A stretch of DNA of 61,419 bases from Lentimicrobiaceae bacterium (GTDB lineage: Bacteria; Bacteroidota; Bacteroidia; Bacteroidales; F082). The DNA is taken from contig JAISHW010000073.1 of the NCBI GenBank assembly GCA_031262365.1, positions 1 through 61,419 of the forward strand. Direction: 5' to 3'. The notes under the pieces were generated by a model that saw only the letters and a program-made list of their open reading frames with translations, was not told the origin of the DNA and searched no databases. Position 1 is the stretch's first letter; the number at the start of each line of letters is the position of its first letter. The position numbers were made by a program, and so were the translations under genes. Shown in pieces: positions 1-61,419 of this stretch.

Positions 1-351
1 TAAACGATTGGCAAGTTCAAATGCCGAACTTCCGGTTACGAGCAATTGAATTTCTTTAAGATGGTCGGTTATCAGTTTCAAGCCCAAACCGACATTCGGC
101 AAGCGTTGTGCTTCATCAACTACAAGATATTTTACGCCCGAAAATTCCGCAGCAAAGCGTGTTATTGTTGGGTTCTCAAACAAACGCTGTGTTTCGAGTT
201 CATCGCCGGTGAGCCACAAAGTTTTATCTACGCCATGTAATAAGTCTTGCAAAAGTGTAGTTTTTCCCACCTGCCTCGCCCCAAGCAGCACAAGTGCTTT
301 CCCTTTGTGTAAGTTTTTTTTGAGAATATGTTTTAGGGTTCGTTGTATCAT
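1..351 (-). CDS. DUF4143-type AAA ATPase, N-terminal part (cut by window edge)
   Basis: The first 117 codons of a minus-strand gene that runs off the left edge. It begins MIQRTLKHILKK and carries a Walker A motif GARQVGKTT near residues 25-33, a Walker B-like VVDEAQRLPN near residues 78-87, and the sensor-like VTGSSAFEL near residues 106-114. This order is that of the AAA_14/DUF4143 ATPase family, common accessory proteins of unclear role in Bacteroidota. The ATG at 351 follows a TAnnTTTG box by about 30 nt, which supports this start. Seen directly: the motifs. Known of the family: N-terminal ATPase plus C-terminal DUF4143. The C-terminal part is outside the window. A second, complete family member lies at 43219-44469. 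Confidence 0.85.
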   Translation of the reverse strand, partial: MIQRTLKHILKKNLHKGKALVLLGARQVGKTTLLQDLLHGVDKTLWLTGDELETQRLFENPTITRFAAEFSGVKYLVVDEAQRLPNVGLGLKLITDHLKEIQLLVTGSSAFELANRL

Positions 352-383
352 TTTTTAATTGATTTTTGAGATAAAACAACGTT

Positions 384-391
384 CAAAAGTA
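384..391 (-). promoter_or_regulatory. -7 promoter box of the edge ATPase gene
   Basis: TACTTTTG on the minus strand, an exact match to the Bacteroidota TAnnTTTG box. It sits 32 nt before the ATG at 351, implying a leader of roughly 25-28 nt. The rest of 352-563 is AT-rich with no recognisable gene. Confidence 0.6.
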
Positions 392-563
392 CAACTTTTT
401 TGAATTGCAATTAAAAATTATCGCAACTTTTTTAAATTAGACTTCAAAAAAATAGCTGTACTATTGTTTTTTCTATCGTTATTCTCTCACTTGATACTTC
501 CCCAGTACTTGTTTTTCAATGTCTTCGGCACTTAAATTCGATGGGAACGAAGTCGCAGCGTTT

Positions 564-1097
564 CTATTCCTTCATTTTTATCGCTGTGGCTTCAATTGTT
601 ATTTGCGACACATAATTTTTATCGGCAGATTTTAGCCGTAAATTCGCTATATCACGTTTCGCTAAATCTTCGGCATTACCGTTTTCGAATTGCCGTTGTA
701 CCCACAAACTGTCCTTGCAAGGTGTGTAATCGATATGACAAAGCAATGTTTTTTCTTGTTCTAATTGATCGATTTGTGTTTTCGAAATGCGCGTTTCATT
801 TGCTATGCCAATTACTTGTACCAATTTGTTATTGAATGATTTATCGAATCGAATAGAGGAATCTGCAGGAACGATTTTTAGAATTTCGCCTTTTGGCGTG
901 TGCAATTTCATTTTGAAACCATCAACGGCACAAACATGCACTATTTTTCCTTCAACGGCAATTGGTTTTCCTACATAAGCATCGATATGCTCAACCAATT
1001 CGTCGGCATCGATTTGTTCGTAAGCAGCTTTTTTCTCTATTGATTCACAAGCAGATAAAAAGAGAAGAACTATAAAAAATACAATTTTTCGTTTCAT
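564..1097 (-). CDS. Lipoprotein with OB-fold-like domain, last gene of the importer operon
   Basis: 177 residues. The N-terminus MKRKIVFFIVLLFLSAC is a lipoprotein signal with lipobox LSAC, so the product should be anchored in a membrane. Residues ~30-110 (DAYVGKPIAVEGKIVHVC, then GFKMKL) look like a small beta-barrel of the OB/DUF4920 type, in which a 'vgkpv.veG.v..vC' start is typical; this is inference from pattern only. The start lies 1 nt after the stop of the amidohydrolase, so it is probably co-transcribed with the BtuFCD-like genes upstream. No catalytic motif is visible. Alternatives: any small periplasmic OB-fold lipoprotein. The substrate is unknown. Confidence 0.75.
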   Translation of the reverse strand: MKRKIVFFIVLLFLSACESIEKKAAYEQIDADELVEHIDAYVGKPIAVEGKIVHVCAVDGFKMKLHTPKGEILKIVPADSSIRFDKSFNNKLVQVIGIANETRISKTQIDQLEQEKTLLCHIDYTPCKDSLWVQRQFENGNAEDLAKRDIANLRLKSADKNYVSQITIEATAIKMKE

Positions 1098-1098
1098 T

Positions 1099-2757
1099 TT
1101 ATTGATTTTGTTGATATACTTTTTCGCCTAAAATATAAAGCGACATCACTTCTGTTTGTTTGATTTTCGATGCTTCGACGGTCATGATATCATGCGTTAA
1201 AACCACAAAATCGGCATCTTTTCCGACTTCAATCGTTCCTTTCCGATTTTCTTCGAAGGAACCTTTAGCCGGCCAAACGGTTATCGAGCGTAGTGCTTCT
1301 TTTCGTGTTAATGCGTTTTCCGTCTGAAAACCTTCGATAACGTCATCTTGATTTTTTCGTTCTACAGCCGCATAAAAAGTGAAAAGCGGATTAATATCCT
1401 CAATCGGAAAATCAGTTCCGTTGATGAGCCAGCCGTTTTGTTCGAGCAACAAACGTTGTGCATAAGCTGTTTTTAAGCGTTCTGCACCCAAACGATCAGC
1501 CGCCCAAGTCATGTCAGATGTGGCATGTGTGCTCTGAATCGAAGGAATTATTGAATACATGCCAAAAAGACTAAAATCGTCAGGGTTAATAATTTGTGCG
1601 TGTTCAATACGCCATCTTCTATCGTTTTTTTCTTTCAAAAACGAAGCATACAAATTGAGTGTAAAACGATTTGCAGCATCGCCGATAGCATGCATTGCAA
1701 CTTGATAATTTGCATCATAAGCGCGTTTGCACAAATCATTGTAAAACGTCTTGTCGAAAAGCATTAAACCGGTTGTTGTTTCGTCGTCCGAATACGGTTC
1801 GATCAATTTTGCACCACGCGATCCCAAAGCACCATCGGCATATAATTTCAATGTTCGTACCGTTAAACGTTGTTTTTCGATCGGTCCGAGTGTAAAAAAA
1901 TGCGTTGTGGTTTCATCATCGGGATTGATCATTGCATTGATGCGCATTTTTAAAATTCCTGCTTGTTGAGCACTGTCAATCAATTGAATACGTTTCAAAG
2001 ACAAACCGGCATCTGTTACAGTTGTCAAACCAACTTTAAAACACGATTCTTGTGCCAACTGCAACGCTTTTATTTGTTCGTTGTCAGTCATTTCCGGAAT
2101 AGATTCTTTCACTTTGTCGTAAGCATTATCGATCAAAATTCCGGTCGGATTGCCAAATGCGTCTAATAAGATATCGCCACCTTCGATTTCTGTTTTTCCC
2201 GAAATTCCGACTTCGTCAAGCGTTGCATTGCTGACTAAAGCAGCGTGTCCGTCAATGCGAATCAGAAACACTTTTTTATTTGGGAAAAGACTATCAAATT
2301 GTTTATTATCAGGAAATTCTTTTGTTTCCCACAGATTTTGATCCCAACCACGTCCTAAAATCCAGTCGGAAGAATTTGTACGTTGATGTATTTCTAAGCG
2401 TTCCAAAACTTCATCGAACGAACGGCTTCCGTACAATTCGACATAGCGCAAACGATTTTCGCCGTAACCGGAAAAATGACAATGACCGTCGTTAAAGCCC
2501 GGATAAACAGCTTTTAGTGCGGCATCGTACTGTTGTTTGGCTTCATACTTGCTTAAAACTGAACGATTTGAACCTACAGCTACAAATTTTCCATCTTTTA
2601 CAGCAAAAGCTTCGGCTACCGAAAACGAATCGTCGACCGTGTAAATTTTTGCATTAAACAAAATAAAATCAACTTCTTTTTTTGACATATTACAGGAGTT
2701 TAAAATCGGTATTGCTACAATAAAAATCAAGATGCGCCAAGATAATATTCGTTTCAT
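1099..2757 (-). CDS. Amidohydrolase, YtcJ-like (Amidohydro_3), lipoprotein
   Basis: 552 residues. The start at 2757 is chosen over longer frames because it gives a lipoprotein signal (MKRILSWRILIFIVAIPILNSC) and a TAATG one-base overlap with the upstream ABC ATPase stop. The metal-binding pattern of amidohydrolases is visible: GFNDGHCHF near residue 95 (HxH), AMHAIGDAANRFTL in the middle, RIEHAQII, and a C-terminal GTDFPIEDINP. The C-terminus KGTIEVGKDADFVVL is the usual closing strand of the composite beta-domain. YtcJ-like enzymes hydrolyse amide or formyl bonds of mostly unknown substrates. Lipid anchoring is unusual for the family outside Bacteroidota. Its place in an importer operon suggests a periplasmic processing role, which is inference. 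Confidence 0.9.
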   Translation of the reverse strand: MKRILSWRILIFIVAIPILNSCNMSKKEVDFILFNAKIYTVDDSFSVAEAFAVKDGKFVAVGSNRSVLSKYEAKQQYDAALKAVYPGFNDGHCHFSGYGENRLRYVELYGSRSFDEVLERLEIHQRTNSSDWILGRGWDQNLWETKEFPDNKQFDSLFPNKKVFLIRIDGHAALVSNATLDEVGISGKTEIEGGDILLDAFGNPTGILIDNAYDKVKESIPEMTDNEQIKALQLAQESCFKVGLTTVTDAGLSLKRIQLIDSAQQAGILKMRINAMINPDDETTTHFFTLGPIEKQRLTVRTLKLYADGALGSRGAKLIEPYSDDETTTGLMLFDKTFYNDLCKRAYDANYQVAMHAIGDAANRFTLNLYASFLKEKNDRRWRIEHAQIINPDDFSLFGMYSIIPSIQSTHATSDMTWAADRLGAERLKTAYAQRLLLEQNGWLINGTDFPIEDINPLFTFYAAVERKNQDDVIEGFQTENALTRKEALRSITVWPAKGSFEENRKGTIEVGKDADFVVLTHDIMTVEASKIKQTEVMSLYILGEKVYQQNQ

Positions 2758-3755
2758 TAGATGTTTTCTATTTGATTGAGTAATTCTTCTATTGTTTGTG
2801 CTTGGTATTTTTTTTCGAAATATGTAAAACAAAAAAATCCGTTTTCCGATGTGATTTCCAATGTTTTACCATCAGGTTTCACGACTTCATATCCTTTTCG
2901 TATCAAGGCTCTTTCGACCCATTGAAGACATAAATCAGCCGGTTCAATGGCTATTTGACATTTTTTTTGTTTCGGAATAGTAAACTGAGCTGTTTTCAAA
3001 TCGAATATCAAATCGTTGCACGACAAATAATTATCGATTAATCCGCTGATTGCCAAATCTTCAGAAATACCCGAAACTAAAGGTTTGTTTCGTGCAACCA
3101 ACCACAATTTGTCGGCTGTACGCATCAGAATATCCAAATCGTGCGAACTGAAAAGGATTGTTTTGTGCTGTTCGCGCGCCAATTTTACCAACAATAAAGT
3201 GAGTTCGATTTTGCTCGGATAATCGAGAAAAGCTGCCGGCTCGTCTAAAACAATCAACGGTGTATTTTGAGCTAAGGCTTTTGAAATCATTACTTTTTGA
3301 CGTTCGCCATCGCTTAAGCTATTGAAAGTTCGATCAATAAGATTTTCTGTTCCTGTGAGTTTTAAACTTTGTTCGATAATTTCGTAATCCGATTTTTTCA
3401 ATTTTGCCCACAATCCCACATAAGGATAACGTCCGGAAGCCACTACATCAAATACTTTAAGAAACACATCGTCAGGACGTTCAGTGAGTACAATGCTGAA
3501 TAAAGACGCTTTTTTTGTTGCCGAATAATGCCGGATGTTTTTATCGAAAAGCAATACTTCTCCTGACAAAGGTTTTGTGCTATCTGTCAGCGTTTTAAAT
3601 AAAGTTGTTTTTCCTGAACCATTCGCTCCCGCCAGCGCAACGATATCGCCTTCGAAAAGGGTTATGTTAATGGGAGGAAACAAGGCTATATCCGGCTTTC
3701 CCGAAACACGATAGCCTATCGACAGGTTTTTCGTTTCCAACACTTTTCTTTTCAT
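2757..3755 (-). CDS. ABC transporter ATP-binding protein (FecE/BtuD type)
   Basis: 332 residues. Walker A GANGSGKTTL near residues 42-51, signature LSDGERQKVMISKAL near 146-160, Walker B LIVLDEPAAFLDYP near 167-180, and switch histidine in SSHDLDIL. This is the cytoplasmic motor of a type II importer for iron-siderophore, haem or cobalamin-like ligands. The protein has ~80 extra C-terminal residues after the usual ABC domain (from ~250), a short alpha/beta segment with no recognised match. It overlaps the permease gene by 4 bp (ATGA) and the amidohydrolase by 1 bp, so translation is coupled. Ligand cannot be told from sequence; no cobalamin riboswitch was seen upstream. Confidence 0.93.
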   Translation of the reverse strand: MKRKVLETKNLSIGYRVSGKPDIALFPPINITLFEGDIVALAGANGSGKTTLFKTLTDSTKPLSGEVLLFDKNIRHYSATKKASLFSIVLTERPDDVFLKVFDVVASGRYPYVGLWAKLKKSDYEIIEQSLKLTGTENLIDRTFNSLSDGERQKVMISKALAQNTPLIVLDEPAAFLDYPSKIELTLLLVKLAREQHKTILFSSHDLDILMRTADKLWLVARNKPLVSGISEDLAISGLIDNYLSCNDLIFDLKTAQFTIPKQKKCQIAIEPADLCLQWVERALIRKGYEVVKPDGKTLEITSENGFFCFTYFEKKYQAQTIEELLNQIENI

Positions 3756-4792
3756 TGTTGAAATATTCGTTGACGTTTCAAAATAATCCAGATAACGAAA
3801 GGTGCTCCAATCAGCGAAGTTACGCTGTTGATGGGCAAATTGCCTTCAAATCCGGGCAGTCGCGCAATTAAATTACAGAAAAGAGCAAGCAACATTCCCA
3901 ATATGATACAAGCCGGAATCAGTATTTTATGGTCGCTCGTTTTGAATAAAAAACGTGCCATGTGCGGTACCGATAAGCCAATAAAAGCAATCGGTCCTGC
4001 ATAAGCCGTAATTAAGGCTGTTAGATAACCGGCTATCAGAATGATAAACAGACTGCTTCGGTGAATATTCAAACCCAGATTTTCGGCGTAACAATCGCCT
4101 AACAGAATCATATTGAGCGATTTTGACAAAAAAAGCGAAAACAACAATCCAATTAAAATGGCTATCATAAAAAACGGTAATTGCGATTGCGAAACATTTG
4201 AGAATGAACCCATTCCCCAAATTACAAACGAATGTAATTCTTCTTTTCCGCTTAAAAATTTTAACAAATCGGTAATCGAGCTTGTTATAAAAGCAATCAT
4301 GATGCCTATCAAAAGCAGGCTTACTATATTTTTTAAACGTAAACTTAGCGACAAAATCAGCAGCAAAACCAGTAAAGCACCAATAAATGCCGCTACTGAA
4401 ATTCCTAACGAAGTCCACCAATTTTGCAATAAAAGTGTTCCCGAACCAAAAAGCAATATCACGCTTGCAACACCTAAACTAGCCCCACTGCTGATTCCTA
4501 AAATCGAAGGATCTGCCAATGGATTGCGAAATAAGGTCTGCATCAACAAACCGGCAACAGCCAAGCCGGCTCCCGAAAACAGTGCAACCAAAGCTTGTGG
4601 CAAACGGTAATTCAACAAAATCGTTACGATTCCTTTATCCATACGGCTCGCATCACCAAAAAAAACGTGTGCCATATCACGAATAGAAATAGGTACCGAT
4701 CCAATCAAAATGTTCAATACAAAAAGAAATAAAACACTGATTAGCAAACAGATAAGCGCGCTCCATTTCATTTTATTTCGTTTTTCAAGCAT
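3752..4792 (-). CDS. FecCD/BtuC-family ABC permease
   Basis: 346 residues with about ten hydrophobic segments, the normal size for FecCD permeases. Family landmarks are clear: LPQALVALFSGAGLAVAGLL near residues 64-83, then TLFRNPLADPSILGISSGAS, and a C-terminal GPIAFIGLSVPHMARFL, the loop that meets the ATPase. It transports a metal chelate across the inner membrane. The ATG at 4792 overlaps the binding-protein stop by one base (TAATG). Partners are the ATPase immediately downstream and the lipoprotein immediately upstream. Confidence 0.95.
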   Translation of the reverse strand: MLEKRNKMKWSALICLLISVLFLFVLNILIGSVPISIRDMAHVFFGDASRMDKGIVTILLNYRLPQALVALFSGAGLAVAGLLMQTLFRNPLADPSILGISSGASLGVASVILLFGSGTLLLQNWWTSLGISVAAFIGALLVLLLILSLSLRLKNIVSLLLIGIMIAFITSSITDLLKFLSGKEELHSFVIWGMGSFSNVSQSQLPFFMIAILIGLLFSLFLSKSLNMILLGDCYAENLGLNIHRSSLFIILIAGYLTALITAYAGPIAFIGLSVPHMARFLFKTSDHKILIPACIILGMLLALFCNLIARLPGFEGNLPINSVTSLIGAPFVIWIILKRQRIFQQ

Positions 4793-5922
4793 TATTTTAG
4801 ACGTTTAAAATAAACCGGTTCATATTCTTTAAGTAATTCCGGATGAAAACAATAAATAAAATCAGATAAAACAATTTCGGGTTCATATTGCGCTTTTTCG
4901 AAATAAGCTGTTTGTGAAATATCGCAAAACAACACCTGTTTTTCTTTCACGGCGCGAAATGTTTCGTAAATTTCATTTTCGGAGACTAAATTTTGATATG
5001 AATAATTTTCGATCGGTACATATTGTGCAATACGCCAATAATCAGCATTTTGTGCTTTCGAAATAAGCACTTCCGGATCGACCGGAAAACCGGCTTTCGA
5101 GTCATTTTCTTTCCACAGATAATCAGCTCCTGAATCATTAAAAAGTGTTGCAACATAACTTTTCCCTCCCGGAATATACCACTGTCCGCTGAATGGTTTA
5201 TCCGAAAAAACAGTTGGTTTTGGTTCTGCATTTTTCGCTAAATTTTGTAATTTTTCGTAACGCGCCACAATCGAATCGAACCACGTATCAGCTATTTCCG
5301 ATTTTCCGGTCAGAAATCCCATCACGCGCAACCATTCGGCTCTTCCGAGTGGATGCGATTCGTAATAATCGATCCAAGGAATGCGTGTTGTGGAAACTTT
5401 TAGCAATTGTTCAGGAATTCCCGAAGGATAAGCCGAGTACAAAATAGCATCGACATTGAGCTGAATCATGCGCTCGACATTGAAACTCGATTCCGTTGCC
5501 ACTTCGATTGTTTCACCCGAAAGCAAGCGGTTTTTCATAACCGAATCGTTCACATACGATGATTCGGAAATGCCTTTCACAATAGCAATTTCATCTAATT
5601 GATTCAGTGGCGACCATTGTGTTGACGACAAGGTAATGAGCGAACGTAAAGGTGTACGAATAACATTTTCTTGTTTTTTCGCCAACTTTAATGTGTCAGG
5701 ATAAAGAAAAAAATCAGCCAAAAGTTTTCCTTCTATCCAAGGATTCAGAAATTGCATCCGGTAGCCATTTTCTATTTTGAACACACGAACACCTTCAGCA
5801 TATTTGATCAAATTTTGTTCGAACGAGAACAAGACTTCTTCTGTTTTTTTTTGTTTGGAACAGGCGATGAACAGCAAACCGCAAAACAGCAACGAAAAGA
5901 GATGTCTTATTTTTCGTTTCAT
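4792..5922 (-). CDS. ABC transporter substrate-binding lipoprotein (BtuF/FecB-like)
   Basis: 376 residues. Signal MKRKIRHLFSLLFCGLLFIAC has a lipobox FIAC, so the protein is lipid anchored. The body has the TroA-like two-lobe layout: RTPLRSLITLSSTQWSPLNQL in the N-lobe, then NVDAILYS and a long helix, then a C-lobe with PGGKSYVATLFNDSGADYLW. This is typical of Bacteroidota FecB-type proteins for siderophores, haem or corrinoids. Only 8 nt separate it from the GroES-like gene upstream. Ligand unknown. Confidence 0.9.
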   Translation of the reverse strand: MKRKIRHLFSLLFCGLLFIACSKQKKTEEVLFSFEQNLIKYAEGVRVFKIENGYRMQFLNPWIEGKLLADFFLYPDTLKLAKKQENVIRTPLRSLITLSSTQWSPLNQLDEIAIVKGISESSYVNDSVMKNRLLSGETIEVATESSFNVERMIQLNVDAILYSAYPSGIPEQLLKVSTTRIPWIDYYESHPLGRAEWLRVMGFLTGKSEIADTWFDSIVARYEKLQNLAKNAEPKPTVFSDKPFSGQWYIPGGKSYVATLFNDSGADYLWKENDSKAGFPVDPEVLISKAQNADYWRIAQYVPIENYSYQNLVSENEIYETFRAVKEKQVLFCDISQTAYFEKAQYEPEIVLSDFIYCFHPELLKEYEPVYFKRLK

Positions 5923-5930
5923 TGGCTAAA

Positions 5931-6302
5931 TCATTCTAATTCTTCACGTTTGAGAAGTAAAATCGAGTTATGGGGCACGATGAAATATTTTTCGGAACAG
6001 TACATGATTTCAATAGCACTTTTCTGAAGAAAAATCGCTAAGTCGCCCACCTTTGCCTGCAAAGGAATATACTTTAGCTGTTCGTGCGTTTGTTGTTTCC
6101 AAGGTTCGATATCGTCATCATTCAAATTCGGAATCGGAATTCCGGGTCCTACTTTAACAATATAACCACTATGAACCGTTTCTTTTTCGTTGTATCCGGG
6201 AGGTAAAAACAAGCCTGTACGTGTTTTTTCGGGAAACGTTTCGGGCTTTACAAGTACTCTATCGCCTACAACAAGCAGTTTATCAAGTTTAAAAGAACTC
6301 AT
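5931..6302 (-). CDS. GroES/Cpn10-like co-chaperonin family protein
   Basis: 123 residues. VVGDRVLVKPETFPEKTRTGLFLPPG near residues 11-36 matches the Cpn10 N-terminal strand and the region of the mobile loop, and HSGYIVKVGPG follows as in GroES. The C-terminal part AIEIMYCSEKYFIVPHNSILLLKREE corresponds to the closing strand. The protein is longer than GroES (about 97 residues) because of an insert around residues 60-85 (NLNDDDIEPWKQQTHEQ). No groEL lies nearby, so this is a paralogue rather than the main groES. It heads the BtuFCD-like operon and has its own TAnnTTTG promoter. What it folds or binds is unknown. Confidence 0.85.
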   Translation of the reverse strand: MSSFKLDKLLVVGDRVLVKPETFPEKTRTGLFLPPGYNEKETVHSGYIVKVGPGIPIPNLNDDDIEPWKQQTHEQLKYIPLQAKVGDLAIFLQKSAIEIMYCSEKYFIVPHNSILLLKREELE

Positions 6303-6360
6303 AGACTCTTTAATGCTATTTTCACATTTTTTAATAGCCCAAAAGTACGAAAAGCAACAC
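6266..6360. repeat. Direct duplication, copy A (GroES-like gene start and promoter)
   Basis: This segment, covering the first ~12 codons, leader and promoter of the GroES-like gene, recurs in diverged form at about 6435-6530. Shared blocks include GTTTATCAAGTTT and an identical 20-mer beginning ATTTTCACATTT. The CRISPR-like repeat lies between the copies. Confidence 0.75.
6340..6347 (-). promoter_or_regulatory. -7 promoter box of the six-gene importer operon
   Basis: TACTTTTG on the minus strand, exact TAnnTTTG match, 37 nt before the GroES-like ATG at 6302. A diverged copy of this promoter and leader lies at about 6435-6530, where the box has decayed to CGCTTTTA. Confidence 0.65.
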
Positions 6361-6369
6361 GTTTAATAA

Positions 6370-6468
6370 ATCTACAATAGTAGAAATTTTAAGCGTTGCT
6401 TAGACAGGATAAGCCATCAACAATTTAAAAATCTCTACAATAGTAGTTTATCAAGTTTTAAAACACAT
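6370..6468 (-). CRISPR. Orphan type V-A (Cas12a)-like repeat with one degenerate partner
   Basis: On the minus strand 6405-6370 is a 36-nt block beginning GTCTAAG and ending AATTTCTACTATTGTAGAT. That ending is the canonical Cas12a crRNA handle (stem TCTAC, loop TATT, stem GTAGA), and the length and GTCTAAG start match full-length Cas12a repeats such as that of Francisella. The 5' half also contains a small TAAGC-AAC-GCTTA stem. Exactly 63 nt upstream (6468-6433) the stem CTACTATTGTAGA recurs, which would leave a 27-nt spacer (6406-6432). The 5' half of that second copy is however explained by a duplication of the GroES-like gene start, so it is weak support. No cas gene is in the window. Confidence 0.6.
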
Positions 6469-6530
6469 TAATAGATGCCGTTAATAGATTTTCACATTTT
6501 TTAATAGTTTAAAAGCGAAAAAAGCAGATA
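6435..6530. repeat. Direct duplication, copy B (decayed promoter/gene start)
   Basis: Diverged copy of 6266-6360. The start codon survives as ATG (minus strand, 6468) but the frame stops after five codons, and the -7 box is lost. The rest of the 6303-6611 spacer holds the CRISPR-like repeat and the forward promoter at 6560. Confidence 0.7.
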
Positions 6531-6559
6531 GGCAAAACACGATAAGGTAAATTTTTGGC

Positions 6560-6567
6560 TACTTTTG
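6560..6567 (+). promoter_or_regulatory. -7 promoter box of the mutL cluster
   Basis: TACTTTTG on the plus strand, exact TAnnTTTG match, 44 nt before the ATG at 6612. It would drive the small membrane protein, mutL and the genes after it. Confidence 0.6.
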
Positions 6568-6611
6568 TAGTTCTTATTATTTGAGTTGAAAACAAACTGT
6601 AAACAATTAAA

Positions 6612-6920
6612 ATGAGATTTTCATTGTTCTATACGAAAGCTCCCCGAAAGTTTAATCACAAGCCCTTGTATTACAGTCCTGAACGTGAAGAACGCGAAAA
6701 ACAGCGAACAAAAATGGGACTTAATCCGGAACTTTCGGACGAAGACGAGCTCCGCATCAAATTAGCTTCGCGATGGCGCAAAGAAGAAAAACAGGTGTTT
6801 GAAGACCGTTTCAGACGGGTAAAAATCATTGTTTTTGGGATTGTCGTTGTTGTAACGGTTTATGTCGTATTTTTTACGGATGTACTTGAAAATATCATTA
6901 AAGGGCTGAGTGCTCATTAG
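6612..6920 (+). CDS. Small conserved-type membrane protein upstream of mutL
   Basis: 102 residues. The first ~75 are strongly charged (many R, K and E; YYSPEREEREKQRTK), followed by one membrane helix (IIVFGIVVVVTVYVVFF, about residues 77-93) and a short tail, so the charged part should face the cytoplasm. I recognise this as the kind of small protein often placed before mutL in Bacteroidales, but no function is known to me. It lies 8 nt before mutL and probably shares its transcript. Confidence 0.8.
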   Translation: MRFSLFYTKAPRKFNHKPLYYSPEREEREKQRTKMGLNPELSDEDELRIKLASRWRKEEKQVFEDRFRRVKIIVFGIVVVVTVYVVFFTDVLENIIKGLSAH

Positions 6921-6928
6921 TTGTTGCA

Positions 6929-8773
6929 ATGATGGATAATAATGATATCATCAAATTGCTTCCCGATGCTGTGGCAAACCAAATTGCTGCCGGCGAAGTC
7001 ATTCAAAGACCTGCTTCTGTCGTTAAGGAACTACTCGAAAATGCACTTGATGCCGGCGCAACACAAATAGACCTTTTTGTCAAGGAAGCCGGAAAAACAG
7101 CTATTATGGTGATTGACAATGGAATTGGTATGTCGGAAACCGATGCACGACTGAGTTTCGAACGACACGCAACATCGAAAATCCATAGAGCCGACGATTT
7201 ATTTGCTATTCGCACAATGGGATTTCGTGGCGAAGCACTTGCCAGCATCGCCGCTATTGCACAGGTTGAATTAAAAACACGCCGCAAAACAGATGAATTA
7301 GGCACAAAAATACTGATAGAAGGTTCTGTTGTTAAATCGCAAGAAATGCAACCAATGCCCGAAGGAACCACTTTTACTATCAAAAATTTGTTTTTCAATG
7401 TTCCTGCGCGGCGCAATTTTCTCAAATCAAATCAAGCCGAAATGCGTCATATCATTGATGAATTTCATCGTGTCGTATTGATGCATCCCGAAATTGGTTT
7501 TTCGTTTTCGAGCAACGAAAAAGAGCTGTTTCATCTTTATCCGGGTACACTGAAACAGCGTATTGTAGCACTTTTCGGTAACAATTACAACGAGCGTTTG
7601 CTTCCGGTTGAGCAAGCCACATCAAGTGTTTCGGTAAACGGTTTTGTCGGAAAACCTGCTTTTGCCCGAAAAACACGTGGCGAACAATATTTCTTTGTCA
7701 ACCGCCGCTTCATCAAACATGCTTATTTGCATCATGCTGTTGAAAATGCGTTTCAAGAACTGCTTCCAAAAGACAGTTTTCCGAGTTATTTCATTAACAT
7801 CGAAATTAATCCGACAGAAATAGACATCAATATTCACCCAACGAAAACAGAAATTAATTTTCAAGATTCCAAACTTGTTTACGCAATTATTCATGCGGCT
7901 GTAAAAAAAACAATCGGACAGCATAATCTCTCGCCTTTAATCGATTTCGATGTCGATCCGAAATTAAACATCGATTTTAGTGAAATCAGTAGAGCAAACC
8001 GTCAGGTAGTACATCCGACCGTAAGTTTCGATCCGGAGTTTAATCCATTTGAAAAGACTAAAACACAGTCTTTTAATCATCATGAGAAACAAAAAAACAT
8101 CGAAGGTTGGCGCAATCTGTATGGCGAACGTATTGATACACATTCTTCGGTCGAATTTGAAAATACGGAAACGCAACAAACACCCTTTTCTTTTGAAGAA
8201 GTTACAAAACGTTTTATACAAGTACAACGTTCGTATATCATAACAAGCATCAAATCGGGTTTAATGGTTATCAATCAACATTTGGCTCACTGGCGTATCT
8301 TGTATGAAGATTTTCTGAAACGGCTCGAAAATACCAAACAAGCATCGCAACAAGAACTTTTTCCGCAGCAAATTCGTCTCAATGCAACAGAAGCTTCGTT
8401 GCTCCGCGAACTAATTCCCGATTTAAAAACCTTGGGTTTTGGCATTGAAGAGATCAATCAAACAACATTTGTTATTAACGGAACTCCAGTCAATTCAAAC
8501 GAAAAAGACGTTACGCAAACACTTGAAAAAGCATTGGAAAATTACAAAAGAAATCAGCATGATTTACATCTCGAAAAACGGCTGAATTTAGCCCGTTCGA
8601 TGGCTTTGCAATTGGCAATTCGTAACGATCACGACCTTCAAGAAGTCGAAATGACACGTTTGGTCGACAAACTTTTTGCTTGCAATGTTCCCGATGTGGC
8701 ACCAAATGGACAAAAAATATTTTTTATCTTAAAAACAAACGAAATAGAATCACGATTTAACGAAACGAAATGA
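6929..8773 (+). CDS. mutL: DNA mismatch repair protein MutL
   Basis: 614 residues. The N-terminal GHKL ATPase is complete: IAAGEVIQRPASVVKELLEN, then DNGIGM, and TMGFRGEALASIA with the GFRGEAL motif. A linker of ~90 residues is followed by the dimerisation domain from ~430. In the C-terminal domain the place of the nuclease motif DQHA-x2-E-x4-E reads NQHLAHWRILYE (residues 449-460), so the first Asp and the key Glu are absent; the C-terminal PNGQKI also differs from the HGRP zinc motif. This suggests a MutL without metal-dependent nicking. Its stop overlaps the next gene by 4 bp. Confidence 0.96.
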   Translation: MMDNNDIIKLLPDAVANQIAAGEVIQRPASVVKELLENALDAGATQIDLFVKEAGKTAIMVIDNGIGMSETDARLSFERHATSKIHRADDLFAIRTMGFRGEALASIAAIAQVELKTRRKTDELGTKILIEGSVVKSQEMQPMPEGTTFTIKNLFFNVPARRNFLKSNQAEMRHIIDEFHRVVLMHPEIGFSFSSNEKELFHLYPGTLKQRIVALFGNNYNERLLPVEQATSSVSVNGFVGKPAFARKTRGEQYFFVNRRFIKHAYLHHAVENAFQELLPKDSFPSYFINIEINPTEIDINIHPTKTEINFQDSKLVYAIIHAAVKKTIGQHNLSPLIDFDVDPKLNIDFSEISRANRQVVHPTVSFDPEFNPFEKTKTQSFNHHEKQKNIEGWRNLYGERIDTHSSVEFENTETQQTPFSFEEVTKRFIQVQRSYIITSIKSGLMVINQHLAHWRILYEDFLKRLENTKQASQQELFPQQIRLNATEASLLRELIPDLKTLGFGIEEINQTTFVINGTPVNSNEKDVTQTLEKALENYKRNQHDLHLEKRLNLARSMALQLAIRNDHDLQEVEMTRLVDKLFACNVPDVAPNGQKIFFILKTNEIESRFNETK

Positions 8774-9603
8774 CGCAATTTAGACCTACGGGATTTAATA
8801 TATTACCTCCGGTTGTCAAAAACATACTCATAATTAATGCCTTGTTTTTTTTGGCAACGATTACTTTCGACTCTGTTTTTCGAGTTGATTTGGTTCGCTA
8901 TTTAGGCTTACATTATCCTGCGGCATCTCATTTCAATCCCTATCAATTTGTAACTTACATGTTTATGCACGGTGGGTTTGCACATTTATTTTTCAACATG
9001 TTTGCGTTGTGGATGTTTGGGAATGCACTGGAAAATGTATGGGGAGCAAAACGTTTTCTGATTTATTATTTTGTTACTGGAATCGGTGCCGGAATCATTT
9101 ATCTCATTTGGATTTCCGTACAAATTGTTCCGACTGTCGGCTCGATAGACAGTTTCATTCAAACGCGCGATTTAGATATTTTAAACACATTTTTAGGAGA
9201 ACACCGTTTTCGAGTGGGGCAATCCGAATTAATTTCATTCAACAATATTTTAACACGCTTGAATGTCGATCCTGAAAATCGTGAAGCCTTGCAAGCTGCT
9301 GTGAATTTTATGACAAACTACAAGCAGACTTATTTGAATCAATTTGTTGTTATTGGTGCATCTGGTTCGGTTTTTGGAATTTTGTTGGCATTTGGCATGA
9401 TGTTTCCTAACTCACTCCTATACATCTACTTTGCATTTCCGATTAAAGCAAAATATTTTGTGATTGCTTACGGCGCATTAGAGCTTATTTCGGGAATCAT
9501 GGACAATCCTGCTGATAATGTGGCACATTTTGCACACCTTGGCGGTATGCTATTTGGTTTTCTGTTAATTAAATATTGGAAGAAAAAAGGTATTTTTTAT
9601 TAA
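8770..9603 (+). CDS. Rhomboid-family intramembrane serine protease (first of tandem pair)
   Basis: 277 residues with about six membrane helices. The catalytic serine lies in GASGSVFGIL (about residue 200) and the histidine in AHFAHLGGMLFG near residue 257. The HGGFAHLFFNMFALWMFG segment near residues 60-77 is the conserved L1/TM2 part. About 80 polar residues separate TM3 and TM4, an extended loop seen in several Bacteroidota rhomboids. It cleaves membrane proteins within the bilayer; the substrate is unknown. It is translationally coupled to mutL and followed 5 nt later by a second rhomboid. Confidence 0.93.
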   Translation: MTQFRPTGFNILPPVVKNILIINALFFLATITFDSVFRVDLVRYLGLHYPAASHFNPYQFVTYMFMHGGFAHLFFNMFALWMFGNALENVWGAKRFLIYYFVTGIGAGIIYLIWISVQIVPTVGSIDSFIQTRDLDILNTFLGEHRFRVGQSELISFNNILTRLNVDPENREALQAAVNFMTNYKQTYLNQFVVIGASGSVFGILLAFGMMFPNSLLYIYFAFPIKAKYFVIAYGALELISGIMDNPADNVAHFAHLGGMLFGFLLIKYWKKKGIFY

Positions 9604-9608
9604 AAGTT

Positions 9609-10514
9609 ATGTATCCTTATTCAAATGTAAGTTTTTTTGATCGTTTGCGTGCGTTTTTCGAACAACGAAATACGCTTCCACGTTTGATTATGATCAATAT
9701 TCTTGTCTTTTTGTGCATCAAAATCATCAACGTAATTTTGTGGCTCAGCAATGTACAATTTGATCTCTCGTTGTTTTTTGCTGTTCCGGCATCGCTAAGT
9801 CAACTATTGAAACAGCCTTGGGGAATTTTTACTTACATGTTTTTACACGCAAGTTTCTTTCATCTGTTCTTTAACATGATCGTGCTCTATATTTTTGGTG
9901 AAATTTTTCTACAATATTTTTCACAACGAAAATTGATGAGTACTTATATTTTTGGCGGACTTGCGGGAGGTTTGTTTTACATATTGGCTTACAACTTATT
10001 TCCTGTTTTTGAAAAAATAAACGAAATTTCTTATGCTTTAGGTGCATCGGCTTCTATTTTGGCTATTTTGATTGTCATTGCGACTTATGTACCTGATTAT
10101 CGCATCAATTTGCTTTTTATTGGACCGATCAAGTTAAAATATTTTGCCATCGCCATCGTAATAATCGATATTTTAAGTATTCCGATCGAAAATACAGGTG
10201 GTCATATTGCGCATTTAGGCGGTGCATTTTGGGGTTTTTTATACATTTGGCTATTTCAGCGAGGCATCGATATGTATGCACCGTTTAATAAATTTTATTT
10301 GAATTCGAAGAAAAAAAATACACATTTCCGGACACATAAAACGGCGAAAACTTCTACATCAAAAAGACCGGTGAGCGATGAAGATTACAACGCACAAAGA
10401 GCTGAAAAAGAATATGTCATCGACAAAATTTTAGATAAAATAGCCCAAGGCGGCTACGATAGTCTTTCGAGCAAAGAAAAAGAAATTCTATTTAAAAGCA
10501 GCAATAGAAAATAA
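9609..10514 (+). CDS. Rhomboid-family intramembrane serine protease (second of tandem pair)
   Basis: 301 residues. The start at 9609 is preferred over an in-frame TTG at 9576 because that would overlap the first rhomboid. Catalytic serine in GASASILAIL and histidine in GHIAHLGGAFWG; HASFFHLFFNMIVLYIFGE is the conserved TM2 entry. A C-terminal cytoplasmic tail of ~70 residues is basic and ends in EKEILFKSSNRK. Divergence from its neighbour suggests an old duplication with different substrates. Confidence 0.92.
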   Translation: MYPYSNVSFFDRLRAFFEQRNTLPRLIMINILVFLCIKIINVILWLSNVQFDLSLFFAVPASLSQLLKQPWGIFTYMFLHASFFHLFFNMIVLYIFGEIFLQYFSQRKLMSTYIFGGLAGGLFYILAYNLFPVFEKINEISYALGASASILAILIVIATYVPDYRINLLFIGPIKLKYFAIAIVIIDILSIPIENTGGHIAHLGGAFWGFLYIWLFQRGIDMYAPFNKFYLNSKKKNTHFRTHKTAKTSTSKRPVSDEDYNAQRAEKEYVIDKILDKIAQGGYDSLSSKEKEILFKSSNRK

Positions 10515-10523
10515 AAAACAGCT

Positions 10524-11609
10524 TTGAAAAACAACAGCAAAAAATCGATTTTTAATAGGTTTGCATCAGGTATTTTTGCAGTAATCAGCATTGTTTTAGC
10601 ACTTTGCCTGACCGCTTCTATCTTTACGCACAAAATTGATCCGGAATTGTTTTTTTGGTCTTCGTTTTTCGGACTCGCTTTTTGGCCCTTACTGATTCTC
10701 AACGGATTGATGGTTTTTTTGTTTTTCTTTTTTCGTTCGTCAAAAATTTTCATTCCACTTGTAGCACTACTGATTGCCATTCCTGGAATCAGAAAATCGG
10801 CTGCATTTCAAAAAGGCGAAACAGGCAGTTTAAAAATTGTGAGTTACAACTTACACAATTTTCACAGTATTTACGAAAATATCACACGTTACGAAGCCGC
10901 TTTAAAAGTAGCCGAACTACTTAAAAACGAAGAAGCTACGGTTGTTTGCTTGCAAGAATTCAATCGTTTTGGAAGCAATATCGAAAGCGATGTCTTGCTT
11001 TTCGCCGAAAAAAGCAATTTTCCTTATTTTCAGTATGATGTTGGCAAAAGGGGCGGGGGGAGGCTGATTTTATCGCAACATCCTATTACACTTATCGAAA
11101 CTTGGAAATCGCTGAATGGTCGCTATTTGGGACTTTTGGTTTTGGTCGAAGCAGAAAAACCGTTTTATGTAGCTAGTTTGCATTTGGCATCGTTCCAGCT
11201 GCAAAAAGAGGAACTTTCGCTATTCGACACCGAAACTTCTTCAACAATTCAGCGCGAATTGCTAGGAAAATCAATTGTCAGAAAACTCGGCATCGGATTC
11301 AAGGAACGAAGTAGCGAAATAAAATATCTCGAATCGAAATTTCCGAAAAATTCGCTTCCGATACTCATCTGTGGCGATTTCAACGACACGCCGCTATCGT
11401 TTACGTATGGACGAATGACTGAAAATGGCTACCAAGATGCTTTCATCAAAAAAGGATCAGGTATAGGAACAACGTTTTCGAACAAACTTCCAATGCTTCG
11501 TATTGATTATATTTGGTACAAAAACGGCATTGAACCAAAACATTTCCGTACGCTTGAATTCAAAATGTCGGACCATCAACCTGTTTCGCTTGAGTTTGAT
11601 TTGAAATAA
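10524..11609 (+). CDS. Membrane-anchored endonuclease/exonuclease/phosphatase-family protein
   Basis: 361 residues starting at a TTG 10 nt after the second rhomboid. The N-terminal ~95 residues hold two or three membrane helices (FASGIFAVISIVLALCL and PLLILNGLMVFLFFFF). The rest is the EEP fold: KIVSYNLHNFH, VVCLQEFNRF (metal-binding Glu), CGDFNDTPLSFTYG and a final MSDHQPVSLEF with the catalytic DH. Family members cleave phosphodiesters in nucleic acids or lipids; the substrate here is open. The order mutL-rhomboid-rhomboid-EEP is one I associate with Bacteroidales genomes. Confidence 0.9.
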   Translation: MKNNSKKSIFNRFASGIFAVISIVLALCLTASIFTHKIDPELFFWSSFFGLAFWPLLILNGLMVFLFFFFRSSKIFIPLVALLIAIPGIRKSAAFQKGETGSLKIVSYNLHNFHSIYENITRYEAALKVAELLKNEEATVVCLQEFNRFGSNIESDVLLFAEKSNFPYFQYDVGKRGGGRLILSQHPITLIETWKSLNGRYLGLLVLVEAEKPFYVASLHLASFQLQKEELSLFDTETSSTIQRELLGKSIVRKLGIGFKERSSEIKYLESKFPKNSLPILICGDFNDTPLSFTYGRMTENGYQDAFIKKGSGIGTTFSNKLPMLRIDYIWYKNGIEPKHFRTLEFKMSDHQPVSLEFDLK

Positions 11610-11617
11610 TTACATTC

Positions 11618-13627
11618 ATGAACTTCGAATTGATTTCTAATTTTAAGCCGACAGGCGACCAACCTGAAGCCATCAAAGCACTCAAAGAAGGTCTTTTAAT
11701 GGGCGAAGAAGCGCAAACATTGTTGGGCGTAACAGGATCGGGAAAAACATTTACCATTGCCAATGTTTTGAAAGAAATCAACCGACCTACTTTAGTTCTG
11801 AGCCATAATAAAACGCTCGCAGCGCAATTATACAGCGAGTTCAAACACTTTTTTCCGAACAATGCCGTCGAATATTTTGTGTCATACTACGATTATTACC
11901 AACCCGAAGCTTTTTTACCTTCATCAAATACATATATCGAAAAAGACCTTCAGATAAACGATGAAATCGAAAAACTTCGGTTGAGTACAACTTCATCGCT
12001 TTTGTCCGGACGACGCGATATTATTGTTGTTTCGTCGGTTTCGTGCATTTACGGCATCGGCAATCCGGACGATTTCAACGAAAACATTATTTTCATCGAA
12101 AAAGGACAAAAATACAACCGCAATATCTTGCTGAAGTCGTTGGTCGATGCACTTTACAGCCGCACTGAAAGCGAATTTACACACGGAAAATTTCGTGTCA
12201 AAGGCGATTCGATCGATATTTTTCCGGCGTATGCCGATCATGCTTTTAGAATTGATTTTTGGGACGACGAAGTGGAGGCTTTAGAACGGTTCGACCCTGT
12301 TTCAGGACGTAAAATAGAATCATTAACACAAGTAACCATCTTTCCGGCAAATATTTTCGTTACATCGCAAAACAAAATGAAACAAGCCACATTTGAAATC
12401 GAAAATGATCTTTTTAAACAAGTGGCTTATTACAAAGAAATTGGAAAATTTGAAGAAGCCAAACGCCTCGAAGACCGCGTTACATACGATATCGAAATGA
12501 TGCGCGAATTGGGTTATTGCAGTGGTATTGAGAACTATTCACGTTATTTTGACGGACGCAAACAGGGAAGCCGACCGTTTTGCTTGATCGATTTTTTTCC
12601 GGACGATTTTCTGACGATTATCGATGAAAGTCACGTTACCATTCCGCAACTACGTGCGATGTATGGCGGCGACCGTTCGCGTAAGCAAATATTAGTCGAA
12701 TACGGATTTCGCTTGCCTTCGGCTTTAGACAACCGCCCTTTGAAATTCGATGAATTTGAAGCCTTAACAAATCAGGTAATTTATGTGAGTGCCACGCCAA
12801 GCGATTACGAGTTACAACAAAGTGGAGGTGTGTATGTTGAACAAATTATTCGTCCGACCGGATTGCTCGATCCACCCATAGAAATACGCCCCAGCGCAAA
12901 CCAAATTGATGATTTGATTGACGAAATTACGCAAGTTGTAAAAAAAGGGCAGCGTGTTTTAGTAACAACACTAACCAAAAGAATGGCGGAAGAATTGGCA
13001 AAATATTTAAACAATTTAGAAATCAACACACGTTATATTCATTCCGATGTTGATACTTTTGAACGTGTTGAAATTATGCAAGGATTGCGCACGGGTGCTT
13101 TCGATGTTTTGGTTGGAATCAACTTATTGCGCGAAGGATTGGATCTTCCTGAAGTGAGTTTAGTCGCCATTCTCGATGCCGATAAAGAAGGTTTTTTGCG
13201 TTCCGAACGCTCGCTCACGCAAACGGCAGGAAGAGCTGCCCGAAACGCCGAAAGCAAAGTAATCATGTATGCCGATACCATTACAGGATCAATGCAACGA
13301 ACCATTGACGAGACCAATAGGCGACGATCCAAACAAATTGCTTATAACGAAAAAAACGGCATCACACCGAAAACAATCATCAAATCGATGGATGTGGCTT
13401 TCGGAAATGTTTCGCAAACAGGAACGCAAGAGTCTCAAAACAAAGATTTTATAGCAAATACAGCCGCCGAACCGGAGATCAAATACATGAGTGCTCCCGA
13501 AATCAAAACGGCTATTCAAAAAGCAAAAAAAGAAATGGAAAAAGCCGTCAAAACGCTTGATTTTATTGAAGCGGCACGCCTACGCGACCAAATTATTTTT
13601 TATGAGTCGCTTTTGAAAGAGAAATGA
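11618..13627 (+). CDS. uvrB: Excinuclease ABC subunit B
   Basis: 669 residues, normal length. Walker A GVTGSGKTFT near residues 36-45, the beta-hairpin YYDYYQPEAFLP near 90-101, IIDESHVTIPQL, helicase motif VGINLLREGLDLPEV, and the C-terminal UVR motif (IKTAIQKAKKEMEKAVKTLD to LRDQI) that binds UvrC. It loads onto damaged DNA in nucleotide excision repair. It follows the EEP gene by 8 nt and is the last gene of the run. 13628-13793 holds no gene; no clear terminator hairpin was seen. Confidence 0.98.
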   Translation: MNFELISNFKPTGDQPEAIKALKEGLLMGEEAQTLLGVTGSGKTFTIANVLKEINRPTLVLSHNKTLAAQLYSEFKHFFPNNAVEYFVSYYDYYQPEAFLPSSNTYIEKDLQINDEIEKLRLSTTSSLLSGRRDIIVVSSVSCIYGIGNPDDFNENIIFIEKGQKYNRNILLKSLVDALYSRTESEFTHGKFRVKGDSIDIFPAYADHAFRIDFWDDEVEALERFDPVSGRKIESLTQVTIFPANIFVTSQNKMKQATFEIENDLFKQVAYYKEIGKFEEAKRLEDRVTYDIEMMRELGYCSGIENYSRYFDGRKQGSRPFCLIDFFPDDFLTIIDESHVTIPQLRAMYGGDRSRKQILVEYGFRLPSALDNRPLKFDEFEALTNQVIYVSATPSDYELQQSGGVYVEQIIRPTGLLDPPIEIRPSANQIDDLIDEITQVVKKGQRVLVTTLTKRMAEELAKYLNNLEINTRYIHSDVDTFERVEIMQGLRTGAFDVLVGINLLREGLDLPEVSLVAILDADKEGFLRSERSLTQTAGRAARNAESKVIMYADTITGSMQRTIDETNRRRSKQIAYNEKNGITPKTIIKSMDVAFGNVSQTGTQESQNKDFIANTAAEPEIKYMSAPEIKTAIQKAKKEMEKAVKTLDFIEAARLRDQIIFYESLLKEK

Positions 13628-13739
13628 GAAAATCGAAAAAAAAATAAAATTCGGATGCCTTAAAACCTTTACTTCTTTGTTTTCTGTGCTAAACAAACTT
13701 ATTCCCTGTTTTTTTTATTAAAAATTCAGTATATTTATA

Positions 13740-13747
13740 TAGCTTTG
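13740..13747 (+). promoter_or_regulatory. -7 promoter box before the TuaH-like glycosyltransferase
   Basis: TAGCTTTG, exact TAnnTTTG match, 46 nt before the ATG at 13794. The DNA just before it is very AT-rich. Confidence 0.55.
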
Positions 13748-13793
13748 CAAGCAAACAAAAAAACAGTTTCTAACAACCAAAAATAGAACCATC

Positions 13794-15011
13794 ATGATAG
13801 AAGGAAAGAACTTTTTAATTACCGGTTCTCAACCTTGGGACACCCAAATAGGAAGTACGATAAAAAATACTGCCGTCGAATTATCGAAAAAGAACAATGT
13901 CATTTTTCTGAACACGCCGATCGATTACAAAGGCTATTATGCCAAAGAAGTCGATCCAATCAACGCGTACCGCAAAAAAATGATCAAAGAAAAACTAACA
14001 CCCGTACGAAAACTTGGCAACACATTTTGGGTACTCGATTGTCCGTTTATGGTATTTCCTGTCGGGCAATTACCCACACCTTTGTTTAACTTTTTCAATA
14101 TGTGGAACAATAAAAAAATTGCCAAATACCTTAAAAAAGTATTACCCGATTTTGGCTTCGAAAAATATTTTCTCATAACCGATATGGACATTTACAGAAG
14201 CTTGTATCTGAAGGAATTACTCAATCCGGAATTGTTCATTTTCTACAAACGCGACCATATTATTGATGAACCTTATTGGCTGAAACACGGTTACAAATGC
14301 GAAAAAGAATTAGTCGAGAAATCCGACATCGTTTTGGCTAATTCGCTTTATTTTGCTAATCAGTTAAGAGACTGGAATTCGAATATTTACGATCTTGAAA
14401 CAGGTGTAAACTTGGAACTGTACGATTTCGATGGCGCACGCAAAATTCCTGAAGACATCAAACCGATCAAAAAACCGATCATCGGTTACACGGGCGCATT
14501 ATTGACTTCACGACTTGATATTGATTTGTTGTATTTTGTGGCACAACAACGTCCCGACTATTCGTTGGTACTTGTCGGACCTGAAGATCCACAATTCGAA
14601 AAACACGATTTACATAAATTAGACAATGTATATTTCCTCGGAAGAAAAGAAGTTGAAGAACTACCTGATTATATTTCTTCTTTCGATGTGTGCATCAACC
14701 CGCAAGTCATCAACAAACTCACGATTGGAAATTATCCATTGAAAATTGATGAATATCTGGCAATGGGACGCCCTGTAATTGCCACACCTACCGAAACAAT
14801 GAAACATATTTTTGACAAATATTCGTTTTTACCGAACGACAGAGAAGAATACTTGCGCATGCTCGATCAAGCAATAGCCGAGAGTAACGATCCTGAGAAA
14901 GTAAAAGAACGCGTTGTTTTCGGACGTTCGCATAGCTGGGCAAACAGCGTTGCAAAAATTTACAATGCCATCGAAAAAACACTTGCAAAAAGAGCAAGCG
15001 AAAAAGCTTAA
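13794..15011 (+). CDS. Glycosyltransferase, TuaH-like (GT-B fold)
   Basis: 405 residues, no signal peptide. The N-terminal domain begins [16 protein letters not shown] and the C-terminal domain has [32 protein letters not shown] and [20 protein letters not shown] with the sugar-nucleotide binding ExG-like region. The layout resembles TuaH, a teichuronic-acid glycosyltransferase, and related exopolysaccharide enzymes. It likely adds a sugar in surface polysaccharide assembly on the cytoplasmic side. The acceptor is unknown. A second glycosyltransferase lies two genes on. Confidence 0.85.
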
Positions 15012-15037
15012 AATATTTTTACACATTTACTACGTCA

Positions 15038-15071
15038 AAAATCCCGACTTTCATTCCGTTGTCGGGATTTT
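15038..15071. terminator. Hairpin terminator between glycosyltransferase and smpB
   Basis: AAAATCCCGAC (15038-15048) pairs perfectly with GTCGGGATTTT (15061-15071) across a 12-nt loop, with T-runs on both strands. It ends the upstream gene and lies immediately before the smpB promoter box at 15076-15083. Confidence 0.75.
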
Positions 15072-15075
15072 GCTT

Positions 15076-15083
15076 TATTTTTG
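15076..15083 (+). promoter_or_regulatory. -7 promoter box giving a leaderless smpB transcript
   Basis: TATTTTTG, exact TAnnTTTG match, with only 5 nt between it and the ATG at 15089. Transcription should begin at or near the start codon. Confidence 0.6.
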
Positions 15084-15088
15084 CGTTC

Positions 15089-15544
15089 ATGAAAAGAAAA
15101 GACAGCATACGCATCAAAAACAAACGTGCGAACTTTGAATATTTCCTTATCGAACGTCTCACGGCAGGCATCGTCCTGACCGGTACCGAAATCAAATCGA
15201 TTCGCGAAGGAAAAGCAAGTTTAGCCGATTCGTATTGCGCTTTTATCGGCAACGAATTGTTTGTCAAAGGAATGCATATTGCTGAATATACTTACGGAAC
15301 TTACAACAACCACGATCCGAAACGCGATAGAAAATTGCTTCTCACAACCCGTGAACTCAAAAAACTACATACGAAAGTCAAAGAAAAAGGGCTTACAATT
15401 GTTCCGGTCGTACTTTTTATAAACGAAAAAGGTTTGGCAAAGCTTGAAATCGCTTTGGCGCAAGGCAAACATTATTTCGACAAACGCGAATCGCTGAAAG
15501 AAAAAGATTCGAAACGCGAACTGGAACGTTTAAGAAACTACTAA
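15089..15544 (+). CDS. smpB: SsrA-binding protein SmpB
   Basis: 151 residues. The start [14 protein letters not shown] is chosen because a longer frame from 15059 would start before the promoter box. Landmarks: [21 protein letters not shown] near residues 16-36, [21 protein letters not shown] near 70-90, and a C-terminal [14 protein letters not shown] helix that enters the ribosome. It partners with tmRNA in rescue of stalled ribosomes; no tmRNA gene is in the window. Confidence 0.97.
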
Positions 15545-15545
15545 A

Positions 15546-16703
15546 ATGATGAAAATTTGTATTGTCGGACCTGCCTATCCCTATCGAGGCGGGCAAGCAC
15601 TGGTAGAAGCGTATCTGCATCATACAATTACACAATTAGGATACGACACCAAAACAATCTCATACACATTGCTTTATCCTTCTATTTTTTTTCCGGGAAC
15701 GACACAGTTCGATTCATCAAGTTTTATTCCTTTTGAACATAAAAACAAAATACATCGAATTATCAATTCCATTAATCCATTTACGTGGCGAAAAGCCTTT
15801 TTGACATTAAAAAAAGAACAACCAGATGTTGTTATTTTTGTTTGGTGGATGCCTTTTTTCGGACCCGCGCTCGGATATATTGCTCGAAAAATAAAGAAAA
15901 ATTTAAAATCGACAAAAATAACTTTCTTAGTTGAAAATTATATCTCGCACGAAAACAGATGGTTTGATAGATTTTTCACAAAAAAAACATTGAAATGGGC
16001 AGATTCCTTTATTAGTCAATCTTCTTACATAAAAGAACAAATACAACAAGATTTTCCAAACGCACCCATTTATCAGACAACACTTTCTATTTTTGATTGT
16101 TATGATTTGGAAAACTATTCGAAGCAATCGGCACGTGAATTTTTAGGGATAAAAACGGAACATGTGATCTTGTTTTTCGGGTTAATTCGTCCGTATAAAG
16201 GCTTAGACAGATTGATAGAAACATTTGCCCAACTGTTGAAAGATAATCCTGATACAAGCTTATTGATTGTTGGCGAAAATTATGAAAGCATGGAAAAATA
16301 TCAAGATTTGATAGCACGATACAATCTTAAAAACAATGTTTTGTTGTTTAACAAATTCATTCCAAATGAAGAAGTTGAACCTTATTTTAAAGCCGCCGAT
16401 GTTGTGGTAATGCCGTATTATTCCGGAACGCAAAGCGGCATCTTGATGATGGCGTACGGATTCAAAATACCGGTAGTCGTAACAGATGTAGGTGGAATAG
16501 CCGAATTAGTGGTGCCAAATAAAACCGGTATTGTTGTTCAAAATAATGAAGTAAAAAATTTATTACCGGCTATTAATCAGATTTTGAACACAAAAAATGC
16601 AGTTTCATATTCAGATATGATTAAAACTCACACACATAACTTGGGATACGTTAATTTAGGGAGTATATTGGAGCGTGTGACGGATACAGGCGAATTAACT
16701 TGA
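15546..16703 (+). CDS. Glycosyltransferase family 4
   Basis: 385 residues. The N-terminus MMKICIVGPAYPYRGGQA is the glycine-rich acceptor-domain loop of GT4. The C-terminal donor domain has ILFFGLIRPYKGLDRLIETF near residues 203-222 and VVMPYYSGTQSGILMMAYGF near 285-305 with the E/G-type nucleotide-sugar loop. It starts 1 nt after smpB, so the two are probably co-transcribed. Role in polysaccharide or glycolipid synthesis is inferred; the sugar is unknown. Confidence 0.88.
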   Translation: MMKICIVGPAYPYRGGQALVEAYLHHTITQLGYDTKTISYTLLYPSIFFPGTTQFDSSSFIPFEHKNKIHRIINSINPFTWRKAFLTLKKEQPDVVIFVWWMPFFGPALGYIARKIKKNLKSTKITFLVENYISHENRWFDRFFTKKTLKWADSFISQSSYIKEQIQQDFPNAPIYQTTLSIFDCYDLENYSKQSAREFLGIKTEHVILFFGLIRPYKGLDRLIETFAQLLKDNPDTSLLIVGENYESMEKYQDLIARYNLKNNVLLFNKFIPNEEVEPYFKAADVVVMPYYSGTQSGILMMAYGFKIPVVVTDVGGIAELVVPNKTGIVVQNNEVKNLLPAINQILNTKNAVSYSDMIKTHTHNLGYVNLGSILERVTDTGELT

Positions 16704-16708
16704 ACGTT

Positions 16709-16999
16709 TTATTCTTTTTCAAAATAATAAATCACTTCATTATCTCTTTTTAGGAAATACTTTTCGCGACCGATTTTTTCGATATAATCCTGACTTTCTT
16801 CTAAAAGTTTAATTTTAGCATTACATTCATGAATTTCGTTTTCGTAATATTCCTTTTCGGATAAATAATTCTGATATTCTTTATATAGACTAAATTGTTC
16901 CGAAACCCTACTTCGATCGAAAAACAACATCCAAATCAAAAATAAGAAAACAACAATGAAGTACCTGTTCGTTAGTATTTTAAATAGCTTTGCTTTCAT
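16709..16999 (-). CDS. Septum formation initiator, DivIC/FtsB family
   Basis: 96 residues: short cytoplasmic start, one membrane helix (YFIVVFLFLIWMLFF, about residues 13-27), then a periplasmic coiled coil (YKEYQNYLSEKEYYENEI to KIKLLEESQDYIEKIG) and a GREKYFLKRDNEVIYY end typical of DivIC/FtsB. It bridges FtsL and FtsQ in the divisome. Start 16999 is chosen because the TAnnTTTG box lies at 17028-17021. It converges with the GT4 gene. Confidence 0.87.
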   Translation of the reverse strand: MKAKLFKILTNRYFIVVFLFLIWMLFFDRSRVSEQFSLYKEYQNYLSEKEYYENEIHECNAKIKLLEESQDYIEKIGREKYFLKRDNEVIYYFEKE

Positions 17000-17020
17000 G
17001 CTGTATGGTAATTGTTTCTG

Positions 17021-17028
17021 CAAATATA
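17021..17028 (-). promoter_or_regulatory. -7 promoter box of divIC-like gene
   Basis: TATATTTG on the minus strand, exact match, 21 nt before the ATG at 16999. It forms a divergent pair with the valS box. Confidence 0.55.
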
Positions 17029-17122
17029 CACTGAGTTTTTCGAAATAATAACATCTAATAAAAAAAAGACTTTCTTACACCTTTTGACTTGTTTCCACAA
17101 CTGCAAAACGATAGAAAATCTG

Positions 17123-17130
17123 TACTTTTG
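17123..17130 (+). promoter_or_regulatory. -7 promoter box of valS
   Basis: TACTTTTG, exact match, 33 nt before the ATG at 17164. Its position rules out the longer in-frame start at 17089. Confidence 0.6.
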
Positions 17131-17163
17131 TCCCTCAATTCACAAAACTACTTTCGACATATT

Positions 17164-19791
17164 ATGGAAATTAGCAGCAAATATAATCCTGCCACTATCG
17201 AAGAAAAATGGTACCAACACTGGTTAAACAAAAATTATTTTCATTCGGAACCCGACGAACGTGAGCCTTATACCATTGTTATTCCGCCACCGAACGTAAC
17301 GGGTGTTTTGCACATGGGACACATGCTCAACAATACCATTCAGGATATTTTGATACGTCGCGCACGTATGCAAGGAAAAAATGCTTGTTGGGTACCGGGA
17401 ACAGACCATGCATCGATTGCTACCGAAGCAAAAGTTGTTGCTAAACTAGCTTCCGAAGGAATTCAAAAAAACGATTTAACACGCGAAGATTTCCTCAAAC
17501 ATGCTTGGGATTGGACACATAAACATGGTGGAATCATTCTCGAACAACTCAAAAAATTAGGTGCATCGTGCGATTGGCAGCGCACTTGTTTCACAATGGA
17601 CGAAGCACGATCGAAAAGCGTAATCAAAGTTTTTTGCGATTTATACGAAAAAGAAAAAATTTATCGCGGCATTCGTATGGTCAACTGGGATCCGAAAGCC
17701 CTTACTGCTGTTTCCGACGAAGAAGTAATTCATAAAGAAGTAAACGGAAAATTATATTATATAAAATACAAATTAGCTGAAGAAAATGGGTTTGCCGTAA
17801 TTGCCACCACGCGCCCCGAAACAATTTTTGGCGATGTAGCCGTTTGCATCAACCCGAACGATCCTAAAACGGCAACTTTTAAAGGTAAAAAAGTGATTGT
17901 TCCGTTTACAAACCGCATTGTTCCCATTATTGAAGACGATTATGTCGACGTAGAATTTGGCACCGGATTTCTGAAAGTTACACCGGCACACGATATCAAT
18001 GACTATATGTTAGGCGAAAAATACAAGCTCGAAGTGCTTGACATTTTCAACGACAATGGCACTTTAAACGCACACGGACTACAATATGAAGGAATGGATC
18101 GTTTTGTTGTTCGCGAACAAATAGAAAAAGATTTAGCTACAGCCGGATTACTCGAAAAAGTAGAACCATACACAAATAAAGTCGGATTTTCGGAACGTAC
18201 CGACGTGCCTATCGAACCAAAACTTTCGATGCAATGGTTCCTAAAAATGAAAGATCTGGCGCAACCGGCAATTGATGCCGTGATGAACGATATCATCAAA
18301 TTTCATCCGAATAAATTCAAAAATACCTACCGCCACTGGATGGAAAACATCAAAGATTGGAACATTTCGCGCCAACTTTGGTGGGGACATCAAATTCCGG
18401 CTTATTACCTTCCGAAAGGCGGATTTGTTGTTGCCGAAACAAAAGAAGAAGCCTTCGAAAAAGCAATCAAAACGGTTGATTACCCCATCACGATGGACGA
18501 TTTGCATCAAGACGAAGATTGTTTAGACACTTGGTTTTCGTCGTGGCTGTGGCCAATTTCGGTTTTCGATGGCATTAACAATCCTGACAACAAAGACATT
18601 AATTATTACTATCCGACAAACGACCTTATCACAGCACCGGAAATTATTTTCTTTTGGGTTGCTCGCATGATTATGGCCGGATACGAATATCGTAACGAAC
18701 ATTGCTTTCAGAACGTGTATTTTACGGGAATCGTTCGCGACAAATTCGGTCGCAAAATGTCGAAATCGCTTGGAAATTCACCCGATCCGATTGCTTTGAT
18801 AAAACAATACGGTGCTGATGGCGTTCGCATGGGGATGCTTCTAACATCGCCTGCCGGAAACGATTTGCCTTTCGACGAAGCACTTTGCGAACAAGGACGC
18901 AATTTTAGCAATAAAATTTGGAACGCTTTACGTTTAGTAAAAATCTGGAATGTAGATCGTTCTGTAACACAACAAGAAACATCGAAAAAAGCAATCGAAT
19001 GGTTCGAAGCACGATTCGATCAGGCATTAATAACAATGAACGATCATTTCGAAAAATACCGCCTTTCCGACGCTTTGATGACCGTTTACAAACTCGTTTG
19101 GGACGATTTCTGCTCGTGGTATCTCGAAATGATCAAAGCACCAATGGGGCAAGCAATTGACGGAACAACTTACGATGCCACGATCCGGTTTTTCGAAAAT
19201 CTGATGAAAATTCTCCATCCGTTCATGCCGTTCATTACTGAGGAAATTTGGCATTTAATTGCCGAACGCGACCAAAACGACGACATCATCATCGCTTCGA
19301 TTCCCGAACCGAAAAACAGCGATGAAACCGTATTGTCGAAATTCGATTTTACAAAAGAAGTAATCAACGGTATCCGAAAAGTACGCGCCGACAAAAACAT
19401 TCCGTTTCGCGATAGCATTGAGCTATTTGTTCTCGACAAATCGAACAGTATAGATGATGCTTTCGATGGCGTTATTGCAAAACTTTGCAATGTTTCGAAC
19501 ATTCAATACGTTGAAAAAACTCCCGAAAATACCTTCGGATTTATCATCGGAGCGACGGAATATTTTGTCCCTATTACCGAAAATGTGGATATTGAAGCCG
19601 AAATAGAAAAACTCAAAGAGGAACTAAAATACACGCAGGGATTTTTAATTTCGGTTGATAAAAAACTCTCGAATGAACGTTTTGTCAATAGTGCACCTGC
19701 CGACGTGGTCGACAAAGAACGCAAGAAAAAAGCCGATGCCGAAGCCCGTATTACAGTGATTGAACAACAAATTAAATCGCTTAAAAATTGA
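17164..19791 (+). CDS. valS: Valyl-tRNA synthetase
   Basis: 875 residues, starting [20 protein letters not shown]. Class I signatures are present: [16 protein letters not shown] (HMGH) near residues 43-58 and [14 protein letters not shown] (KMSKS) near 530. The editing domain lies between ([27 protein letters not shown]). The C-terminal ~70 residues form the charged tRNA-binding coiled coil ([20 protein letters not shown] to EQQIKSL). It charges tRNA-Val in the cytoplasm. Confidence 0.98.
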
Positions 19792-19904
19792 GATGTGGCG
19801 TGCAACATTTCGACCTAGCCTTCGTCTCGAATAAAAAATGACACTTTTTAGCATGTCGGAAATATTTTTCTTTTTATCTTAGCCGTATCATAAAAACGAC
19901 GAAG

Positions 19905-20174
19905 ATGAGAGTTTATCACTCGCGAAAACGTAAAAAAAAACGCAAATACAAAGCCGTTACATTTAAACTTTCCGAAGGGCAGTTCCGATCGTTGCAAAAT
20001 TATTGTAAAGCCCGTCGAATAACGCCAATCAAGCTCATCAAAAAAAATATTGAACGTTTTCTGACGGCTTACGAATACGACGTTCCAAAAGAATTGTATG
20101 TAACTGAAAACCAACTTGATTTATTTGAAGAGTTCGACAAAACTAATGCTTGTCAAACGGAATTCGATTCATGA
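19905..20174 (+). CDS. Small basic protein, function unknown
   Basis: 89 residues. The first half is very basic (SRKRKKKRKYKAVTFKLSEG) followed by a helical part (QFRSLQNYCKARRITPIKLIKKNI), which would suit nucleic-acid binding; the rest is acidic. It overlaps the 3' end of recR on the other strand by 32 nt. A weak box (TATCTTAG, one mismatch) lies before the ATG. I think it is a real lineage gene, but this rests on its composition and spacing. Confidence 0.6.
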   Translation: MRVYHSRKRKKKRKYKAVTFKLSEGQFRSLQNYCKARRITPIKLIKKNIERFLTAYEYDVPKELYVTENQLDLFEEFDKTNACQTEFDS

Positions 20175-20754
20175 TCGAACGTCCTAGTGTGATTTCATCG
20201 GCATATTCGAGTGTGTCGCCAACAGCAATTCCTTTCGAAATTGTCGAAATCTTTCCTCCAAAATGGCGCAATTGCCTGAAAATATAAAAGTTTGTTGTGT
20301 CTCCCTCAATGGTAGCAGGCAAAGCCAAAATAATTTCGTTGAAATGTTCTTTTTTAATGCGTTCGACCAAGGTATGAATGTATAAGTCATTCGGACTCAC
20401 ACCTTCAATTGGGTCGATAACACCTCCCAAAACATGATACAAACCGTTGAACGATGATGTGCGTTCTATTGCTAACACATCGCGCATGTCGGCAACAACA
20501 CAAAGCATGTTTTCGTCGCGACGCGGATTCGAACAAATAGAACAACGTTTCGAATCGCTGATGTTGTGGCAACGCTCACAAAGCAAAATCTGGTTTCGCA
20601 TCTGCAACAAAGCATTTGTCAGTGATTCTGTTTGTGCCCGCTCTTCTCCCAACAAGTGCAAAGCCAAGCGTAAAGCCGTTTTACGCCCGATCCCCGGTAA
20701 ACGAGCCAATTCGTTAACCGCATTTTCTAAGAAAACAGATGAATATTCTGCCAC
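20143..20754 (-). CDS. recR: Recombination protein RecR
   Basis: 203 residues starting at GTG. It has the helix-hairpin-helix LARLPGIGRKTALRLALHLL near residues 16-35, the zinc finger CERCHNISDSKRCSICSNP near 55-73 and the Toprim domain (LCVVADMRDVLAIERT and later GDTTNFYIFRQL). It works with RecF/RecO in loading RecA at gaps. A TATTTTTG box at 20779-20772 leaves a leader of only ~10 nt. Confidence 0.96.
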   Translation of the reverse strand: MAEYSSVFLENAVNELARLPGIGRKTALRLALHLLGEERAQTESLTNALLQMRNQILLCERCHNISDSKRCSICSNPRRDENMLCVVADMRDVLAIERTSSFNGLYHVLGGVIDPIEGVSPNDLYIHTLVERIKKEHFNEIILALPATIEGDTTNFYIFRQLRHFGGKISTISKGIAVGDTLEYADEITLGRSIMNRIPFDKH

Positions 20755-20871
20755 AAATAAAGCTATTTCGGCAAAAATACAGCAATTTCAGTAAGACTGG
20801 TATAATTGATATGACTTTTGGTGTTTATTATTTGGGGATAAGTATATACCGCATTTTGACCAAGAAAAACG

Positions 20872-20879
20872 TAATTTTG
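20872..20879 (+). promoter_or_regulatory. -7 promoter box before the MORN-type gene
   Basis: TAATTTTG, exact match, 21 nt before the ATG at 20901. Confidence 0.55.
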
Positions 20880-20900
20880 TAAGAAATAAAATGGATTCCA

Positions 20901-21581
20901 ATGAAACAATTCTTACTTTTTATTGCTTGCTACGCGACTCTTTTTACGATGACAAACTGTGTTTTTGCACAGACTAAAAATCAAATTGATGCAAACGGAC
21001 TTCGACAAGGGGATTGGCAAGCGCATTATGCCAACGGACAATTACGTTACGAAGGGCAATTTACTGATGGCAAAGAGGTCGGCGTTTTCAGACATTACTA
21101 CGAAAACGGGAATTTAAAAGTCGAAAGTGATTTTGTGGAACCGGGAGTAAAATCGGAAAGCAAAGTGTATGCAGATTCGGGCAAATTAATTGCGGAAGGT
21201 GCTTATGTTAATCAACAAAAAGATGGCGAATGGCGTTTTTATGACGAAGAATCGGGCGTTTTAATTCTCACAGAAGTGTATTACGACGGATGGCGACACG
21301 GTTTGTCAAAATCTTATTTCCCGAACGGAAACGTACAAGAAATAACCACATTCGACATGGACAATAAAGAAGGTTTGTGGCAAAGTTTCAATGAAGACGG
21401 ATCGCCTCAATCATCGAGCTTTTATTCAGGAAATCAGTTTCATGGCGAAGGCAAATTTTATTATCCAAACGGCGTGCTTCGCGAAGAAGGAAATTTCGAA
21501 AACGGTCGAAAAGTTGGCATTTGGCGTACTTACGACGACGAAGGTTATTTGATTTCAGAAGATTTGTACGATGAAGAATAA
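20901..21581 (+). CDS. MORN-repeat / YwqK-type secreted protein
   Basis: 226 residues with a signal peptide (MKQFLLFIACYATLFTMTNCVFA; a lipobox-like TNC is less convincing than cleavage after VFA). The rest is a series of ~22-residue MORN-like units: LRQGDWQAHYANGQLRYEG, KEVGVFRHYYENGNLKVES, KDGEWRFYDEES, RHGLSKSYFPNGNVQE, EGLWQSFNEDGS, HGEGKFYYPNGVLREEG, VGIWRTYDDEG. This pattern is called 'YwqK-family antitoxin' in databases, though no toxin partner is visible here. The final codons lie in a 24-bp direct repeat that bounds the rhuM segment. Confidence 0.85.
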   Translation: MKQFLLFIACYATLFTMTNCVFAQTKNQIDANGLRQGDWQAHYANGQLRYEGQFTDGKEVGVFRHYYENGNLKVESDFVEPGVKSESKVYADSGKLIAEGAYVNQQKDGEWRFYDEESGVLILTEVYYDGWRHGLSKSYFPNGNVQEITTFDMDNKEGLWQSFNEDGSPQSSSFYSGNQFHGEGKFYYPNGVLREEGNFENGRKVGIWRTYDDEGYLISEDLYDEE

Positions 21582-21584
21582 TTC
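21561..21584. repeat. 24-bp direct repeat, left copy (rhuM segment boundary)
   Basis: Begins GATTTGTACG and ends AATAATTC; it includes the last six codons and stop of the MORN gene. An identical copy is at 22903-22926. The right side of this copy is followed by a CGCCG-TT-CGGCG hairpin (21585-21596). Confidence 0.9.
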
Positions 21585-21782
21585 CGCCGTTCGGCGTAGA
21601 CTTTGCCTACACCGCAGTTAAAAGTAAATTTCTAATTTACAATGTAAAAATGAGTAATTTAGTAGCATATAAGGAACGAATATACAAGTCAAAGATTTGA
21701 TTCTAGCGATGACGAAATGGAGAGTCTTATCCAAATGGAGTGTGAGTATCAATAGTTTCATAAAAACATAAAAAACAAATAG

Positions 21783-22796
21783 ATGAAACATAAAAATACA
21801 CAGAACGGAATTATTCTTTATCAAGATGAAAACGGCATTACAAATGTTTCTGTTCGTTTTTCCGATGATGATTTATGGCTGACACAAAATCAAATTGCAG
21901 AAATATACGACACCACACAGCAGAATGTAAGTCAGCATATTGACGGGATTTTGAAAGACGGTGAGTTGTCTGATTTGGCAACTCACAAGAAATTCTTGTT
22001 AGTTCGAACCGAGGGAACACGGCAGGTTGAAAGAAATATCGACCACTACAACTTGGATATGATAATTGCTATCGGCTATCGAGTTCAATCACAAATTGCC
22101 ACTCGATTTCGGCGATGGGCGACAGCGCGCTTACACGAATATATTCAAAAGGGCTTTGCTTTGGACGATGAGCGATTAAAACAAGGCGGTTCGCGATATT
22201 TTCGAGAACTTTTGCAACGCATTCGCGAGATTCGTTCATCGGAAAGAAATTTTTATCAACAAGTAACTGATATTTATGCCACTTCTATAGATTATGACCC
22301 GCGTTCGGATATGACAAAACAGTTTTTTGCAACTGTTCAAAACAAACTTCATTTTGCAGTTCATTCCCACACTGCGGCAGAATTAATTTACGATAGAGTA
22401 AATAATAACAAACCATTAGTCGGTATGACAAATTTTAAAGGCGATTATATTACAAAAGACGATGTGAAAATTGCGAAAAACTATTTATCGGAAGAGGAAT
22501 TAACTCGTTTGAATTTACTTGTGTCGGGGTTTTTAGAATTTGCTGAATTTCAAGCACTTGGTCAAAATCCGATGACGATGGCAGATTGGATTACTTCATT
22601 AGACAATCAAATTCTTTCTTTGCGGCGTGAGATTTTACAAGGCGCAGGAACCATATCTCACAAACAGGCAATAGAAAAAGCCGAGCAAGAATTTGAAATC
22701 TACCGCCGCCGTGAAATGCAACAATTGGAAAGTGATTTTGACAAAGCGGTAAAACAATTAACGCAGAAAAGACAGAACAATGAGCAAAAAAAATAA
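21783..22796 (+). CDS. RhuM-family protein
   Basis: 337 residues. It has the RhuM/virulence family layout: IILYQDENGITNVSVRFSDD at the start, a winged-helix-like DLWLTQNQIAEIYDTTQQNVSQHI near residues 30-53, YNLDMIIAIGYRVQSQIATRFRRWA, then the long helical C-terminal region with FLEFAEFQALGQNPMTMADW. RhuM genes travel with islands and type I restriction loci; the function is unproven. Here it stands alone inside a 1.3-kb segment bounded by 24-bp direct repeats, with a truncated follower gene. No DNA-mobilising gene is present. Confidence 0.88.
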   Translation: MKHKNTQNGIILYQDENGITNVSVRFSDDDLWLTQNQIAEIYDTTQQNVSQHIDGILKDGELSDLATHKKFLLVRTEGTRQVERNIDHYNLDMIIAIGYRVQSQIATRFRRWATARLHEYIQKGFALDDERLKQGGSRYFRELLQRIREIRSSERNFYQQVTDIYATSIDYDPRSDMTKQFFATVQNKLHFAVHSHTAAELIYDRVNNNKPLVGMTNFKGDYITKDDVKIAKNYLSEEELTRLNLLVSGFLEFAEFQALGQNPMTMADWITSLDNQILSLRREILQGAGTISHKQAIEKAEQEFEIYRRREMQQLESDFDKAVKQLTQKRQNNEQKK

Positions 22797-22845
22797 CACA
22801 AAACTTGCACAAGTTTTCCTCTTTGACCTTGACGGTAAACGGTAG
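22780..22845 (+). pseudogene. 21-codon remnant of a gene coupled to rhuM
   Basis: An ATG at 22780 overlaps the rhuM end by 17 nt and opens a frame MSKKNNTKLAQVFLFDLDGKR that stops at once. Overlap of this kind usually means an operon partner, so it may be the front of a lost downstream gene. It is too short to identify and could be chance. Confidence 0.3.
22800..22817 (+). terminator. Hairpin after rhuM
   Basis: AAAACTTG-CA-CAAGTTTT, an 8-bp perfect stem with a T-run on its 3' arm, just after the rhuM stop. Confidence 0.45.
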
Positions 22846-22902
22846 GAAAAATATGATTTTCTGCAAAATAATTCGTTGCAAAGTATTGATTGAAACGAAC
22901 TT

Positions 22903-22926
22903 GATTTGTACGATGAAGAATAATTC
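22903..22926. repeat. 24-bp direct repeat, right copy
   Basis: Exact copy of 21561-21584. The inserted unit is therefore about 1.34 kb. Between the rhuM terminator and this repeat nothing else is recognisable. Confidence 0.9.
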
Positions 22927-23041
22927 TTTTGAAACAGGAGTTCTTTTTAATAAAAAAAATAGATCATTTGCAACGATATTTTAATGATCTTGAATCAAAG
23001 TATTTATTACAACTTTGTATAGTCAAAAAACCGACGCATTT

Positions 23042-24196
23042 ATGTTAGCTGCGATATTACAACAAACACTGATAATCACCACTTTCGTTATGGGAATGAT
23101 GATGATTATCGAATATATTAATGTACAAACACAAGGAATTTGGTCGAATCGTTTTCAAAAATTGCCTTGGCTCCAGATTGTAATTGGAGCATTGCTAGGA
23201 ATTGTTCCGGGTTGTTTGGGCACATTTACCATCGTGTCGCTTTACGTGCGTCGCGTGGTCATGTTTCCTGCATTGATTGCTACGCTCATCGCTACTTCGG
23301 GCGACGAAGCCTATTTGATGTTTTCGTTGTTTCCAAAAACAGCACTCTGGCTCACACTTATACTTTTCGTGTTGGCAATTGTGGTGGGTTTCATGGTGCA
23401 ACTTACCGTTAAAAATAAATTTATCGGATTGAAAAAAGAAATCAATCTTCCGATACACGATCATTCAAGCGATTGCACGTATTATCATCCCAAACTGATT
23501 GTTTCAAATTTGAAAAACATGAGCTTTACGAGAGCATTGTTACTTGCGGGTGTAATTGCCATATTGGTCATGTTATTTTCAGGAGTGATTGATGGCGAGC
23601 ACCATCTCAATATGTTGATGGGAAATGATATCGAATTTGTTGAAAACACCGATTGCAATCACGAACACCATGATCACAAACTTTGCACCGAAACCGACCT
23701 TTCGCATAGTCTCGAACACGATCATGAAGGCGAAGCCGACTGGATACGCATCAGCCTGATCATCATATTCAGCATCATTTTATTTATTGTTATGGTGTCG
23801 AAAGATCATTTTCTCGTGTCTCATTTGTGGCAACATATCATTAAAAAACACTTACCGAAGATTTTTCTTTGGACATTTGGAGTCATACTGGCAATTACCA
23901 TTTTGAATCACTACGTGAATGTAAACGATTGGATTTCTTCGAACCTGTATTGGGTGTTGCTGATAGCCGTGCTGATCGGAATCATTCCCGAATCAGGTCC
24001 GCATTTCATTTTTGTGATTTTATTTGCACAAGGTGTATTGCCATTCAGTATTTTGTTGGCAAGCTCGATTGTTCAAGACGGACATGGTTCGTTGCCACTT
24101 TTGGTCGAAACACCAAAAGGATTCGTTGTTTCGAAAGTTATCAATATTGCAGCAGGGCTTTTAGTTGGATTTGCAGGGCTGCTGATTGGATTTTAA
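23042..24196 (+). CDS. Putative 10-TM heavy-metal exporter (ArsP_2 / 'putative manganese transporter')
   Basis: 384 residues with about ten membrane helices. The ATG at 23042 is chosen over a TTG at 23015. The N-terminal IEYINVQTQGIW, GALLGIVPGCLGTFTIVSLY and IATSGDEAYLMFSLFP, and the mirrored GIIPESGPHFIFVILFAQG plus SSIVQDGHGSLPLLVET in the second half are the paired repeats of PF11449-type proteins. The central loop is His-rich (NCNHEHHDHK, SLEHDHEGEAD), fitting metal binding. Likely exports a divalent metal or oxyanion from the cell; the ion is not determinable here. Confidence 0.87.
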   Translation: MLAAILQQTLIITTFVMGMMMIIEYINVQTQGIWSNRFQKLPWLQIVIGALLGIVPGCLGTFTIVSLYVRRVVMFPALIATLIATSGDEAYLMFSLFPKTALWLTLILFVLAIVVGFMVQLTVKNKFIGLKKEINLPIHDHSSDCTYYHPKLIVSNLKNMSFTRALLLAGVIAILVMLFSGVIDGEHHLNMLMGNDIEFVENTDCNHEHHDHKLCTETDLSHSLEHDHEGEADWIRISLIIIFSIILFIVMVSKDHFLVSHLWQHIIKKHLPKIFLWTFGVILAITILNHYVNVNDWISSNLYWVLLIAVLIGIIPESGPHFIFVILFAQGVLPFSILLASSIVQDGHGSLPLLVETPKGFVVSKVINIAAGLLVGFAGLLIGF

Positions 24197-24214
24197 AAAC
24201 TGTTTATTTTGTCT

Positions 24215-24286
24215 GTCTTGCTGAAATAAGTTTACTCTTTTGTCTATATCGCCTCTTTTTTGTGCAAACCTATTTTAGGACAAGAT
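24215..24286. repeat. 72-bp palindromic repeat, copy 1
   Basis: Starts GTCTTGCTGAAATAAG and ends TATTTTAGGACAAGA; the ends are imperfect inverted repeats. Nearly identical to 25719-25790 in the same orientation (same small deletion near the left end) and related to 51774-51846 in the opposite orientation. Supplies the last two codons and stop of the adjacent nucleotidyltransferase gene. Confidence 0.85.
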
Positions 24287-24973
24287 AATTTTTCTCATTA
24301 TTTTTATGATTCCGTCAATTTGTACCTCTTCCGCACCGTAGGGCAACACGCTGTAAATGTTTTCGCGGATGTTGCTGTCTCCTAGAAGTTCAGCCGTTCG
24401 TTCTTGCAAATAGGTGATAAGCTCGGTGTTTCGGCTCTGCCTGACAGCGTTTGGCAGCCCTGCACAATAGTTCATCACAAATACGATGTCCTCCCAGTCG
24501 TGACTGCCGCGAATATCCGAGCCACCACGCCCTGCCAACGCCTCGAGCTTCGTGGCAAGATAGTATGCGACCGACAAGATGTAAATAGCTGTTCCGTTGG
24601 GCAGTAGCTTCGTTGTTTTGTTCCTAATTCCGTCGCCGTACCACCGATTGCTGAATCCCAAAATCTCAGGCGCGACAGGCATAAAGTCTACCGCAATACC
24701 CTTGTATATTTTTCGACAAATCGGTGCATCGGTGCGGGTGTCGTTTTGAAACCCCAACGCCCGGAGCCGTTCTTCCAACCTGCTGTAATCGAGATAGGTT
24801 TTCACCTCTATATCGACCACACAATCGACATCGACAGTGGGTCGGATGTCGGAAATTTCAGGGAAGTCGGCATACAATTCAGCGACAGAGCCTCCGACAA
24901 AGATCATGATCTCTTTCAAATCACCCAGAGCTTCGGCTATCCGTTCGATCATGTTCAGATTACTCGTTGCCAT
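24275..24973 (-). CDS. Nucleotidyltransferase, AbiEii-like toxin type
   Basis: 232 residues. The N-terminal nucleotidyltransferase core is visible: IFVGGSVAELYADF near residues 24-37 (GGS) and RPTVDVDCVVDI near 44-55 (DxD), with a later GIAVDFMPV. A helical C-terminal part includes ATKLEALAGRGGSDIRGSHDWEDIVF, as in AbiEii/DUF1814 enzymes, which pair with a wHTH antitoxin in AbiE-type systems. It overlaps its partner by 14 bp. Base composition is close to 50% GC, above the window average, suggesting transfer. The gene's stop codon lies in the 72-bp repeat. Confidence 0.75.
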   Translation of the reverse strand: MATSNLNMIERIAEALGDLKEIMIFVGGSVAELYADFPEISDIRPTVDVDCVVDIEVKTYLDYSRLEERLRALGFQNDTRTDAPICRKIYKGIAVDFMPVAPEILGFSNRWYGDGIRNKTTKLLPNGTAIYILSVAYYLATKLEALAGRGGSDIRGSHDWEDIVFVMNYCAGLPNAVRQSRNTELITYLQERTAELLGDSNIRENIYSVLPYGAEEVQIDGIIKIMRKIILS

Positions 24974-25490
24974 ACCCGTTCAGCCGTTTATCCAATTCTT
25001 GAATGGCAATTTCGATTTCCCTTTTTTTGCCGATTCGAAGCGTGTCTACGATCGTCAACAGCTCGTACAAATCGGGTTGGCTTTCGACTATTGCCGGAAT
25101 TTTGTCGTACAGCGGCACAATCGTGTTACCACGCTTGGTGCCTTTGTAATAAGCCCACACGTAATGGTCATCACTCTCGGCGATGTGGTCTTTTACGGGC
25201 GGTGCGGAGTGGGCGGTGGCGATGCCGCGAGCTGAATGACCGGGTTGTGGCGGGAAGACATATTTGAGCCCGTAAATCAAAAAATCACGCAGAGCCAGCT
25301 TGTTGACCCTCGTTTTGTCTGACCCGACTAATCCGGCAATCTTGTTGCGTTCCATGGTGTATGAAACCTCCGATTCGCTGAGCTGCAAGGCTCGGGCAAT
25401 GTCGGCAAATACCCATTCCTGTCCTTCCATCGTAATTATTTTCAGCAGGACGACCACATCCTGTGGGCGCATTCCATTGTGTTTTTTCAT
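24960..25490 (-). CDS. Winged-helix regulator / antitoxin-like partner
   Basis: 176 residues. The N-terminal half has a helix-turn-helix (WVFADIARALQLSESEVSYTMERNKIAGLV, about residues 27-56) and reads like a MarR-type wing. The C-terminal half (LYDKIPAIVESQPDLYELLTIVDTLRIGKKREIEIAI) is helical. It precedes and overlaps the nucleotidyltransferase, the usual order for an antitoxin gene. A palindrome overlaps its predicted transcription start, which suits autoregulation. Alternative: an ordinary regulator of a metabolic nucleotidyltransferase. GC content is high like its partner's. Confidence 0.7.
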   Translation of the reverse strand: MKKHNGMRPQDVVVLLKIITMEGQEWVFADIARALQLSESEVSYTMERNKIAGLVGSDKTRVNKLALRDFLIYGLKYVFPPQPGHSARGIATAHSAPPVKDHIAESDDHYVWAYYKGTKRGNTIVPLYDKIPAIVESQPDLYELLTIVDTLRIGKKREIEIAIQELDKRLNGYGNE

Positions 25491-25521
25491 ACTTTCATTG
25501 GTTTAGTTCATCACAAATTCA

Positions 25522-25543
25522 CAATTCACGAATTGCAAATATA
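25522..25543 (-). promoter_or_regulatory. Promoter with palindromic operator of the wHTH/nucleotidyltransferase pair
   Basis: The -7 box TATATTTG (minus, 25543-25536) is exact and lies 45 nt before the ATG. Directly after it 25522-25535 reads CAATTC-AC-GAATTG, a perfect 6-bp half-site palindrome at the predicted transcription start, extended by ATTCAC direct repeats. Confidence 0.6.
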
Positions 25544-25604
25544 GTGTATATTTTTGGTGTCAATCAGTTGTTTGTGTGTGTTGTTTTTTTTAAAAAAAAA
25601 TTCG

Positions 25605-25678
25605 ACCGGCGAAGCCGGTGTTTATTTTACTCGACTGCCTTTTTGCTTCGCTCGTCCCTTGCTCGCTTTTTGGCAGTC
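25605..25678. other. Strongly structured GC-rich segment upstream of the cassette
   Basis: Two stems: ACCGGC-GAA-GCCGGT (25605-25619) and GACTGCC/GGCAGTC (25633-25639 with 25672-25678). The larger encloses 32 nt with repeated GCTCGC/GCTTCGCTCG words. It lies in the 311-bp gap 25491-25801, which otherwise holds the promoter above and repeat copy 2. Confidence 0.5.
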
Positions 25679-25718
25679 TCGTTTCTTTTTTAGCTCAAGG
25701 CTTCAATGAACTAAGGGT

Positions 25719-25790
25719 GTCTTGCTGAAATAAGTTTACTCTTTTGTCTATATCGTCTCTTTTTTGTGTAAACCTATTTTAGGACAAGAC
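25719..25790. repeat. 72-bp palindromic repeat, copy 2
   Basis: Starts GTCTTG and ends CAAGAC, with the same inner sequence as 24215-24286 apart from a few changes. It bounds the cassette on the right and lies 11 nt past the stop of the LutA-like gene, so it may also terminate transcription. Confidence 0.85.
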
Positions 25791-25801
25791 AAAAAGAGAA
25801 A

Positions 25802-26521
25802 TTACCAGCCCGAAGCTAATACATCGGCTAAATGAATCACTTTGATTGGAAGTTCGTTTTTGCGAATATAACTTTCGATTCCCATCAGGCACGATAAATC
25901 GGTCGAAACAATATATTCGGCACCTGTTTCGAGTGCATTTTCGACTTTTCGTTGTGTCAGTGCAATAGAAATCGGTTCATTTTTCAACGAAAAAATACCT
26001 CCAAAACCACAACATAAATCGGTTTTCTGCATTTCGATAAGCTCCAGATTTTTTACGTTTTTAAGCAGCTGACGAGCTTCTTTCGACAAACCTAGACCTT
26101 GCAAATTACTACAACTATCGTGGTATGTTACTTTATGTGGAAAATCAGCTTCAAAATCCGTAAACCGAATCTGATGCACTAAAAATTCCGAAAATTCGAA
26201 GATGTTTGGAATCAACTTTTTGAATCTCAAATGATTCGATGTATTATAAAATAACTCTTGAAAATGATTTTTCACATAAGCCACACACGAAGCTGTGGGA
26301 CCTACAATGGGACTGTTACCGGAAAAGTCGTTCAAAAACTTTTCGCCAAGTTTTTTTGCGCCTTCAATATTTCCACTTTTGAAAGCGACTTGTCCGCAAC
26401 AGGTCTGATTCGGATTGTACGCAACGGTTAATCCTGCTTTTTTCAGCACTTTAATTACATTAAAAGCCGTTTGCGGGTAAAACTGGTCGATAAAACACGG
26501 AATAAAAAGATCTATTTTCAT
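25802..26521 (-). CDS. LutA-type (Fe-S)-binding protein
   Basis: 239 residues. Two CCG domains: TCCGQVAFKSGN near residue 42 and DLCCGFGGIFSLKNE near 170, with the HDSCSNLQGLG segment between. This is the LutA/YkgE layout, the Fe-S subunit of the LutABC L-lactate oxidising complex. LutB and LutC, normally directly downstream, are absent; the 72-bp repeat and the transferred cassette occupy that place. A TATTTTTG box at 26544-26537 gives a ~10-nt leader. Upstream 26522-26626 holds no gene. Confidence 0.88.
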   Translation of the reverse strand: MKIDLFIPCFIDQFYPQTAFNVIKVLKKAGLTVAYNPNQTCCGQVAFKSGNIEGAKKLGEKFLNDFSGNSPIVGPTASCVAYVKNHFQELFYNTSNHLRFKKLIPNIFEFSEFLVHQIRFTDFEADFPHKVTYHDSCSNLQGLGLSKEARQLLKNVKNLELIEMQKTDLCCGFGGIFSLKNEPISIALTQRKVENALETGAEYIVSTDLSCLMGIESYIRKNELPIKVIHLADVLASGW

Positions 26522-26626
26522 AGCATGTTATTTATGCAAAAATAAAAAAATGAAGCGTGCATCTTTACATCGAACTCATGTTAACGAGGGTTGAACCTAA
26601 AATTAAGTTTTCGAAACCATCTTTAG

Positions 26627-26746
26627 TGAGCTTCTAAAAATCCAAAATACTGCGTTACACTCCCTTGCCAAAATGCTCATTTACACCAAGTAAACTCCGC
26701 TTTTGTCTCGGTCGCAAGCCTTATCTTTTGAATTTTTAGAAGCTCC
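26627..26746. mobile_element. 120-bp MITE-like element, copy 1 (in the 3' end of coaE)
   Basis: Ends match as inverted repeats (GAGCTTCTAAAAAT / ATTTTTAGAAGCTCC). CTTTAG stands directly outside both ends (26621-26626 and 26747-26752), like a target-site duplication. Very close to the copy at 57713-57832. No protein is encoded by the element itself. Confidence 0.8.
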
Positions 26747-27325
26747 CTTTAGTGCTTGATGAATCTTCAAAACTTGCGGAATTAGCATGTTTTGATTATC
26801 GTTTTCAATTACAAAATCTACTTTTTTTTGTTTTTCGGATTCGTTCCATTGTTGTTTCATGCGCAGCCTGATTTGTTCTTTGCTCAAAGCATCGCGTTTC
26901 ATCACACGCGCTAAACGAAGCGATTCGGGTGCTGTAACCAAAATGAGTTTGTCAAAGCGTGATTGTAAGTTTTTTTCGAAAATCAAAGCGGCTTCATAAA
27001 GCACGTAGTCTTTCGTTTGATTTTGTTCAGACCAATATTCAAACCGCTCATTTAAAGCCGGATACAAAATGTTTTCTAAAAAATCTAAGGCTTTCCGGTC
27101 GTTAAAAACACATTCTGAAATAAACGCACGGTTTAAGGTTCCGTTTTCAAAATAAGATGTAGAACCAAAATAGTTTTTCACGTTCCTTTTTACAATATCA
27201 TTGTCATACAATAATTTAGCTTCTTTATCGGCGTAAAAAACAGGAACGTTCAAATGTTCAAAAATAGAACAAACAAGTGTTTTTCCACTCCCGATATTTC
27301 CTGTTATGCCAACACGAAGTGCCAT
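26681..27325 (-). CDS. coaE: Dephospho-CoA kinase with repeat-derived C-terminus
   Basis: 214 residues. P-loop GITGNIGSGKTLV near residues 6-18, then FYADKEAKLLYDND and the LYEAALIFEKNLQ lid region are typical of CoaE, which phosphorylates dephospho-CoA in the last step of CoA synthesis. The final 21 residues, from GASKNSK to SGVYLV, and the stop are encoded by the inserted 120-bp element, so the original end was lost. The enzyme core looks intact. ATG directly follows the YbbR-like stop (TAAATG). Confidence 0.95.
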   Translation of the reverse strand: MALRVGITGNIGSGKTLVCSIFEHLNVPVFYADKEAKLLYDNDIVKRNVKNYFGSTSYFENGTLNRAFISECVFNDRKALDFLENILYPALNERFEYWSEQNQTKDYVLYEAALIFEKNLQSRFDKLILVTAPESLRLARVMKRDALSKEQIRLRMKQQWNESEKQKKVDFVIENDNQNMLIPQVLKIHQALKGASKNSKDKACDRDKSGVYLV

Positions 27326-28267
27326 TTATTGCAAAATCAGATATTCAACTTGTTCCGGTTCGTAACGAATAAGATGGACATTTGCCGGAGGCGTAACTTC
27401 GAGTTTCAAAAACGGTTCTAACGACTGCAAATCAGACATCGCTACCCGAACTTGAAACAATTTGGAATCAATTCGACGAAAGTCGCGCATAGCGACATTG
27501 TAGTTTATCGTAACATGATCGGGAAAAAGACGCAATTTTTGCTGCGTTACTTGTTCGATTGGCACTGTTACTGAAGATTCTGTAAAACGCTCTACTTCAA
27601 CAGATAAACGAACTGATTTTGTTTCAGACTGTAAGTCGTTCCGAAAATCAAGCAATACGTCGGTTTCAAAATTTTCGTAGAGATCGTCTTTTTCTATTTT
27701 TTTTGTATAAATAAATTGCAAGGTATCAATCACGTTTTCAGAACCAAATATTTCTATTTCTTTAGGTTCCCAATTTGGTTCGCCATATATTCCGTATTGT
27801 TTCCGGTATCGGAAATCATATTTTATGCTGACTGGAACAATTTTTGATTTTAAAGTTTCTAATGTAAAATAAATTTCATTTTCTGGAAATAAAACGGCGT
27901 TTATACTCACGTGCATCAAATCAGCAACTTTATCGCGTACTTGTTGTGTGCCAATGTAGTACAAATTTGTTTCTGCTTGTCGATAAGGTGTTTGATCAAG
28001 TGCTATTGTAATAGTACGTTTTACTTTTCTCGTAGTGTAAAAACGAAGCAGATTAAATCCGGTTGATGTAACAGTCGTTTTTAATGTGTACTCATGAGGA
28101 AGTGGCATAAATTTTTCTGCCGGAATATTTTCAAAATTTACTTTAATTTCGGTGGTGATATTGTATTGATCCGACAGTTTAATCAAAAGCCACATCAAGC
28201 TCGAAAACAACACAAAAAACAGAAATATACTAAGTTCCTTGCGTTTTGGTTTTTTAGGCTGTTGCAT
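27326..28267 (-). CDS. YbbR/CdaR-like domain membrane protein
   Basis: 313 residues. A single membrane helix near the start (ELSIFLFFVLFSSLMWLLIKL) anchors a long extracytoplasmic beta-rich part. The VNFENIPAEKFMPLPHEYTLKTTVTS segment and repeated strand patterns fit YbbR domains. The order YajC, YbbR-like, CoaE is common in Bacteroidota. The start at 28267 (MQQPKKPKRKE) is preferred over a GTG at 28291. Function unclear; in Firmicutes, YbbR (CdaR) regulates a diadenylate cyclase. Confidence 0.75.
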   Translation of the reverse strand: MQQPKKPKRKELSIFLFFVLFSSLMWLLIKLSDQYNITTEIKVNFENIPAEKFMPLPHEYTLKTTVTSTGFNLLRFYTTRKVKRTITIALDQTPYRQAETNLYYIGTQQVRDKVADLMHVSINAVLFPENEIYFTLETLKSKIVPVSIKYDFRYRKQYGIYGEPNWEPKEIEIFGSENVIDTLQFIYTKKIEKDDLYENFETDVLLDFRNDLQSETKSVRLSVEVERFTESSVTVPIEQVTQQKLRLFPDHVTINYNVAMRDFRRIDSKLFQVRVAMSDLQSLEPFLKLEVTPPANVHLIRYEPEQVEYLILQ

Positions 28268-28324
28268 GATGAATGGCGTTTTATTTTCCACTTGTCAAAG
28301 TTAGCTAAAAATCTTAAAAAGAAA

Positions 28325-28345
28325 AAAGCCGGAAAAACCGGCTTT
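28325..28345 (-). terminator. Intrinsic terminator after yajC
   Basis: AAAGCCGG-N5-CCGGCTTT followed on the minus strand by a T-rich tract (CTTTTTTCTTTTT). It lies between yajC and the YbbR-like gene, so only part of the transcription may run through. Confidence 0.75.
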
Positions 28346-28348
28346 CCT

Positions 28349-28687
28349 TTATCGTTGTTGTGCCACTTGTGTCCGATCGGTTACTATGGCTGATTTTTCG
28401 ACGGTTATTTTCACGTTGTTATCAATTTGAAGGACGACTGTTCCTTCTTTGACTTCTTCTATTTTTCCGTGAATCCCACCAATTGTTACTACTTTATCGC
28501 CTTTTTTGAGTTCTTCGCGAAATTTGCGTTGTTCTTTTGCACGTTTCATCTGTGGACGAATAAAAAAGAAATAAAAAATAATCAGTAAAAGTATCAAAGG
28601 CATCAATGATGTTAACATATTGCCGCCGCCTTCTGTTCCTGGAGCTTGATTTGGGTTTGCTAAAAGTAAAATGCTTAAAAAATTCAT
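28349..28687 (-). CDS. yajC: Preprotein translocase subunit YajC
   Basis: 112 residues. One membrane helix (LTSLMPLILLLIIFYFFFIRPQ) then KRAKEQRKFREELKKGDKVVTIGGIHGKI, the classic YajC pattern. It is an accessory of the Sec translocase in the inner membrane. The stop is 4 nt from the terminator stem. Confidence 0.95.
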   Translation of the reverse strand: MNFLSILLLANPNQAPGTEGGGNMLTSLMPLILLLIIFYFFFIRPQMKRAKEQRKFREELKKGDKVVTIGGIHGKIEEVKEGTVVLQIDNNVKITVEKSAIVTDRTQVAQQR

Positions 28688-28704
28688 GTTTTAGTATTTA
28701 AAAA

Positions 28705-29157
28705 TTAATATTTATCGGGTGTTGTAACTTGCGCTTTGATTTTCAAATAAGTTTTCGAAGGATGCGTGTTGCTTATCACTGTTATTGTTTTGTTTTGATT
28801 TCCTTTTAAACCGGACGAATTGAACGTTACTTCTATTGTGCCTTCGGCGTTCGGAGCGATCGGATCTTTCGAAAATTTCGTTACCGTACAGCCGCAAGAT
28901 TTTGCTACATTGTTGATGAGTAAAGGTGCATCACCTGTATTTTTGAATTTAAAAATACAACTTACCTGTTCGCCTTGAATAAGTTTTCCAAAGTCGTGTT
29001 CTGACACTTCAAAAGTAATAACAGGCATTTTTTCACTCAAAGTTCCTCCGGCTGTCTTAGGGTTTTTGACTAAACTTGTCGAAATTTTTTCCGGACTTTC
29101 ATTGCAGGCTACAAGAGCAAAAACAACGAAACAAATAAATAAGAAATATTTTTTCAT
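28705..29157 (-). CDS. DUF1573 lipoprotein
   Basis: 150 residues. Lipoprotein signal MKKYFLFICFVVFALVAC, then a DUF1573 domain: EHDFGKLIQGEQVSCIFKF near residues 50-68 and NVAKSCGCTVTKFSKDPIAP with the CGC motif, ending as an Ig-like strand. The start at 29157 is set by a TAnnTTTG box only 6 nt before it. Function unknown; family members are surface or periplasmic. Confidence 0.9.
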   Translation of the reverse strand: MKKYFLFICFVVFALVACNESPEKISTSLVKNPKTAGGTLSEKMPVITFEVSEHDFGKLIQGEQVSCIFKFKNTGDAPLLINNVAKSCGCTVTKFSKDPIAPNAEGTIEVTFNSSGLKGNQNKTITVISNTHPSKTYLKIKAQVTTPDKY

Positions 29158-29163
29158 AGTACG

Positions 29164-29171
29164 CAAAGATA
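29164..29171 (-). promoter_or_regulatory. -7 box giving a leaderless DUF1573 transcript
   Basis: TATCTTTG on the minus strand, exact match, 6 nt before the ATG at 29157. Confidence 0.6.
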
Positions 29172-29205
29172 ATGCTTTAATTCGATTCTTTAAATTATAA
29201 AAAAG

Positions 29206-30366
29206 TTACCTGCCACTACCAAAAATAGCGACTGCACCTTTGTAAGTATGGTCGTTGAAACGTCCTTTACATTTCAACACATAAAAATAAGTTCCATCAC
29301 CTAAATCACCACCATCCCAATCGTTTTGATAATTATTCGACGAATACACTTTTCGTCCCCAACGGTTTATAATAGTAAGTTCTACTTGTTCGTAATACAC
29401 ACTTACCGGTTTGTAGCGTCCGGTTGCCGAATATTTCAAACCTTCACCTGTATCGTCGCCTTCGGAAGGTGCTTCCGTGATGACAAAATAATCATTAACG
29501 CCATCGCCGTTTGGTGTGAAAATCGTTGGAATTTTTAATTTTACAGGAAGTATTGTTACTTCTTTTGTAAATACAGTATCGCATCCTTGTGCGTTGTTTA
29601 CGGTAAGCAATGTGGTAAAAATACCTTCCTGATTGTATGTATAGCGTGGTGTTTCGAGCGATGAGCTTGGCTGTTCGTCGCCAAAATCCCAAAAGAAATT
29701 GGTAATTGTATCGGAAGAGGTATTTTCGAAAGAAAAAGTGATATACGGTTTTTGAATGTAAGCCGTATCAGGATCCGCATCTATTCTAATAATTGGATTT
29801 TTATAGGCTTGCGTGTAAATTGAATCTTTTTGCTGACATCCGTACTGGTCTTTTATTTCAACATAATACCACAAATGCGCTTTTAGTCCTACTGCCAAAT
29901 TTGGATTTCCGGGCGCGATATTCAATGGAGGCACATCCCACAAATAGGTGTAATCGCCTCCAACAGCCGAAGCGCGAAGCATCGCCGTATTTCCATTGTT
30001 GTTTTCGGAATTCGAACAGGTAAGTTGCAACTGTTCTATCGAAGTTTCGAATAATGGACGAACTTCTACAGTAAAGCTATTTGAGCATGTTTCGCCTGTG
30101 TTTGAATCAGTAACTTCGACAGTGTACGTTGTTGTTTGCGTTGGACGAATATGGATATAAGATGTTGTCTCGCCGTTTGGCAACCATAAATAGCTGTAAT
30201 TTACGTTTGCAACAACTCTTAATTCGACGAGCTCTCCATTACAAATAGGCATTTCGGAGCTAACTACTTGTATTTGGCAATCTATTTGAGCTTCTGCTTT
30301 TTGAATGTTCAGGAAGCAGATACACAAACTAAGAAAAAAAACAGGTTTGAACAGCTTGAGTTTCAT
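29206..30366 (-). CDS. Type IX secreted protein with PKD domain and type-B (gliding) sorting domain
   Basis: 386 residues. Signal peptide MKLKLFKPVFFLSLCICFLN. Residues ~215-280 form a PKD domain (FFWDFGDEQPSSSLETPRYTYNQEGIF). The C-terminal ~110 residues are the CHU_C/gliding-type domain: IPTIFTPNGDGVNDYFVI, then ELTIINRWGRKVYSSNNYQNDWDGG and DGTYFYVLKCKG. This sends proteins to the surface through type IX secretion, whose regulator PorX is encoded in this window. A TACATTTG box at 30400-30393 sets the start at 30366. Confidence 0.88.
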   Translation of the reverse strand: MKLKLFKPVFFLSLCICFLNIQKAEAQIDCQIQVVSSEMPICNGELVELRVVANVNYSYLWLPNGETTSYIHIRPTQTTTYTVEVTDSNTGETCSNSFTVEVRPLFETSIEQLQLTCSNSENNNGNTAMLRASAVGGDYTYLWDVPPLNIAPGNPNLAVGLKAHLWYYVEIKDQYGCQQKDSIYTQAYKNPIIRIDADPDTAYIQKPYITFSFENTSSDTITNFFWDFGDEQPSSSLETPRYTYNQEGIFTTLLTVNNAQGCDTVFTKEVTILPVKLKIPTIFTPNGDGVNDYFVITEAPSEGDDTGEGLKYSATGRYKPVSVYYEQVELTIINRWGRKVYSSNNYQNDWDGGDLGDGTYFYVLKCKGRFNDHTYKGAVAIFGSGR

Positions 30367-30493
30367 ATTCAATCAAAAGATTTATCGAAATGCAAATGTA
30401 ACAAATAAGCGGCAAAAATAAATGATAAGTAGATCAATCTTAATTGCTTTATTTATAATGGATAAAATGTATTTTTATTGCATTACAAGGTAA

Positions 30494-31741
30494 TTATTTT
30501 TCAAAAACACGTGCCAATTGTTGCCAAAATTGCGGATAAGATTTGCTAACAACTTCCGGCGATTGAATTTTTATAGCACCGATTTTTAATGATAATGGAG
30601 TCAAAGACATTGCGATACGATGATCGTTGTAAGTTTCGAATTTCAACGGATTTTCTTCCAAGAAACAAGGTAAATCATTATTTTCAGCAACATATATTTC
30701 TGTTTTTGAGCTGTTTATCAGTGGATTAATTTTCAAAAGTTCTGTTTGCATAGCTTTTCGGCGATCAGTTTCTTTTGCAAACAGATTGTCCAGTCCCGAA
30801 AAACAAGCTGTTAAGCCAAGTCCGGCGCAAGTTGCTGCAACAGCAGGAAATAAATCGGGATAATTTCGAAAATCGAACGAAAAAGAGTTGTCTGGTTTTT
30901 GTTTTTTTTCAATGAAAACACCTTCTTTTCGTTGCTCTGATGTTACACCAAACGATTCGAATAATGTTGCCAAAACAGCATCGCCCTGCATTGAGTCAAG
31001 TTGCAAATCTTCGAGCAACAAGTTGCTATTTTCGGTCAATGCAACTAATTCGTACCAATACGAAGCCGAACTCCAATCGGATCCCACATAAAAATTACGA
31101 TTTTGATAAACACTTTTCGGAATCGTTATCTCATTTTCTTTTCGTTCAACACAAATTTGAAAATGTTCCATCATCTTGATTGTCATATCAATATAAGGAA
31201 TCGAGCTTGTATGATCGTTCAATTTCAACTTCAAGCCATTTTCGAAAGTTGGTGCTGCCAACAATAAGGACGAAACGTATTGACTGCTCAACCGAGCATC
31301 GATTTGAATAGCTCCGCCTAAAATTTTTCGTCCCGATATTAAAACGGGTAAATAACCTTCTTGTTCTTGATACTCGATTACAACGTCAAGTTCGCGAAGT
31401 GCGTCGACAAGCGGCGCAATCGGGCGTTGATGCAAGCGCGCATCACCATAAAGAATCCATTTGCCTTGTTTGTTTGCCAGATAGGTCAATAAAAAACGCG
31501 CTATCGTCGCCGCATTAGCACAATAAATTGACACGGGATTTTTGAAATCGAAATTTGTAGCTTCAATTTGTTTCAGATTTTTTGTTAGAAGTTTTGTGTC
31601 GTCCGATTCTGATAGGTTTGCTATCTCACAATTTAAATTTCCATACGCGGCAATCAGCAACGCTCTATTGCTCTCGCTTTTGCTTCCGCCAATAAACGCT
31701 GAAGTATTTTGAAATTCACGATGATAATAATCCAGAATCAT
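30494..31741 (-). CDS. aroA: 3-phosphoshikimate 1-carboxyvinyltransferase (EPSP synthase)
   Basis: 415 residues. Substrate-binding GGSKSESNRALLIAA near residues 17-31, ARLSSQYVSSLLLAAP, GSDWSSASYW, NYPDLFPAVAATCAGL (with the catalytic Asp), KETDRRKA and NDHRIAMS. It makes EPSP in the shikimate pathway. It follows aroB by ~40 nt. The ATG at 31741 is preferred over the TTG at 31765. An unusual feature is the short N-terminal strand before the substrate loop. Confidence 0.93.
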   Translation of the reverse strand: MILDYYHREFQNTSAFIGGSKSESNRALLIAAYGNLNCEIANLSESDDTKLLTKNLKQIEATNFDFKNPVSIYCANAATIARFLLTYLANKQGKWILYGDARLHQRPIAPLVDALRELDVVIEYQEQEGYLPVLISGRKILGGAIQIDARLSSQYVSSLLLAAPTFENGLKLKLNDHTSSIPYIDMTIKMMEHFQICVERKENEITIPKSVYQNRNFYVGSDWSSASYWYELVALTENSNLLLEDLQLDSMQGDAVLATLFESFGVTSEQRKEGVFIEKKQKPDNSFSFDFRNYPDLFPAVAATCAGLGLTACFSGLDNLFAKETDRRKAMQTELLKINPLINSSKTEIYVAENNDLPCFLEENPLKFETYNDHRIAMSLTPLSLKIGAIKIQSPEVVSKSYPQFWQQLARVFEK

Positions 31742-31784
31742 GTTGTTTGGGTCGATGTAATTCAATATTTTTTTTGTGGATAAC

Positions 31785-32855
31785 TCAAAAATAAGAACTA
31801 AAACGTGTCAACACATCGCGCAAATCATCTTCCGACACAGCGACATCTATTTTAGGAATACCCGGCATTTGAATCAATACAAAATTGAATTTTCCTGAGG
31901 TATTTTTCTTGTCGTTTCTTATCCAATTGATTATGATTTCAATCTGATAAACAGGAATTTGGAAAGGAGTAAAATGCGTTTCTAAAACTGCTTTATACCA
32001 TTTCGAATAGGTCGATTCTAATTTGCAATATTTTTCAGAAAGCCATAAACTGATCAAAATTCCAAAAGCAACAGCTTCGCCATGGTGCAAAATTTTGTTG
32101 TTTTCTAGTGCCCAAGCTTCAAATGCATGTCCGACTGTATGGCCAAAATTCAATACTTTTCGATCGCCTTGGTCAAAGAAATCGTTTGCAATTATTTGTT
32201 GTTTGATTTGTATGCACGATTCGATAAGCGACAAAAAATCTTGTAAATCAATGTTTTTATTTTCGAAAACGGTAAGTATTTCAGGCTTTGCCACAAAAGC
32301 ATATTTCAATATTTCGCCTATGGCAGCACGAGTTTCTTCTTCAGGAAGTGTTTTAAGAAACGATTTGAAAATCAGCACCGAATCCGCTTGAGCAAACGTT
32401 CCAATAAGATTTTTGTTTCCTTGAAAATTAATTCCGTTTTTTCCTCCTATTGCCGCATCAATCATCGCGAGCAAAGTGGTTGGAATATTGATAAATGTAA
32501 TTCCTCTTTTAAAACACGAAGCTGCAAAACCGCCAATGTCAGATACAACGCCGCCACCTAAATTGATAAGTACGGCAGAACGATCTGCTTGAATTTCAAT
32601 AAGAAAATTCCAAATTTGTATTAATGTTTCTATGTTTTTTGCTGATTCGCCGGTCGGAATCACGATTTCCGAATAAACGTATGTGGCTTCGTCAAAAAAC
32701 GTATATAAATAAGGCGCACAGTGTTTTTGCGTATTTGTATCGACTAACACAATGACTTGTAGTGCATTTTTTTTCCAAATTTTGACGTATGAACGCAACT
32801 TTTCCGAAGCTTCTTTTTCGAAAAATACACGATCGAAAAGTTGTTTTTCAGTCAT
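31785..32855 (-). CDS. aroB: 3-dehydroquinate synthase
   Basis: 356 residues. NAD-binding LINLGGGVVSDIGGFAASCF near residues 97-115, IPTTLLAMIDAAIGGKNGIN, zinc ligands in GEILKYAF, NFGHTVGHAFE and LHHGEAVAFG. Catalyses the second step of the shikimate pathway; paired with aroA downstream and starts 16 nt after alanine dehydrogenase. Confidence 0.96.
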   Translation of the reverse strand: MTEKQLFDRVFFEKEASEKLRSYVKIWKKNALQVIVLVDTNTQKHCAPYLYTFFDEATYVYSEIVIPTGESAKNIETLIQIWNFLIEIQADRSAVLINLGGGVVSDIGGFAASCFKRGITFINIPTTLLAMIDAAIGGKNGINFQGNKNLIGTFAQADSVLIFKSFLKTLPEEETRAAIGEILKYAFVAKPEILTVFENKNIDLQDFLSLIESCIQIKQQIIANDFFDQGDRKVLNFGHTVGHAFEAWALENNKILHHGEAVAFGILISLWLSEKYCKLESTYSKWYKAVLETHFTPFQIPVYQIEIIINWIRNDKKNTSGKFNFVLIQMPGIPKIDVAVSEDDLRDVLTRFSSYF

Positions 32856-32871
32856 TTTTACAAACTGATTA

Positions 32872-34071
32872 TCAATAAAATGCCGACATTAACAATTCGA
32901 TATTTTGAAATGGGATACCGTATTTCTCGCTCACAACGCGATTGGTCAATGCTCCTTTAAAAGTATATGTTCCTTTTATCAATCCAAGTTCTGCGTGTAA
33001 TAGTGCGTCAATACTTCCCAAATCTGCTAATGTCAGCAACATTGGCAACAAATGATTACTTACCGACATCGATGCTGTTCTTGGCACGCGCGAAGGGATG
33101 TTGGGCACACAATAATGTGTTACATCATAAATTTGATAAACAGGTTCTGAATGTGTTGTAGGACGCGAAGTTTCGACACAACCTCCTTGGTCAATGCTCA
33201 CGTCTATTATTACGGATCCTTTTTTCATCGACATGACCATATCTTCTGTAACGATACAGGATCTGTACGGTTCGGTAGAATATTTGGCGCTGATGAGTAC
33301 GTCGGCTTGTTTGATTGCTTCTTTCAATAATTTCGGTTGAATTGTCGAAGTGTAAATTGTATTGTTAAAATGATGTTGAAGTGAGCGCAGTTTGTACAAT
33401 GAATCATCGAATACTTTTACCGAGCAGCCCATTCCGTGTGCTACGCGACACGCATTAAACCCGACAGTTCCTGCTCCAATAATGACAATTTCGGTAGGTG
33501 CAACTCCCGGTACGCCACCAAGCATGGTGCCGTTTCCTAATGTTACGTTACTTAAATATTCCGAAGCAATCATCATGGCTACATTTCCTGATATTTCGCT
33601 CATCGAACGCACCAAAGGAAGCGTTAATGTTCGGTCTTGAATAAGTTCGAAAGCAATTGCCGTTACTTTTTTCGAAAGCAAGTTAACGATGTATTCTCTC
33701 GAACATTGCGATTGTTGCCAAGACGAAAAAATGGTTTTCCCTTTGTCTAAAAGTTCGATTTCGGAAGGTGTAAGAGGTGCCATTTTTAGGATGATGTCTG
33801 CCGTGAAAACTTCTTCGTGTGTGAGTGCTATTTCGGCACCGGATTCGGCAAATTCACGATCATCAAAATGTGCTTCGGCTCCGGCTTCCGATTCAAATAT
33901 CACACGAAAACCTCTGTCTATAAGTAATTTTACAGCGTCAGGAGTTAGTGTAATGCGCGACTCGTCTTTCGATAATTCTTTCGGAATACCAATAACTATC
34001 GAACGGTTTTTGTGTCTCATTTCTTTTCTTTTTTCTTGTGTCTGCATTTCAGTTTTTGTACAAATGTTCAT
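32872..34071 (-). CDS. ald: Alanine dehydrogenase
   Basis: 399 residues from the ATG at 34071; later ATGs at 34047 and 34020 are also possible. A TAACTTTG box at 34102-34095 excludes the longer frame that begins inside tsaE. Core motifs: VIGIPKELSKDESRITLTPD, AFELIQDRTLTLPLVRSMSEI, the NAD fold IVIIGAGTVGFNACRVAHGM and IDVSIDQGGCVETSRPTTH. It interconverts alanine and pyruvate with NAD. The order porX-tsaE-ald is a Bacteroidota arrangement. Confidence 0.9.
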   Translation of the reverse strand: MNICTKTEMQTQEKRKEMRHKNRSIVIGIPKELSKDESRITLTPDAVKLLIDRGFRVIFESEAGAEAHFDDREFAESGAEIALTHEEVFTADIILKMAPLTPSEIELLDKGKTIFSSWQQSQCSREYIVNLLSKKVTAIAFELIQDRTLTLPLVRSMSEISGNVAMMIASEYLSNVTLGNGTMLGGVPGVAPTEIVIIGAGTVGFNACRVAHGMGCSVKVFDDSLYKLRSLQHHFNNTIYTSTIQPKLLKEAIKQADVLISAKYSTEPYRSCIVTEDMVMSMKKGSVIIDVSIDQGGCVETSRPTTHSEPVYQIYDVTHYCVPNIPSRVPRTASMSVSNHLLPMLLTLADLGSIDALLHAELGLIKGTYTFKGALTNRVVSEKYGIPFQNIELLMSAFY

Positions 34072-34099
34072 CTTATATAATAATTTACGAATACCAAAG

Positions 34100-34540
34100 T
34101 TAATCATTTCGTACAAATGAACAACTAATTTTGCGTTGTTCTGCTTGATCGTCAACTGATAGTTCTACTTTTAGATACCGCTCAGGCAAAAGCGATTCGA
34201 TCAGTTCGGGCCATTCGATTAAACAAAGATTATCGCTGTAAAAATAGTTTTCGTAACCAATATCGAATGCTTCTTCGAGTTTTTTTATACGGTAAAAATC
34301 AAAATGAAAAATCGATTCGTTATTTAAAGTAACGTATTCGTTTACAATCGAAAAAGTCGGACTATTTACTGTATCTAAAACACCTAATTTCTGACATAAA
34401 TTTGTAATTAACGTTGTTTTTCCGGCTCCCATCAGACCGTAAAAAGCAATTACATTATTTTGTCCTTTGTTTGCAATCAAAAATTCGGATACAGCGTTTA
34501 AATCGTCAAGTGTTTTTATGATAAAGGTTTTTGGTATCAT
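34100..34540 (-). CDS. tsaE: tRNA threonylcarbamoyladenosine biosynthesis ATPase TsaE
   Basis: 146 residues. Walker A FYGLMGAGKTTLITNL near residues 33-48, then NSPTFSIVNEYV and FHFDFYRI, and LCLIEWPELIESLLP near 105-120. Partner of TsaB/TsaD in t6A modification of tRNA. Overlaps porX by 4 bp. Confidence 0.95.
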   Translation of the reverse strand: MIPKTFIIKTLDDLNAVSEFLIANKGQNNVIAFYGLMGAGKTTLITNLCQKLGVLDTVNSPTFSIVNEYVTLNNESIFHFDFYRIKKLEEAFDIGYENYFYSDNLCLIEWPELIESLLPERYLKVELSVDDQAEQRKISCSFVRND

Positions 34541-36105
34541 AAATTTTGAATTTTCGGCTTCAGATAAATAACCGGTACCAACATTTCTTGCATTGAGATA
34601 CCGCCATGTTGAAACGTGTTTCTATAATAATTAACGTAATAATTGTAGTTGTTCGGATACGCGAAAAAGTCGTTTGCACGAGCAAAAACATAAGAAGTAC
34701 TCACATTGACACGTGGCAAGAAAATCGTTTCGGGATCTTTGACTTCAAACACTTCTTTTGGATTGTATTTCAGGCTTTTACCATATTTATAACGTAAGTT
34801 TGTGTTTACGTTTTTATCGCCAAGAATTTTTACCGGATCTTTCACGTAAACCGATCCATGATCAGTTGTAATGATCATCTCGCCACGTTTTTGCGAAATA
34901 AAACGAATCACATCGAATAAACTCGAATGTTCAAACCACGATAACATCAACGAGCGGTAAGCCGCTTCGTCGTTCGCCAATTCGCGTATCATTTCCATTT
35001 CGGTTCGTGCGTGCGAAAGCATATCGACAAAGTTGTAAACAATGACATTGAGTTTGTTTTGCATCAGATTTGCCATATTTTCGGCAAGTTTCTTTCCGGC
35101 GTTGATGTTCAAAATCTTATTATAGGTGTAGCGAATATCTTTGCCAAAACGTTTTAATTGTTCGCCCAACAACTCACTTTCGTATTGGTTTTTAGTTTGT
35201 TCGTCTTCTTCATCGACCCAATATTTTGGAAAACGTTTTTTTATTTCTGTAGGCATCAGTCCCGAAAATAAAGCGTTTCGTGCATATTGTGTTGTTGTTG
35301 GAAAAATAGCGCAATAAATATCGTCGGAATCGACACGAAAATAGTGCTCGATTAATGGTTGAATAGCTTTCCATTGGTCGTAACGCAAATTATCAATCAG
35401 AATAACAAAAAGTGGCGTGTCGTCGTTTGTTAAACGTGGTAAAATTTTATCTCTCACCAATGTGTGCGAAAAAACCGGTTTTGTTTCGGTGCGACTGTTT
35501 ATCCAATTGACATAATTGCGTTCGATAAAACGCGAAAATACGTTGTTCGCTTCTTCTTTTTGCAGAGCCAAAACCTGTCGAATACCCTCATCAGTTGATT
35601 TTTCAAGTTCCAATTCCCAGTAAACCAACTTTTTATAAATATCAACCCATTCGTCGAATGAAAGATTGTTATTCAATTCCATTCCTATTTTTCGAAATTC
35701 TTGTTGGTACGACATGGTTGCTTTTTCGCTTTTCAATTTGCGGTCTTGCAAATTGCGCTTGAGCGACAAAAGAATCTGATTTGGGTTGACTGGTTTAATC
35801 AGGTAATCAGCTATATTACTGCCTATTGCACTTTCCATAATCGATTCTTCTTCGCTTTTGGTTATCATCACAACGGGCAAATTCGGGTATTCCGATTTGA
35901 TGATTTCGAGCGTTTCGATTCCTGAAATGCCAGGCATATTTTCGTCGAGAAAAACAATATCCAAAGGTTCTGATCGAACAATTTCGATGGCATCGGTGCC
36001 ATTTGTTGCCGTGAGTACATCGTAGCCTCGTTGTTCGAGAAACATGACATGAGGTGTCAACAAATCTATTTCATCATCAACCCACAAGATGCTAATATTT
36101 TCCAT
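34537..36105 (-). CDS. porX: PorX-type response regulator with PglZ domain
   Basis: 522 residues. A receiver domain begins ILWVDDEIDLLTPHV and has the phospho-acceptor in DIVFLDENMPGISG (about residue 53) and the KP of YLIKPVNP near 100. From ~215 a PglZ/alkaline-phosphatase-like domain follows: FVILIDNLRYDQWKAI, AIFPTTTQYARNALFSGL, YNFVDMLSHAR and MIITTDHGSVYV, giving the metal-binding residues. PorX activates type IX secretion genes and hydrolyses oligonucleotides in studied species. PorY is not here. Confidence 0.95.
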   Translation of the reverse strand: MENISILWVDDEIDLLTPHVMFLEQRGYDVLTATNGTDAIEIVRSEPLDIVFLDENMPGISGIETLEIIKSEYPNLPVVMITKSEEESIMESAIGSNIADYLIKPVNPNQILLSLKRNLQDRKLKSEKATMSYQQEFRKIGMELNNNLSFDEWVDIYKKLVYWELELEKSTDEGIRQVLALQKEEANNVFSRFIERNYVNWINSRTETKPVFSHTLVRDKILPRLTNDDTPLFVILIDNLRYDQWKAIQPLIEHYFRVDSDDIYCAIFPTTTQYARNALFSGLMPTEIKKRFPKYWVDEEDEQTKNQYESELLGEQLKRFGKDIRYTYNKILNINAGKKLAENMANLMQNKLNVIVYNFVDMLSHARTEMEMIRELANDEAAYRSLMLSWFEHSSLFDVIRFISQKRGEMIITTDHGSVYVKDPVKILGDKNVNTNLRYKYGKSLKYNPKEVFEVKDPETIFLPRVNVSTSYVFARANDFFAYPNNYNYYVNYYRNTFQHGGISMQEMLVPVIYLKPKIQNL

Positions 36106-36154
36106 AATTCAACAATTTTAATTTAATGAAGTGTATAGATATGTCGATGTTCGC

Positions 36155-36162
36155 TATTTTTG
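36155..36162 (+). promoter_or_regulatory. -7 promoter box before the HD hydrolase
   Basis: TATTTTTG, exact match, 55 nt before the ATG at 36218. Excludes the in-frame start at 36131. Confidence 0.55.
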
Positions 36163-36217
36163 CTGTATAACGTGCGATCTCTCATTTTTAGTGCAAGATT
36201 ACCAAATATTAACAAAT

Positions 36218-37459
36218 ATGGAAGCATTTCGTTTGCGAAACAAAAAGAAAATTTTCAACGACCCCGTTTACGGATTCATCGACATACCTGATAAACTTCA
36301 TTTCGACATTATTGAAAGTTCTTGTTTTCAACGTCTTAGACGCATCAAACAAGCCGGATTAAGTCATTTAGTATATCCGGGAGCCTTGCACACACGGTTT
36401 CAACATTGTTTGGGAGCAATGTATTTGATGCGTCATGCCGTCAGAATTTTGCAATCGAAAGGTTACGAAATTACAAAAGATGAAACGCAAGCGGCTTCTT
36501 TGGCTATTTTGCTTCATGATATCGGACACGGACCTTTTTCGCACACGCTCGAAAAAACACTTGTACACGACATTTCACACGAAGAAATTTCATTGCTGCT
36601 GATGCACGAATTGAATCAAAATTTAGACGGACAACTTGAAGAAGCCATCGCTGTTTTCAAAGGAACGCATCTAAAGAGATTTTTGTCAAAATTGGTTTCG
36701 AGTCAACTTGATGTTGATCGGTTGGATTATCTGAAACGCGACAGCTTTTTTACCGGCGTTGTCGAGGGAAGCATCAATGCCGAACGATTGATTTCGATGA
36801 TAGAAGTTGTTGACAATGAACTTGCCATCGAAGCAAAAGGAATTTATTCGGTCGAACATTTTATTGTTGCACGTAGCTTGATGTATTGGCAAGTATATCT
36901 TCATAAAACAGTGTTGAGTGCCGAGTCGATGCTGACGAAAGCCTTAGAACGCGCTCAGGAAATCAGCCGCAGGCGAAAACTTTTCGCTACACCAGCCCTT
37001 TCTTATTTTTTAGAACATATAATCGATGTAACCGCATTTAAAAACGATGCATCTGTACTTGAAAAATTCTGTCGTTTAGATGATTTCGATATTTTCACTT
37101 CGCTAAAAGTTTGGATCAACGACGAAGACCCAATACTTTCGTATCTGTCGAACAGCATTGTCAACAGGCATTTGTTCCGAATCGAACTTCAAGACGCATC
37201 TTTTTCGGAAGAAAAAATAGCTTTGCTTCATCAACGAGCGCAAAAATGCTGGAATTTACGAACCGACGAAACCAACTATTTTGTTGTCGAAGGGCATACT
37301 TCAAATCATGCGTATCATCCGAAGCAAGCAAAAATCAACATTATTTATAAAGACGGTTCGATAAAAGATATTTCGGAGGCTTCAGATCAGTTGAATATTT
37401 CGGTTTTGTCGCAACCGGTTACCAAATATTTTGTGTGTTATCCGAAGGAATTGATGTGA
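36218..37459 (+). CDS. HD-domain phosphohydrolase (dNTPase-like)
   Basis: 413 residues. MEAFRLRNKKKIFNDPVYGFI at the start, then the HD domain: HTRFQHCLGAMYLMRHAV near residues 53-70, LLHDIGHGPFSHTLEK near 95-110 and LDVDRLDYLKRDSF near 170. This order matches SAMHD1-like HD hydrolases found in Bacteroidota. Likely cleaves nucleotides; substrate untested. Divergent from porX. Confidence 0.9.
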   Translation: MEAFRLRNKKKIFNDPVYGFIDIPDKLHFDIIESSCFQRLRRIKQAGLSHLVYPGALHTRFQHCLGAMYLMRHAVRILQSKGYEITKDETQAASLAILLHDIGHGPFSHTLEKTLVHDISHEEISLLLMHELNQNLDGQLEEAIAVFKGTHLKRFLSKLVSSQLDVDRLDYLKRDSFFTGVVEGSINAERLISMIEVVDNELAIEAKGIYSVEHFIVARSLMYWQVYLHKTVLSAESMLTKALERAQEISRRRKLFATPALSYFLEHIIDVTAFKNDASVLEKFCRLDDFDIFTSLKVWINDEDPILSYLSNSIVNRHLFRIELQDASFSEEKIALLHQRAQKCWNLRTDETNYFVVEGHTSNHAYHPKQAKINIIYKDGSIKDISEASDQLNISVLSQPVTKYFVCYPKELM

Positions 37460-37551
37460 AATAAATCAGAACTTTCAAAAAGCGACTGAACTACTTTCGA
37501 AAAATTCGTTCGAAAATATTCAAAACATGCTTTTGAGAACAAACAATAAAG

Positions 37552-37673
37552 GGGAACTTCTAAAAATTTCAATATCAAGGCTTGTGACCGAAACAAAAGC
37601 GGAATTTACTAACGTAAATGAGCATTTTGTTGAAGAAGTGTAACGCAGAGATTAGGATTTTTAGAAGTCCCCC
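37552..37673. mobile_element. ~120-bp MITE-like element, copy 3 (opposite orientation)
   Basis: Diverged copy of 26627-26746 in reverse, ends GGAACTTCTAAAAAT and ATTTTTAGAAGTCC. TAAAG flanks both sides (37547-37551 and 37674-37678), the same core as the CTTTAG flank of copy 1. Lies between the HD hydrolase and a tiny lipoprotein gene. Confidence 0.75.
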
Positions 37674-37678
37674 TAAAG

Positions 37679-37804
37679 TTAATTTCCTCTTTCTTTTTGG
37701 TATTTATGCACTTCGCCATAAGCAGGGCACGAAGCTGTTTTGCAAGAACTAAAAAATAATCCTACAAAAAAGACAATAGATACTATTACAACAACTTTTT
37801 TCAT
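37679..37804 (-). CDS. Small lipoprotein, 41 residues
   Basis: A short frame in the gap 37460-37895. It begins MKKVVVIVSIVFFVGLFFSSC with a lipobox FSSC after a single hydrophobic helix, and continues KTASCPAYGEVHKYQKERGN. The CPAYG motif after the lipid cysteine is one I associate with tiny Bacteroidota lipoproteins of unknown role. A near-consensus box TTACTTTG lies ~35 nt before the ATG. Its stop lies next to the repeat element. Confidence 0.7.
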   Translation of the reverse strand: MKKVVVIVSIVFFVGLFFSSCKTASCPAYGEVHKYQKERGN

Positions 37805-37895
37805 AACTTAGCTCATTATTTTGATTGATATTTTTTTACAAAGTAACAGTTAAAAATTCAGTTTTCAAATTTAAGACTTTTCTTCGTACAGAAGC

Positions 37896-38579
37896 ATGAC
37901 AAAAGTAAAACCTATTATCGAACAAACTTGGTACGAGGTACTTGAACCGGAGTTTAATGCGCCCTATTTTGCTGAATTAAAAATGTTTTTAGTAAACGAA
38001 AAGAAACACAATTTAGTATTTCCGCCTGGGTCGTTGATTTTCAATGCGTTTAATCTGACACCTTTCGATAAAGTAAAAGTCGTTATTTTGGGTCAAGACC
38101 CTTATCATGGAGAAGGTCAGGCACATGGACTTTCTTTTTCGGTGCCTGCGGGCAAGCAATTCCCGCCAAGTTTGCTAAATATTTTTAAAGAATTAAAACT
38201 TGATTTAGGAATAGAAATGCCAAAATCGGGATGTTTAGAAAAATGGGCACTTGAAGGTGTACTTTTGTTGAATGCTTCGTTAACAGTTCGCTCAGGACAA
38301 GCAGCTTCGCACGCAGGCAAAGGTTGGGAACGTTTTACCGATGCCGCAATAAAAGCACTGTCCGAAAAACGAGAACATCTTGTGTTTATTCTTTGGGGAA
38401 ATTATGCGATAGCAAAAGAGAAATTAATAAATAATTCTAAACATTTGATATTGAAATCAGTACATCCATCTCCTTTGTCGGCTTCGAGAGGATTTTTTGG
38501 TTGCAAACATTTTTCAAAAACAAATGATTATCTTTGCAGCCGTGGCTATCAGCCAATTGATTGGAATTTGAATCGTTGA
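37896..38579 (+). CDS. ung: Uracil-DNA glycosylase
   Basis: 227 residues. Catalytic VVILGQDPYHGEGQAHGLSF near residues 62-81 (Asp in QDPYH), LLLNASLTVR, and the C-terminal HPSPLSASRGFFGCKHFSKTN minor-groove loop. Family 1 enzyme removing uracil from DNA. rdgB follows 19 nt later, making a small nucleotide-quality pair. Confidence 0.97.
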   Translation: MTKVKPIIEQTWYEVLEPEFNAPYFAELKMFLVNEKKHNLVFPPGSLIFNAFNLTPFDKVKVVILGQDPYHGEGQAHGLSFSVPAGKQFPPSLLNIFKELKLDLGIEMPKSGCLEKWALEGVLLLNASLTVRSGQAASHAGKGWERFTDAAIKALSEKREHLVFILWGNYAIAKEKLINNSKHLILKSVHPSPLSASRGFFGCKHFSKTNDYLCSRGYQPIDWNLNR

Positions 38580-38598
38580 TGAATAAAAATAGAGCAAT

Positions 38599-39174
38599 AT
38601 GATAGAGATCGTTTTTGCAACGAATAATATTCACAAACTCGAAGAAGTACGTTACCTATTTAAAGATAAATTTAAAATTCTCAGCTTGTCGGACATCGGT
38701 TTTTATAACGATATTCCGGAAACAGCAGATACGTTGGTTGGCAATGCGATGCAAAAAGTGCAACATGTTATCGATCGATTTTTGGTAAATTGTTTCGCCG
38801 ACGATACCGGTCTCGAAGTAAGAGCTTTAAATGGAGCTCCGGGTGTTTTTTCGGCACGTTATGCAGGCGAATCGTGCAGTTACGAAGCGAATGTAACAAA
38901 GCTTCTCGACACGATGAAAAACATTGATGACCGAAGAGCGGTTTTTAAAACAATTATCGTGTTGATGTTCGATGGACAACTTCATATTTTTACAGGAAAA
39001 ATTGAAGGCGAAATCACAAGAGAACCCCGTGGTACGGCAGGATTTGGTTATGATTCTATTTTTCAACCGAATGGATATACCGAAACGTTTGCGGAAATGG
39101 ATCCAGCACTTAAAAATACGATTAGTCATCGTGCCATTGCCGTGCAAAAACTGTTTAAATTCTTATCTTTATAA
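38599..39174 (+). CDS. rdgB: XTP/dITP diphosphatase (HAM1/RdgB)
   Basis: 191 residues. FATNNIHKLEEVRYLF near residues 5-20, FADDTGLEVRALNGAPGVFSARYAG near 63-88, FGYDSIFQPNGY and the closing ISHRAIAVQKL. Clears non-canonical purine triphosphates. Short convergent gap to the DsbD-like gene. Confidence 0.96.
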   Translation: MIEIVFATNNIHKLEEVRYLFKDKFKILSLSDIGFYNDIPETADTLVGNAMQKVQHVIDRFLVNCFADDTGLEVRALNGAPGVFSARYAGESCSYEANVTKLLDTMKNIDDRRAVFKTIIVLMFDGQLHIFTGKIEGEITREPRGTAGFGYDSIFQPNGYTETFAEMDPALKNTISHRAIAVQKLFKFLSL

Positions 39175-39228
39175 GAAGGGGATAAGCGAATTTCAGAAAA
39201 AAACTTTTAATTATCTTGAACTAAAAAA

Positions 39229-41700
39229 TCATTTTGAAATTCTCGAAACAGATTTTCCATCCTTGTAATTCTGTAGTCCTTGTTCTAAAAACGTTACAAA
39301 AGCATCAGCGTTAAGGTCGTACGATCGGGGTTGTGTCAATACATCGCCATCGTGTCCCATCAATACGTAAAAAGGTTGTGCGTTGACACCAAATTTTGAT
39401 ATTTGAAAATCAGCATATTTGCGTCCGATAGTCTTTTTTACTTTTCCATCGTAAGACGATGTTATCCATTCGCTTTCGTCTAATTTGGTTCTGTCATCGA
39501 CGTACAATGCTACAATAACAAATTCGTTGCGAAGTAATTCCAACACACGCGGATTACTCCAAACATTTGCTTCCATTTCGCGGCAATTTACACAACCGTG
39601 TCCGGTAAAATCAATAAACAGTGGTTTTCCAACAGCTTTTGCGCAAGCAAGTGCTTGTTCGTAATCGAAATAGCCTTGCAAACCATGCGGTAAATGCAGT
39701 TTATCGCCATATTTTGGAGTTTCGCATAAGTCATTTTTCTGCTCGAGTACCAGCGTGTTAGATGATGTTGCGTTGTCTCGCATCATTCTATTCAAATCGA
39801 AATCCAAAGTGTGCATCGGTGGCATGTAACCCGAAAATGCTTTTAGCGGCGCACCAAACATTCCGGGAATTAAGTATATAACAAATGTAAATGTGATGAT
39901 TGCCAGCATTAAACGCGGAACACTCAAATAAGGCATGTCCGAATCGTGTGCAAATTTCAGTTTTCCAATCAAATACAATCCCATCAAAGCAAAAATCACA
40001 ATCCAAAGTGCCAGATAGACTTCTCGGTCAAGAATTCCCCAGTGATAGGTTTGATCAGCTACGCTTAAAAATTTCAAACCAAGTGCCAACTCAATAAAAC
40101 CGAGTACTACTTTTACCGAATTAAGCCAGCCACCTGATTTCGGCAAGTCGTTCAACAAACTTGGAACAAAGGCAAAAATAGTAAACGGAATCGCAAAAGC
40201 AGTCGAAAAAGCCAACATGGTAACAATCGGCTCCCAAATTTCGCCTTGTGTACTATTGATAAGAACTGACCCGACAATGGGTCCTGTGCATGAAAACGAG
40301 ACGAGCACTAATGTCAAAGCCATAAAAAATACACCAGTAAGTCCGCCTTTATCCGATTTAGCATCCGATTTGCTTACCATCCAATTGGGCAACGTAATTT
40401 CAAAAGCACCAAAGAAGGAAGCTGCGAAAATCATGAAAATAATAAAGAATAAAATATTTGGTAACCAGTGCGTTGCTAACCAATTAAAAATATCGCCCGT
40501 TATAGCATCGCCACCAATCAAATAAGTTACCATAATAATCATCGCAATTGGTAAGGTGTACAATGCAATGATAGAAAAGCCATAAAATGAAGCCATTATA
40601 CGACCTTTTGCTTTGTTTTCGGAACCTTTCAAAAAGAACGAAACCGTCATCGGAACCATTGGAAACACGCAAGGAGTCAACAACGCGACAAATCCCCAAA
40701 TGATGGCTTCCAAAATAATTGCCCATAACGAACTTCCCGATTGTACTTCGTTTTTATATTCCTGAATGACAACCTGATCAGTTGTTTGATTTTCGACAAA
40801 CGCGGTTATATTTTTCCCGTCAAATTTCAAAGCCATGTCGTGGTATAAAGCCACGCAACCAACATCGTTGCAAACCATATACGCGATTTCACCGGTAATA
40901 GAAACCGGAGTTTTTCCTGTGATACCAATTCGTTGCGCAAACAAAGCTTTGTCTTCGAATGATTTTACTTCCATTTCGAATGTGTCGTCGTATTTTGTTT
41001 TTCCGACACTTAACTCTTGAATACCACCGTTATAAGTAAATCCTTTCGGTTCTTGAAAAATAAATTCGGTCGGAAGTGGACCACCATCGGGGACGTGAAT
41101 TGAATATAAATGATATCCTTTATCAATTTGCGCTTCAAAAATCAAATCGTACTGGTTATTAGCTACTTTTCTGAAAGAATACGACCAGATAACCGGTTCT
41201 AAAATAGCTGTTGTTGACTGTTCAACAGGCGTTTCTGATGTTGATGGTGTCAACTGAAAATCAAAATCGATTTCGGTAGGAGGCAGGCAACTTTTGTCGT
41301 CGCAACACATAAATTCCAATACACCGTCTATCTTTACCGGTTTATTCGATGTCAGTCGTACTTTTTGTTTGAAGACAGCTTTGTTCGAAAAGAATTTTAA
41401 TGTCGTTCCGAAATTTTTGTCGTATTGTTCGGTCGACTTGCCTTCGACAACTTCTCCGATCAGCTCAAATGCTGACGTTTGGTTAAAAGTGAATGTTGTT
41501 GCCGGAGGCGACATCGGAATATCTTGCGAATACAAATGCCATGTCGGATCGATATCGGCTGTAAAAATCAAATTAAATTCGTTTTTATCTAACGATTCCG
41601 TCGAAAAATTCCAACGAACAGGCTCTAAAACCTGTGCAAATAAAAGCGTTGGCAGAAGAAAGACAATGAAAGTGAAAGCACGTAAAATGAACTTTTTCAT
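39229..41700 (-). CDS. DsbD-like protein-disulfide reductase
   Basis: 823 residues. Signal peptide MKKFILRAFTFIVFLLPTLLFA. Two copies of a DsbD N-terminal beta domain (LEPVRWNFST.. from 25 and LEPVIWSYSF.. from ~170), a membrane block of eight helices (residues ~330-590) with PCVFPMVPMTVSFFLKG, and a C-terminal thioredoxin-like domain with FIDFTGHGCVNCREMEANVW (CxxC). It carries electrons from the cytoplasm to periplasmic thiols. Doubling of the first domain is common in Bacteroidota. Confidence 0.93.
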   Translation of the reverse strand: MKKFILRAFTFIVFLLPTLLFAQVLEPVRWNFSTESLDKNEFNLIFTADIDPTWHLYSQDIPMSPPATTFTFNQTSAFELIGEVVEGKSTEQYDKNFGTTLKFFSNKAVFKQKVRLTSNKPVKIDGVLEFMCCDDKSCLPPTEIDFDFQLTPSTSETPVEQSTTAILEPVIWSYSFRKVANNQYDLIFEAQIDKGYHLYSIHVPDGGPLPTEFIFQEPKGFTYNGGIQELSVGKTKYDDTFEMEVKSFEDKALFAQRIGITGKTPVSITGEIAYMVCNDVGCVALYHDMALKFDGKNITAFVENQTTDQVVIQEYKNEVQSGSSLWAIILEAIIWGFVALLTPCVFPMVPMTVSFFLKGSENKAKGRIMASFYGFSIIALYTLPIAMIIMVTYLIGGDAITGDIFNWLATHWLPNILFFIIFMIFAASFFGAFEITLPNWMVSKSDAKSDKGGLTGVFFMALTLVLVSFSCTGPIVGSVLINSTQGEIWEPIVTMLAFSTAFAIPFTIFAFVPSLLNDLPKSGGWLNSVKVVLGFIELALGLKFLSVADQTYHWGILDREVYLALWIVIFALMGLYLIGKLKFAHDSDMPYLSVPRLMLAIITFTFVIYLIPGMFGAPLKAFSGYMPPMHTLDFDLNRMMRDNATSSNTLVLEQKNDLCETPKYGDKLHLPHGLQGYFDYEQALACAKAVGKPLFIDFTGHGCVNCREMEANVWSNPRVLELLRNEFVIVALYVDDRTKLDESEWITSSYDGKVKKTIGRKYADFQISKFGVNAQPFYVLMGHDGDVLTQPRSYDLNADAFVTFLEQGLQNYKDGKSVSRISK

Positions 41701-41788
41701 ACGTATATATTTCTGTTTTTTTTATTGAATCATTTTTTGTCTCGTGAGTAAAGACAATTTTTTTTAAGCAGTGGTTGCACCCCTCGAA

Positions 41789-43123
41789 TTATTTCAAGAA
41801 TGTAACCGTGACTATTTTGCTTGTTTTTTGCGTGATTTTGTTGTTATCGGCGATGCGATGTCCTATTATCCAGACGATTGCATTATTTCTGTCGACAAGT
41901 AAATATGTTTGTTGTTTCTGAAAAACAGAAAACTGATGATCGACGAAATAATCGCTTACCAATTTAGAACCTTTCATTCCTAATGGTTTAAAACGATCGC
42001 CTTGTTTCCATTTTCTGATTTCCAGCGGAAAAGACAGTGTTTCGAAATCGAATTGAGCGATGTTTTCATTTTTGTCGAACGCAAAAGGAGTATTCATTTC
42101 TTGAATCGCAAATCGAAGTTTTATCGGCGTGTCAATAGACGTTGTCGTTGTTTCTATTTTATATGTAATGGGAATATCGTCCGGTTTATTTTCTAATATT
42201 TGAATTTCGGTTCGATCAATTGTCAAACAATGTGTTGCTGAACGAAAAATAGTGCCAATAGCTTCATTTCTAAGAGCTTCGAAAATCAAATCGAGTTGTG
42301 TTTTATTGAAACCATATATTTTTATCCACTCGAAAAGCAGTTGTTTGCCATATCTGTTATTCGGAAAATGACTTTTTTCAACGGCTAAATAGGTGTCTTT
42401 TTGCCGAATGATAGCTTTTAATTTTTCTGTCAAAAGTTGTTTGTAGCACGCGTTTTCATTAGCTAAGAAAATCAACGAATTTTCGATCGCCGTAATTGCT
42501 CCCAACTGAATTTCTTCAAGCACCGGTAGCAATTGATGGCGAATTTTGTTTCGCAGATATTTTGTTTCCTGATTGGTACGATCTTCGTGCCACGAAATAG
42601 CATTTTCGGTCGCATAAGTGGCTATCATTGTTCTGTTTGCAAACAATAAAGGACGGATTATTTGTCCGTTTCTCGGCAACATTCCTTTCAATCCGGTAAT
42701 TCCCGAACGACGAAACAAGTTAATAAAGAACGTTTCTACCTGATCGTCGGCGTGGTGTGCCAATGCTATTTTTGAAAAGTTTTCTTTCTGTGCCAATTCT
42801 GAAAACCAACGATAACGCAAATCTCGAGCAGCCATTTGTGTCGAAATTTTATTATTTTTTGCATACACATTTGTGTTGAACTTTTTTACAAACGCTTTTA
42901 TTTTCAGTTTTTTAGCTAAGTTTTTTACAAACAATTCATCGCTATCGGATTCTGCTCCTCGAAGCGAGAAGTTGCAATGTACTAAAGCAATGTCGTAATT
43001 CAGTTCTTTCAAAAGATGCAATAATACGACCGAATCGATTCCGCCACTTACAGCAACAAGTACCTTGTCATTTGGCTCGACGAGTTTATTTTTCTCGATA
43101 AAATAGCGAAGTTGCTCTTTCAT
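41789..43123 (-). CDS. tilS: tRNA(Ile)-lysidine synthase
   Basis: 444 residues. PP-loop VAVSGGIDSVVLLHLL near residues 23-38, LVHCNFSLRGAESDSDE, ALAHHADDQVETFF and RPLLFANRTMI, then TilS C-terminal RKWKQGDRFKPLGMKGSKLVSDYF. Modifies C34 of tRNA-Ile2 to lysidine. A TATTTTTG box at 43135-43128 ends 4 nt before the ATG, so the mRNA is probably leaderless. Confidence 0.96.
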   Translation of the reverse strand: MKEQLRYFIEKNKLVEPNDKVLVAVSGGIDSVVLLHLLKELNYDIALVHCNFSLRGAESDSDELFVKNLAKKLKIKAFVKKFNTNVYAKNNKISTQMAARDLRYRWFSELAQKENFSKIALAHHADDQVETFFINLFRRSGITGLKGMLPRNGQIIRPLLFANRTMIATYATENAISWHEDRTNQETKYLRNKIRHQLLPVLEEIQLGAITAIENSLIFLANENACYKQLLTEKLKAIIRQKDTYLAVEKSHFPNNRYGKQLLFEWIKIYGFNKTQLDLIFEALRNEAIGTIFRSATHCLTIDRTEIQILENKPDDIPITYKIETTTTSIDTPIKLRFAIQEMNTPFAFDKNENIAQFDFETLSFPLEIRKWKQGDRFKPLGMKGSKLVSDYFVDHQFSVFQKQQTYLLVDRNNAIVWIIGHRIADNNKITQKTSKIVTVTFLK

Positions 43124-43127
43124 GGTA

Positions 43128-43135
43128 CAAAAATA
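43128..43135 (-). promoter_or_regulatory. -7 box giving a leaderless tilS transcript
   Basis: TATTTTTG on the minus strand, exact match, 4 nt before the ATG at 43123. Confidence 0.6.
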
Positions 43136-43218
43136 GTGAAGTGAAGTTTTTTAAAGAAGTCTTTTGATGTTTTAATATCAAAGCTCAAGTTACTTGTTTT
43201 GTCCGTTTGTATGGTTGT

Positions 43219-44469
43219 CTAAAGTTGCAGCAAATCCTTATCGGTTCGCCCTTCTTTTTCGACATTTATCAGCCAATCTATTGCGTTTACTTTTTTTATT
43301 CCGTTATATGTTCCCGTGTCGTAGTCCATTGTAATTAAAAGTTTTTCGTGATGGTCTGCGATGTTGTCAAACGGTGCTAATTCACGTTCTAATGTTGCAG
43401 CGTTTTGTACTGTCTGTGCAATTTGTATGTATTGCGTAAAACCGTTACTGTTTCGAACAACAAAATCAACTTCTAAGTTGTTGGTTTTTCCAATCCAAAC
43501 TTGGTTGTTTCTTCGTTTTAGTTCAAGATAAATTATGTTTTCAAGCAAATGTCCTGCATCGCTTGCCAATTCTTTTCCAAGTAGTGCATTGCGAAATCCC
43601 AAATCAACCAAGTAGTATTTTTCTTGTGTTGCCAAATGCTGTTTTCCTTTGATGTCGTAGCGGTTGACTTTGTAAAATAAATAAGATTTTACTAATGTGT
43701 CAATGTACTTTGACACTGTTTTGTTATCAATCTTCTTTTTGTTAGCCGTTAAAACTTTGGCAATGTTTCCTGCTGAAACGATGGAACCGACTGAATCTAT
43801 TAAGAAGTTCACAACTTCTAGATACGATTCTTCGGCATAAATAGTATGGCGGTTTGAAATATCATTGTCGTAAATGTTTTTAAAAACCGTTTGCAGATAT
43901 TCATTCGCAAAATGATTGCCATCTTGTGAAAGTCGCACCGCTTCAGGGAAACCACCTATTTGCACATATTCAGCAAAAGCACGGTCAGGATTTGCCGTTT
44001 TGTTTGTAAACTCTAAATACTCGGCAAAAGAAAAAGGCAATACATTTATTTCGTAAGCTCTGCCTGTGAGCAACGTTGCTAATTCGCTTGATAACAAAAA
44101 AGCATTTGATCCTGTAACATATAAATCTATGTTTGGGTGAACGAATAAGCCTTCCAATAGTTTTTCAAACTCGGGGACATTTTGTACTTCGTCTATAAAT
44201 ACATAATTGATTACGTTTTTTTTAAGGTGTTTAACGATGTAATCGTAGATTTCTTTCCAATTTTTCTCTGCCAAAAAACGAAATTCGGGCATATCCATAT
44301 TGATTGCTAAAATGGAAACTTTCGGGTTTTCTTTCCGCAATAAATCTTGAAATTGCATCATTAAAGTTGATTTTCCACAACGTCTAATACCTGTGGCGAC
44401 CTTAATTAAATTCTTGTCTTTAAGTACACTAAGCGTACCTAAGTACCTTTTTCGTGCTATTGTTTGCAT
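43219..44469 (-). CDS. DUF4143-family AAA ATPase (complete)
   Basis: 416 residues. Walker A GIRRCGKSTLM near residues 28-38, Walker B-like YVFIDEVQNVPEFEKLL near 94-110, sensor YVTGSNAFLLSSELATLLTG, then PFSFAEYLEF and a C-terminal DUF4143 domain with LLENIIYLELKRRNNQVWIG and VDFVV. Same family as the partial gene at 1-351 but not its duplicate. Such ATPases are scattered accessory genes of unknown role. Promoter and operator-like palindrome are directly upstream. Confidence 0.9.
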   Translation of the reverse strand: MQTIARKRYLGTLSVLKDKNLIKVATGIRRCGKSTLMMQFQDLLRKENPKVSILAINMDMPEFRFLAEKNWKEIYDYIVKHLKKNVINYVFIDEVQNVPEFEKLLEGLFVHPNIDLYVTGSNAFLLSSELATLLTGRAYEINVLPFSFAEYLEFTNKTANPDRAFAEYVQIGGFPEAVRLSQDGNHFANEYLQTVFKNIYDNDISNRHTIYAEESYLEVVNFLIDSVGSIVSAGNIAKVLTANKKKIDNKTVSKYIDTLVKSYLFYKVNRYDIKGKQHLATQEKYYLVDLGFRNALLGKELASDAGHLLENIIYLELKRRNNQVWIGKTNNLEVDFVVRNSNGFTQYIQIAQTVQNAATLERELAPFDNIADHHEKLLITMDYDTGTYNGIKKVNAIDWLINVEKEGRTDKDLLQL

Positions 44470-44473
44470 AGGG

Positions 44474-44527
44474 CAAAGATAGGTGAAATTCCTAAAACTC
44501 TACTAAAATAAAAACTTTTAGGAATTT
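44474..44527 (-). promoter_or_regulatory. Leaderless promoter with flanking 12-bp inverted repeat
   Basis: The box TATCTTTG (44481-44474) ends 4 nt before the ATG at 44469. Just upstream AAATTCCTAAAA (44486-44497) and TTTTAGGAATTT (44516-44527) form a perfect 12-bp inverted repeat with an 18-nt gap covering the -33 region, a likely operator. Confidence 0.6.
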
Positions 44528-44605
44528 TAAACGACAAGTATGTTAGCCTGCCAATACAGCGATTTCTGCTATATCTTGTTCCGTTATTGTTGTCAGAAAT
44601 TGATG

Positions 44606-46696
44606 TTACCTATACATGCGCCAGTTGATTCCAAAATAAAAACGCCCATCGCGCATCGGGTAAGTAGGCGTGGTATAATAGCTAAAATCTTGTGTCAAGC
44701 TGTAAATATTCGAATATTGAATGTAGATGTTTGCTCGTTTTATTTTCAAAGCAATGTATAAATCGATAAAAGGATAATTGCCGACTTTTACATCATTTTG
44801 TAAGTAAAAACTGTGTAAGGCAGGCATATAGGCATCGGCATAATACGACGTAAAATAATTGATACAAATTCCGGGTTGAAATGTGGCTGCTTTTTTGAAT
44901 ATAGGTTGCGTGAACGTGAATTTTAATTTCGAAGTAATCGTAGGAAGGTGTAGCACATCTTCGTTATCCGAATTTTGAAATTTAATAAAACCAAGAAAAT
45001 CGAATTTTCCTACAGGAACGTGAAATTGCGCATAAATTTCTTGGATATTAATAGTTCCGCCAATTTGCTCCGGACGCGCATCTTTGTTCATGAAAACATA
45101 TTTGTCAATGGTTTTCTGACCCACGCCAACTGTAAGCCTGTTTTTGACGGTGTAACCCGCTTCCATGATGACAAACAACGATTGGTCGAAATTGTTGTTC
45201 CAGCGAAAATGATTTGATTCGTATGTTTCGTAAAACCATGATTGACTTTGGTTTTTCAGCTTAAAATCGAAAAACAAAGCTCCGATATTTTTCTTTGTTG
45301 TACCCAAATATTGCAGCCAATTACCATGTAGCATAAAATCGCCCGATTGATATCCCGATGAAATCAATTGTGCGTTTCCTGTTATACGTGTGGCTTTGAA
45401 TAAGTTGATGATAATTCCGGCTGAAGGTGTCAGTTGTGAATAAAACTTTTTCTGTTCCGAAATTTTTGATTTATAATAACCATGTTCAACCGCCACATAA
45501 AGATAAAAAGGAATGTCGTTGTGGTATTTCTGATACGACAAGGTATTCCACTCAATGCGGTTTTTGATGGCTACAAACGTTGTACTGTCGAATGTTTGCG
45601 TCGAATCCTGTACAATATCAAATGGTTTGTAAAAATCGCTTAAAGGTGATTTGTCGTAATATGCTGACCGATTTCTTTGATAATCAAAATTATATGCGAT
45701 ACGTCCGACCGGAATTTTCGATTTCATAACCACTGAATCGCCTTTAATAACACGTTCGGCTTTCGACAGACAGAAATAAGTTCCGGCACCAAATCCTGCC
45801 GATTTAATCCTGTTTTCGGCATCGTTTAGGTGTACGGTTATGACACGGCGGTCGCCTTCAATGTTTTCGCTAAAAATACTGTCGTGCAAAATACCACCGT
45901 TTTCTTGTATTTCGAGTTTGTTGTGAAAATAATAGGCTGTTGCGCCGAAACGTTCGTTTTTGCTGTTGTAACGCCCCGAAATGCCAAGTCTCGAATTGTT
46001 CGTTTTGTTGTTTTTATAAGGTCCGGGCGAGTTTGACAAATCATAATCGATAGAAATATACAATCGCGGCAGAAACTGTCTGCCAAAGTGCACTTGCAAC
46101 TGTTGCTCTTTTTTGCCTCCCATCGTATAACGCACTTCAGAGTAAGGAATGTGTGGTATATAAAAACGGATATTGTTTTTCGATTTTAAATAGTTTTTAA
46201 AAGAAGCAAACTGCATATCAAATCCAAGCGGATTTTCAGTTTGCAATTCGAGTGGCTGGTAAGCCGTTCCGGCATTTGAAAGCGTTTGGTAAATCGAAAA
46301 AGGCTTATCTAAAGGATCGAAATAAGATGCCAGCAACAGTGCCGTGTCGATGTATTGCATGCGTCCCAACATCAAATTCGAAAAACTTTCGGTAAAATAA
46401 GTTACTTGTGTTGAGTCGGTTATTACAACCGGTGTCGTTTTATAAACCTGTTGAACAACTTTTTTTTCCTTTTCGACCAATGAATCTTTTAAGTGAGATT
46501 CTAACGAATCGGACAAAACGAATGTTGAATCGGGTGGGGGAGTTTGCAGTATTTCGAGGCTGTCGACACGGATAATCGAAAGTGTATCGTTTTGCGGAAT
46601 GTTGTCGAGAACCGTTTGTGCGAGACTATTATACGTTAGGAATCCTAAAATCAGGCTGAATACCAATAATGTATAATGTTTTTTTGATACACTCAT
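44606..46696 (-). CDS. Putative outer-membrane porin (Bacteroidota 'putative porin' family)
   Basis: 696 residues. Signal peptide MSVSKKHYTLLVFSLILGFLTYNSLA, a spacer of ~100 residues, then alternating amphipathic strands to a final RDGRFYFGINWRMYR, an outer-membrane-type ending. The GRQFLPRLYISIDYDLSNSPGPY and FGATAYYFHNKLEIQENGGI segments recall the PF14121 family. Substrate unknown. Confidence 0.8.
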   Translation of the reverse strand: MSVSKKHYTLLVFSLILGFLTYNSLAQTVLDNIPQNDTLSIIRVDSLEILQTPPPDSTFVLSDSLESHLKDSLVEKEKKVVQQVYKTTPVVITDSTQVTYFTESFSNLMLGRMQYIDTALLLASYFDPLDKPFSIYQTLSNAGTAYQPLELQTENPLGFDMQFASFKNYLKSKNNIRFYIPHIPYSEVRYTMGGKKEQQLQVHFGRQFLPRLYISIDYDLSNSPGPYKNNKTNNSRLGISGRYNSKNERFGATAYYFHNKLEIQENGGILHDSIFSENIEGDRRVITVHLNDAENRIKSAGFGAGTYFCLSKAERVIKGDSVVMKSKIPVGRIAYNFDYQRNRSAYYDKSPLSDFYKPFDIVQDSTQTFDSTTFVAIKNRIEWNTLSYQKYHNDIPFYLYVAVEHGYYKSKISEQKKFYSQLTPSAGIIINLFKATRITGNAQLISSGYQSGDFMLHGNWLQYLGTTKKNIGALFFDFKLKNQSQSWFYETYESNHFRWNNNFDQSLFVIMEAGYTVKNRLTVGVGQKTIDKYVFMNKDARPEQIGGTINIQEIYAQFHVPVGKFDFLGFIKFQNSDNEDVLHLPTITSKLKFTFTQPIFKKAATFQPGICINYFTSYYADAYMPALHSFYLQNDVKVGNYPFIDLYIALKIKRANIYIQYSNIYSLTQDFSYYTTPTYPMRDGRFYFGINWRMYR

Positions 46697-46822
46697 TCGT
46701 GCGAATTTTACGAAGCTAAAGTAGGAAAAAATAGCGAAGCTACTACAAAGAATGATTGAGTGAATCGATAAGAAAATAAGACTTTTAGGTGGAAGATAAA
46801 ATCTTGGAACAAATTCAATAAA

Positions 46823-47809
46823 CTACTTTAAAATTCTGTTGACGAACTTCTTGATATCATATATTTCGTTGAAAACCTTGTAAAGTTCGGTCATCAGCGG
46901 ATAATCATCAATACAAATATTATATCGTGTAAGTTGTTTGAACAAAATATTTACGGCAATACGTCCTTCGAGTACAACGCGTTCCGAAATATCTTTCGAG
47001 AAAAATCCTTTTCCGATTAACAAACCCAAGGTGCGGTTGCGACTCAGGTCGTTAAGTGCTGTAAGCGAAAAATCGCCAAATCCGCAGAAGTTAAAAATTG
47101 TTTGATCGGCACCACCAAAAATACTGATTAAACGACGCATTTCGTTAATGGATTTCGACAAAACAAGCGAACGAAGGTTGGGCGAATCAAAATTAGCATC
47201 AACAATTCCGATGATGATGGCGTAAATATTTTTTAAAATACTAGCGTATTCTACTCCGGTAACATCTGTTGTAAAATCGAAGAAAATTGAGGTGTTTGCG
47301 AAAAGTTTTTCGAATACATCGAATACATGTAAATTTTTTGAAGCGATTGTAAGCCCTGTCGCTTGCCGATTGATGATTTCACGTGCAAACGAAGGACCTT
47401 TCATGCTGACGAAAGTGTTTTGCGTAAACTCTTGAATGCAGTCCGGAATAATTTGCGTTTCGCTTCCAAATCCTTTGGCAAGATTGACGAGTAATGCTTC
47501 CGGTTTAATCAGCTTGCTGTGTTGTTTCAAATATTGTACAACAACAGTCGAAGGAACAGCCAAAAAAATGATGTCGGTTTGAGCGAGAACATGAATGTCG
47601 TTCGTGGCTTTTAACGCATGATTGAGATTGTAATTTGGAAAATAATTGAGATTAACATGCGCTTCGTTAATCGATTTGATGACATCTTCTTCTATCGAAA
47701 GCAGTGTAACATCAAGTGTTGATTTTTCTGCTAAAACATCTCCAAGTGCTGTTGCGATAGCACCGCTTCCAACAAAAACAATCGAATTTTTATCCAAATT
47801 GACACTCAT
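46823..47809 (-). CDS. gpsA: NAD(P)H-dependent glycerol-3-phosphate dehydrogenase
   Basis: 328 residues. Rossmann motif VFVGSGAIATALGDVLAEK near residues 11-29, VNLAKGFGSETQIIPD, KGPSFAREIINRQATGLTIAS (GPSFA), NIYAIIIGIVDANFDSPNLRSL and FCGFGDFSLTA. Makes sn-glycerol-3-phosphate for phospholipid synthesis. The short C-terminus is typical of the Bacteroidota form. Confidence 0.93.
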   Translation of the reverse strand: MSVNLDKNSIVFVGSGAIATALGDVLAEKSTLDVTLLSIEEDVIKSINEAHVNLNYFPNYNLNHALKATNDIHVLAQTDIIFLAVPSTVVVQYLKQHSKLIKPEALLVNLAKGFGSETQIIPDCIQEFTQNTFVSMKGPSFAREIINRQATGLTIASKNLHVFDVFEKLFANTSIFFDFTTDVTGVEYASILKNIYAIIIGIVDANFDSPNLRSLVLSKSINEMRRLISIFGGADQTIFNFCGFGDFSLTALNDLSRNRTLGLLIGKGFFSKDISERVVLEGRIAVNILFKQLTRYNICIDDYPLMTELYKVFNEIYDIKKFVNRILK

Positions 47810-47897
47810 AATCGCTATTTGAAAAGCGAAATTACAGCATTTTCCGAAAAATCACACGTTGTGTGCATGCTAAATTTTCTTAGCCTGAAAGATTTGT

Positions 47898-49385
47898 TTA
47901 CTTTTTAAATTGTATTCCTGTCTTTTTCAAGACGTTGTCAATTGTCTCGTTAATATCTTTAGATATTTTAAATACATAAACTAAAAGTCCGAAAACAACC
48001 GTAATAGTTGCCGATCGAACAAGAATATCCCAAATAAACCAATCGAAAACAGGAATCATTGTCGCAACAAAATAACTAAACGCAGCAATGAGCAATAAAA
48101 GAATGTATTTTGAATTGAACGGTTGCAAACCATATTTTTTGTAAACAAAAAACCATGAAATGAGATTATAGACAAAACGCGAAAAAACAGAAGCAATAGA
48201 TGCACCAACAATTCCGTGTTGGGGTATCATAATTAAGTTGGTTACAATTAGCAAAACGATGAATAACAGCATGAGCCACGCGATTACTTTATAATCTTTC
48301 GAATTGGTAATAATGGTTTGAGAAACACTTGTCGCCATCTCAATCAGATTTCCCAATCCGATGAAAACGATTACATAACGTCCTAATTCATAATCCGGTA
48401 AGAAAGTGAAAATATTATCAAGATTGATGCACAAACCCATAAAAAGTAACAAACCAATTACGGTAAGTGTCAGGTTGCTTTTGCTATAAATTGAATCAAT
48501 TTTTTTGAGGTCATTTTCTTTCCAACCTTCTGAAATCAAAGGTGCTGCAATACGAATAATCGAACGCGCCGGAATACCGACCATCGTGCCAAAATAAAAC
48601 ATAATAGTATAAATTCCAGCTTCGGAAAGTCCTAACATATTGTTAATCATTATCACATCAATATTGATGATTAGAACACCCGAATAACTGGTTACAACGC
48701 CGAACAACGCAACTTCGAATAGTTGTTTTGCCATCGTTTTGGTAATGAAATTTTTGTCCCAACCTAAACGAAATTCTCCTTTGCGATAAATCGAAAAAGC
48801 AAGAAAAAGTGTTGGAATACAAAGGGCTGTAACATAAAAAATAACGAGCCAATGAAAATCGATGAACGAAAAATAATACGCAAAAATGGCTACTATAATC
48901 AAAATTCGTTGAACGAACTCTTTATAAAAAAGTCCTGTAATGGCATTATTCAGTGCCCTAAAATAAGCATCAAGAATATTAAAAAACGCAGTAAAAACAA
49001 TCAGCGGAATAATATAATATACATATTCGACAAAAAGTGCTGATTTTTCGTCATTGGTTTTGATAATATAAGGCGTTATTGCCAAAAAAATAAGAATCGA
49101 GATAGCTAATCCAATCACGTTGACTATCAGTGATAAACGCAGAAAACCGTGATGATCGGTTTTTTCATTACGAAAGAAAGGAAAGTTACGAATCGTAACC
49201 GTACAGAATCCTAATCCGGCAAATTGCGCAAATAAAGTCGAAACAGAAACCAACACCTTAAACAAACCGATTTCGGATTGCGTAAGCATAAGCGGAAACA
49301 TGATGCCGGTGGTTACAAAACCAATCAGAACACCCAAGTAAGAATAAATGGTTCCTTGTATACCTTGTTTTTTAATGATTCCCAA
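47898..49385 (-). CDS. Oligosaccharide flippase family protein (Wzx-like)
   Basis: 495 residues, 12-14 membrane helices. The TTG at 49385 is chosen: it gives MGIIKKQGIQGTIYSYLGVL, the usual start of this family, and the TACTTTTG box at 49438-49431 lies upstream of it, excluding the ATG at 49442. LSEAGIYTIMFYFGTMVGIP and IINSKD-like segments fit Polysacc_synt. Moves lipid-linked sugar across the inner membrane. Confidence 0.88.
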   Translation of the reverse strand: MGIIKKQGIQGTIYSYLGVLIGFVTTGIMFPLMLTQSEIGLFKVLVSVSTLFAQFAGLGFCTVTIRNFPFFRNEKTDHHGFLRLSLIVNVIGLAISILIFLAITPYIIKTNDEKSALFVEYVYYIIPLIVFTAFFNILDAYFRALNNAITGLFYKEFVQRILIIVAIFAYYFSFIDFHWLVIFYVTALCIPTLFLAFSIYRKGEFRLGWDKNFITKTMAKQLFEVALFGVVTSYSGVLIINIDVIMINNMLGLSEAGIYTIMFYFGTMVGIPARSIIRIAAPLISEGWKENDLKKIDSIYSKSNLTLTVIGLLLFMGLCINLDNIFTFLPDYELGRYVIVFIGLGNLIEMATSVSQTIITNSKDYKVIAWLMLLFIVLLIVTNLIMIPQHGIVGASIASVFSRFVYNLISWFFVYKKYGLQPFNSKYILLLLIAAFSYFVATMIPVFDWFIWDILVRSATITVVFGLLVYVFKISKDINETIDNVLKKTGIQFKK

Positions 49386-49450
49386 AGGTTTCGGTTTTAG
49401 AAGTTTCGGTGCAAACAAATAATCAAGTTGCAAAAGTAACAATCTTCAAC

Positions 49451-50416
49451 TTATTTAATGCGCTCTTTCAAAATATTAATTTCTTGATTTTTCGATTGTT
49501 TTCGCGCTTGCCCAATGCTTACATTCAATTCAAATCCGATAAGCAAAATGATGCTATTGATATAAATAGCAAGCAAAATAATCAACAAAGTACTGATTGA
49601 TCCGTATAATGCATTGTAACGCGAAAAGTTAGTAATGTAAAAATTAAACCCGAACGAACCTATAATAAAAAGTGCGGTCGCCAAAATGGATCCCGGACTG
49701 AATAGATGAAATCGTTTTTTTTCGTGTGTGCCGTAATGATATAAAATAGCGGTAATCGACATCATGAAAATGACAATCGAAATCCAACGCACAATTTGAA
49801 GCAACTGAACAACGAGTGCACTATGAATAATGCCATCTGCCGAAAGTATTCTGATAGCATATCCACCCATTGTCATCAATGCGATGACAAGAATCAACAG
49901 TACGGCGAGTATGCTTAAAAGTCCGATTGCTTCGATACGCTGTTTGACCCAACTAATTGTATTGATTTCGTGATAGCCTCTAGAAAAACCATCCATAATT
50001 GCGACAATTCCGCTGGTGCTGAAAAAAAATGTCATGATAAAACTCAACGAAAGCAAGCCTGTATTTTGCTGGTTGATAATTTCGTAGATCGTTTGTTGAA
50101 CCAAATCGAATGTCTGAGGAGGCAAAAGTTCTTCTATCAAAGCAAAAAGCGTTTCCTGAAAATCATTGATCGGAATGTATGGAATCAACGTAAAAATAAA
50201 TAAAACAAGCGGAAATAGGGCTAAAAAGAAATGAAAGGAAATGGCAGCAGCTCTTTCAGCTAAATAGCCGTTGAATAATCCTTTGATAAAAAAAACCAAT
50301 ACATCATAAATAGGAACGCCCTCGAAGCCCGGAAGTACAACAAACCTTAAAACACGTCGTGTTTTCAGCCGAAGTGCTCTAAGATAAATGAGCGTTTTCT
50401 TTTTCAGTTTTTCCAT
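49451..50416 (-). CDS. YihY/virulence factor BrkB family membrane protein
   Basis: 321 residues, six membrane helices. LAERAAAISFHFFLALFPLVLF near residues 53-74 and SFIMTFFFSTSGIVAIMDGFSRGY, and later LFSPGSILATALFIIGSFGFNFY, are the typical YihY blocks. Often misnamed RNase BN; function unknown. Follows nadC by 7 nt. Confidence 0.9.
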   Translation of the reverse strand: MEKLKKKTLIYLRALRLKTRRVLRFVVLPGFEGVPIYDVLVFFIKGLFNGYLAERAAAISFHFFLALFPLVLFIFTLIPYIPINDFQETLFALIEELLPPQTFDLVQQTIYEIINQQNTGLLSLSFIMTFFFSTSGIVAIMDGFSRGYHEINTISWVKQRIEAIGLLSILAVLLILVIALMTMGGYAIRILSADGIIHSALVVQLLQIVRWISIVIFMMSITAILYHYGTHEKKRFHLFSPGSILATALFIIGSFGFNFYITNFSRYNALYGSISTLLIILLAIYINSIILLIGFELNVSIGQARKQSKNQEINILKERIK

Positions 50417-50423
50417 TTTTGTC

Positions 50424-51278
50424 TTATTCGACTACGGCACGAAGGCTCATGTCGAGACTTTTAATGTGATGTGTCAGTGCACCTACTGAAATAAACGTAA
50501 CACCTGTTAGTGCATAATCGTAAAGTGTTTTTTCGGTAATTCCTCCCGAAGCTTCCGTTTCGTAACGACCGGCAATTATTTCGACAGCTTTTTTGAGATC
50601 GGAAGTCGAAAAATTATCCAACATAATCCGTTGAAAATTTCCTGTATCAAGTGCTTCGTCCAATTCGTTAAAATTTCGCACTTCGATCTCTATTGGTATA
50701 TTTAGTTTTTTTTGTTTTAAGTAGTTATTTGCTGCAATAAGCGCGTTTCGAACGCCTCCGGCAAAATCGACGTGGTTGTTTTTAATCAAAATCATATCAA
50801 AAAGTCCGAAACGATGATTTTCTCCTCCTCCAAGACGCACGGCTTGTTTTTCAAAAATTCGCATATTTGGAGTCGTTTTGCGCGTGTCGAGCAAACGTGT
50901 GGGCAAACCGTTCAACAACGAAACCAAATAAGCTGTTTTTGTGGCGATACCGCTCATACGTTGCATGAAATTGAGTGCTAAACGTTCAGCCGAAAGCATG
51001 GATACAACCAAACCGCTTATTTCGAAAGCAATATCGCCCGAGTTTACAAAAGTTCCGTCTGTAATAAAACGTTTGAATTGGATGTCAGGGTCGATTTGAG
51101 TGAAAACTTTTTCGGCGATTTCAATTCCTGCTAGAACTCCGGATTCTTTTATCAGCAAATACATTTTGCCTTGTGTACCGGTAGGAATAGTCGAAAGCGA
51201 GGTGTGATCTCCATTTCCAATATCTTCTTTAATTGCTTGATTAATAAGTTGCTCAATTGCTGTTATGCTTGTTTTCAT
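50424..51278 (-). CDS. nadC: Nicotinate-nucleotide pyrophosphorylase (quinolinate PRTase)
   Basis: 284 residues from MKTSITAIEQLINQAIKEDIG. Motifs: EDIGNGDHTSLSTI, ALNFMQRMSGIATKTAYLV, DTRKTTPNMRIFEKQAVRLG and GGENHRFGLFDMILIKNNH, DNFSTSDLKKAV and EASGGITEKTL. Forms NaMN from quinolinate in NAD synthesis. Its start overlaps the upstream DUF4783 gene by 26 nt. Confidence 0.96.
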   Translation of the reverse strand: MKTSITAIEQLINQAIKEDIGNGDHTSLSTIPTGTQGKMYLLIKESGVLAGIEIAEKVFTQIDPDIQFKRFITDGTFVNSGDIAFEISGLVVSMLSAERLALNFMQRMSGIATKTAYLVSLLNGLPTRLLDTRKTTPNMRIFEKQAVRLGGGENHRFGLFDMILIKNNHVDFAGGVRNALIAANNYLKQKKLNIPIEIEVRNFNELDEALDTGNFQRIMLDNFSTSDLKKAVEIIAGRYETEASGGITEKTLYDYALTGVTFISVGALTHHIKSLDMSLRAVVE

Positions 51279-51675
51279 AAACCAAAATGCTGAATGAATG
51301 AATTTTTTCGATGGGGGATTCGTACAAAATATATACTCGAAAAGCTTTTTCTTTGCTTTCGTATCGGGCAATAATAAATAAGGCATCTGAATTGCTTACT
51401 TTTCCTGAATTAGTGATTTTGAATGATTTGCACGGATTTTTGATGAAAAAACTCTTGAGCATACTTGTCGCGTGTTGCTTGTTGAATGATCCGGTTTGTT
51501 TTTCGATTTCTACGGATACCGTTGCAGCAAAATAGTTTCCTATTTTGCTCGCATCTGATTCTGTAAATCCTTGATTTACATGCTCTTTTATAGTTGATTT
51601 TTGAGCAAAAACATTGCTATTCATCAACGAAAGAGTTATGAAAAAAAACAAAAATACATGGTAAATTTTTACCAT
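51253..51675 (-). CDS. DUF4783 secreted protein
   Basis: 140 residues. Signal peptide MVKIYHVFLFFFITLSLMNSNVFA. The rest, KIGNYFAATVSVEIEKQTGSF near residues 45-65 and FFIKNPCKSFKITNSGKV, matches the DUF4783/NTF2-like pattern that sits before nadC in Bacteroidota. Function unknown. Translationally coupled to nadC. Confidence 0.85.
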   Translation of the reverse strand: MVKIYHVFLFFFITLSLMNSNVFAQKSTIKEHVNQGFTESDASKIGNYFAATVSVEIEKQTGSFNKQHATSMLKSFFIKNPCKSFKITNSGKVSNSDALFIIARYESKEKAFRVYILYESPIEKIHSFSILVYENKHNSN

Positions 51676-51773
51676 TTTATGCGTTTTATTTGTACAAATA
51701 GAATCATTAATACTGCAAATTTCGAGCCAAAATTACTAAAACTTGTTTGTTTTTCATCATAAAAGCAATTTAT

Positions 51774-51846
51774 GTCTTGTCCTAAAATAGGTTTACACCA
51801 AAAAGAGTAAAAATGGCTCAAAAGAGTAAACTTATTTCAGGACAAA
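51774..51846. repeat. 72-bp palindromic repeat, copy 3 (opposite orientation)
   Basis: Starts GTCTTGTCCTAAAATAGG and ends CTTATTTCAGGACAA, reverse orientation of copies 1 and 2. It keeps the complete TTGTCCT end that copies 1 and 2 have lost on one side. Lies in the 498-bp gap 51676-52173. Confidence 0.85.
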
Positions 51847-51936
51847 AAAAAGGCATTTGACAGGCTTGTCGTAATATTTGCATCGATATCAGCGATAGAT
51901 AATCCAAAGTTTTTTGGTATTTTTGTGGAGCGAGAT

Positions 51937-52041
51937 ATGTTTCGGTACACTAGTATGGGGGCTTTACGAAAAATAAAATCACCTCCTCGATTTCGAAGAA
52001 GTGATAAAAAGCAAAAACCCAGATTCATTACCAGCATCTAA
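51937..52041 (+). CDS. Possible small basic protein, 34 residues
   Basis: A short frame MFRYTSMGALRKIKSPPRFR.. ending KPRFITSI, very rich in R and K, with an exact TATTTTTG box at 51918-51925. The same frame stays open upstream without a start, and a 66-codon frame overlaps on the other strand (51837-52037), so coding is uncertain. Confidence 0.3.
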   Translation: MFRYTSMGALRKIKSPPRFRRSDKKQKPRFITSI

Positions 52042-52058
52042 TATCCGGGAGCGGATAT
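52041..52058. other. Perfect 7-bp hairpin
   Basis: ATATCCG-GGAG-CGGATAT, directly at the stop of the small basic frame. No T-run follows, so it is not a normal terminator. Nothing else is recognisable up to 52173. Confidence 0.5.
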
Positions 52059-52173
52059 GACCGGAACTGCACGACGAAGATAATACAAAAGATATGCTAA
52101 ACCATTTTTCAAAGCACCTCAAAAAAAGTTTTAACCAATAGCAAATTTACTGTAAACCACTAAAATAATTTTT

Positions 52174-52908
52174 ATGAGCATTATTAAAGACACTCTTAGG
52201 GAAGTATTTATTTCACTTCATTTAGATTTAACAAAAAATCTTAAATACGACAGACTTACAAGAATAATATTAAAGAAATATGTAAAGAGAAATAATAATT
52301 GCATTGATGTGGGTTGCCACAAAGGCGAAATACTAGATTTAATGCTTGATAGTGCACCCGAAGGGAAACATTATGCTTTTGAGCCAATTCCTTATCTTTT
52401 TAATGAATTGAAAAATAAATATGAACATAAAGCAGCGATTTTTCCTTATGCACTTTCGGATAATAGTGGTGAAACCACGTTTCAGCTTGTCAAAAATGCA
52501 CCGGCATATAGTGGCATAAAAAAAAGACGTTATGACATTACAAATCCAGTAATTGAAGAAATAAAAGTAAACTTAAAAACCTTGGATGAAATGATTCCTT
52601 TAAATGAAGAAATTCATTTCATTAAAATTGATGTTGAAGGTGGGGAGTTTGGCGTTCTGAAAGGTGCAAAAAATTTGCTGAAAAGGAACAAACCCATAAT
52701 TATATTTGAATGTGGAAAAGGAGCCAGCGACTACTATGGAACGTCCCCTCTTGATCTGTACAATTTTATCTCAAATGAAATAGGTTTGAAAATATACACA
52801 CTGCAATCATTTATTAAAAACAAACAGCCGATTAAAGAGTTTGAATTTGAACGTTATTTTAACACGAATGAAGAATATTATTTTATAGCTGCTAGTGTTG
52901 GTGAATAA
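52174..52908 (+). CDS. FkbM-family methyltransferase
   Basis: 244 residues. SAM-binding NCIDVGCHKGEILDLML near residues 43-59, AFEPIPYLFNELKNKY, AIFPYALSDNSGETTF and HFIKIDVEGGEFGVLKGAK near 150-168, the FkbM signature. Methylates sugars or lipids, often in surface polysaccharide. It stands alone in an AT-rich patch next to repeat copy 3, suggesting transfer. No convincing promoter box. Confidence 0.9.
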   Translation: MSIIKDTLREVFISLHLDLTKNLKYDRLTRIILKKYVKRNNNCIDVGCHKGEILDLMLDSAPEGKHYAFEPIPYLFNELKNKYEHKAAIFPYALSDNSGETTFQLVKNAPAYSGIKKRRYDITNPVIEEIKVNLKTLDEMIPLNEEIHFIKIDVEGGEFGVLKGAKNLLKRNKPIIIFECGKGASDYYGTSPLDLYNFISNEIGLKIYTLQSFIKNKQPIKEFEFERYFNTNEEYYFIAASVGE

Positions 52909-52920
52909 CAACTACTAGTG

Positions 52921-53202
52921 TTAAATAGCTAATTTCAAAGCCGGAAGGTGGCTAAGTTTTGTATAAAGTTCGTCCATTTGTAGTTTGTCGAGCAAAGTAA
53001 CGCGATAGGTTAAGCTGCTATAATTGCCATTCGAACTTAATTTTTCACTTAAAAAAGTATAAGGAATTTTAAGATCGTCGAATAGTTGTACCGCGCTGTC
53101 TTTTGACATGACGACGGGAATACCGGTCGTAACCATTAATTTCAGTTCGTAAGTTACCGGAAACTCGATTTGATTGTTTCCAAAAACGCATGTTTCTACC
53201 AT
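52921..53202 (-). CDS. DUF493 family protein (YbeD-like)
   Basis: 93 residues from MVETCVFGNNQIEFPVTYEL. The EFPVTYELKLMV start, SEKLSSNGNYSSLTYRVTLL core and a final LPALKLAI correspond to the ACT-like DUF493 fold. The start at 53202 lies 4 nt after the LpxR-like stop; longer frames overlap that gene. Role unknown. Confidence 0.85.
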   Translation of the reverse strand: MVETCVFGNNQIEFPVTYELKLMVTTGIPVVMSKDSAVQLFDDLKIPYTFLSEKLSSNGNYSSLTYRVTLLDKLQMDELYTKLSHLPALKLAI

Positions 53203-53206
53203 TATT

Positions 53207-54466
53207 TTAAAAATTAAAAATGTAATTAATAGATCCCCATCCGTGATATTTTCTTGTTTCAAACTCGGGAGAAGTACCGGTATAACAAAAACTTATTCCG
53301 TGTTGTTCGAAAAAGAATGTAATTCCTATTTTTCCATTGAATATCAGATGTTTGATTTCGTTTATTTTAAACTTGTGCGGACTATTTCGGTTAAAAAAAC
53401 CACCGTTTAAAGTTGCGTTATGAATCACATAGCGAATTTCAGGCTCTATAAAAAAAGTGTATTGGATTTTTTTTCTTGAATTTTTTTCAATGGTATTCGG
53501 TTTTGCCGTATAAAACACATCGTAACTTGATGCAAAACTCCCGATTTTCAGTTTTGGTGAAGCAACCAAATAAGTCATGTAAGAGCCAAAACTTGTTTCG
53601 ATCATTCCCGAAAAATCTATATTACGACGCGATAAAAAACCTTTTTGAACTGAAATTAACCCATTGATAATGATGTCGTTTCTGATTTGAAACTCCCAAC
53701 CGGTAGGTGCTTTATTGTGGATGCCGCTTTGAAAAAATGAAGCCAGCGAAATCTCGCCTATCACGCCCAATTTCAGGCTCGATTGCAGCATCAGTTGTTT
53801 TTCTTTCAAAATACTGATTTTTCCAAATTCGAGAAACAACGTGCCGCAAAAAGGTCGGTCGTCGAAATCAATCGTTGTTTGTTCGGGATCAACCGGTGTA
53901 AACATTTCGTGATTTATCGTTAAAGAATTATAATTCAATGAATTATTTCCTAATGTAAGCAATGTTTTATGAATGAAAAAATGTTGCAATTTCGGATGAA
54001 TAATTCCTATCATAGCACCGTTGGTGTAGTAATAATCTTTTTCGATGAAAATATCGTTGTCGAAACGCAGTAGCAGATAACGGTTCATACTTGTAAGTGC
54101 TTCGCCGTAAAAATCAGGAAGAAAAGGAATTATGCGTTTTTTGGGCGTTTCGATGATACTTAGCACATTGATAACAGTATCCGTTTTTTTGTATTGCATT
54201 GTGCTTACAAGCGATTTTTTTTTACAATTGATTGTCTTTTGGCTTTTTGATTTGTGATTTTTTAAGTCATTTTTTTTAAAATCAACTTTACATGTATCAT
54301 CAGAAAAAATAGAATTTTCAGGAAAAATAGGTGTTATACTATCGAAATGTTCGATCGTTTCTTTGTCGAATTTTTTGAAGACGACATCTCTCGAATTGCT
54401 GCATGATTTACACGAAGTAAAAAACATCGTTACGATTAAAATGCCAATGCCGAAAAGTCGAACCAT
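53207..54466 (-). CDS. LpxR-like outer-membrane lipid A deacylase
   Basis: 419 residues. Lipoprotein-type signal MVRLFGIGILIVTMFFTSC; residues 25-115 are a lineage-specific spacer. From ~130 the LpxR/DUF2219 pattern appears: LRFDNDIFIEKDYYYTNGAM (N, D and YTNG of the active site), DDRPFCGTLFLEFGKI (family DRPYAG), and a C-terminal strand ISFCYTGTSPEF. LpxR removes the 3' acyl chains of lipid A at the outer membrane. Fusion to a lipid anchor is unusual. The transcript is probably leaderless (box 4 nt before ATG). Confidence 0.8.
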   Translation of the reverse strand: MVRLFGIGILIVTMFFTSCKSCSNSRDVVFKKFDKETIEHFDSITPIFPENSIFSDDTCKVDFKKNDLKNHKSKSQKTINCKKKSLVSTMQYKKTDTVINVLSIIETPKKRIIPFLPDFYGEALTSMNRYLLLRFDNDIFIEKDYYYTNGAMIGIIHPKLQHFFIHKTLLTLGNNSLNYNSLTINHEMFTPVDPEQTTIDFDDRPFCGTLFLEFGKISILKEKQLMLQSSLKLGVIGEISLASFFQSGIHNKAPTGWEFQIRNDIIINGLISVQKGFLSRRNIDFSGMIETSFGSYMTYLVASPKLKIGSFASSYDVFYTAKPNTIEKNSRKKIQYTFFIEPEIRYVIHNATLNGGFFNRNSPHKFKINEIKHLIFNGKIGITFFFEQHGISFCYTGTSPEFETRKYHGWGSINYIFNF

Positions 54467-54470
54467 GTGT

Positions 54471-54478
54471 CAAAAGTA
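54471..54478 (-). promoter_or_regulatory. -7 box giving a leaderless LpxR-like transcript
   Basis: TACTTTTG on the minus strand, exact match, 4 nt before the ATG at 54466. Confidence 0.6.
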
Positions 54479-54495
54479 CATTATTCTTCTCATTT

Positions 54496-55797
54496 TTATG
54501 TCTTGATGGTGTAGACAGCTTTTTTTGCCAACAAAGTCATAGTGATACCTCTACTTAGCATAAATAGCTGAAATGCAATCCATAAACCATGGTTACCGTA
54601 AATGGGCGTTAAAAAATACCATGCGGGTAAGAAGAAAACGAAAGTAGCAATTAAAATCGTGTTGCGTAAGGCTTTTGAAGCCATTGCTCCGGTAAAAATT
54701 CCGTCCCAGATAAATGCGGCAAAAGTGGTGAGCGGAATGAGTGCCATCCAAAGGCGGTAATCGTGCGCTAAAAGTAGTAAATTAGCGTTGTTGGTTACAA
54801 ATCGGAACAATAAAGGTGAACTAAAACCGTAAAGAAAAACAAAAGGCAAACACAAAACAGTTCCCCAAATCAATAAATGATTGATGGCAGATTTCAGCTG
54901 TTTTTCGTCGCCTGCGCCGTAAAATTTTCCGACCAAAGCTTCGCCTGCATAAGCAATTCCGTCGATGAAATACGAATACACATAAAAATATTGTATAATC
55001 ATGGTGTTGATAGCCAATATATTATCGCCTAATTTTCCTGATTGACTGGTGAAAAACGAAAGCGTCAAGATCAAAACCAAACTACGAATAAATAGGTCGG
55101 AATTGACTTTGAAAAAACGTTTCATTTTGTCTATTTCAAACAAGATTTTTTTCTCAATCTTTAAGAAAAATGATTTGTACGAACGATTCAGTATCAATAA
55201 ACCGGCGAGTAGCCCACCATATTGCGCCAAAACGGTTCCTAAAGCCACGCCATCGACATCCATTTGTAGCCAAACGACAAATAATATGTTGAAAATAATA
55301 TTCAATATGTTGATTAGTATGGCGATAAACATGGGTGTTTTGGTATTTTGCATACCAATAAACCAACCTTTTATTGCGAAAAGACTCAATGTTGCCGGAG
55401 CAGCCCAGATGCGTATATAAAAGTATTTTCGAGCCATGCTTTTGGTTTCTTCGCTTCCGTTGAGTAACTTGAAACTGAGTTTTTCGAGCGGTATCTGAAA
55501 CAATAAAAGGAGCATTGCGATAGCGAGTCCGATCGTCAACGAGCGATATAGCGGATAAATAATTTCTGTTTTATTGCCGCTTCCTAATGCTTGTGCCGTA
55601 AAACCTGTTGTTCCCATTCGGAGAAAACCGAAACTCGAATAAACAACGCTGAATATAACCGCTCCTAATCCGACTCCGCCAAGATAAACAGGCGATTCGA
55701 GATGTCCCATCAAAATCATATCAACCATTCCGAGCAACGGAATGGTGATGTTGCTGATGATGTTCGGAATGGCGAGTTTTAAAATGGATTTGTTCAA
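54496..55797 (-). CDS. MATE-family efflux transporter
   Basis: 433 residues from a TTG giving MNKSILKLAIPNIISNITIP; longer frames run into cysH. Twelve membrane helices. Family segments: PLLGMVDMILMGHLESPVYL, GFLRMGTTGFTAQALGSGNK and YSYFIDGIAYAGEALVGKFYG. Exports drugs or metabolites by ion antiport. Starts 16 nt after the cysH stop. Confidence 0.92.
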   Translation of the reverse strand: MNKSILKLAIPNIISNITIPLLGMVDMILMGHLESPVYLGGVGLGAVIFSVVYSSFGFLRMGTTGFTAQALGSGNKTEIIYPLYRSLTIGLAIAMLLLLFQIPLEKLSFKLLNGSEETKSMARKYFYIRIWAAPATLSLFAIKGWFIGMQNTKTPMFIAILINILNIIFNILFVVWLQMDVDGVALGTVLAQYGGLLAGLLILNRSYKSFFLKIEKKILFEIDKMKRFFKVNSDLFIRSLVLILTLSFFTSQSGKLGDNILAINTMIIQYFYVYSYFIDGIAYAGEALVGKFYGAGDEKQLKSAINHLLIWGTVLCLPFVFLYGFSSPLLFRFVTNNANLLLLAHDYRLWMALIPLTTFAAFIWDGIFTGAMASKALRNTILIATFVFFLPAWYFLTPIYGNHGLWIAFQLFMLSRGITMTLLAKKAVYTIKT

Positions 55798-55813
55798 AAA
55801 GTTCGCTTTTATG

Positions 55814-56518
55814 TTACGATTTATGTAATCCACATTCCTTTTGATCGGGATTTTCCCACCACCAACGTCCCGAACGAATATCTTCGCCTTTGGTAACAGC
55901 TCGTGTACAAGGTTGACAACCAATACTAGGAAAGTTTTTGTCGTGCAATTTATTGTAAGGAATGTTATGTTTTTTTACAAAATCGACAATTTCTTTTTCT
56001 GTCCAATTAATCAGTGGATTGACCTTTATAAGTTGGTGCATTGTATCCCATTCGACGATTTGCATGTTATAACGTGTTACCGCTTGTTCGTGGCGAAGTC
56101 CTGTAATCCAAGCTTTTGAATTTTTTAAAGCACGTGCTAAAGGTTTTATTTTTCGTATTTTACAACAAAGTTTTCGTTTGTCGATACTGTCGTAAAAAAG
56201 ATTGATTCCTTCGGTATTGACCATTTGCTCAACGGATTCAACTTCAGGAAAATAGATTTGAATTGGAATTTGATAACGTGCATACGTTCTGTCGATTAAT
56301 TCGTATGTTTCAGGAAATAAGCGTCCTGTATCGAGTGTAAAAATTTGTATCGGTAATTTTTCTTCGGCAATTAGGTGTGTGATAACCTGATCTTCGTAAC
56401 TTAAGCTGCTGGCGAAAGTGATTTTGTTGTAGAAAAGTTCAGAAACTATTTTGAGAATTTCAATAGTATTGACTCCTTGAAGCTTATTGTTCAGCTCGTT
56501 TATTTGTTCTTGTGTCAT
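55814..56518 (-). CDS. cysH: Adenylylsulfate/phosphoadenylylsulfate reductase
   Basis: 234 residues. ASSLSYEDQVITHLIAEEKLPI and TLDTGRLFPETY form the nucleotide pocket. Cysteine pairs KLCCKIRKIKPL and IGCQPCTRA indicate the Fe-S (APS-preferring) type; the ECGLH nucleophile end is present. Reduces activated sulfate to sulfite. The TACATTTG box at 56565-56558 sets the start at 56518. No ATP sulfurylase or sulfite reductase is nearby. Confidence 0.93.
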   Translation of the reverse strand: MTQEQINELNNKLQGVNTIEILKIVSELFYNKITFASSLSYEDQVITHLIAEEKLPIQIFTLDTGRLFPETYELIDRTYARYQIPIQIYFPEVESVEQMVNTEGINLFYDSIDKRKLCCKIRKIKPLARALKNSKAWITGLRHEQAVTRYNMQIVEWDTMHQLIKVNPLINWTEKEIVDFVKKHNIPYNKLHDKNFPSIGCQPCTRAVTKGEDIRSGRWWWENPDQKECGLHKS

Positions 56519-56639
56519 GATGAATTGGTGTGTGATTTTTATGACAACTTTTCGGGTCAAATGTACGAAAAAGCGCGTATAGGTAAGCAAATTTTTGTAA
56601 AAATGCCGTTTTCTGAGGGTGCAAGAGGTTACTAAAAAA

Positions 56640-56669
56640 AACGCCGTAACTTTTTTAATTACAGCGTTT
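56640..56669 (-). terminator. Terminator of tRNA-Arg
   Basis: AACGCCGTAA and TTACAGCGTT (one mismatch) pair around a T/A-rich loop, followed on the minus strand by a T-run. Confidence 0.65.
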
Positions 56670-56680
56670 TTGCGTTTTGT

Positions 56681-56753
56681 GATTCCGGCGCGATTCGAAC
56701 GCGCGACCCACAGCTTAGAAGGCTGTTGCTCTATCCAGCTGAGCTACGGAACC
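56681..56753 (-). tRNA. tRNA-Arg (anticodon TCT)
   Basis: 73 nt. Acceptor GGTTCCG pairs with CGGAATC, D arm GCTC-AGCTGGATA-GAGC, anticodon arm ACAGC-CTTCTAA-GCTGT, T arm GCGCG-TTCGAAT-CGCGC. No CCA is encoded. A protein-like frame over it is an artefact. Confidence 0.96.
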
Positions 56754-56970
56754 CTTCCGGTTTTGGAAGGTGCAAATTTACAATATCTTGTCATTTATCA
56801 AACATTATGCGTAAAAAAAGACGGCTGTTGATGCTTTTTTCTGAGAAATCATGTTTTTTATGAATGATGACTTTCAAATACATCTTCGAAAACAGTTTTT
56901 TTTATCATAGCGTTAAAGACGTTTTAAAAATGCGATTGAATAGCTCTGAATCTTACATAATTGATTTTTG

Positions 56971-56978
56971 TACTTTTG
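56971..56978 (+). promoter_or_regulatory. -7 box giving a leaderless zeta-like transcript
   Basis: TACTTTTG, exact match, 4 nt before the ATG at 56983. Confidence 0.6.
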
Positions 56979-56982
56979 CACT

Positions 56983-57567
56983 ATGGCTCAAAAGAATATT
57001 TACATAATTGCAGGATGTAATGGTGCTGGAAAAACAACTGTTTCATATACTATTTTGCCTGAAATTATACAATGTAAAGAATTTGTAAATGCCGACGAAA
57101 TAGCAAAAGGACTTTCTCCTTTTCAGCCCGAAAAAGTTGCTATTGAAGCAGGAAGAATCATGCTAAATCGTATTGATGAATTATTGTATAACGGCGAAAA
57201 TTTTGCTTTTGAAACAACGTTATCGACCAAAAGCCACAAAAATAGAATTACCAAAGCAAAACGTAAAGGCTACACAATAACACTTCTTTTTTTCTGGTTA
57301 AAAGACATCGAATTAGCAAAAGAACGTGTAAAGATTAGAGTTTCGGAAGGCGGTCACGGCATAGATGAAACTGTTATTGAAAGACGTTATCTAAAAGGAA
57401 TCAAAAATTTATTCGGCATCTATTTACCGATTGTTGACGGCGTGATGATATTTGACAATTCAGAAGAGAAAACTGAATTATTAGCGGTCAGAATGAAAGA
57501 TGAGCCATTGAAAATAATTAACGAATCAAAATTCAACAACTTGAAATGTTACTATGACCCCAGCTGA
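56983..57567 (+). CDS. Zeta-toxin-like P-loop kinase
   Basis: 194 residues from MAQKNIYIIAGCNGAGKTTV; a longer frame from 56968 starts inside the promoter box. Walker A AGCNGAGKTT near residues 10-19, FVNADEIAKGLSPF near 35-48, NFAFETTLSTKSH near 75-88 and IRVSEGGHGIDETVIERRY near 122-140. These match the zeta toxin/UNAG kinase group. A 52-codon gene overlaps its end, making a toxin-antitoxin-like pair; which protein is protective is not known. Confidence 0.82.
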   Translation: MAQKNIYIIAGCNGAGKTTVSYTILPEIIQCKEFVNADEIAKGLSPFQPEKVAIEAGRIMLNRIDELLYNGENFAFETTLSTKSHKNRITKAKRKGYTITLLFFWLKDIELAKERVKIRVSEGGHGIDETVIERRYLKGIKNLFGIYLPIVDGVMIFDNSEEKTELLAVRMKDEPLKIINESKFNNLKCYYDPS

Positions 57568-57712
57568 AGAACAATTAGAATTATTCGAACGAATCGTTGC
57601 CGGACTTGAGCTTGTTTACGAAAGATTAGTCGCTTATAAAAAGCAAAAAAATACGGAACTTGTTATCATGAGAGACGACAAAATTATTAGAATCAAACCA
57701 GATGATTTATAA
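57554..57712 (+). CDS. Small partner of the zeta-like kinase (52 residues)
   Basis: MTPAEEQLELFERIVAGLEL.., then a basic VAYKKQKNTELVIMRDDKII and IKPDDL at the end. It overlaps the kinase gene by 14 nt, so the two are translationally coupled. The length and acidic-then-basic helical layout suit an antitoxin, but no family was recognised. The stop codon abuts the 120-bp element. Confidence 0.7.
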   Translation: MTPAEEQLELFERIVAGLELVYERLVAYKKQKNTELVIMRDDKIIRIKPDDL

Positions 57713-57832
57713 GGAGCTTCTAAAAATCCAAAATACTGCGTTACGCTCCATCGCCAAAATGCTCATTTACACCAAGTAAACTCCGCTTTTGTCTCGGTCG
57801 CAAGCCTTATCTTTTGAATTTTTAGAAGCTCC
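57713..57832. mobile_element. 120-bp MITE-like element, copy 2
   Basis: Same orientation as 26627-26746 and nearly the same sequence, ends GGAGCTTCTAAAAAT / ATTTTTAGAAGCTCC. Flanks TATAA and TATAG could be a duplicated target. From 57833 to 57958 nothing is recognisable. Confidence 0.8.
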
Positions 57833-57958
57833 CTATAGTAACTGTTGTCAGTTTCTCTTCTTTTCAGGCTTACTTTGTTAAATAGTTTAAACGTTTCAAT
57901 TTGCTTTGAATAAGATTTTTTTAATTAAAACAGATTCTTTTACCTTAAAATCAATTTG

Positions 57959-59104
57959 ATGCGTTCTCCGTTTTTCTTTATTTTGATGCTTCTCGTTTAT
58001 TCGCTGGCAAGTTTTTATGTGCTTTTTCGCTTTTGGCAAGCCTTGCCGAATATTAAAGTTGTAAAAATTATTTACATTGTTTTAGCGGTTTTGATAACCT
58101 ATTTGTACCTATTTAGTGTGTTGCTGCATCATGATGTGCCATTGTCGTTATCGCGTGTGATTGAGAATGTTGGGTCGATATGGTTTATTTTTTTGTTGTA
58201 TGCGCTCATGGCTTTTATTCTTATTGATTTGGTGCGTTTGATTAATTGTTTTTTTCGTTTTTTGCCTAATATTCAATCGATTGGTGTTTTTCGGACATGG
58301 CAAGTTGTTGCTATGAGTGTTGTTGGCGTAATTACAATTGTTTTTTTGATTGGATATGTTAATTTTCGTAATATAGATATATACGAAATTGATATTACAT
58401 TGCAACAGAAATCGCCCGATGCCAAACAAGAGTTGAATATTGTTGTGGCAAGTGATTTGCACTTGGGAAATACTATACGGAAAAAGACAACGCAACGTTT
58501 TGTCGAAAAAATTAACAGCTTAAATCCTGATATTGTTCTTTTTGCAGGTGATGTAATCAATTCGGATATGCGACCTGTTGAGGCTTTGCAATTAGACGAA
58601 GAACTGAAAAAACTTCAAGCACCGATGGGCGTGTATGCCGTTTTAGGAAATCACGAATATATCAGCCGTGATGTGGCTGCGGTAACACATTTTTTCAAAA
58701 AAGCAAATATCGTATTATTGCGTGATAACGTGTTGGTTATAGATAAACAACTGACGCTTATTGGTCGTGATGATCGTTCAAATCAATCGCGTAAGCCGTT
58801 ACATGAACTTGTTGCGCAAACAAAAAACGACCTGCCGATCCTATTGATAGACCATCAACCATACAATTTAGACGAGGCGGTTGAAAACAATGTTACATTA
58901 ATGGTTTCAGGGCACACACATAACGGACAAGTGTGGCCGATTACGTGGATTGTCGAAAATATGTACGAGTTGGCACATGGTTATATGCAAAAAGGAAATT
59001 CACATTTCTATGTATCTTCCGGATTGGGGCTTTGGGGTCCGCTACTTCGTATTGGTTCAAAATCAGAAATTGGTTTAATTCGCTTGCGTTTTGCTGAAAA
59101 TTAA
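57959..59104 (+). CDS. Membrane-bound metallophosphoesterase
   Basis: 381 residues. Four membrane helices in the first ~145 residues, then a calcineurin-like domain: IVVASDLHLGNTI near residues 162-174, VLFAGDVINSDM, VLGNHEYISRD, LLIDHQP and VSGHTHNGQVWPI, i.e. all five metal motifs. YkuE/YaeI-type; acts outside the membrane on lipid-linked or nucleotide phosphates. Substrate unknown. Confidence 0.92.
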   Translation: MRSPFFFILMLLVYSLASFYVLFRFWQALPNIKVVKIIYIVLAVLITYLYLFSVLLHHDVPLSLSRVIENVGSIWFIFLLYALMAFILIDLVRLINCFFRFLPNIQSIGVFRTWQVVAMSVVGVITIVFLIGYVNFRNIDIYEIDITLQQKSPDAKQELNIVVASDLHLGNTIRKKTTQRFVEKINSLNPDIVLFAGDVINSDMRPVEALQLDEELKKLQAPMGVYAVLGNHEYISRDVAAVTHFFKKANIVLLRDNVLVIDKQLTLIGRDDRSNQSRKPLHELVAQTKNDLPILLIDHQPYNLDEAVENNVTLMVSGHTHNGQVWPITWIVENMYELAHGYMQKGNSHFYVSSGLGLWGPLLRIGSKSEIGLIRLRFAEN

Positions 59105-59169
59105 GCCGTATAAACGTTGCTAAACATGTTCCGGAAATAAATGGAACAACTTTTGCAATAGCCGTTTCT

Positions 59170-59922
59170 ATGTTCGAAAAACAAGAAAAATACAAAATTG
59201 TTAACGCTCTTATTGTTCCGTTAATCATGTTGTTGATTATGTGGTGTGTAAAAGGTTTCGAAGAACTTTTTGACATACATTTAGGACGTTATGGCATCGA
59301 GCCGTTAACGCTGAAAGGCTTACGTGGTATTTTGTTTAGTCCTTTTTTACATTCCGATTGGAAACATCTGATTTCTAATAGTGTACCATTTTTAGTTTTA
59401 GGAACTACGCTGTATTATTTCTACCATCCGATTGCAAACAAGGTGTTGTTGTTTTCGGCTTTGATGACCGGTTTGTGGACGTGGGCAGGAGCGCGAACAG
59501 GCATTCATATCGGCGCAAGCGGACTGGTTTATAGTTTGGCTTTTTTCTTGATGTTCAGTGGTTTTATTCGGCGCGATGGTCGGTTGATGGCAATTTCTTT
59601 TATTGTTATTTTTCTTTATGGAAGTCTGATTTGGGGTGTTTTTCCTGAGTTTTATGCCGAACGGAATATTTCGTGGGAAGGACATTTAAGCGGATTTCTT
59701 TCCGGTGTAATTTTGGCAGTATTTTATCGTAAAGTGGGTACTCCGCCACGAAAAAAATATTCATGGGAAGATGAGGAAGAGGAAGATGTTGAAAAAGAAG
59801 AATCAGAAAATAGAGCTATTGACGAAGAACCTTCAGAAAAACCCTATTGGGATATTCCCGAACCGGATAAAAAAGACCTCACTGTTGTGTATCGATTCAG
59901 AAAATCGAATCGGACAGATTAA
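59170..59922 (+). CDS. Rhomboid-family intramembrane protease (third in window)
   Basis: 250 residues. HSDWKHLISNSVPFLVLG, catalytic serine in HIGASGLVYSLAFF near residue 118 and histidine in WEGHLSGFLSGV near 175. The C-terminal ~60 residues are acidic and cytoplasmic (EDEEEEDVEKEESEN). Starts 65 nt after the phosphoesterase. Confidence 0.9.
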   Translation: MFEKQEKYKIVNALIVPLIMLLIMWCVKGFEELFDIHLGRYGIEPLTLKGLRGILFSPFLHSDWKHLISNSVPFLVLGTTLYYFYHPIANKVLLFSALMTGLWTWAGARTGIHIGASGLVYSLAFFLMFSGFIRRDGRLMAISFIVIFLYGSLIWGVFPEFYAERNISWEGHLSGFLSGVILAVFYRKVGTPPRKKYSWEDEEEEDVEKEESENRAIDEEPSEKPYWDIPEPDKKDLTVVYRFRKSNRTD

Positions 59923-59932
59923 AGAGTTTGTT

Positions 59933-59952
59933 AAGGGGACTTCTAAAAATTA
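59933..59952. repeat. Isolated end of the 120-bp element
   Basis: AGGGGACTTCTAAAAATT, one terminal inverted repeat without the remainder. It lies between two convergent genes and reaches the stop of the DUF5686 remnant. Confidence 0.55.
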
Positions 59953-61311
59953 CAAAGCAAACGAGATGCTGTATTTCCAACCAAAATTCTTCCATTCTTG
60001 ATCGTAACTGTAAGGTCCGTAACGGAAGAAAGTTCCTAAGCCGATTTTTGCTAATTCATTGCCAAATAGGCTGATTACGATGCCGCTTTCATAATAACCT
60101 TTGTTCATCACGTTAAAATTGAGATTTGTATGCACGTCTGTATTCGAAATATCGCCCCATGCAATGTTTGTTGCAAAGCTAAATTCGGGACTGAATTTCT
60201 TGTTTTTAAACAAGAGTTTACCGAAATTATGGGTGAAAAATAAAGCGGCAAAACGATCGGAAAGAAACTCATTGACACGCATCGTGGCAAAACTTTGCGG
60301 TGCATACAAATTGAATTTATGCCATGTGCCCGGAACGTCGAACAACTCAGTCATCGGCGCATCGCCTTTGAGCAAAGCTGCCTGAACAAAAATACTGGTT
60401 CTTCCTAAATAACGTATGTACCACGATTTTTCAATTTGAAATTCAAATTTATTAAAAGAAAAATCGCCACCAAGAATGTCTTTAAAACTTTTGGTGTAAG
60501 CAAACCAAACAATCGGATAATTTGTGCCCATCGAGCGAATGCCTTTTGTTGTGCGCATAAATTTTTCTTTGTAAGCGAAACGTGTACTCAATTTTAGGTT
60601 CGCAAGTTGAAATCTGTCCCAAGCCGTTTCGTTATTTGGCGTGTACAAATAGGTTGTTTCCAAACGTTTGTCGAGAACGGCTAAATCGGCATAAAATTTG
60701 AAATGTGTCAATGCTCTGAAACCAATTTGGGCTTCTATGGCATCTGTCAAAGAGAGGCTGTTGATGAAGAAATCTTTAAAATTTGATGTTCGAAAAATGC
60801 TTTCATTTTCTGAAAAATCGGTAAACCGAGCGTTTGGCGACGAGCGTCGCGACATTTTTAACGATAATGTTAACTCTCTGAATCTATTCAAAGTAAAGTT
60901 TGAGTTCAGTCCGAAATTTGTTTTTTTATTTCCAAAACCATATCCCCAAAAGCCACCTAAACGGACTGTTTTCGAAAACTTATGATTCGTTTGCAAGCCC
61001 AAACCAAGAAAAACACCTTGCGCATCGTTGAAATGAAACATTTCGTTTAAATCAAGATTTACTTTTCCAATCGGCAAACCGCCTTCGGTCATTGCTTCGA
61101 GAAATCCGACTACTTTGTCTAAATCGATTCCTTCTTCTCGCATAGCCGAATCGATAAAACCATACGTATTTTGTATTCTTTCGGTCAACGAATCGATTCG
61201 ATAATTTGTCCAAAATTCGTCCGAACGCTCTGCCGCATACGGATCAACATCGACAGCAATATTCGAAAACCGTTTTTTGTTTACTTCCGGATTGATGACA
61301 ATATCTTTCCT
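59950..61311 (-). pseudogene. DUF5686 family outer-membrane protein, 5'-truncated
   Basis: 453 codons open from 61311 to the stop. The part AAERSDEFWTNYRIDSLTER, NTYGFIDSAMREEGIDLDKV and VRLGGFWGYGFGNKKTNFGL and the beta-strand-rich rest ending KYSISFAL match the C-terminal barrel of DUF5686 proteins, which normally have ~800 residues with an N-terminal carboxypeptidase-like domain. An in-frame TAG stands at 61314-61312 and the DNA beyond it shows no coding in any frame, so the first half is missing. An expressed shorter form from a TTG at 61188 is possible but unlikely. Confidence 0.72.
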
Positions 61312-61419
61312 CTAAAAAAGATCCCTTGATATAAAGTCTTCAAGATATGTAATCTACTTTTATTCAGATGTTTGCAAAATTGTGTTATAAGCTATAGGAC
61401 ACTAAGAGTTGTGTGTCGG
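61312..61419. other. Non-coding DNA beyond the DUF5686 break
   Basis: AT-rich sequence with stops in all frames on the minus strand. No known element was recognised up to the window edge; it may be the end of an inserted element. Confidence 0.4.

Follow-up and report, generated by a model that had tools for sequence, protein, structure and literature searches.

A type V-A CRISPR repeat, a truncated second repeat and a spacer-like stretch at a duplication junction upstream of a GroES-like gene: a probable array fragment

The locus described here lies in a window of 61,419 nucleotides, by which we mean the whole stretch of DNA analysed. The window is contig C92 of a 2.23-Mb, 92%-complete assembly of a Lentimicrobiaceae bacterium in 119 contigs, and this genome was searched by pattern, by family, and by stretches around matches. 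A GroES-like (chaperonin-like) gene and a gene for a small protein without Pfam family diverge from a shared gap of 309 bp, and in the promoter of the former sits a 77-bp module that consists of a 13-nt repeat end, a 27-nt spacer and a whole 36-nt repeat (table 1); the base next to the truncated repeat, at position 6433, is G where the full repeat has T. The neighbouring genes are GroES-like, mutL, rhomboid-like and uvrB-like, and the neighbourhood examined showed no mobile element.

Table 1. Coordinates of the features in and around the divergent intergenic region.
Feature	Position	Strand	Remark
GroES-like gene	5931..6302	minus	Pfam Cpn10, 123 aa
D copy	6371-6274	minus	the promoter that has survived, plus the opening codons of the GroES-like gene
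-7 box of the GroES-like gene, TACTTTTG	6347-6340	minus	Bacteroidetes-type; 22 nt downstream of the repeat
Complete type V-A (Cas12a-type) repeat, GTCTAAGCAACGCTTAAAATTTCTACTATTGTAGAT	6405-6370	minus	36 nt
Spacer-like stretch, ATTTTTAAATTGTTGATGGCTTATCCT	6406..6432	minus	27 nt
Truncated repeat, CTACTATTGTAGA	6446-6434	minus	13 nt
U copy	6552-6442	minus	decayed duplicate, on the upstream side, of the promoter and opening codons of the GroES-like gene
-7 box of the divergent small gene, TACTTTTG	6560..6567	plus
Divergent small protein gene	6612..6920	plus	102 aa, without Pfam family
mutL	6929-8773		after the 102-aa gene

The complete repeat has the properties of a type V-A repeat: a length of 36 nt, a GTCTAA-type start and, at its 3' end, a Cas12a handle, which folds into the Cas12a crRNA stem-loop with a 5-bp stem in a secondary-structure prediction without pseudoknot. 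An earlier note on this DNA had reported such a minus-strand element, opening with GTCTAAG and closing with the handle, and the description is confirmed: the pattern GTCTAAG-N10-handle is found once in the window with 0.00 occurrences expected, and the 19-nt handle likewise once, even allowing three mismatches, with 0.01 expected. On these expectations a chance origin of the full repeat was rejected; the observation is real. The shorter stem CTACTATTGTAGA occurs at no more than one mismatch in only two places in the whole window; when the 309-nt intergenic region was dinucleotide-shuffled 20,000 times, no shuffle contained it. Its second copy sits 63 nt upstream of the first, measured handle to handle, leaving the 27-nt spacer. 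The recurrence and spacing had been noticed before and both stand, except that the second copy is a truncated repeat; set against the usual definition of an array, with at least two repeats and a regular spacer, the module offers one full repeat, one truncated to 13 nt and a single spacer of 27 nt.

The genome possesses a type V-A locus of its own on another contig, C104. The exact handle occurs 52 times in the genome; one of these copies is in the window and the other 51 are on C104, where an array of about 52 repeats, the last of them decayed, alternates the repeat GTCTAACAGACAAACTAAATTTCTACTATTGTAGAT (49 of 51 copies, the other two with one change each) with spacers of 26–33 nt. Adjoining this array are cas4 and cas1, whose best PADLOC models are PREFRAN (V-A), and Cas12a and Cas12a3 loci of relatives share this handle, which bears out the proposed V-A identity; the term 'solitary' applies to the handle within the window, given the roughly 52 further repeats on C104. 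The module agrees with the resident array in its period, which falls within the range of 62–69 nt found there, and in its spacer length, 27 nt being that of 6 of the 50 resident spacers. The repeats themselves are identical at 28 of 36 positions. They have GTCTAA and the last 20 nt in common, and all eight differences lie between these two blocks, so that the window repeat does not derive from the present form of the C104 array. The 21-nt core of the window repeat had no match in the genome contigs searched, nor did a 27-nt piece of it match viral contigs; the nearest other match to the handle in this genome, on contig C48, has two mismatches and lacks GTCTAA. The cas2 frame on C104 (L012, about 3587–3864, minus strand) is broken by one in-frame stop at codon 12, and spacer acquisition may consequently be impaired. 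We also observed that one spacer of the array occurs twice and that a RhuM-family gene lies at the end of the contig.

Even at three mismatches the 27-nt spacer has no second copy in the genome, viral contigs contain no exact match of 20 nt to it, and phages and plasmids no covering match; the search for its target suggested by the earlier note therefore came back empty. Its similarity to the flanking DNA is not significant (shuffle fractions of 0.20 and 0.48), and for this reason the spacer is not simply local DNA; copying from the flanks was rejected on the same grounds.

Searches of the 92%-complete assembly for Cas12a, Cas12a3 and related effectors gave no match, although the models used do give matches in relatives. 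TIGR04330 (Cas12a) has matches in G102, G141, G164 and G173, and PDLC01235 in G237, G330, G402 and others. PDLC01232 has them in G103 and G110, where the effector resembles Cas12a3 (phmmer E 0 to PDB 21we and 9hlx). None of the three has a match in this genome, and a direct search with a Cas12a3 protein gave none either. The earlier statement that the window contains no cas gene thus holds for Cas12a-group effectors, the sole group searched, and does so for the whole assembly; of the cas12a gene and larger array that the note proposed to look for, a related array was located and cas12a was not. Since the cas locus of C104 stops at the contig edge, the effector may simply be unassembled. A separate observation concerns two relatives of different species, G110 (L072 8995–14533) and G103 (L073 5325–10753), in which the Cas12a3-type effector is followed directly by a gene of 640–670 aa that sits between it and cas4. 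Its product has a DUF3800-like start, 'ILAIDETG', and a TPR-like C-terminus; the word DUF3800 is absent from the main text of the Cas12a3 paper (PMC12851939), and the protein is possibly an unreported Cas12a3 partner.

The DNA on the two sides of the module is related. In the U and D copies 83 of 92 aligned bases match, with 11 gap runs, and their local alignment score of 94 compares with a maximum of 66 in 500 shuffles. They belong to a decayed tandem duplication of about 170–180 bp that spans the divergent promoter and the start of the GroES-like gene, and the module lies between them, at the duplication junction. The -7 box has been lost from the U copy and kept in the D copy, where it is the only full TAnnTTTG on the minus strand of the intergenic region; this is the box that had been noticed just downstream of the repeat, and it belongs to the GroES-like gene. 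No leader or full TAnnTTTG precedes the module on the minus strand, and promoters of other types are possible there. The end of the repeat overlaps the expected -33 region of the surviving GroES-gene promoter. The gap of 309 bp compares with 65–251 bp in eight syntenic relatives (69, 65 and 251 bp in three, 123–167 bp in five), none of which has the handle at this locus, the best match having at least five mismatches. Judging by the gap sizes and the missing handle, module and duplication look specific to this lineage in comparison with these eight relatives from outside the genus. Among the findings by which the earlier note would have its reading refuted were the lack of cas12a or a related repeat in the genome or its relatives and the absence of the motif from relatives at this locus; a related array is present, yet the motif is indeed absent there.

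How could a piece of a CRISPR array come to lie in the promoter of a chaperonin-like gene? We consider it probable, with some reserve, that the feature is a V-A array fragment captured in a rearrangement, a relic devoid of present CRISPR function and probably silent. Going beyond the anatomy, we infer that a 77-bp array piece would have been captured during repair at the junction of the local tandem duplication, which copied the GroES-gene promoter and first codons, capture and duplication presumably being one event. The donor would have been a V-A array with a repeat slightly different from that of C104, one that has been lost or is missing from the assembly. Of the two promoter copies the upstream one has decayed, and the downstream one would drive the GroES-like gene. 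The repeat would then precede the transcription start and is unlikely to be transcribed, because no promoter box is found upstream of it and the surviving promoter is downstream. Among the three options raised by the earlier note, the relic is the best supported, by the junction site, the missing recognisable promoter, the unmatched spacer and the differing 5' half of the repeat. Counting against it, no second array with the GTCTAAGCAACGCTTAA repeat of the window, which could have served as donor, was found in the genome. The handle and the GTCTAA end are unchanged relative to the C104 consensus, though the duplication has diverged by about 10%; were module and duplication of the same age, 26 nt free of constraint would have a probability of about 0.07 of staying unchanged at about 10% substitutions, a weak, suggestive hint of constraint or of a later arrival of the module. 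Off-target integration by Cas1-Cas2 with target-site duplication was rejected: the duplication measures about 170 bp, not 36, and the two 36-mers that end in a stem agree only over about their last 13 nt.

The functional readings deserve to be weighed against the captured fragment. A working orphan mini-array, its minus-strand transcript trimmed by a host V-A effector encoded outside the assembled genome and with immunity or silencing directed by its 27-nt guide and/or by what follows the full repeat, is favoured by the intact, folding handle, by the resident V-A locus with its array of about 52 repeats and by a layout that matches the viral mini-arrays of PMC8616872. It has to contend with an assembly in which effector models that score in relatives find nothing, with the lack of a full -7 box upstream of the repeat, with a spacer for which the searches gave no target and with an interrupted cas2 at the resident locus; we consider it unlikely, and the earlier suggestion of a mini-array served by a distant Cas12a shares its standing. 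The module might instead be a regulatory element of the GroES-like gene, at the DNA or RNA level, in which the stems form a hairpin or an upstream promoter element and the CRISPR origin is incidental. The overlap with the -33 region would suit this, as would the folding of a 100-nt stretch, with a z of -4.0, into a longer hairpin and better than in stem-keeping shuffles (fraction 0.007). Mutual pairing of two self-complementary stems, however, occurs in every array, relatives lack the element and the predicted transcript starts downstream of it, which makes this reading quite unlikely. The more specific proposal of a crRNA-like regulator of the adjacent promoter gained no positive support: the only full -7 box is downstream of the repeat, and the GroES-gene transcript would therefore not contain it. 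The inverted-copy alignment of the two stems beats 2,000 of 2,000 shuffles, and given this and the folding results the truncated stem could be of other origin, which counts against the captured fragment; together with the 26 unchanged bases, the better-than-shuffle folding leaves room for function. We hold it distinctly improbable that the module is a V-A mini-array, diverged in its repeat, that the chromosome has retained at a housekeeping promoter to supply guides to the resident Cas12a-type effector or to act as a decoy for it; the papers found describe no such role for chromosomal solitary V-A repeats.

Viral genomes supply a further candidate. Three V-A RNA anti-CRISPRs (RacrVA1-3) have been shown to inhibit Cas12a immunity (PMC10651486), and the exact handle of the window occurs in 55 viral contigs (L108–L162), nearly always once per contig; these viral solitary handles could be V-A RNA anti-CRISPRs. 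These observations favour a domesticated Racr, in which RNA from a solitary repeat of mobile-element origin would occupy the host effector. Of 44 distinct viral sites, however, nine are preceded by TAnnTTTG at no more than 22 nt (1.2% at random positions), and only two keep the GTCTAA end, whereas the window site keeps this end, retains a remnant of a second repeat and has no promoter directly before the handle. It lies, moreover, between housekeeping genes with no mobile element in the neighbourhood examined, and we regard this origin as very unlikely. Least credible of all is chance resemblance, in which promoter-like palindromes (CTACNNNNGTAG) would mimic a repeat and the second stem would be a decayed copy of GroES codons 9–13. 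The divergent promoter does contain CTACTTTTGTAG at 6559, and the U copy extends into the second stem. Against this stand 26 fixed bases at exact spacing with 0.00 expected, the identity of the last 20 nt with the genome's own array repeat and the absence of the stem from all 20,000 shuffles. A continuation of the U copy past the stem as decayed GroES codons was unsupported (shuffle fraction 0.915).

In comparison with type V-A arrays (Cas12a/Cas12a3, PREFRAN Cas1-Cas4), the module has the same 36-nt repeat length, GTCTAA start and AATTTCTACTATTGTAGAT handle, the same 27-nt spacer length and the same handle stem-loop; it differs in having only one whole and one truncated repeat, no leader and no cas genes nearby, and from the resident array in the 5' half of its repeat. 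Viral and proviral mini-arrays, in which a truncated and a complete repeat enclose a single spacer (PMC8616872), share its layout and its separation from cas genes, but the module occupies a housekeeping chromosomal locus at a duplication junction, its repeat is not identical to that of the host array and no promoter is seen; its spacer, which in a viral mini-array would be expected to match related viruses, has no match in the viral contigs, phages and plasmids searched. With the solitary repeat units, or Racrs (PMC10651486), it has in common an isolated V-A handle away from cas genes; these are encoded in viruses, plasmids or proviruses, whereas the module has housekeeping neighbours and no similar phage or plasmid DNA, lies outside a mobile element without an adjacent promoter and keeps a whole repeat plus the remnant of a second. 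The class of orphan mini-arrays and solitary repeats is already known, and the module adds one case to it.

If the capture explanation is true, ordinary DNA rearrangement can move CRISPR array pieces into unrelated chromosomal loci, and genome scans can mistake such scraps for RNA anti-CRISPRs or guide-RNA regulators. A sorting rule suggests itself: array scraps would retain the 5' repeat end and lack a promoter box, whereas most viral solitary repeats drop the 5' end and some have a promoter box immediately before them.

Isolated or variable repeats were also encountered in relatives. In G161 (L019/L075) a solitary full-length V-A repeat, GTCTAATAGACTGTTTT plus handle, is flanked by genes for a SulP-type transporter and a HigA-like protein, and neither another repeat copy nor an effector was found in that genome. 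Like the window repeat it is a single full-length element running from GTCTAA to the handle; it differs in its 5' half and its locus and has no second stem. The 98%-complete genome of G227 has a single exact handle as its sole copy (L094 1501–1519), without the GTCTAA end. In G164 (contig C27, L020/L076) a V-A array stands beside a full-length Cas12a; many of its repeats differ in their 5' halves, in a mixture of GTCTAAGAGAC, GTCTATGAGGC and GGTGTTAGACC types, but have a nearly constant handle, and the array is apparently a patchwork of several array lineages.
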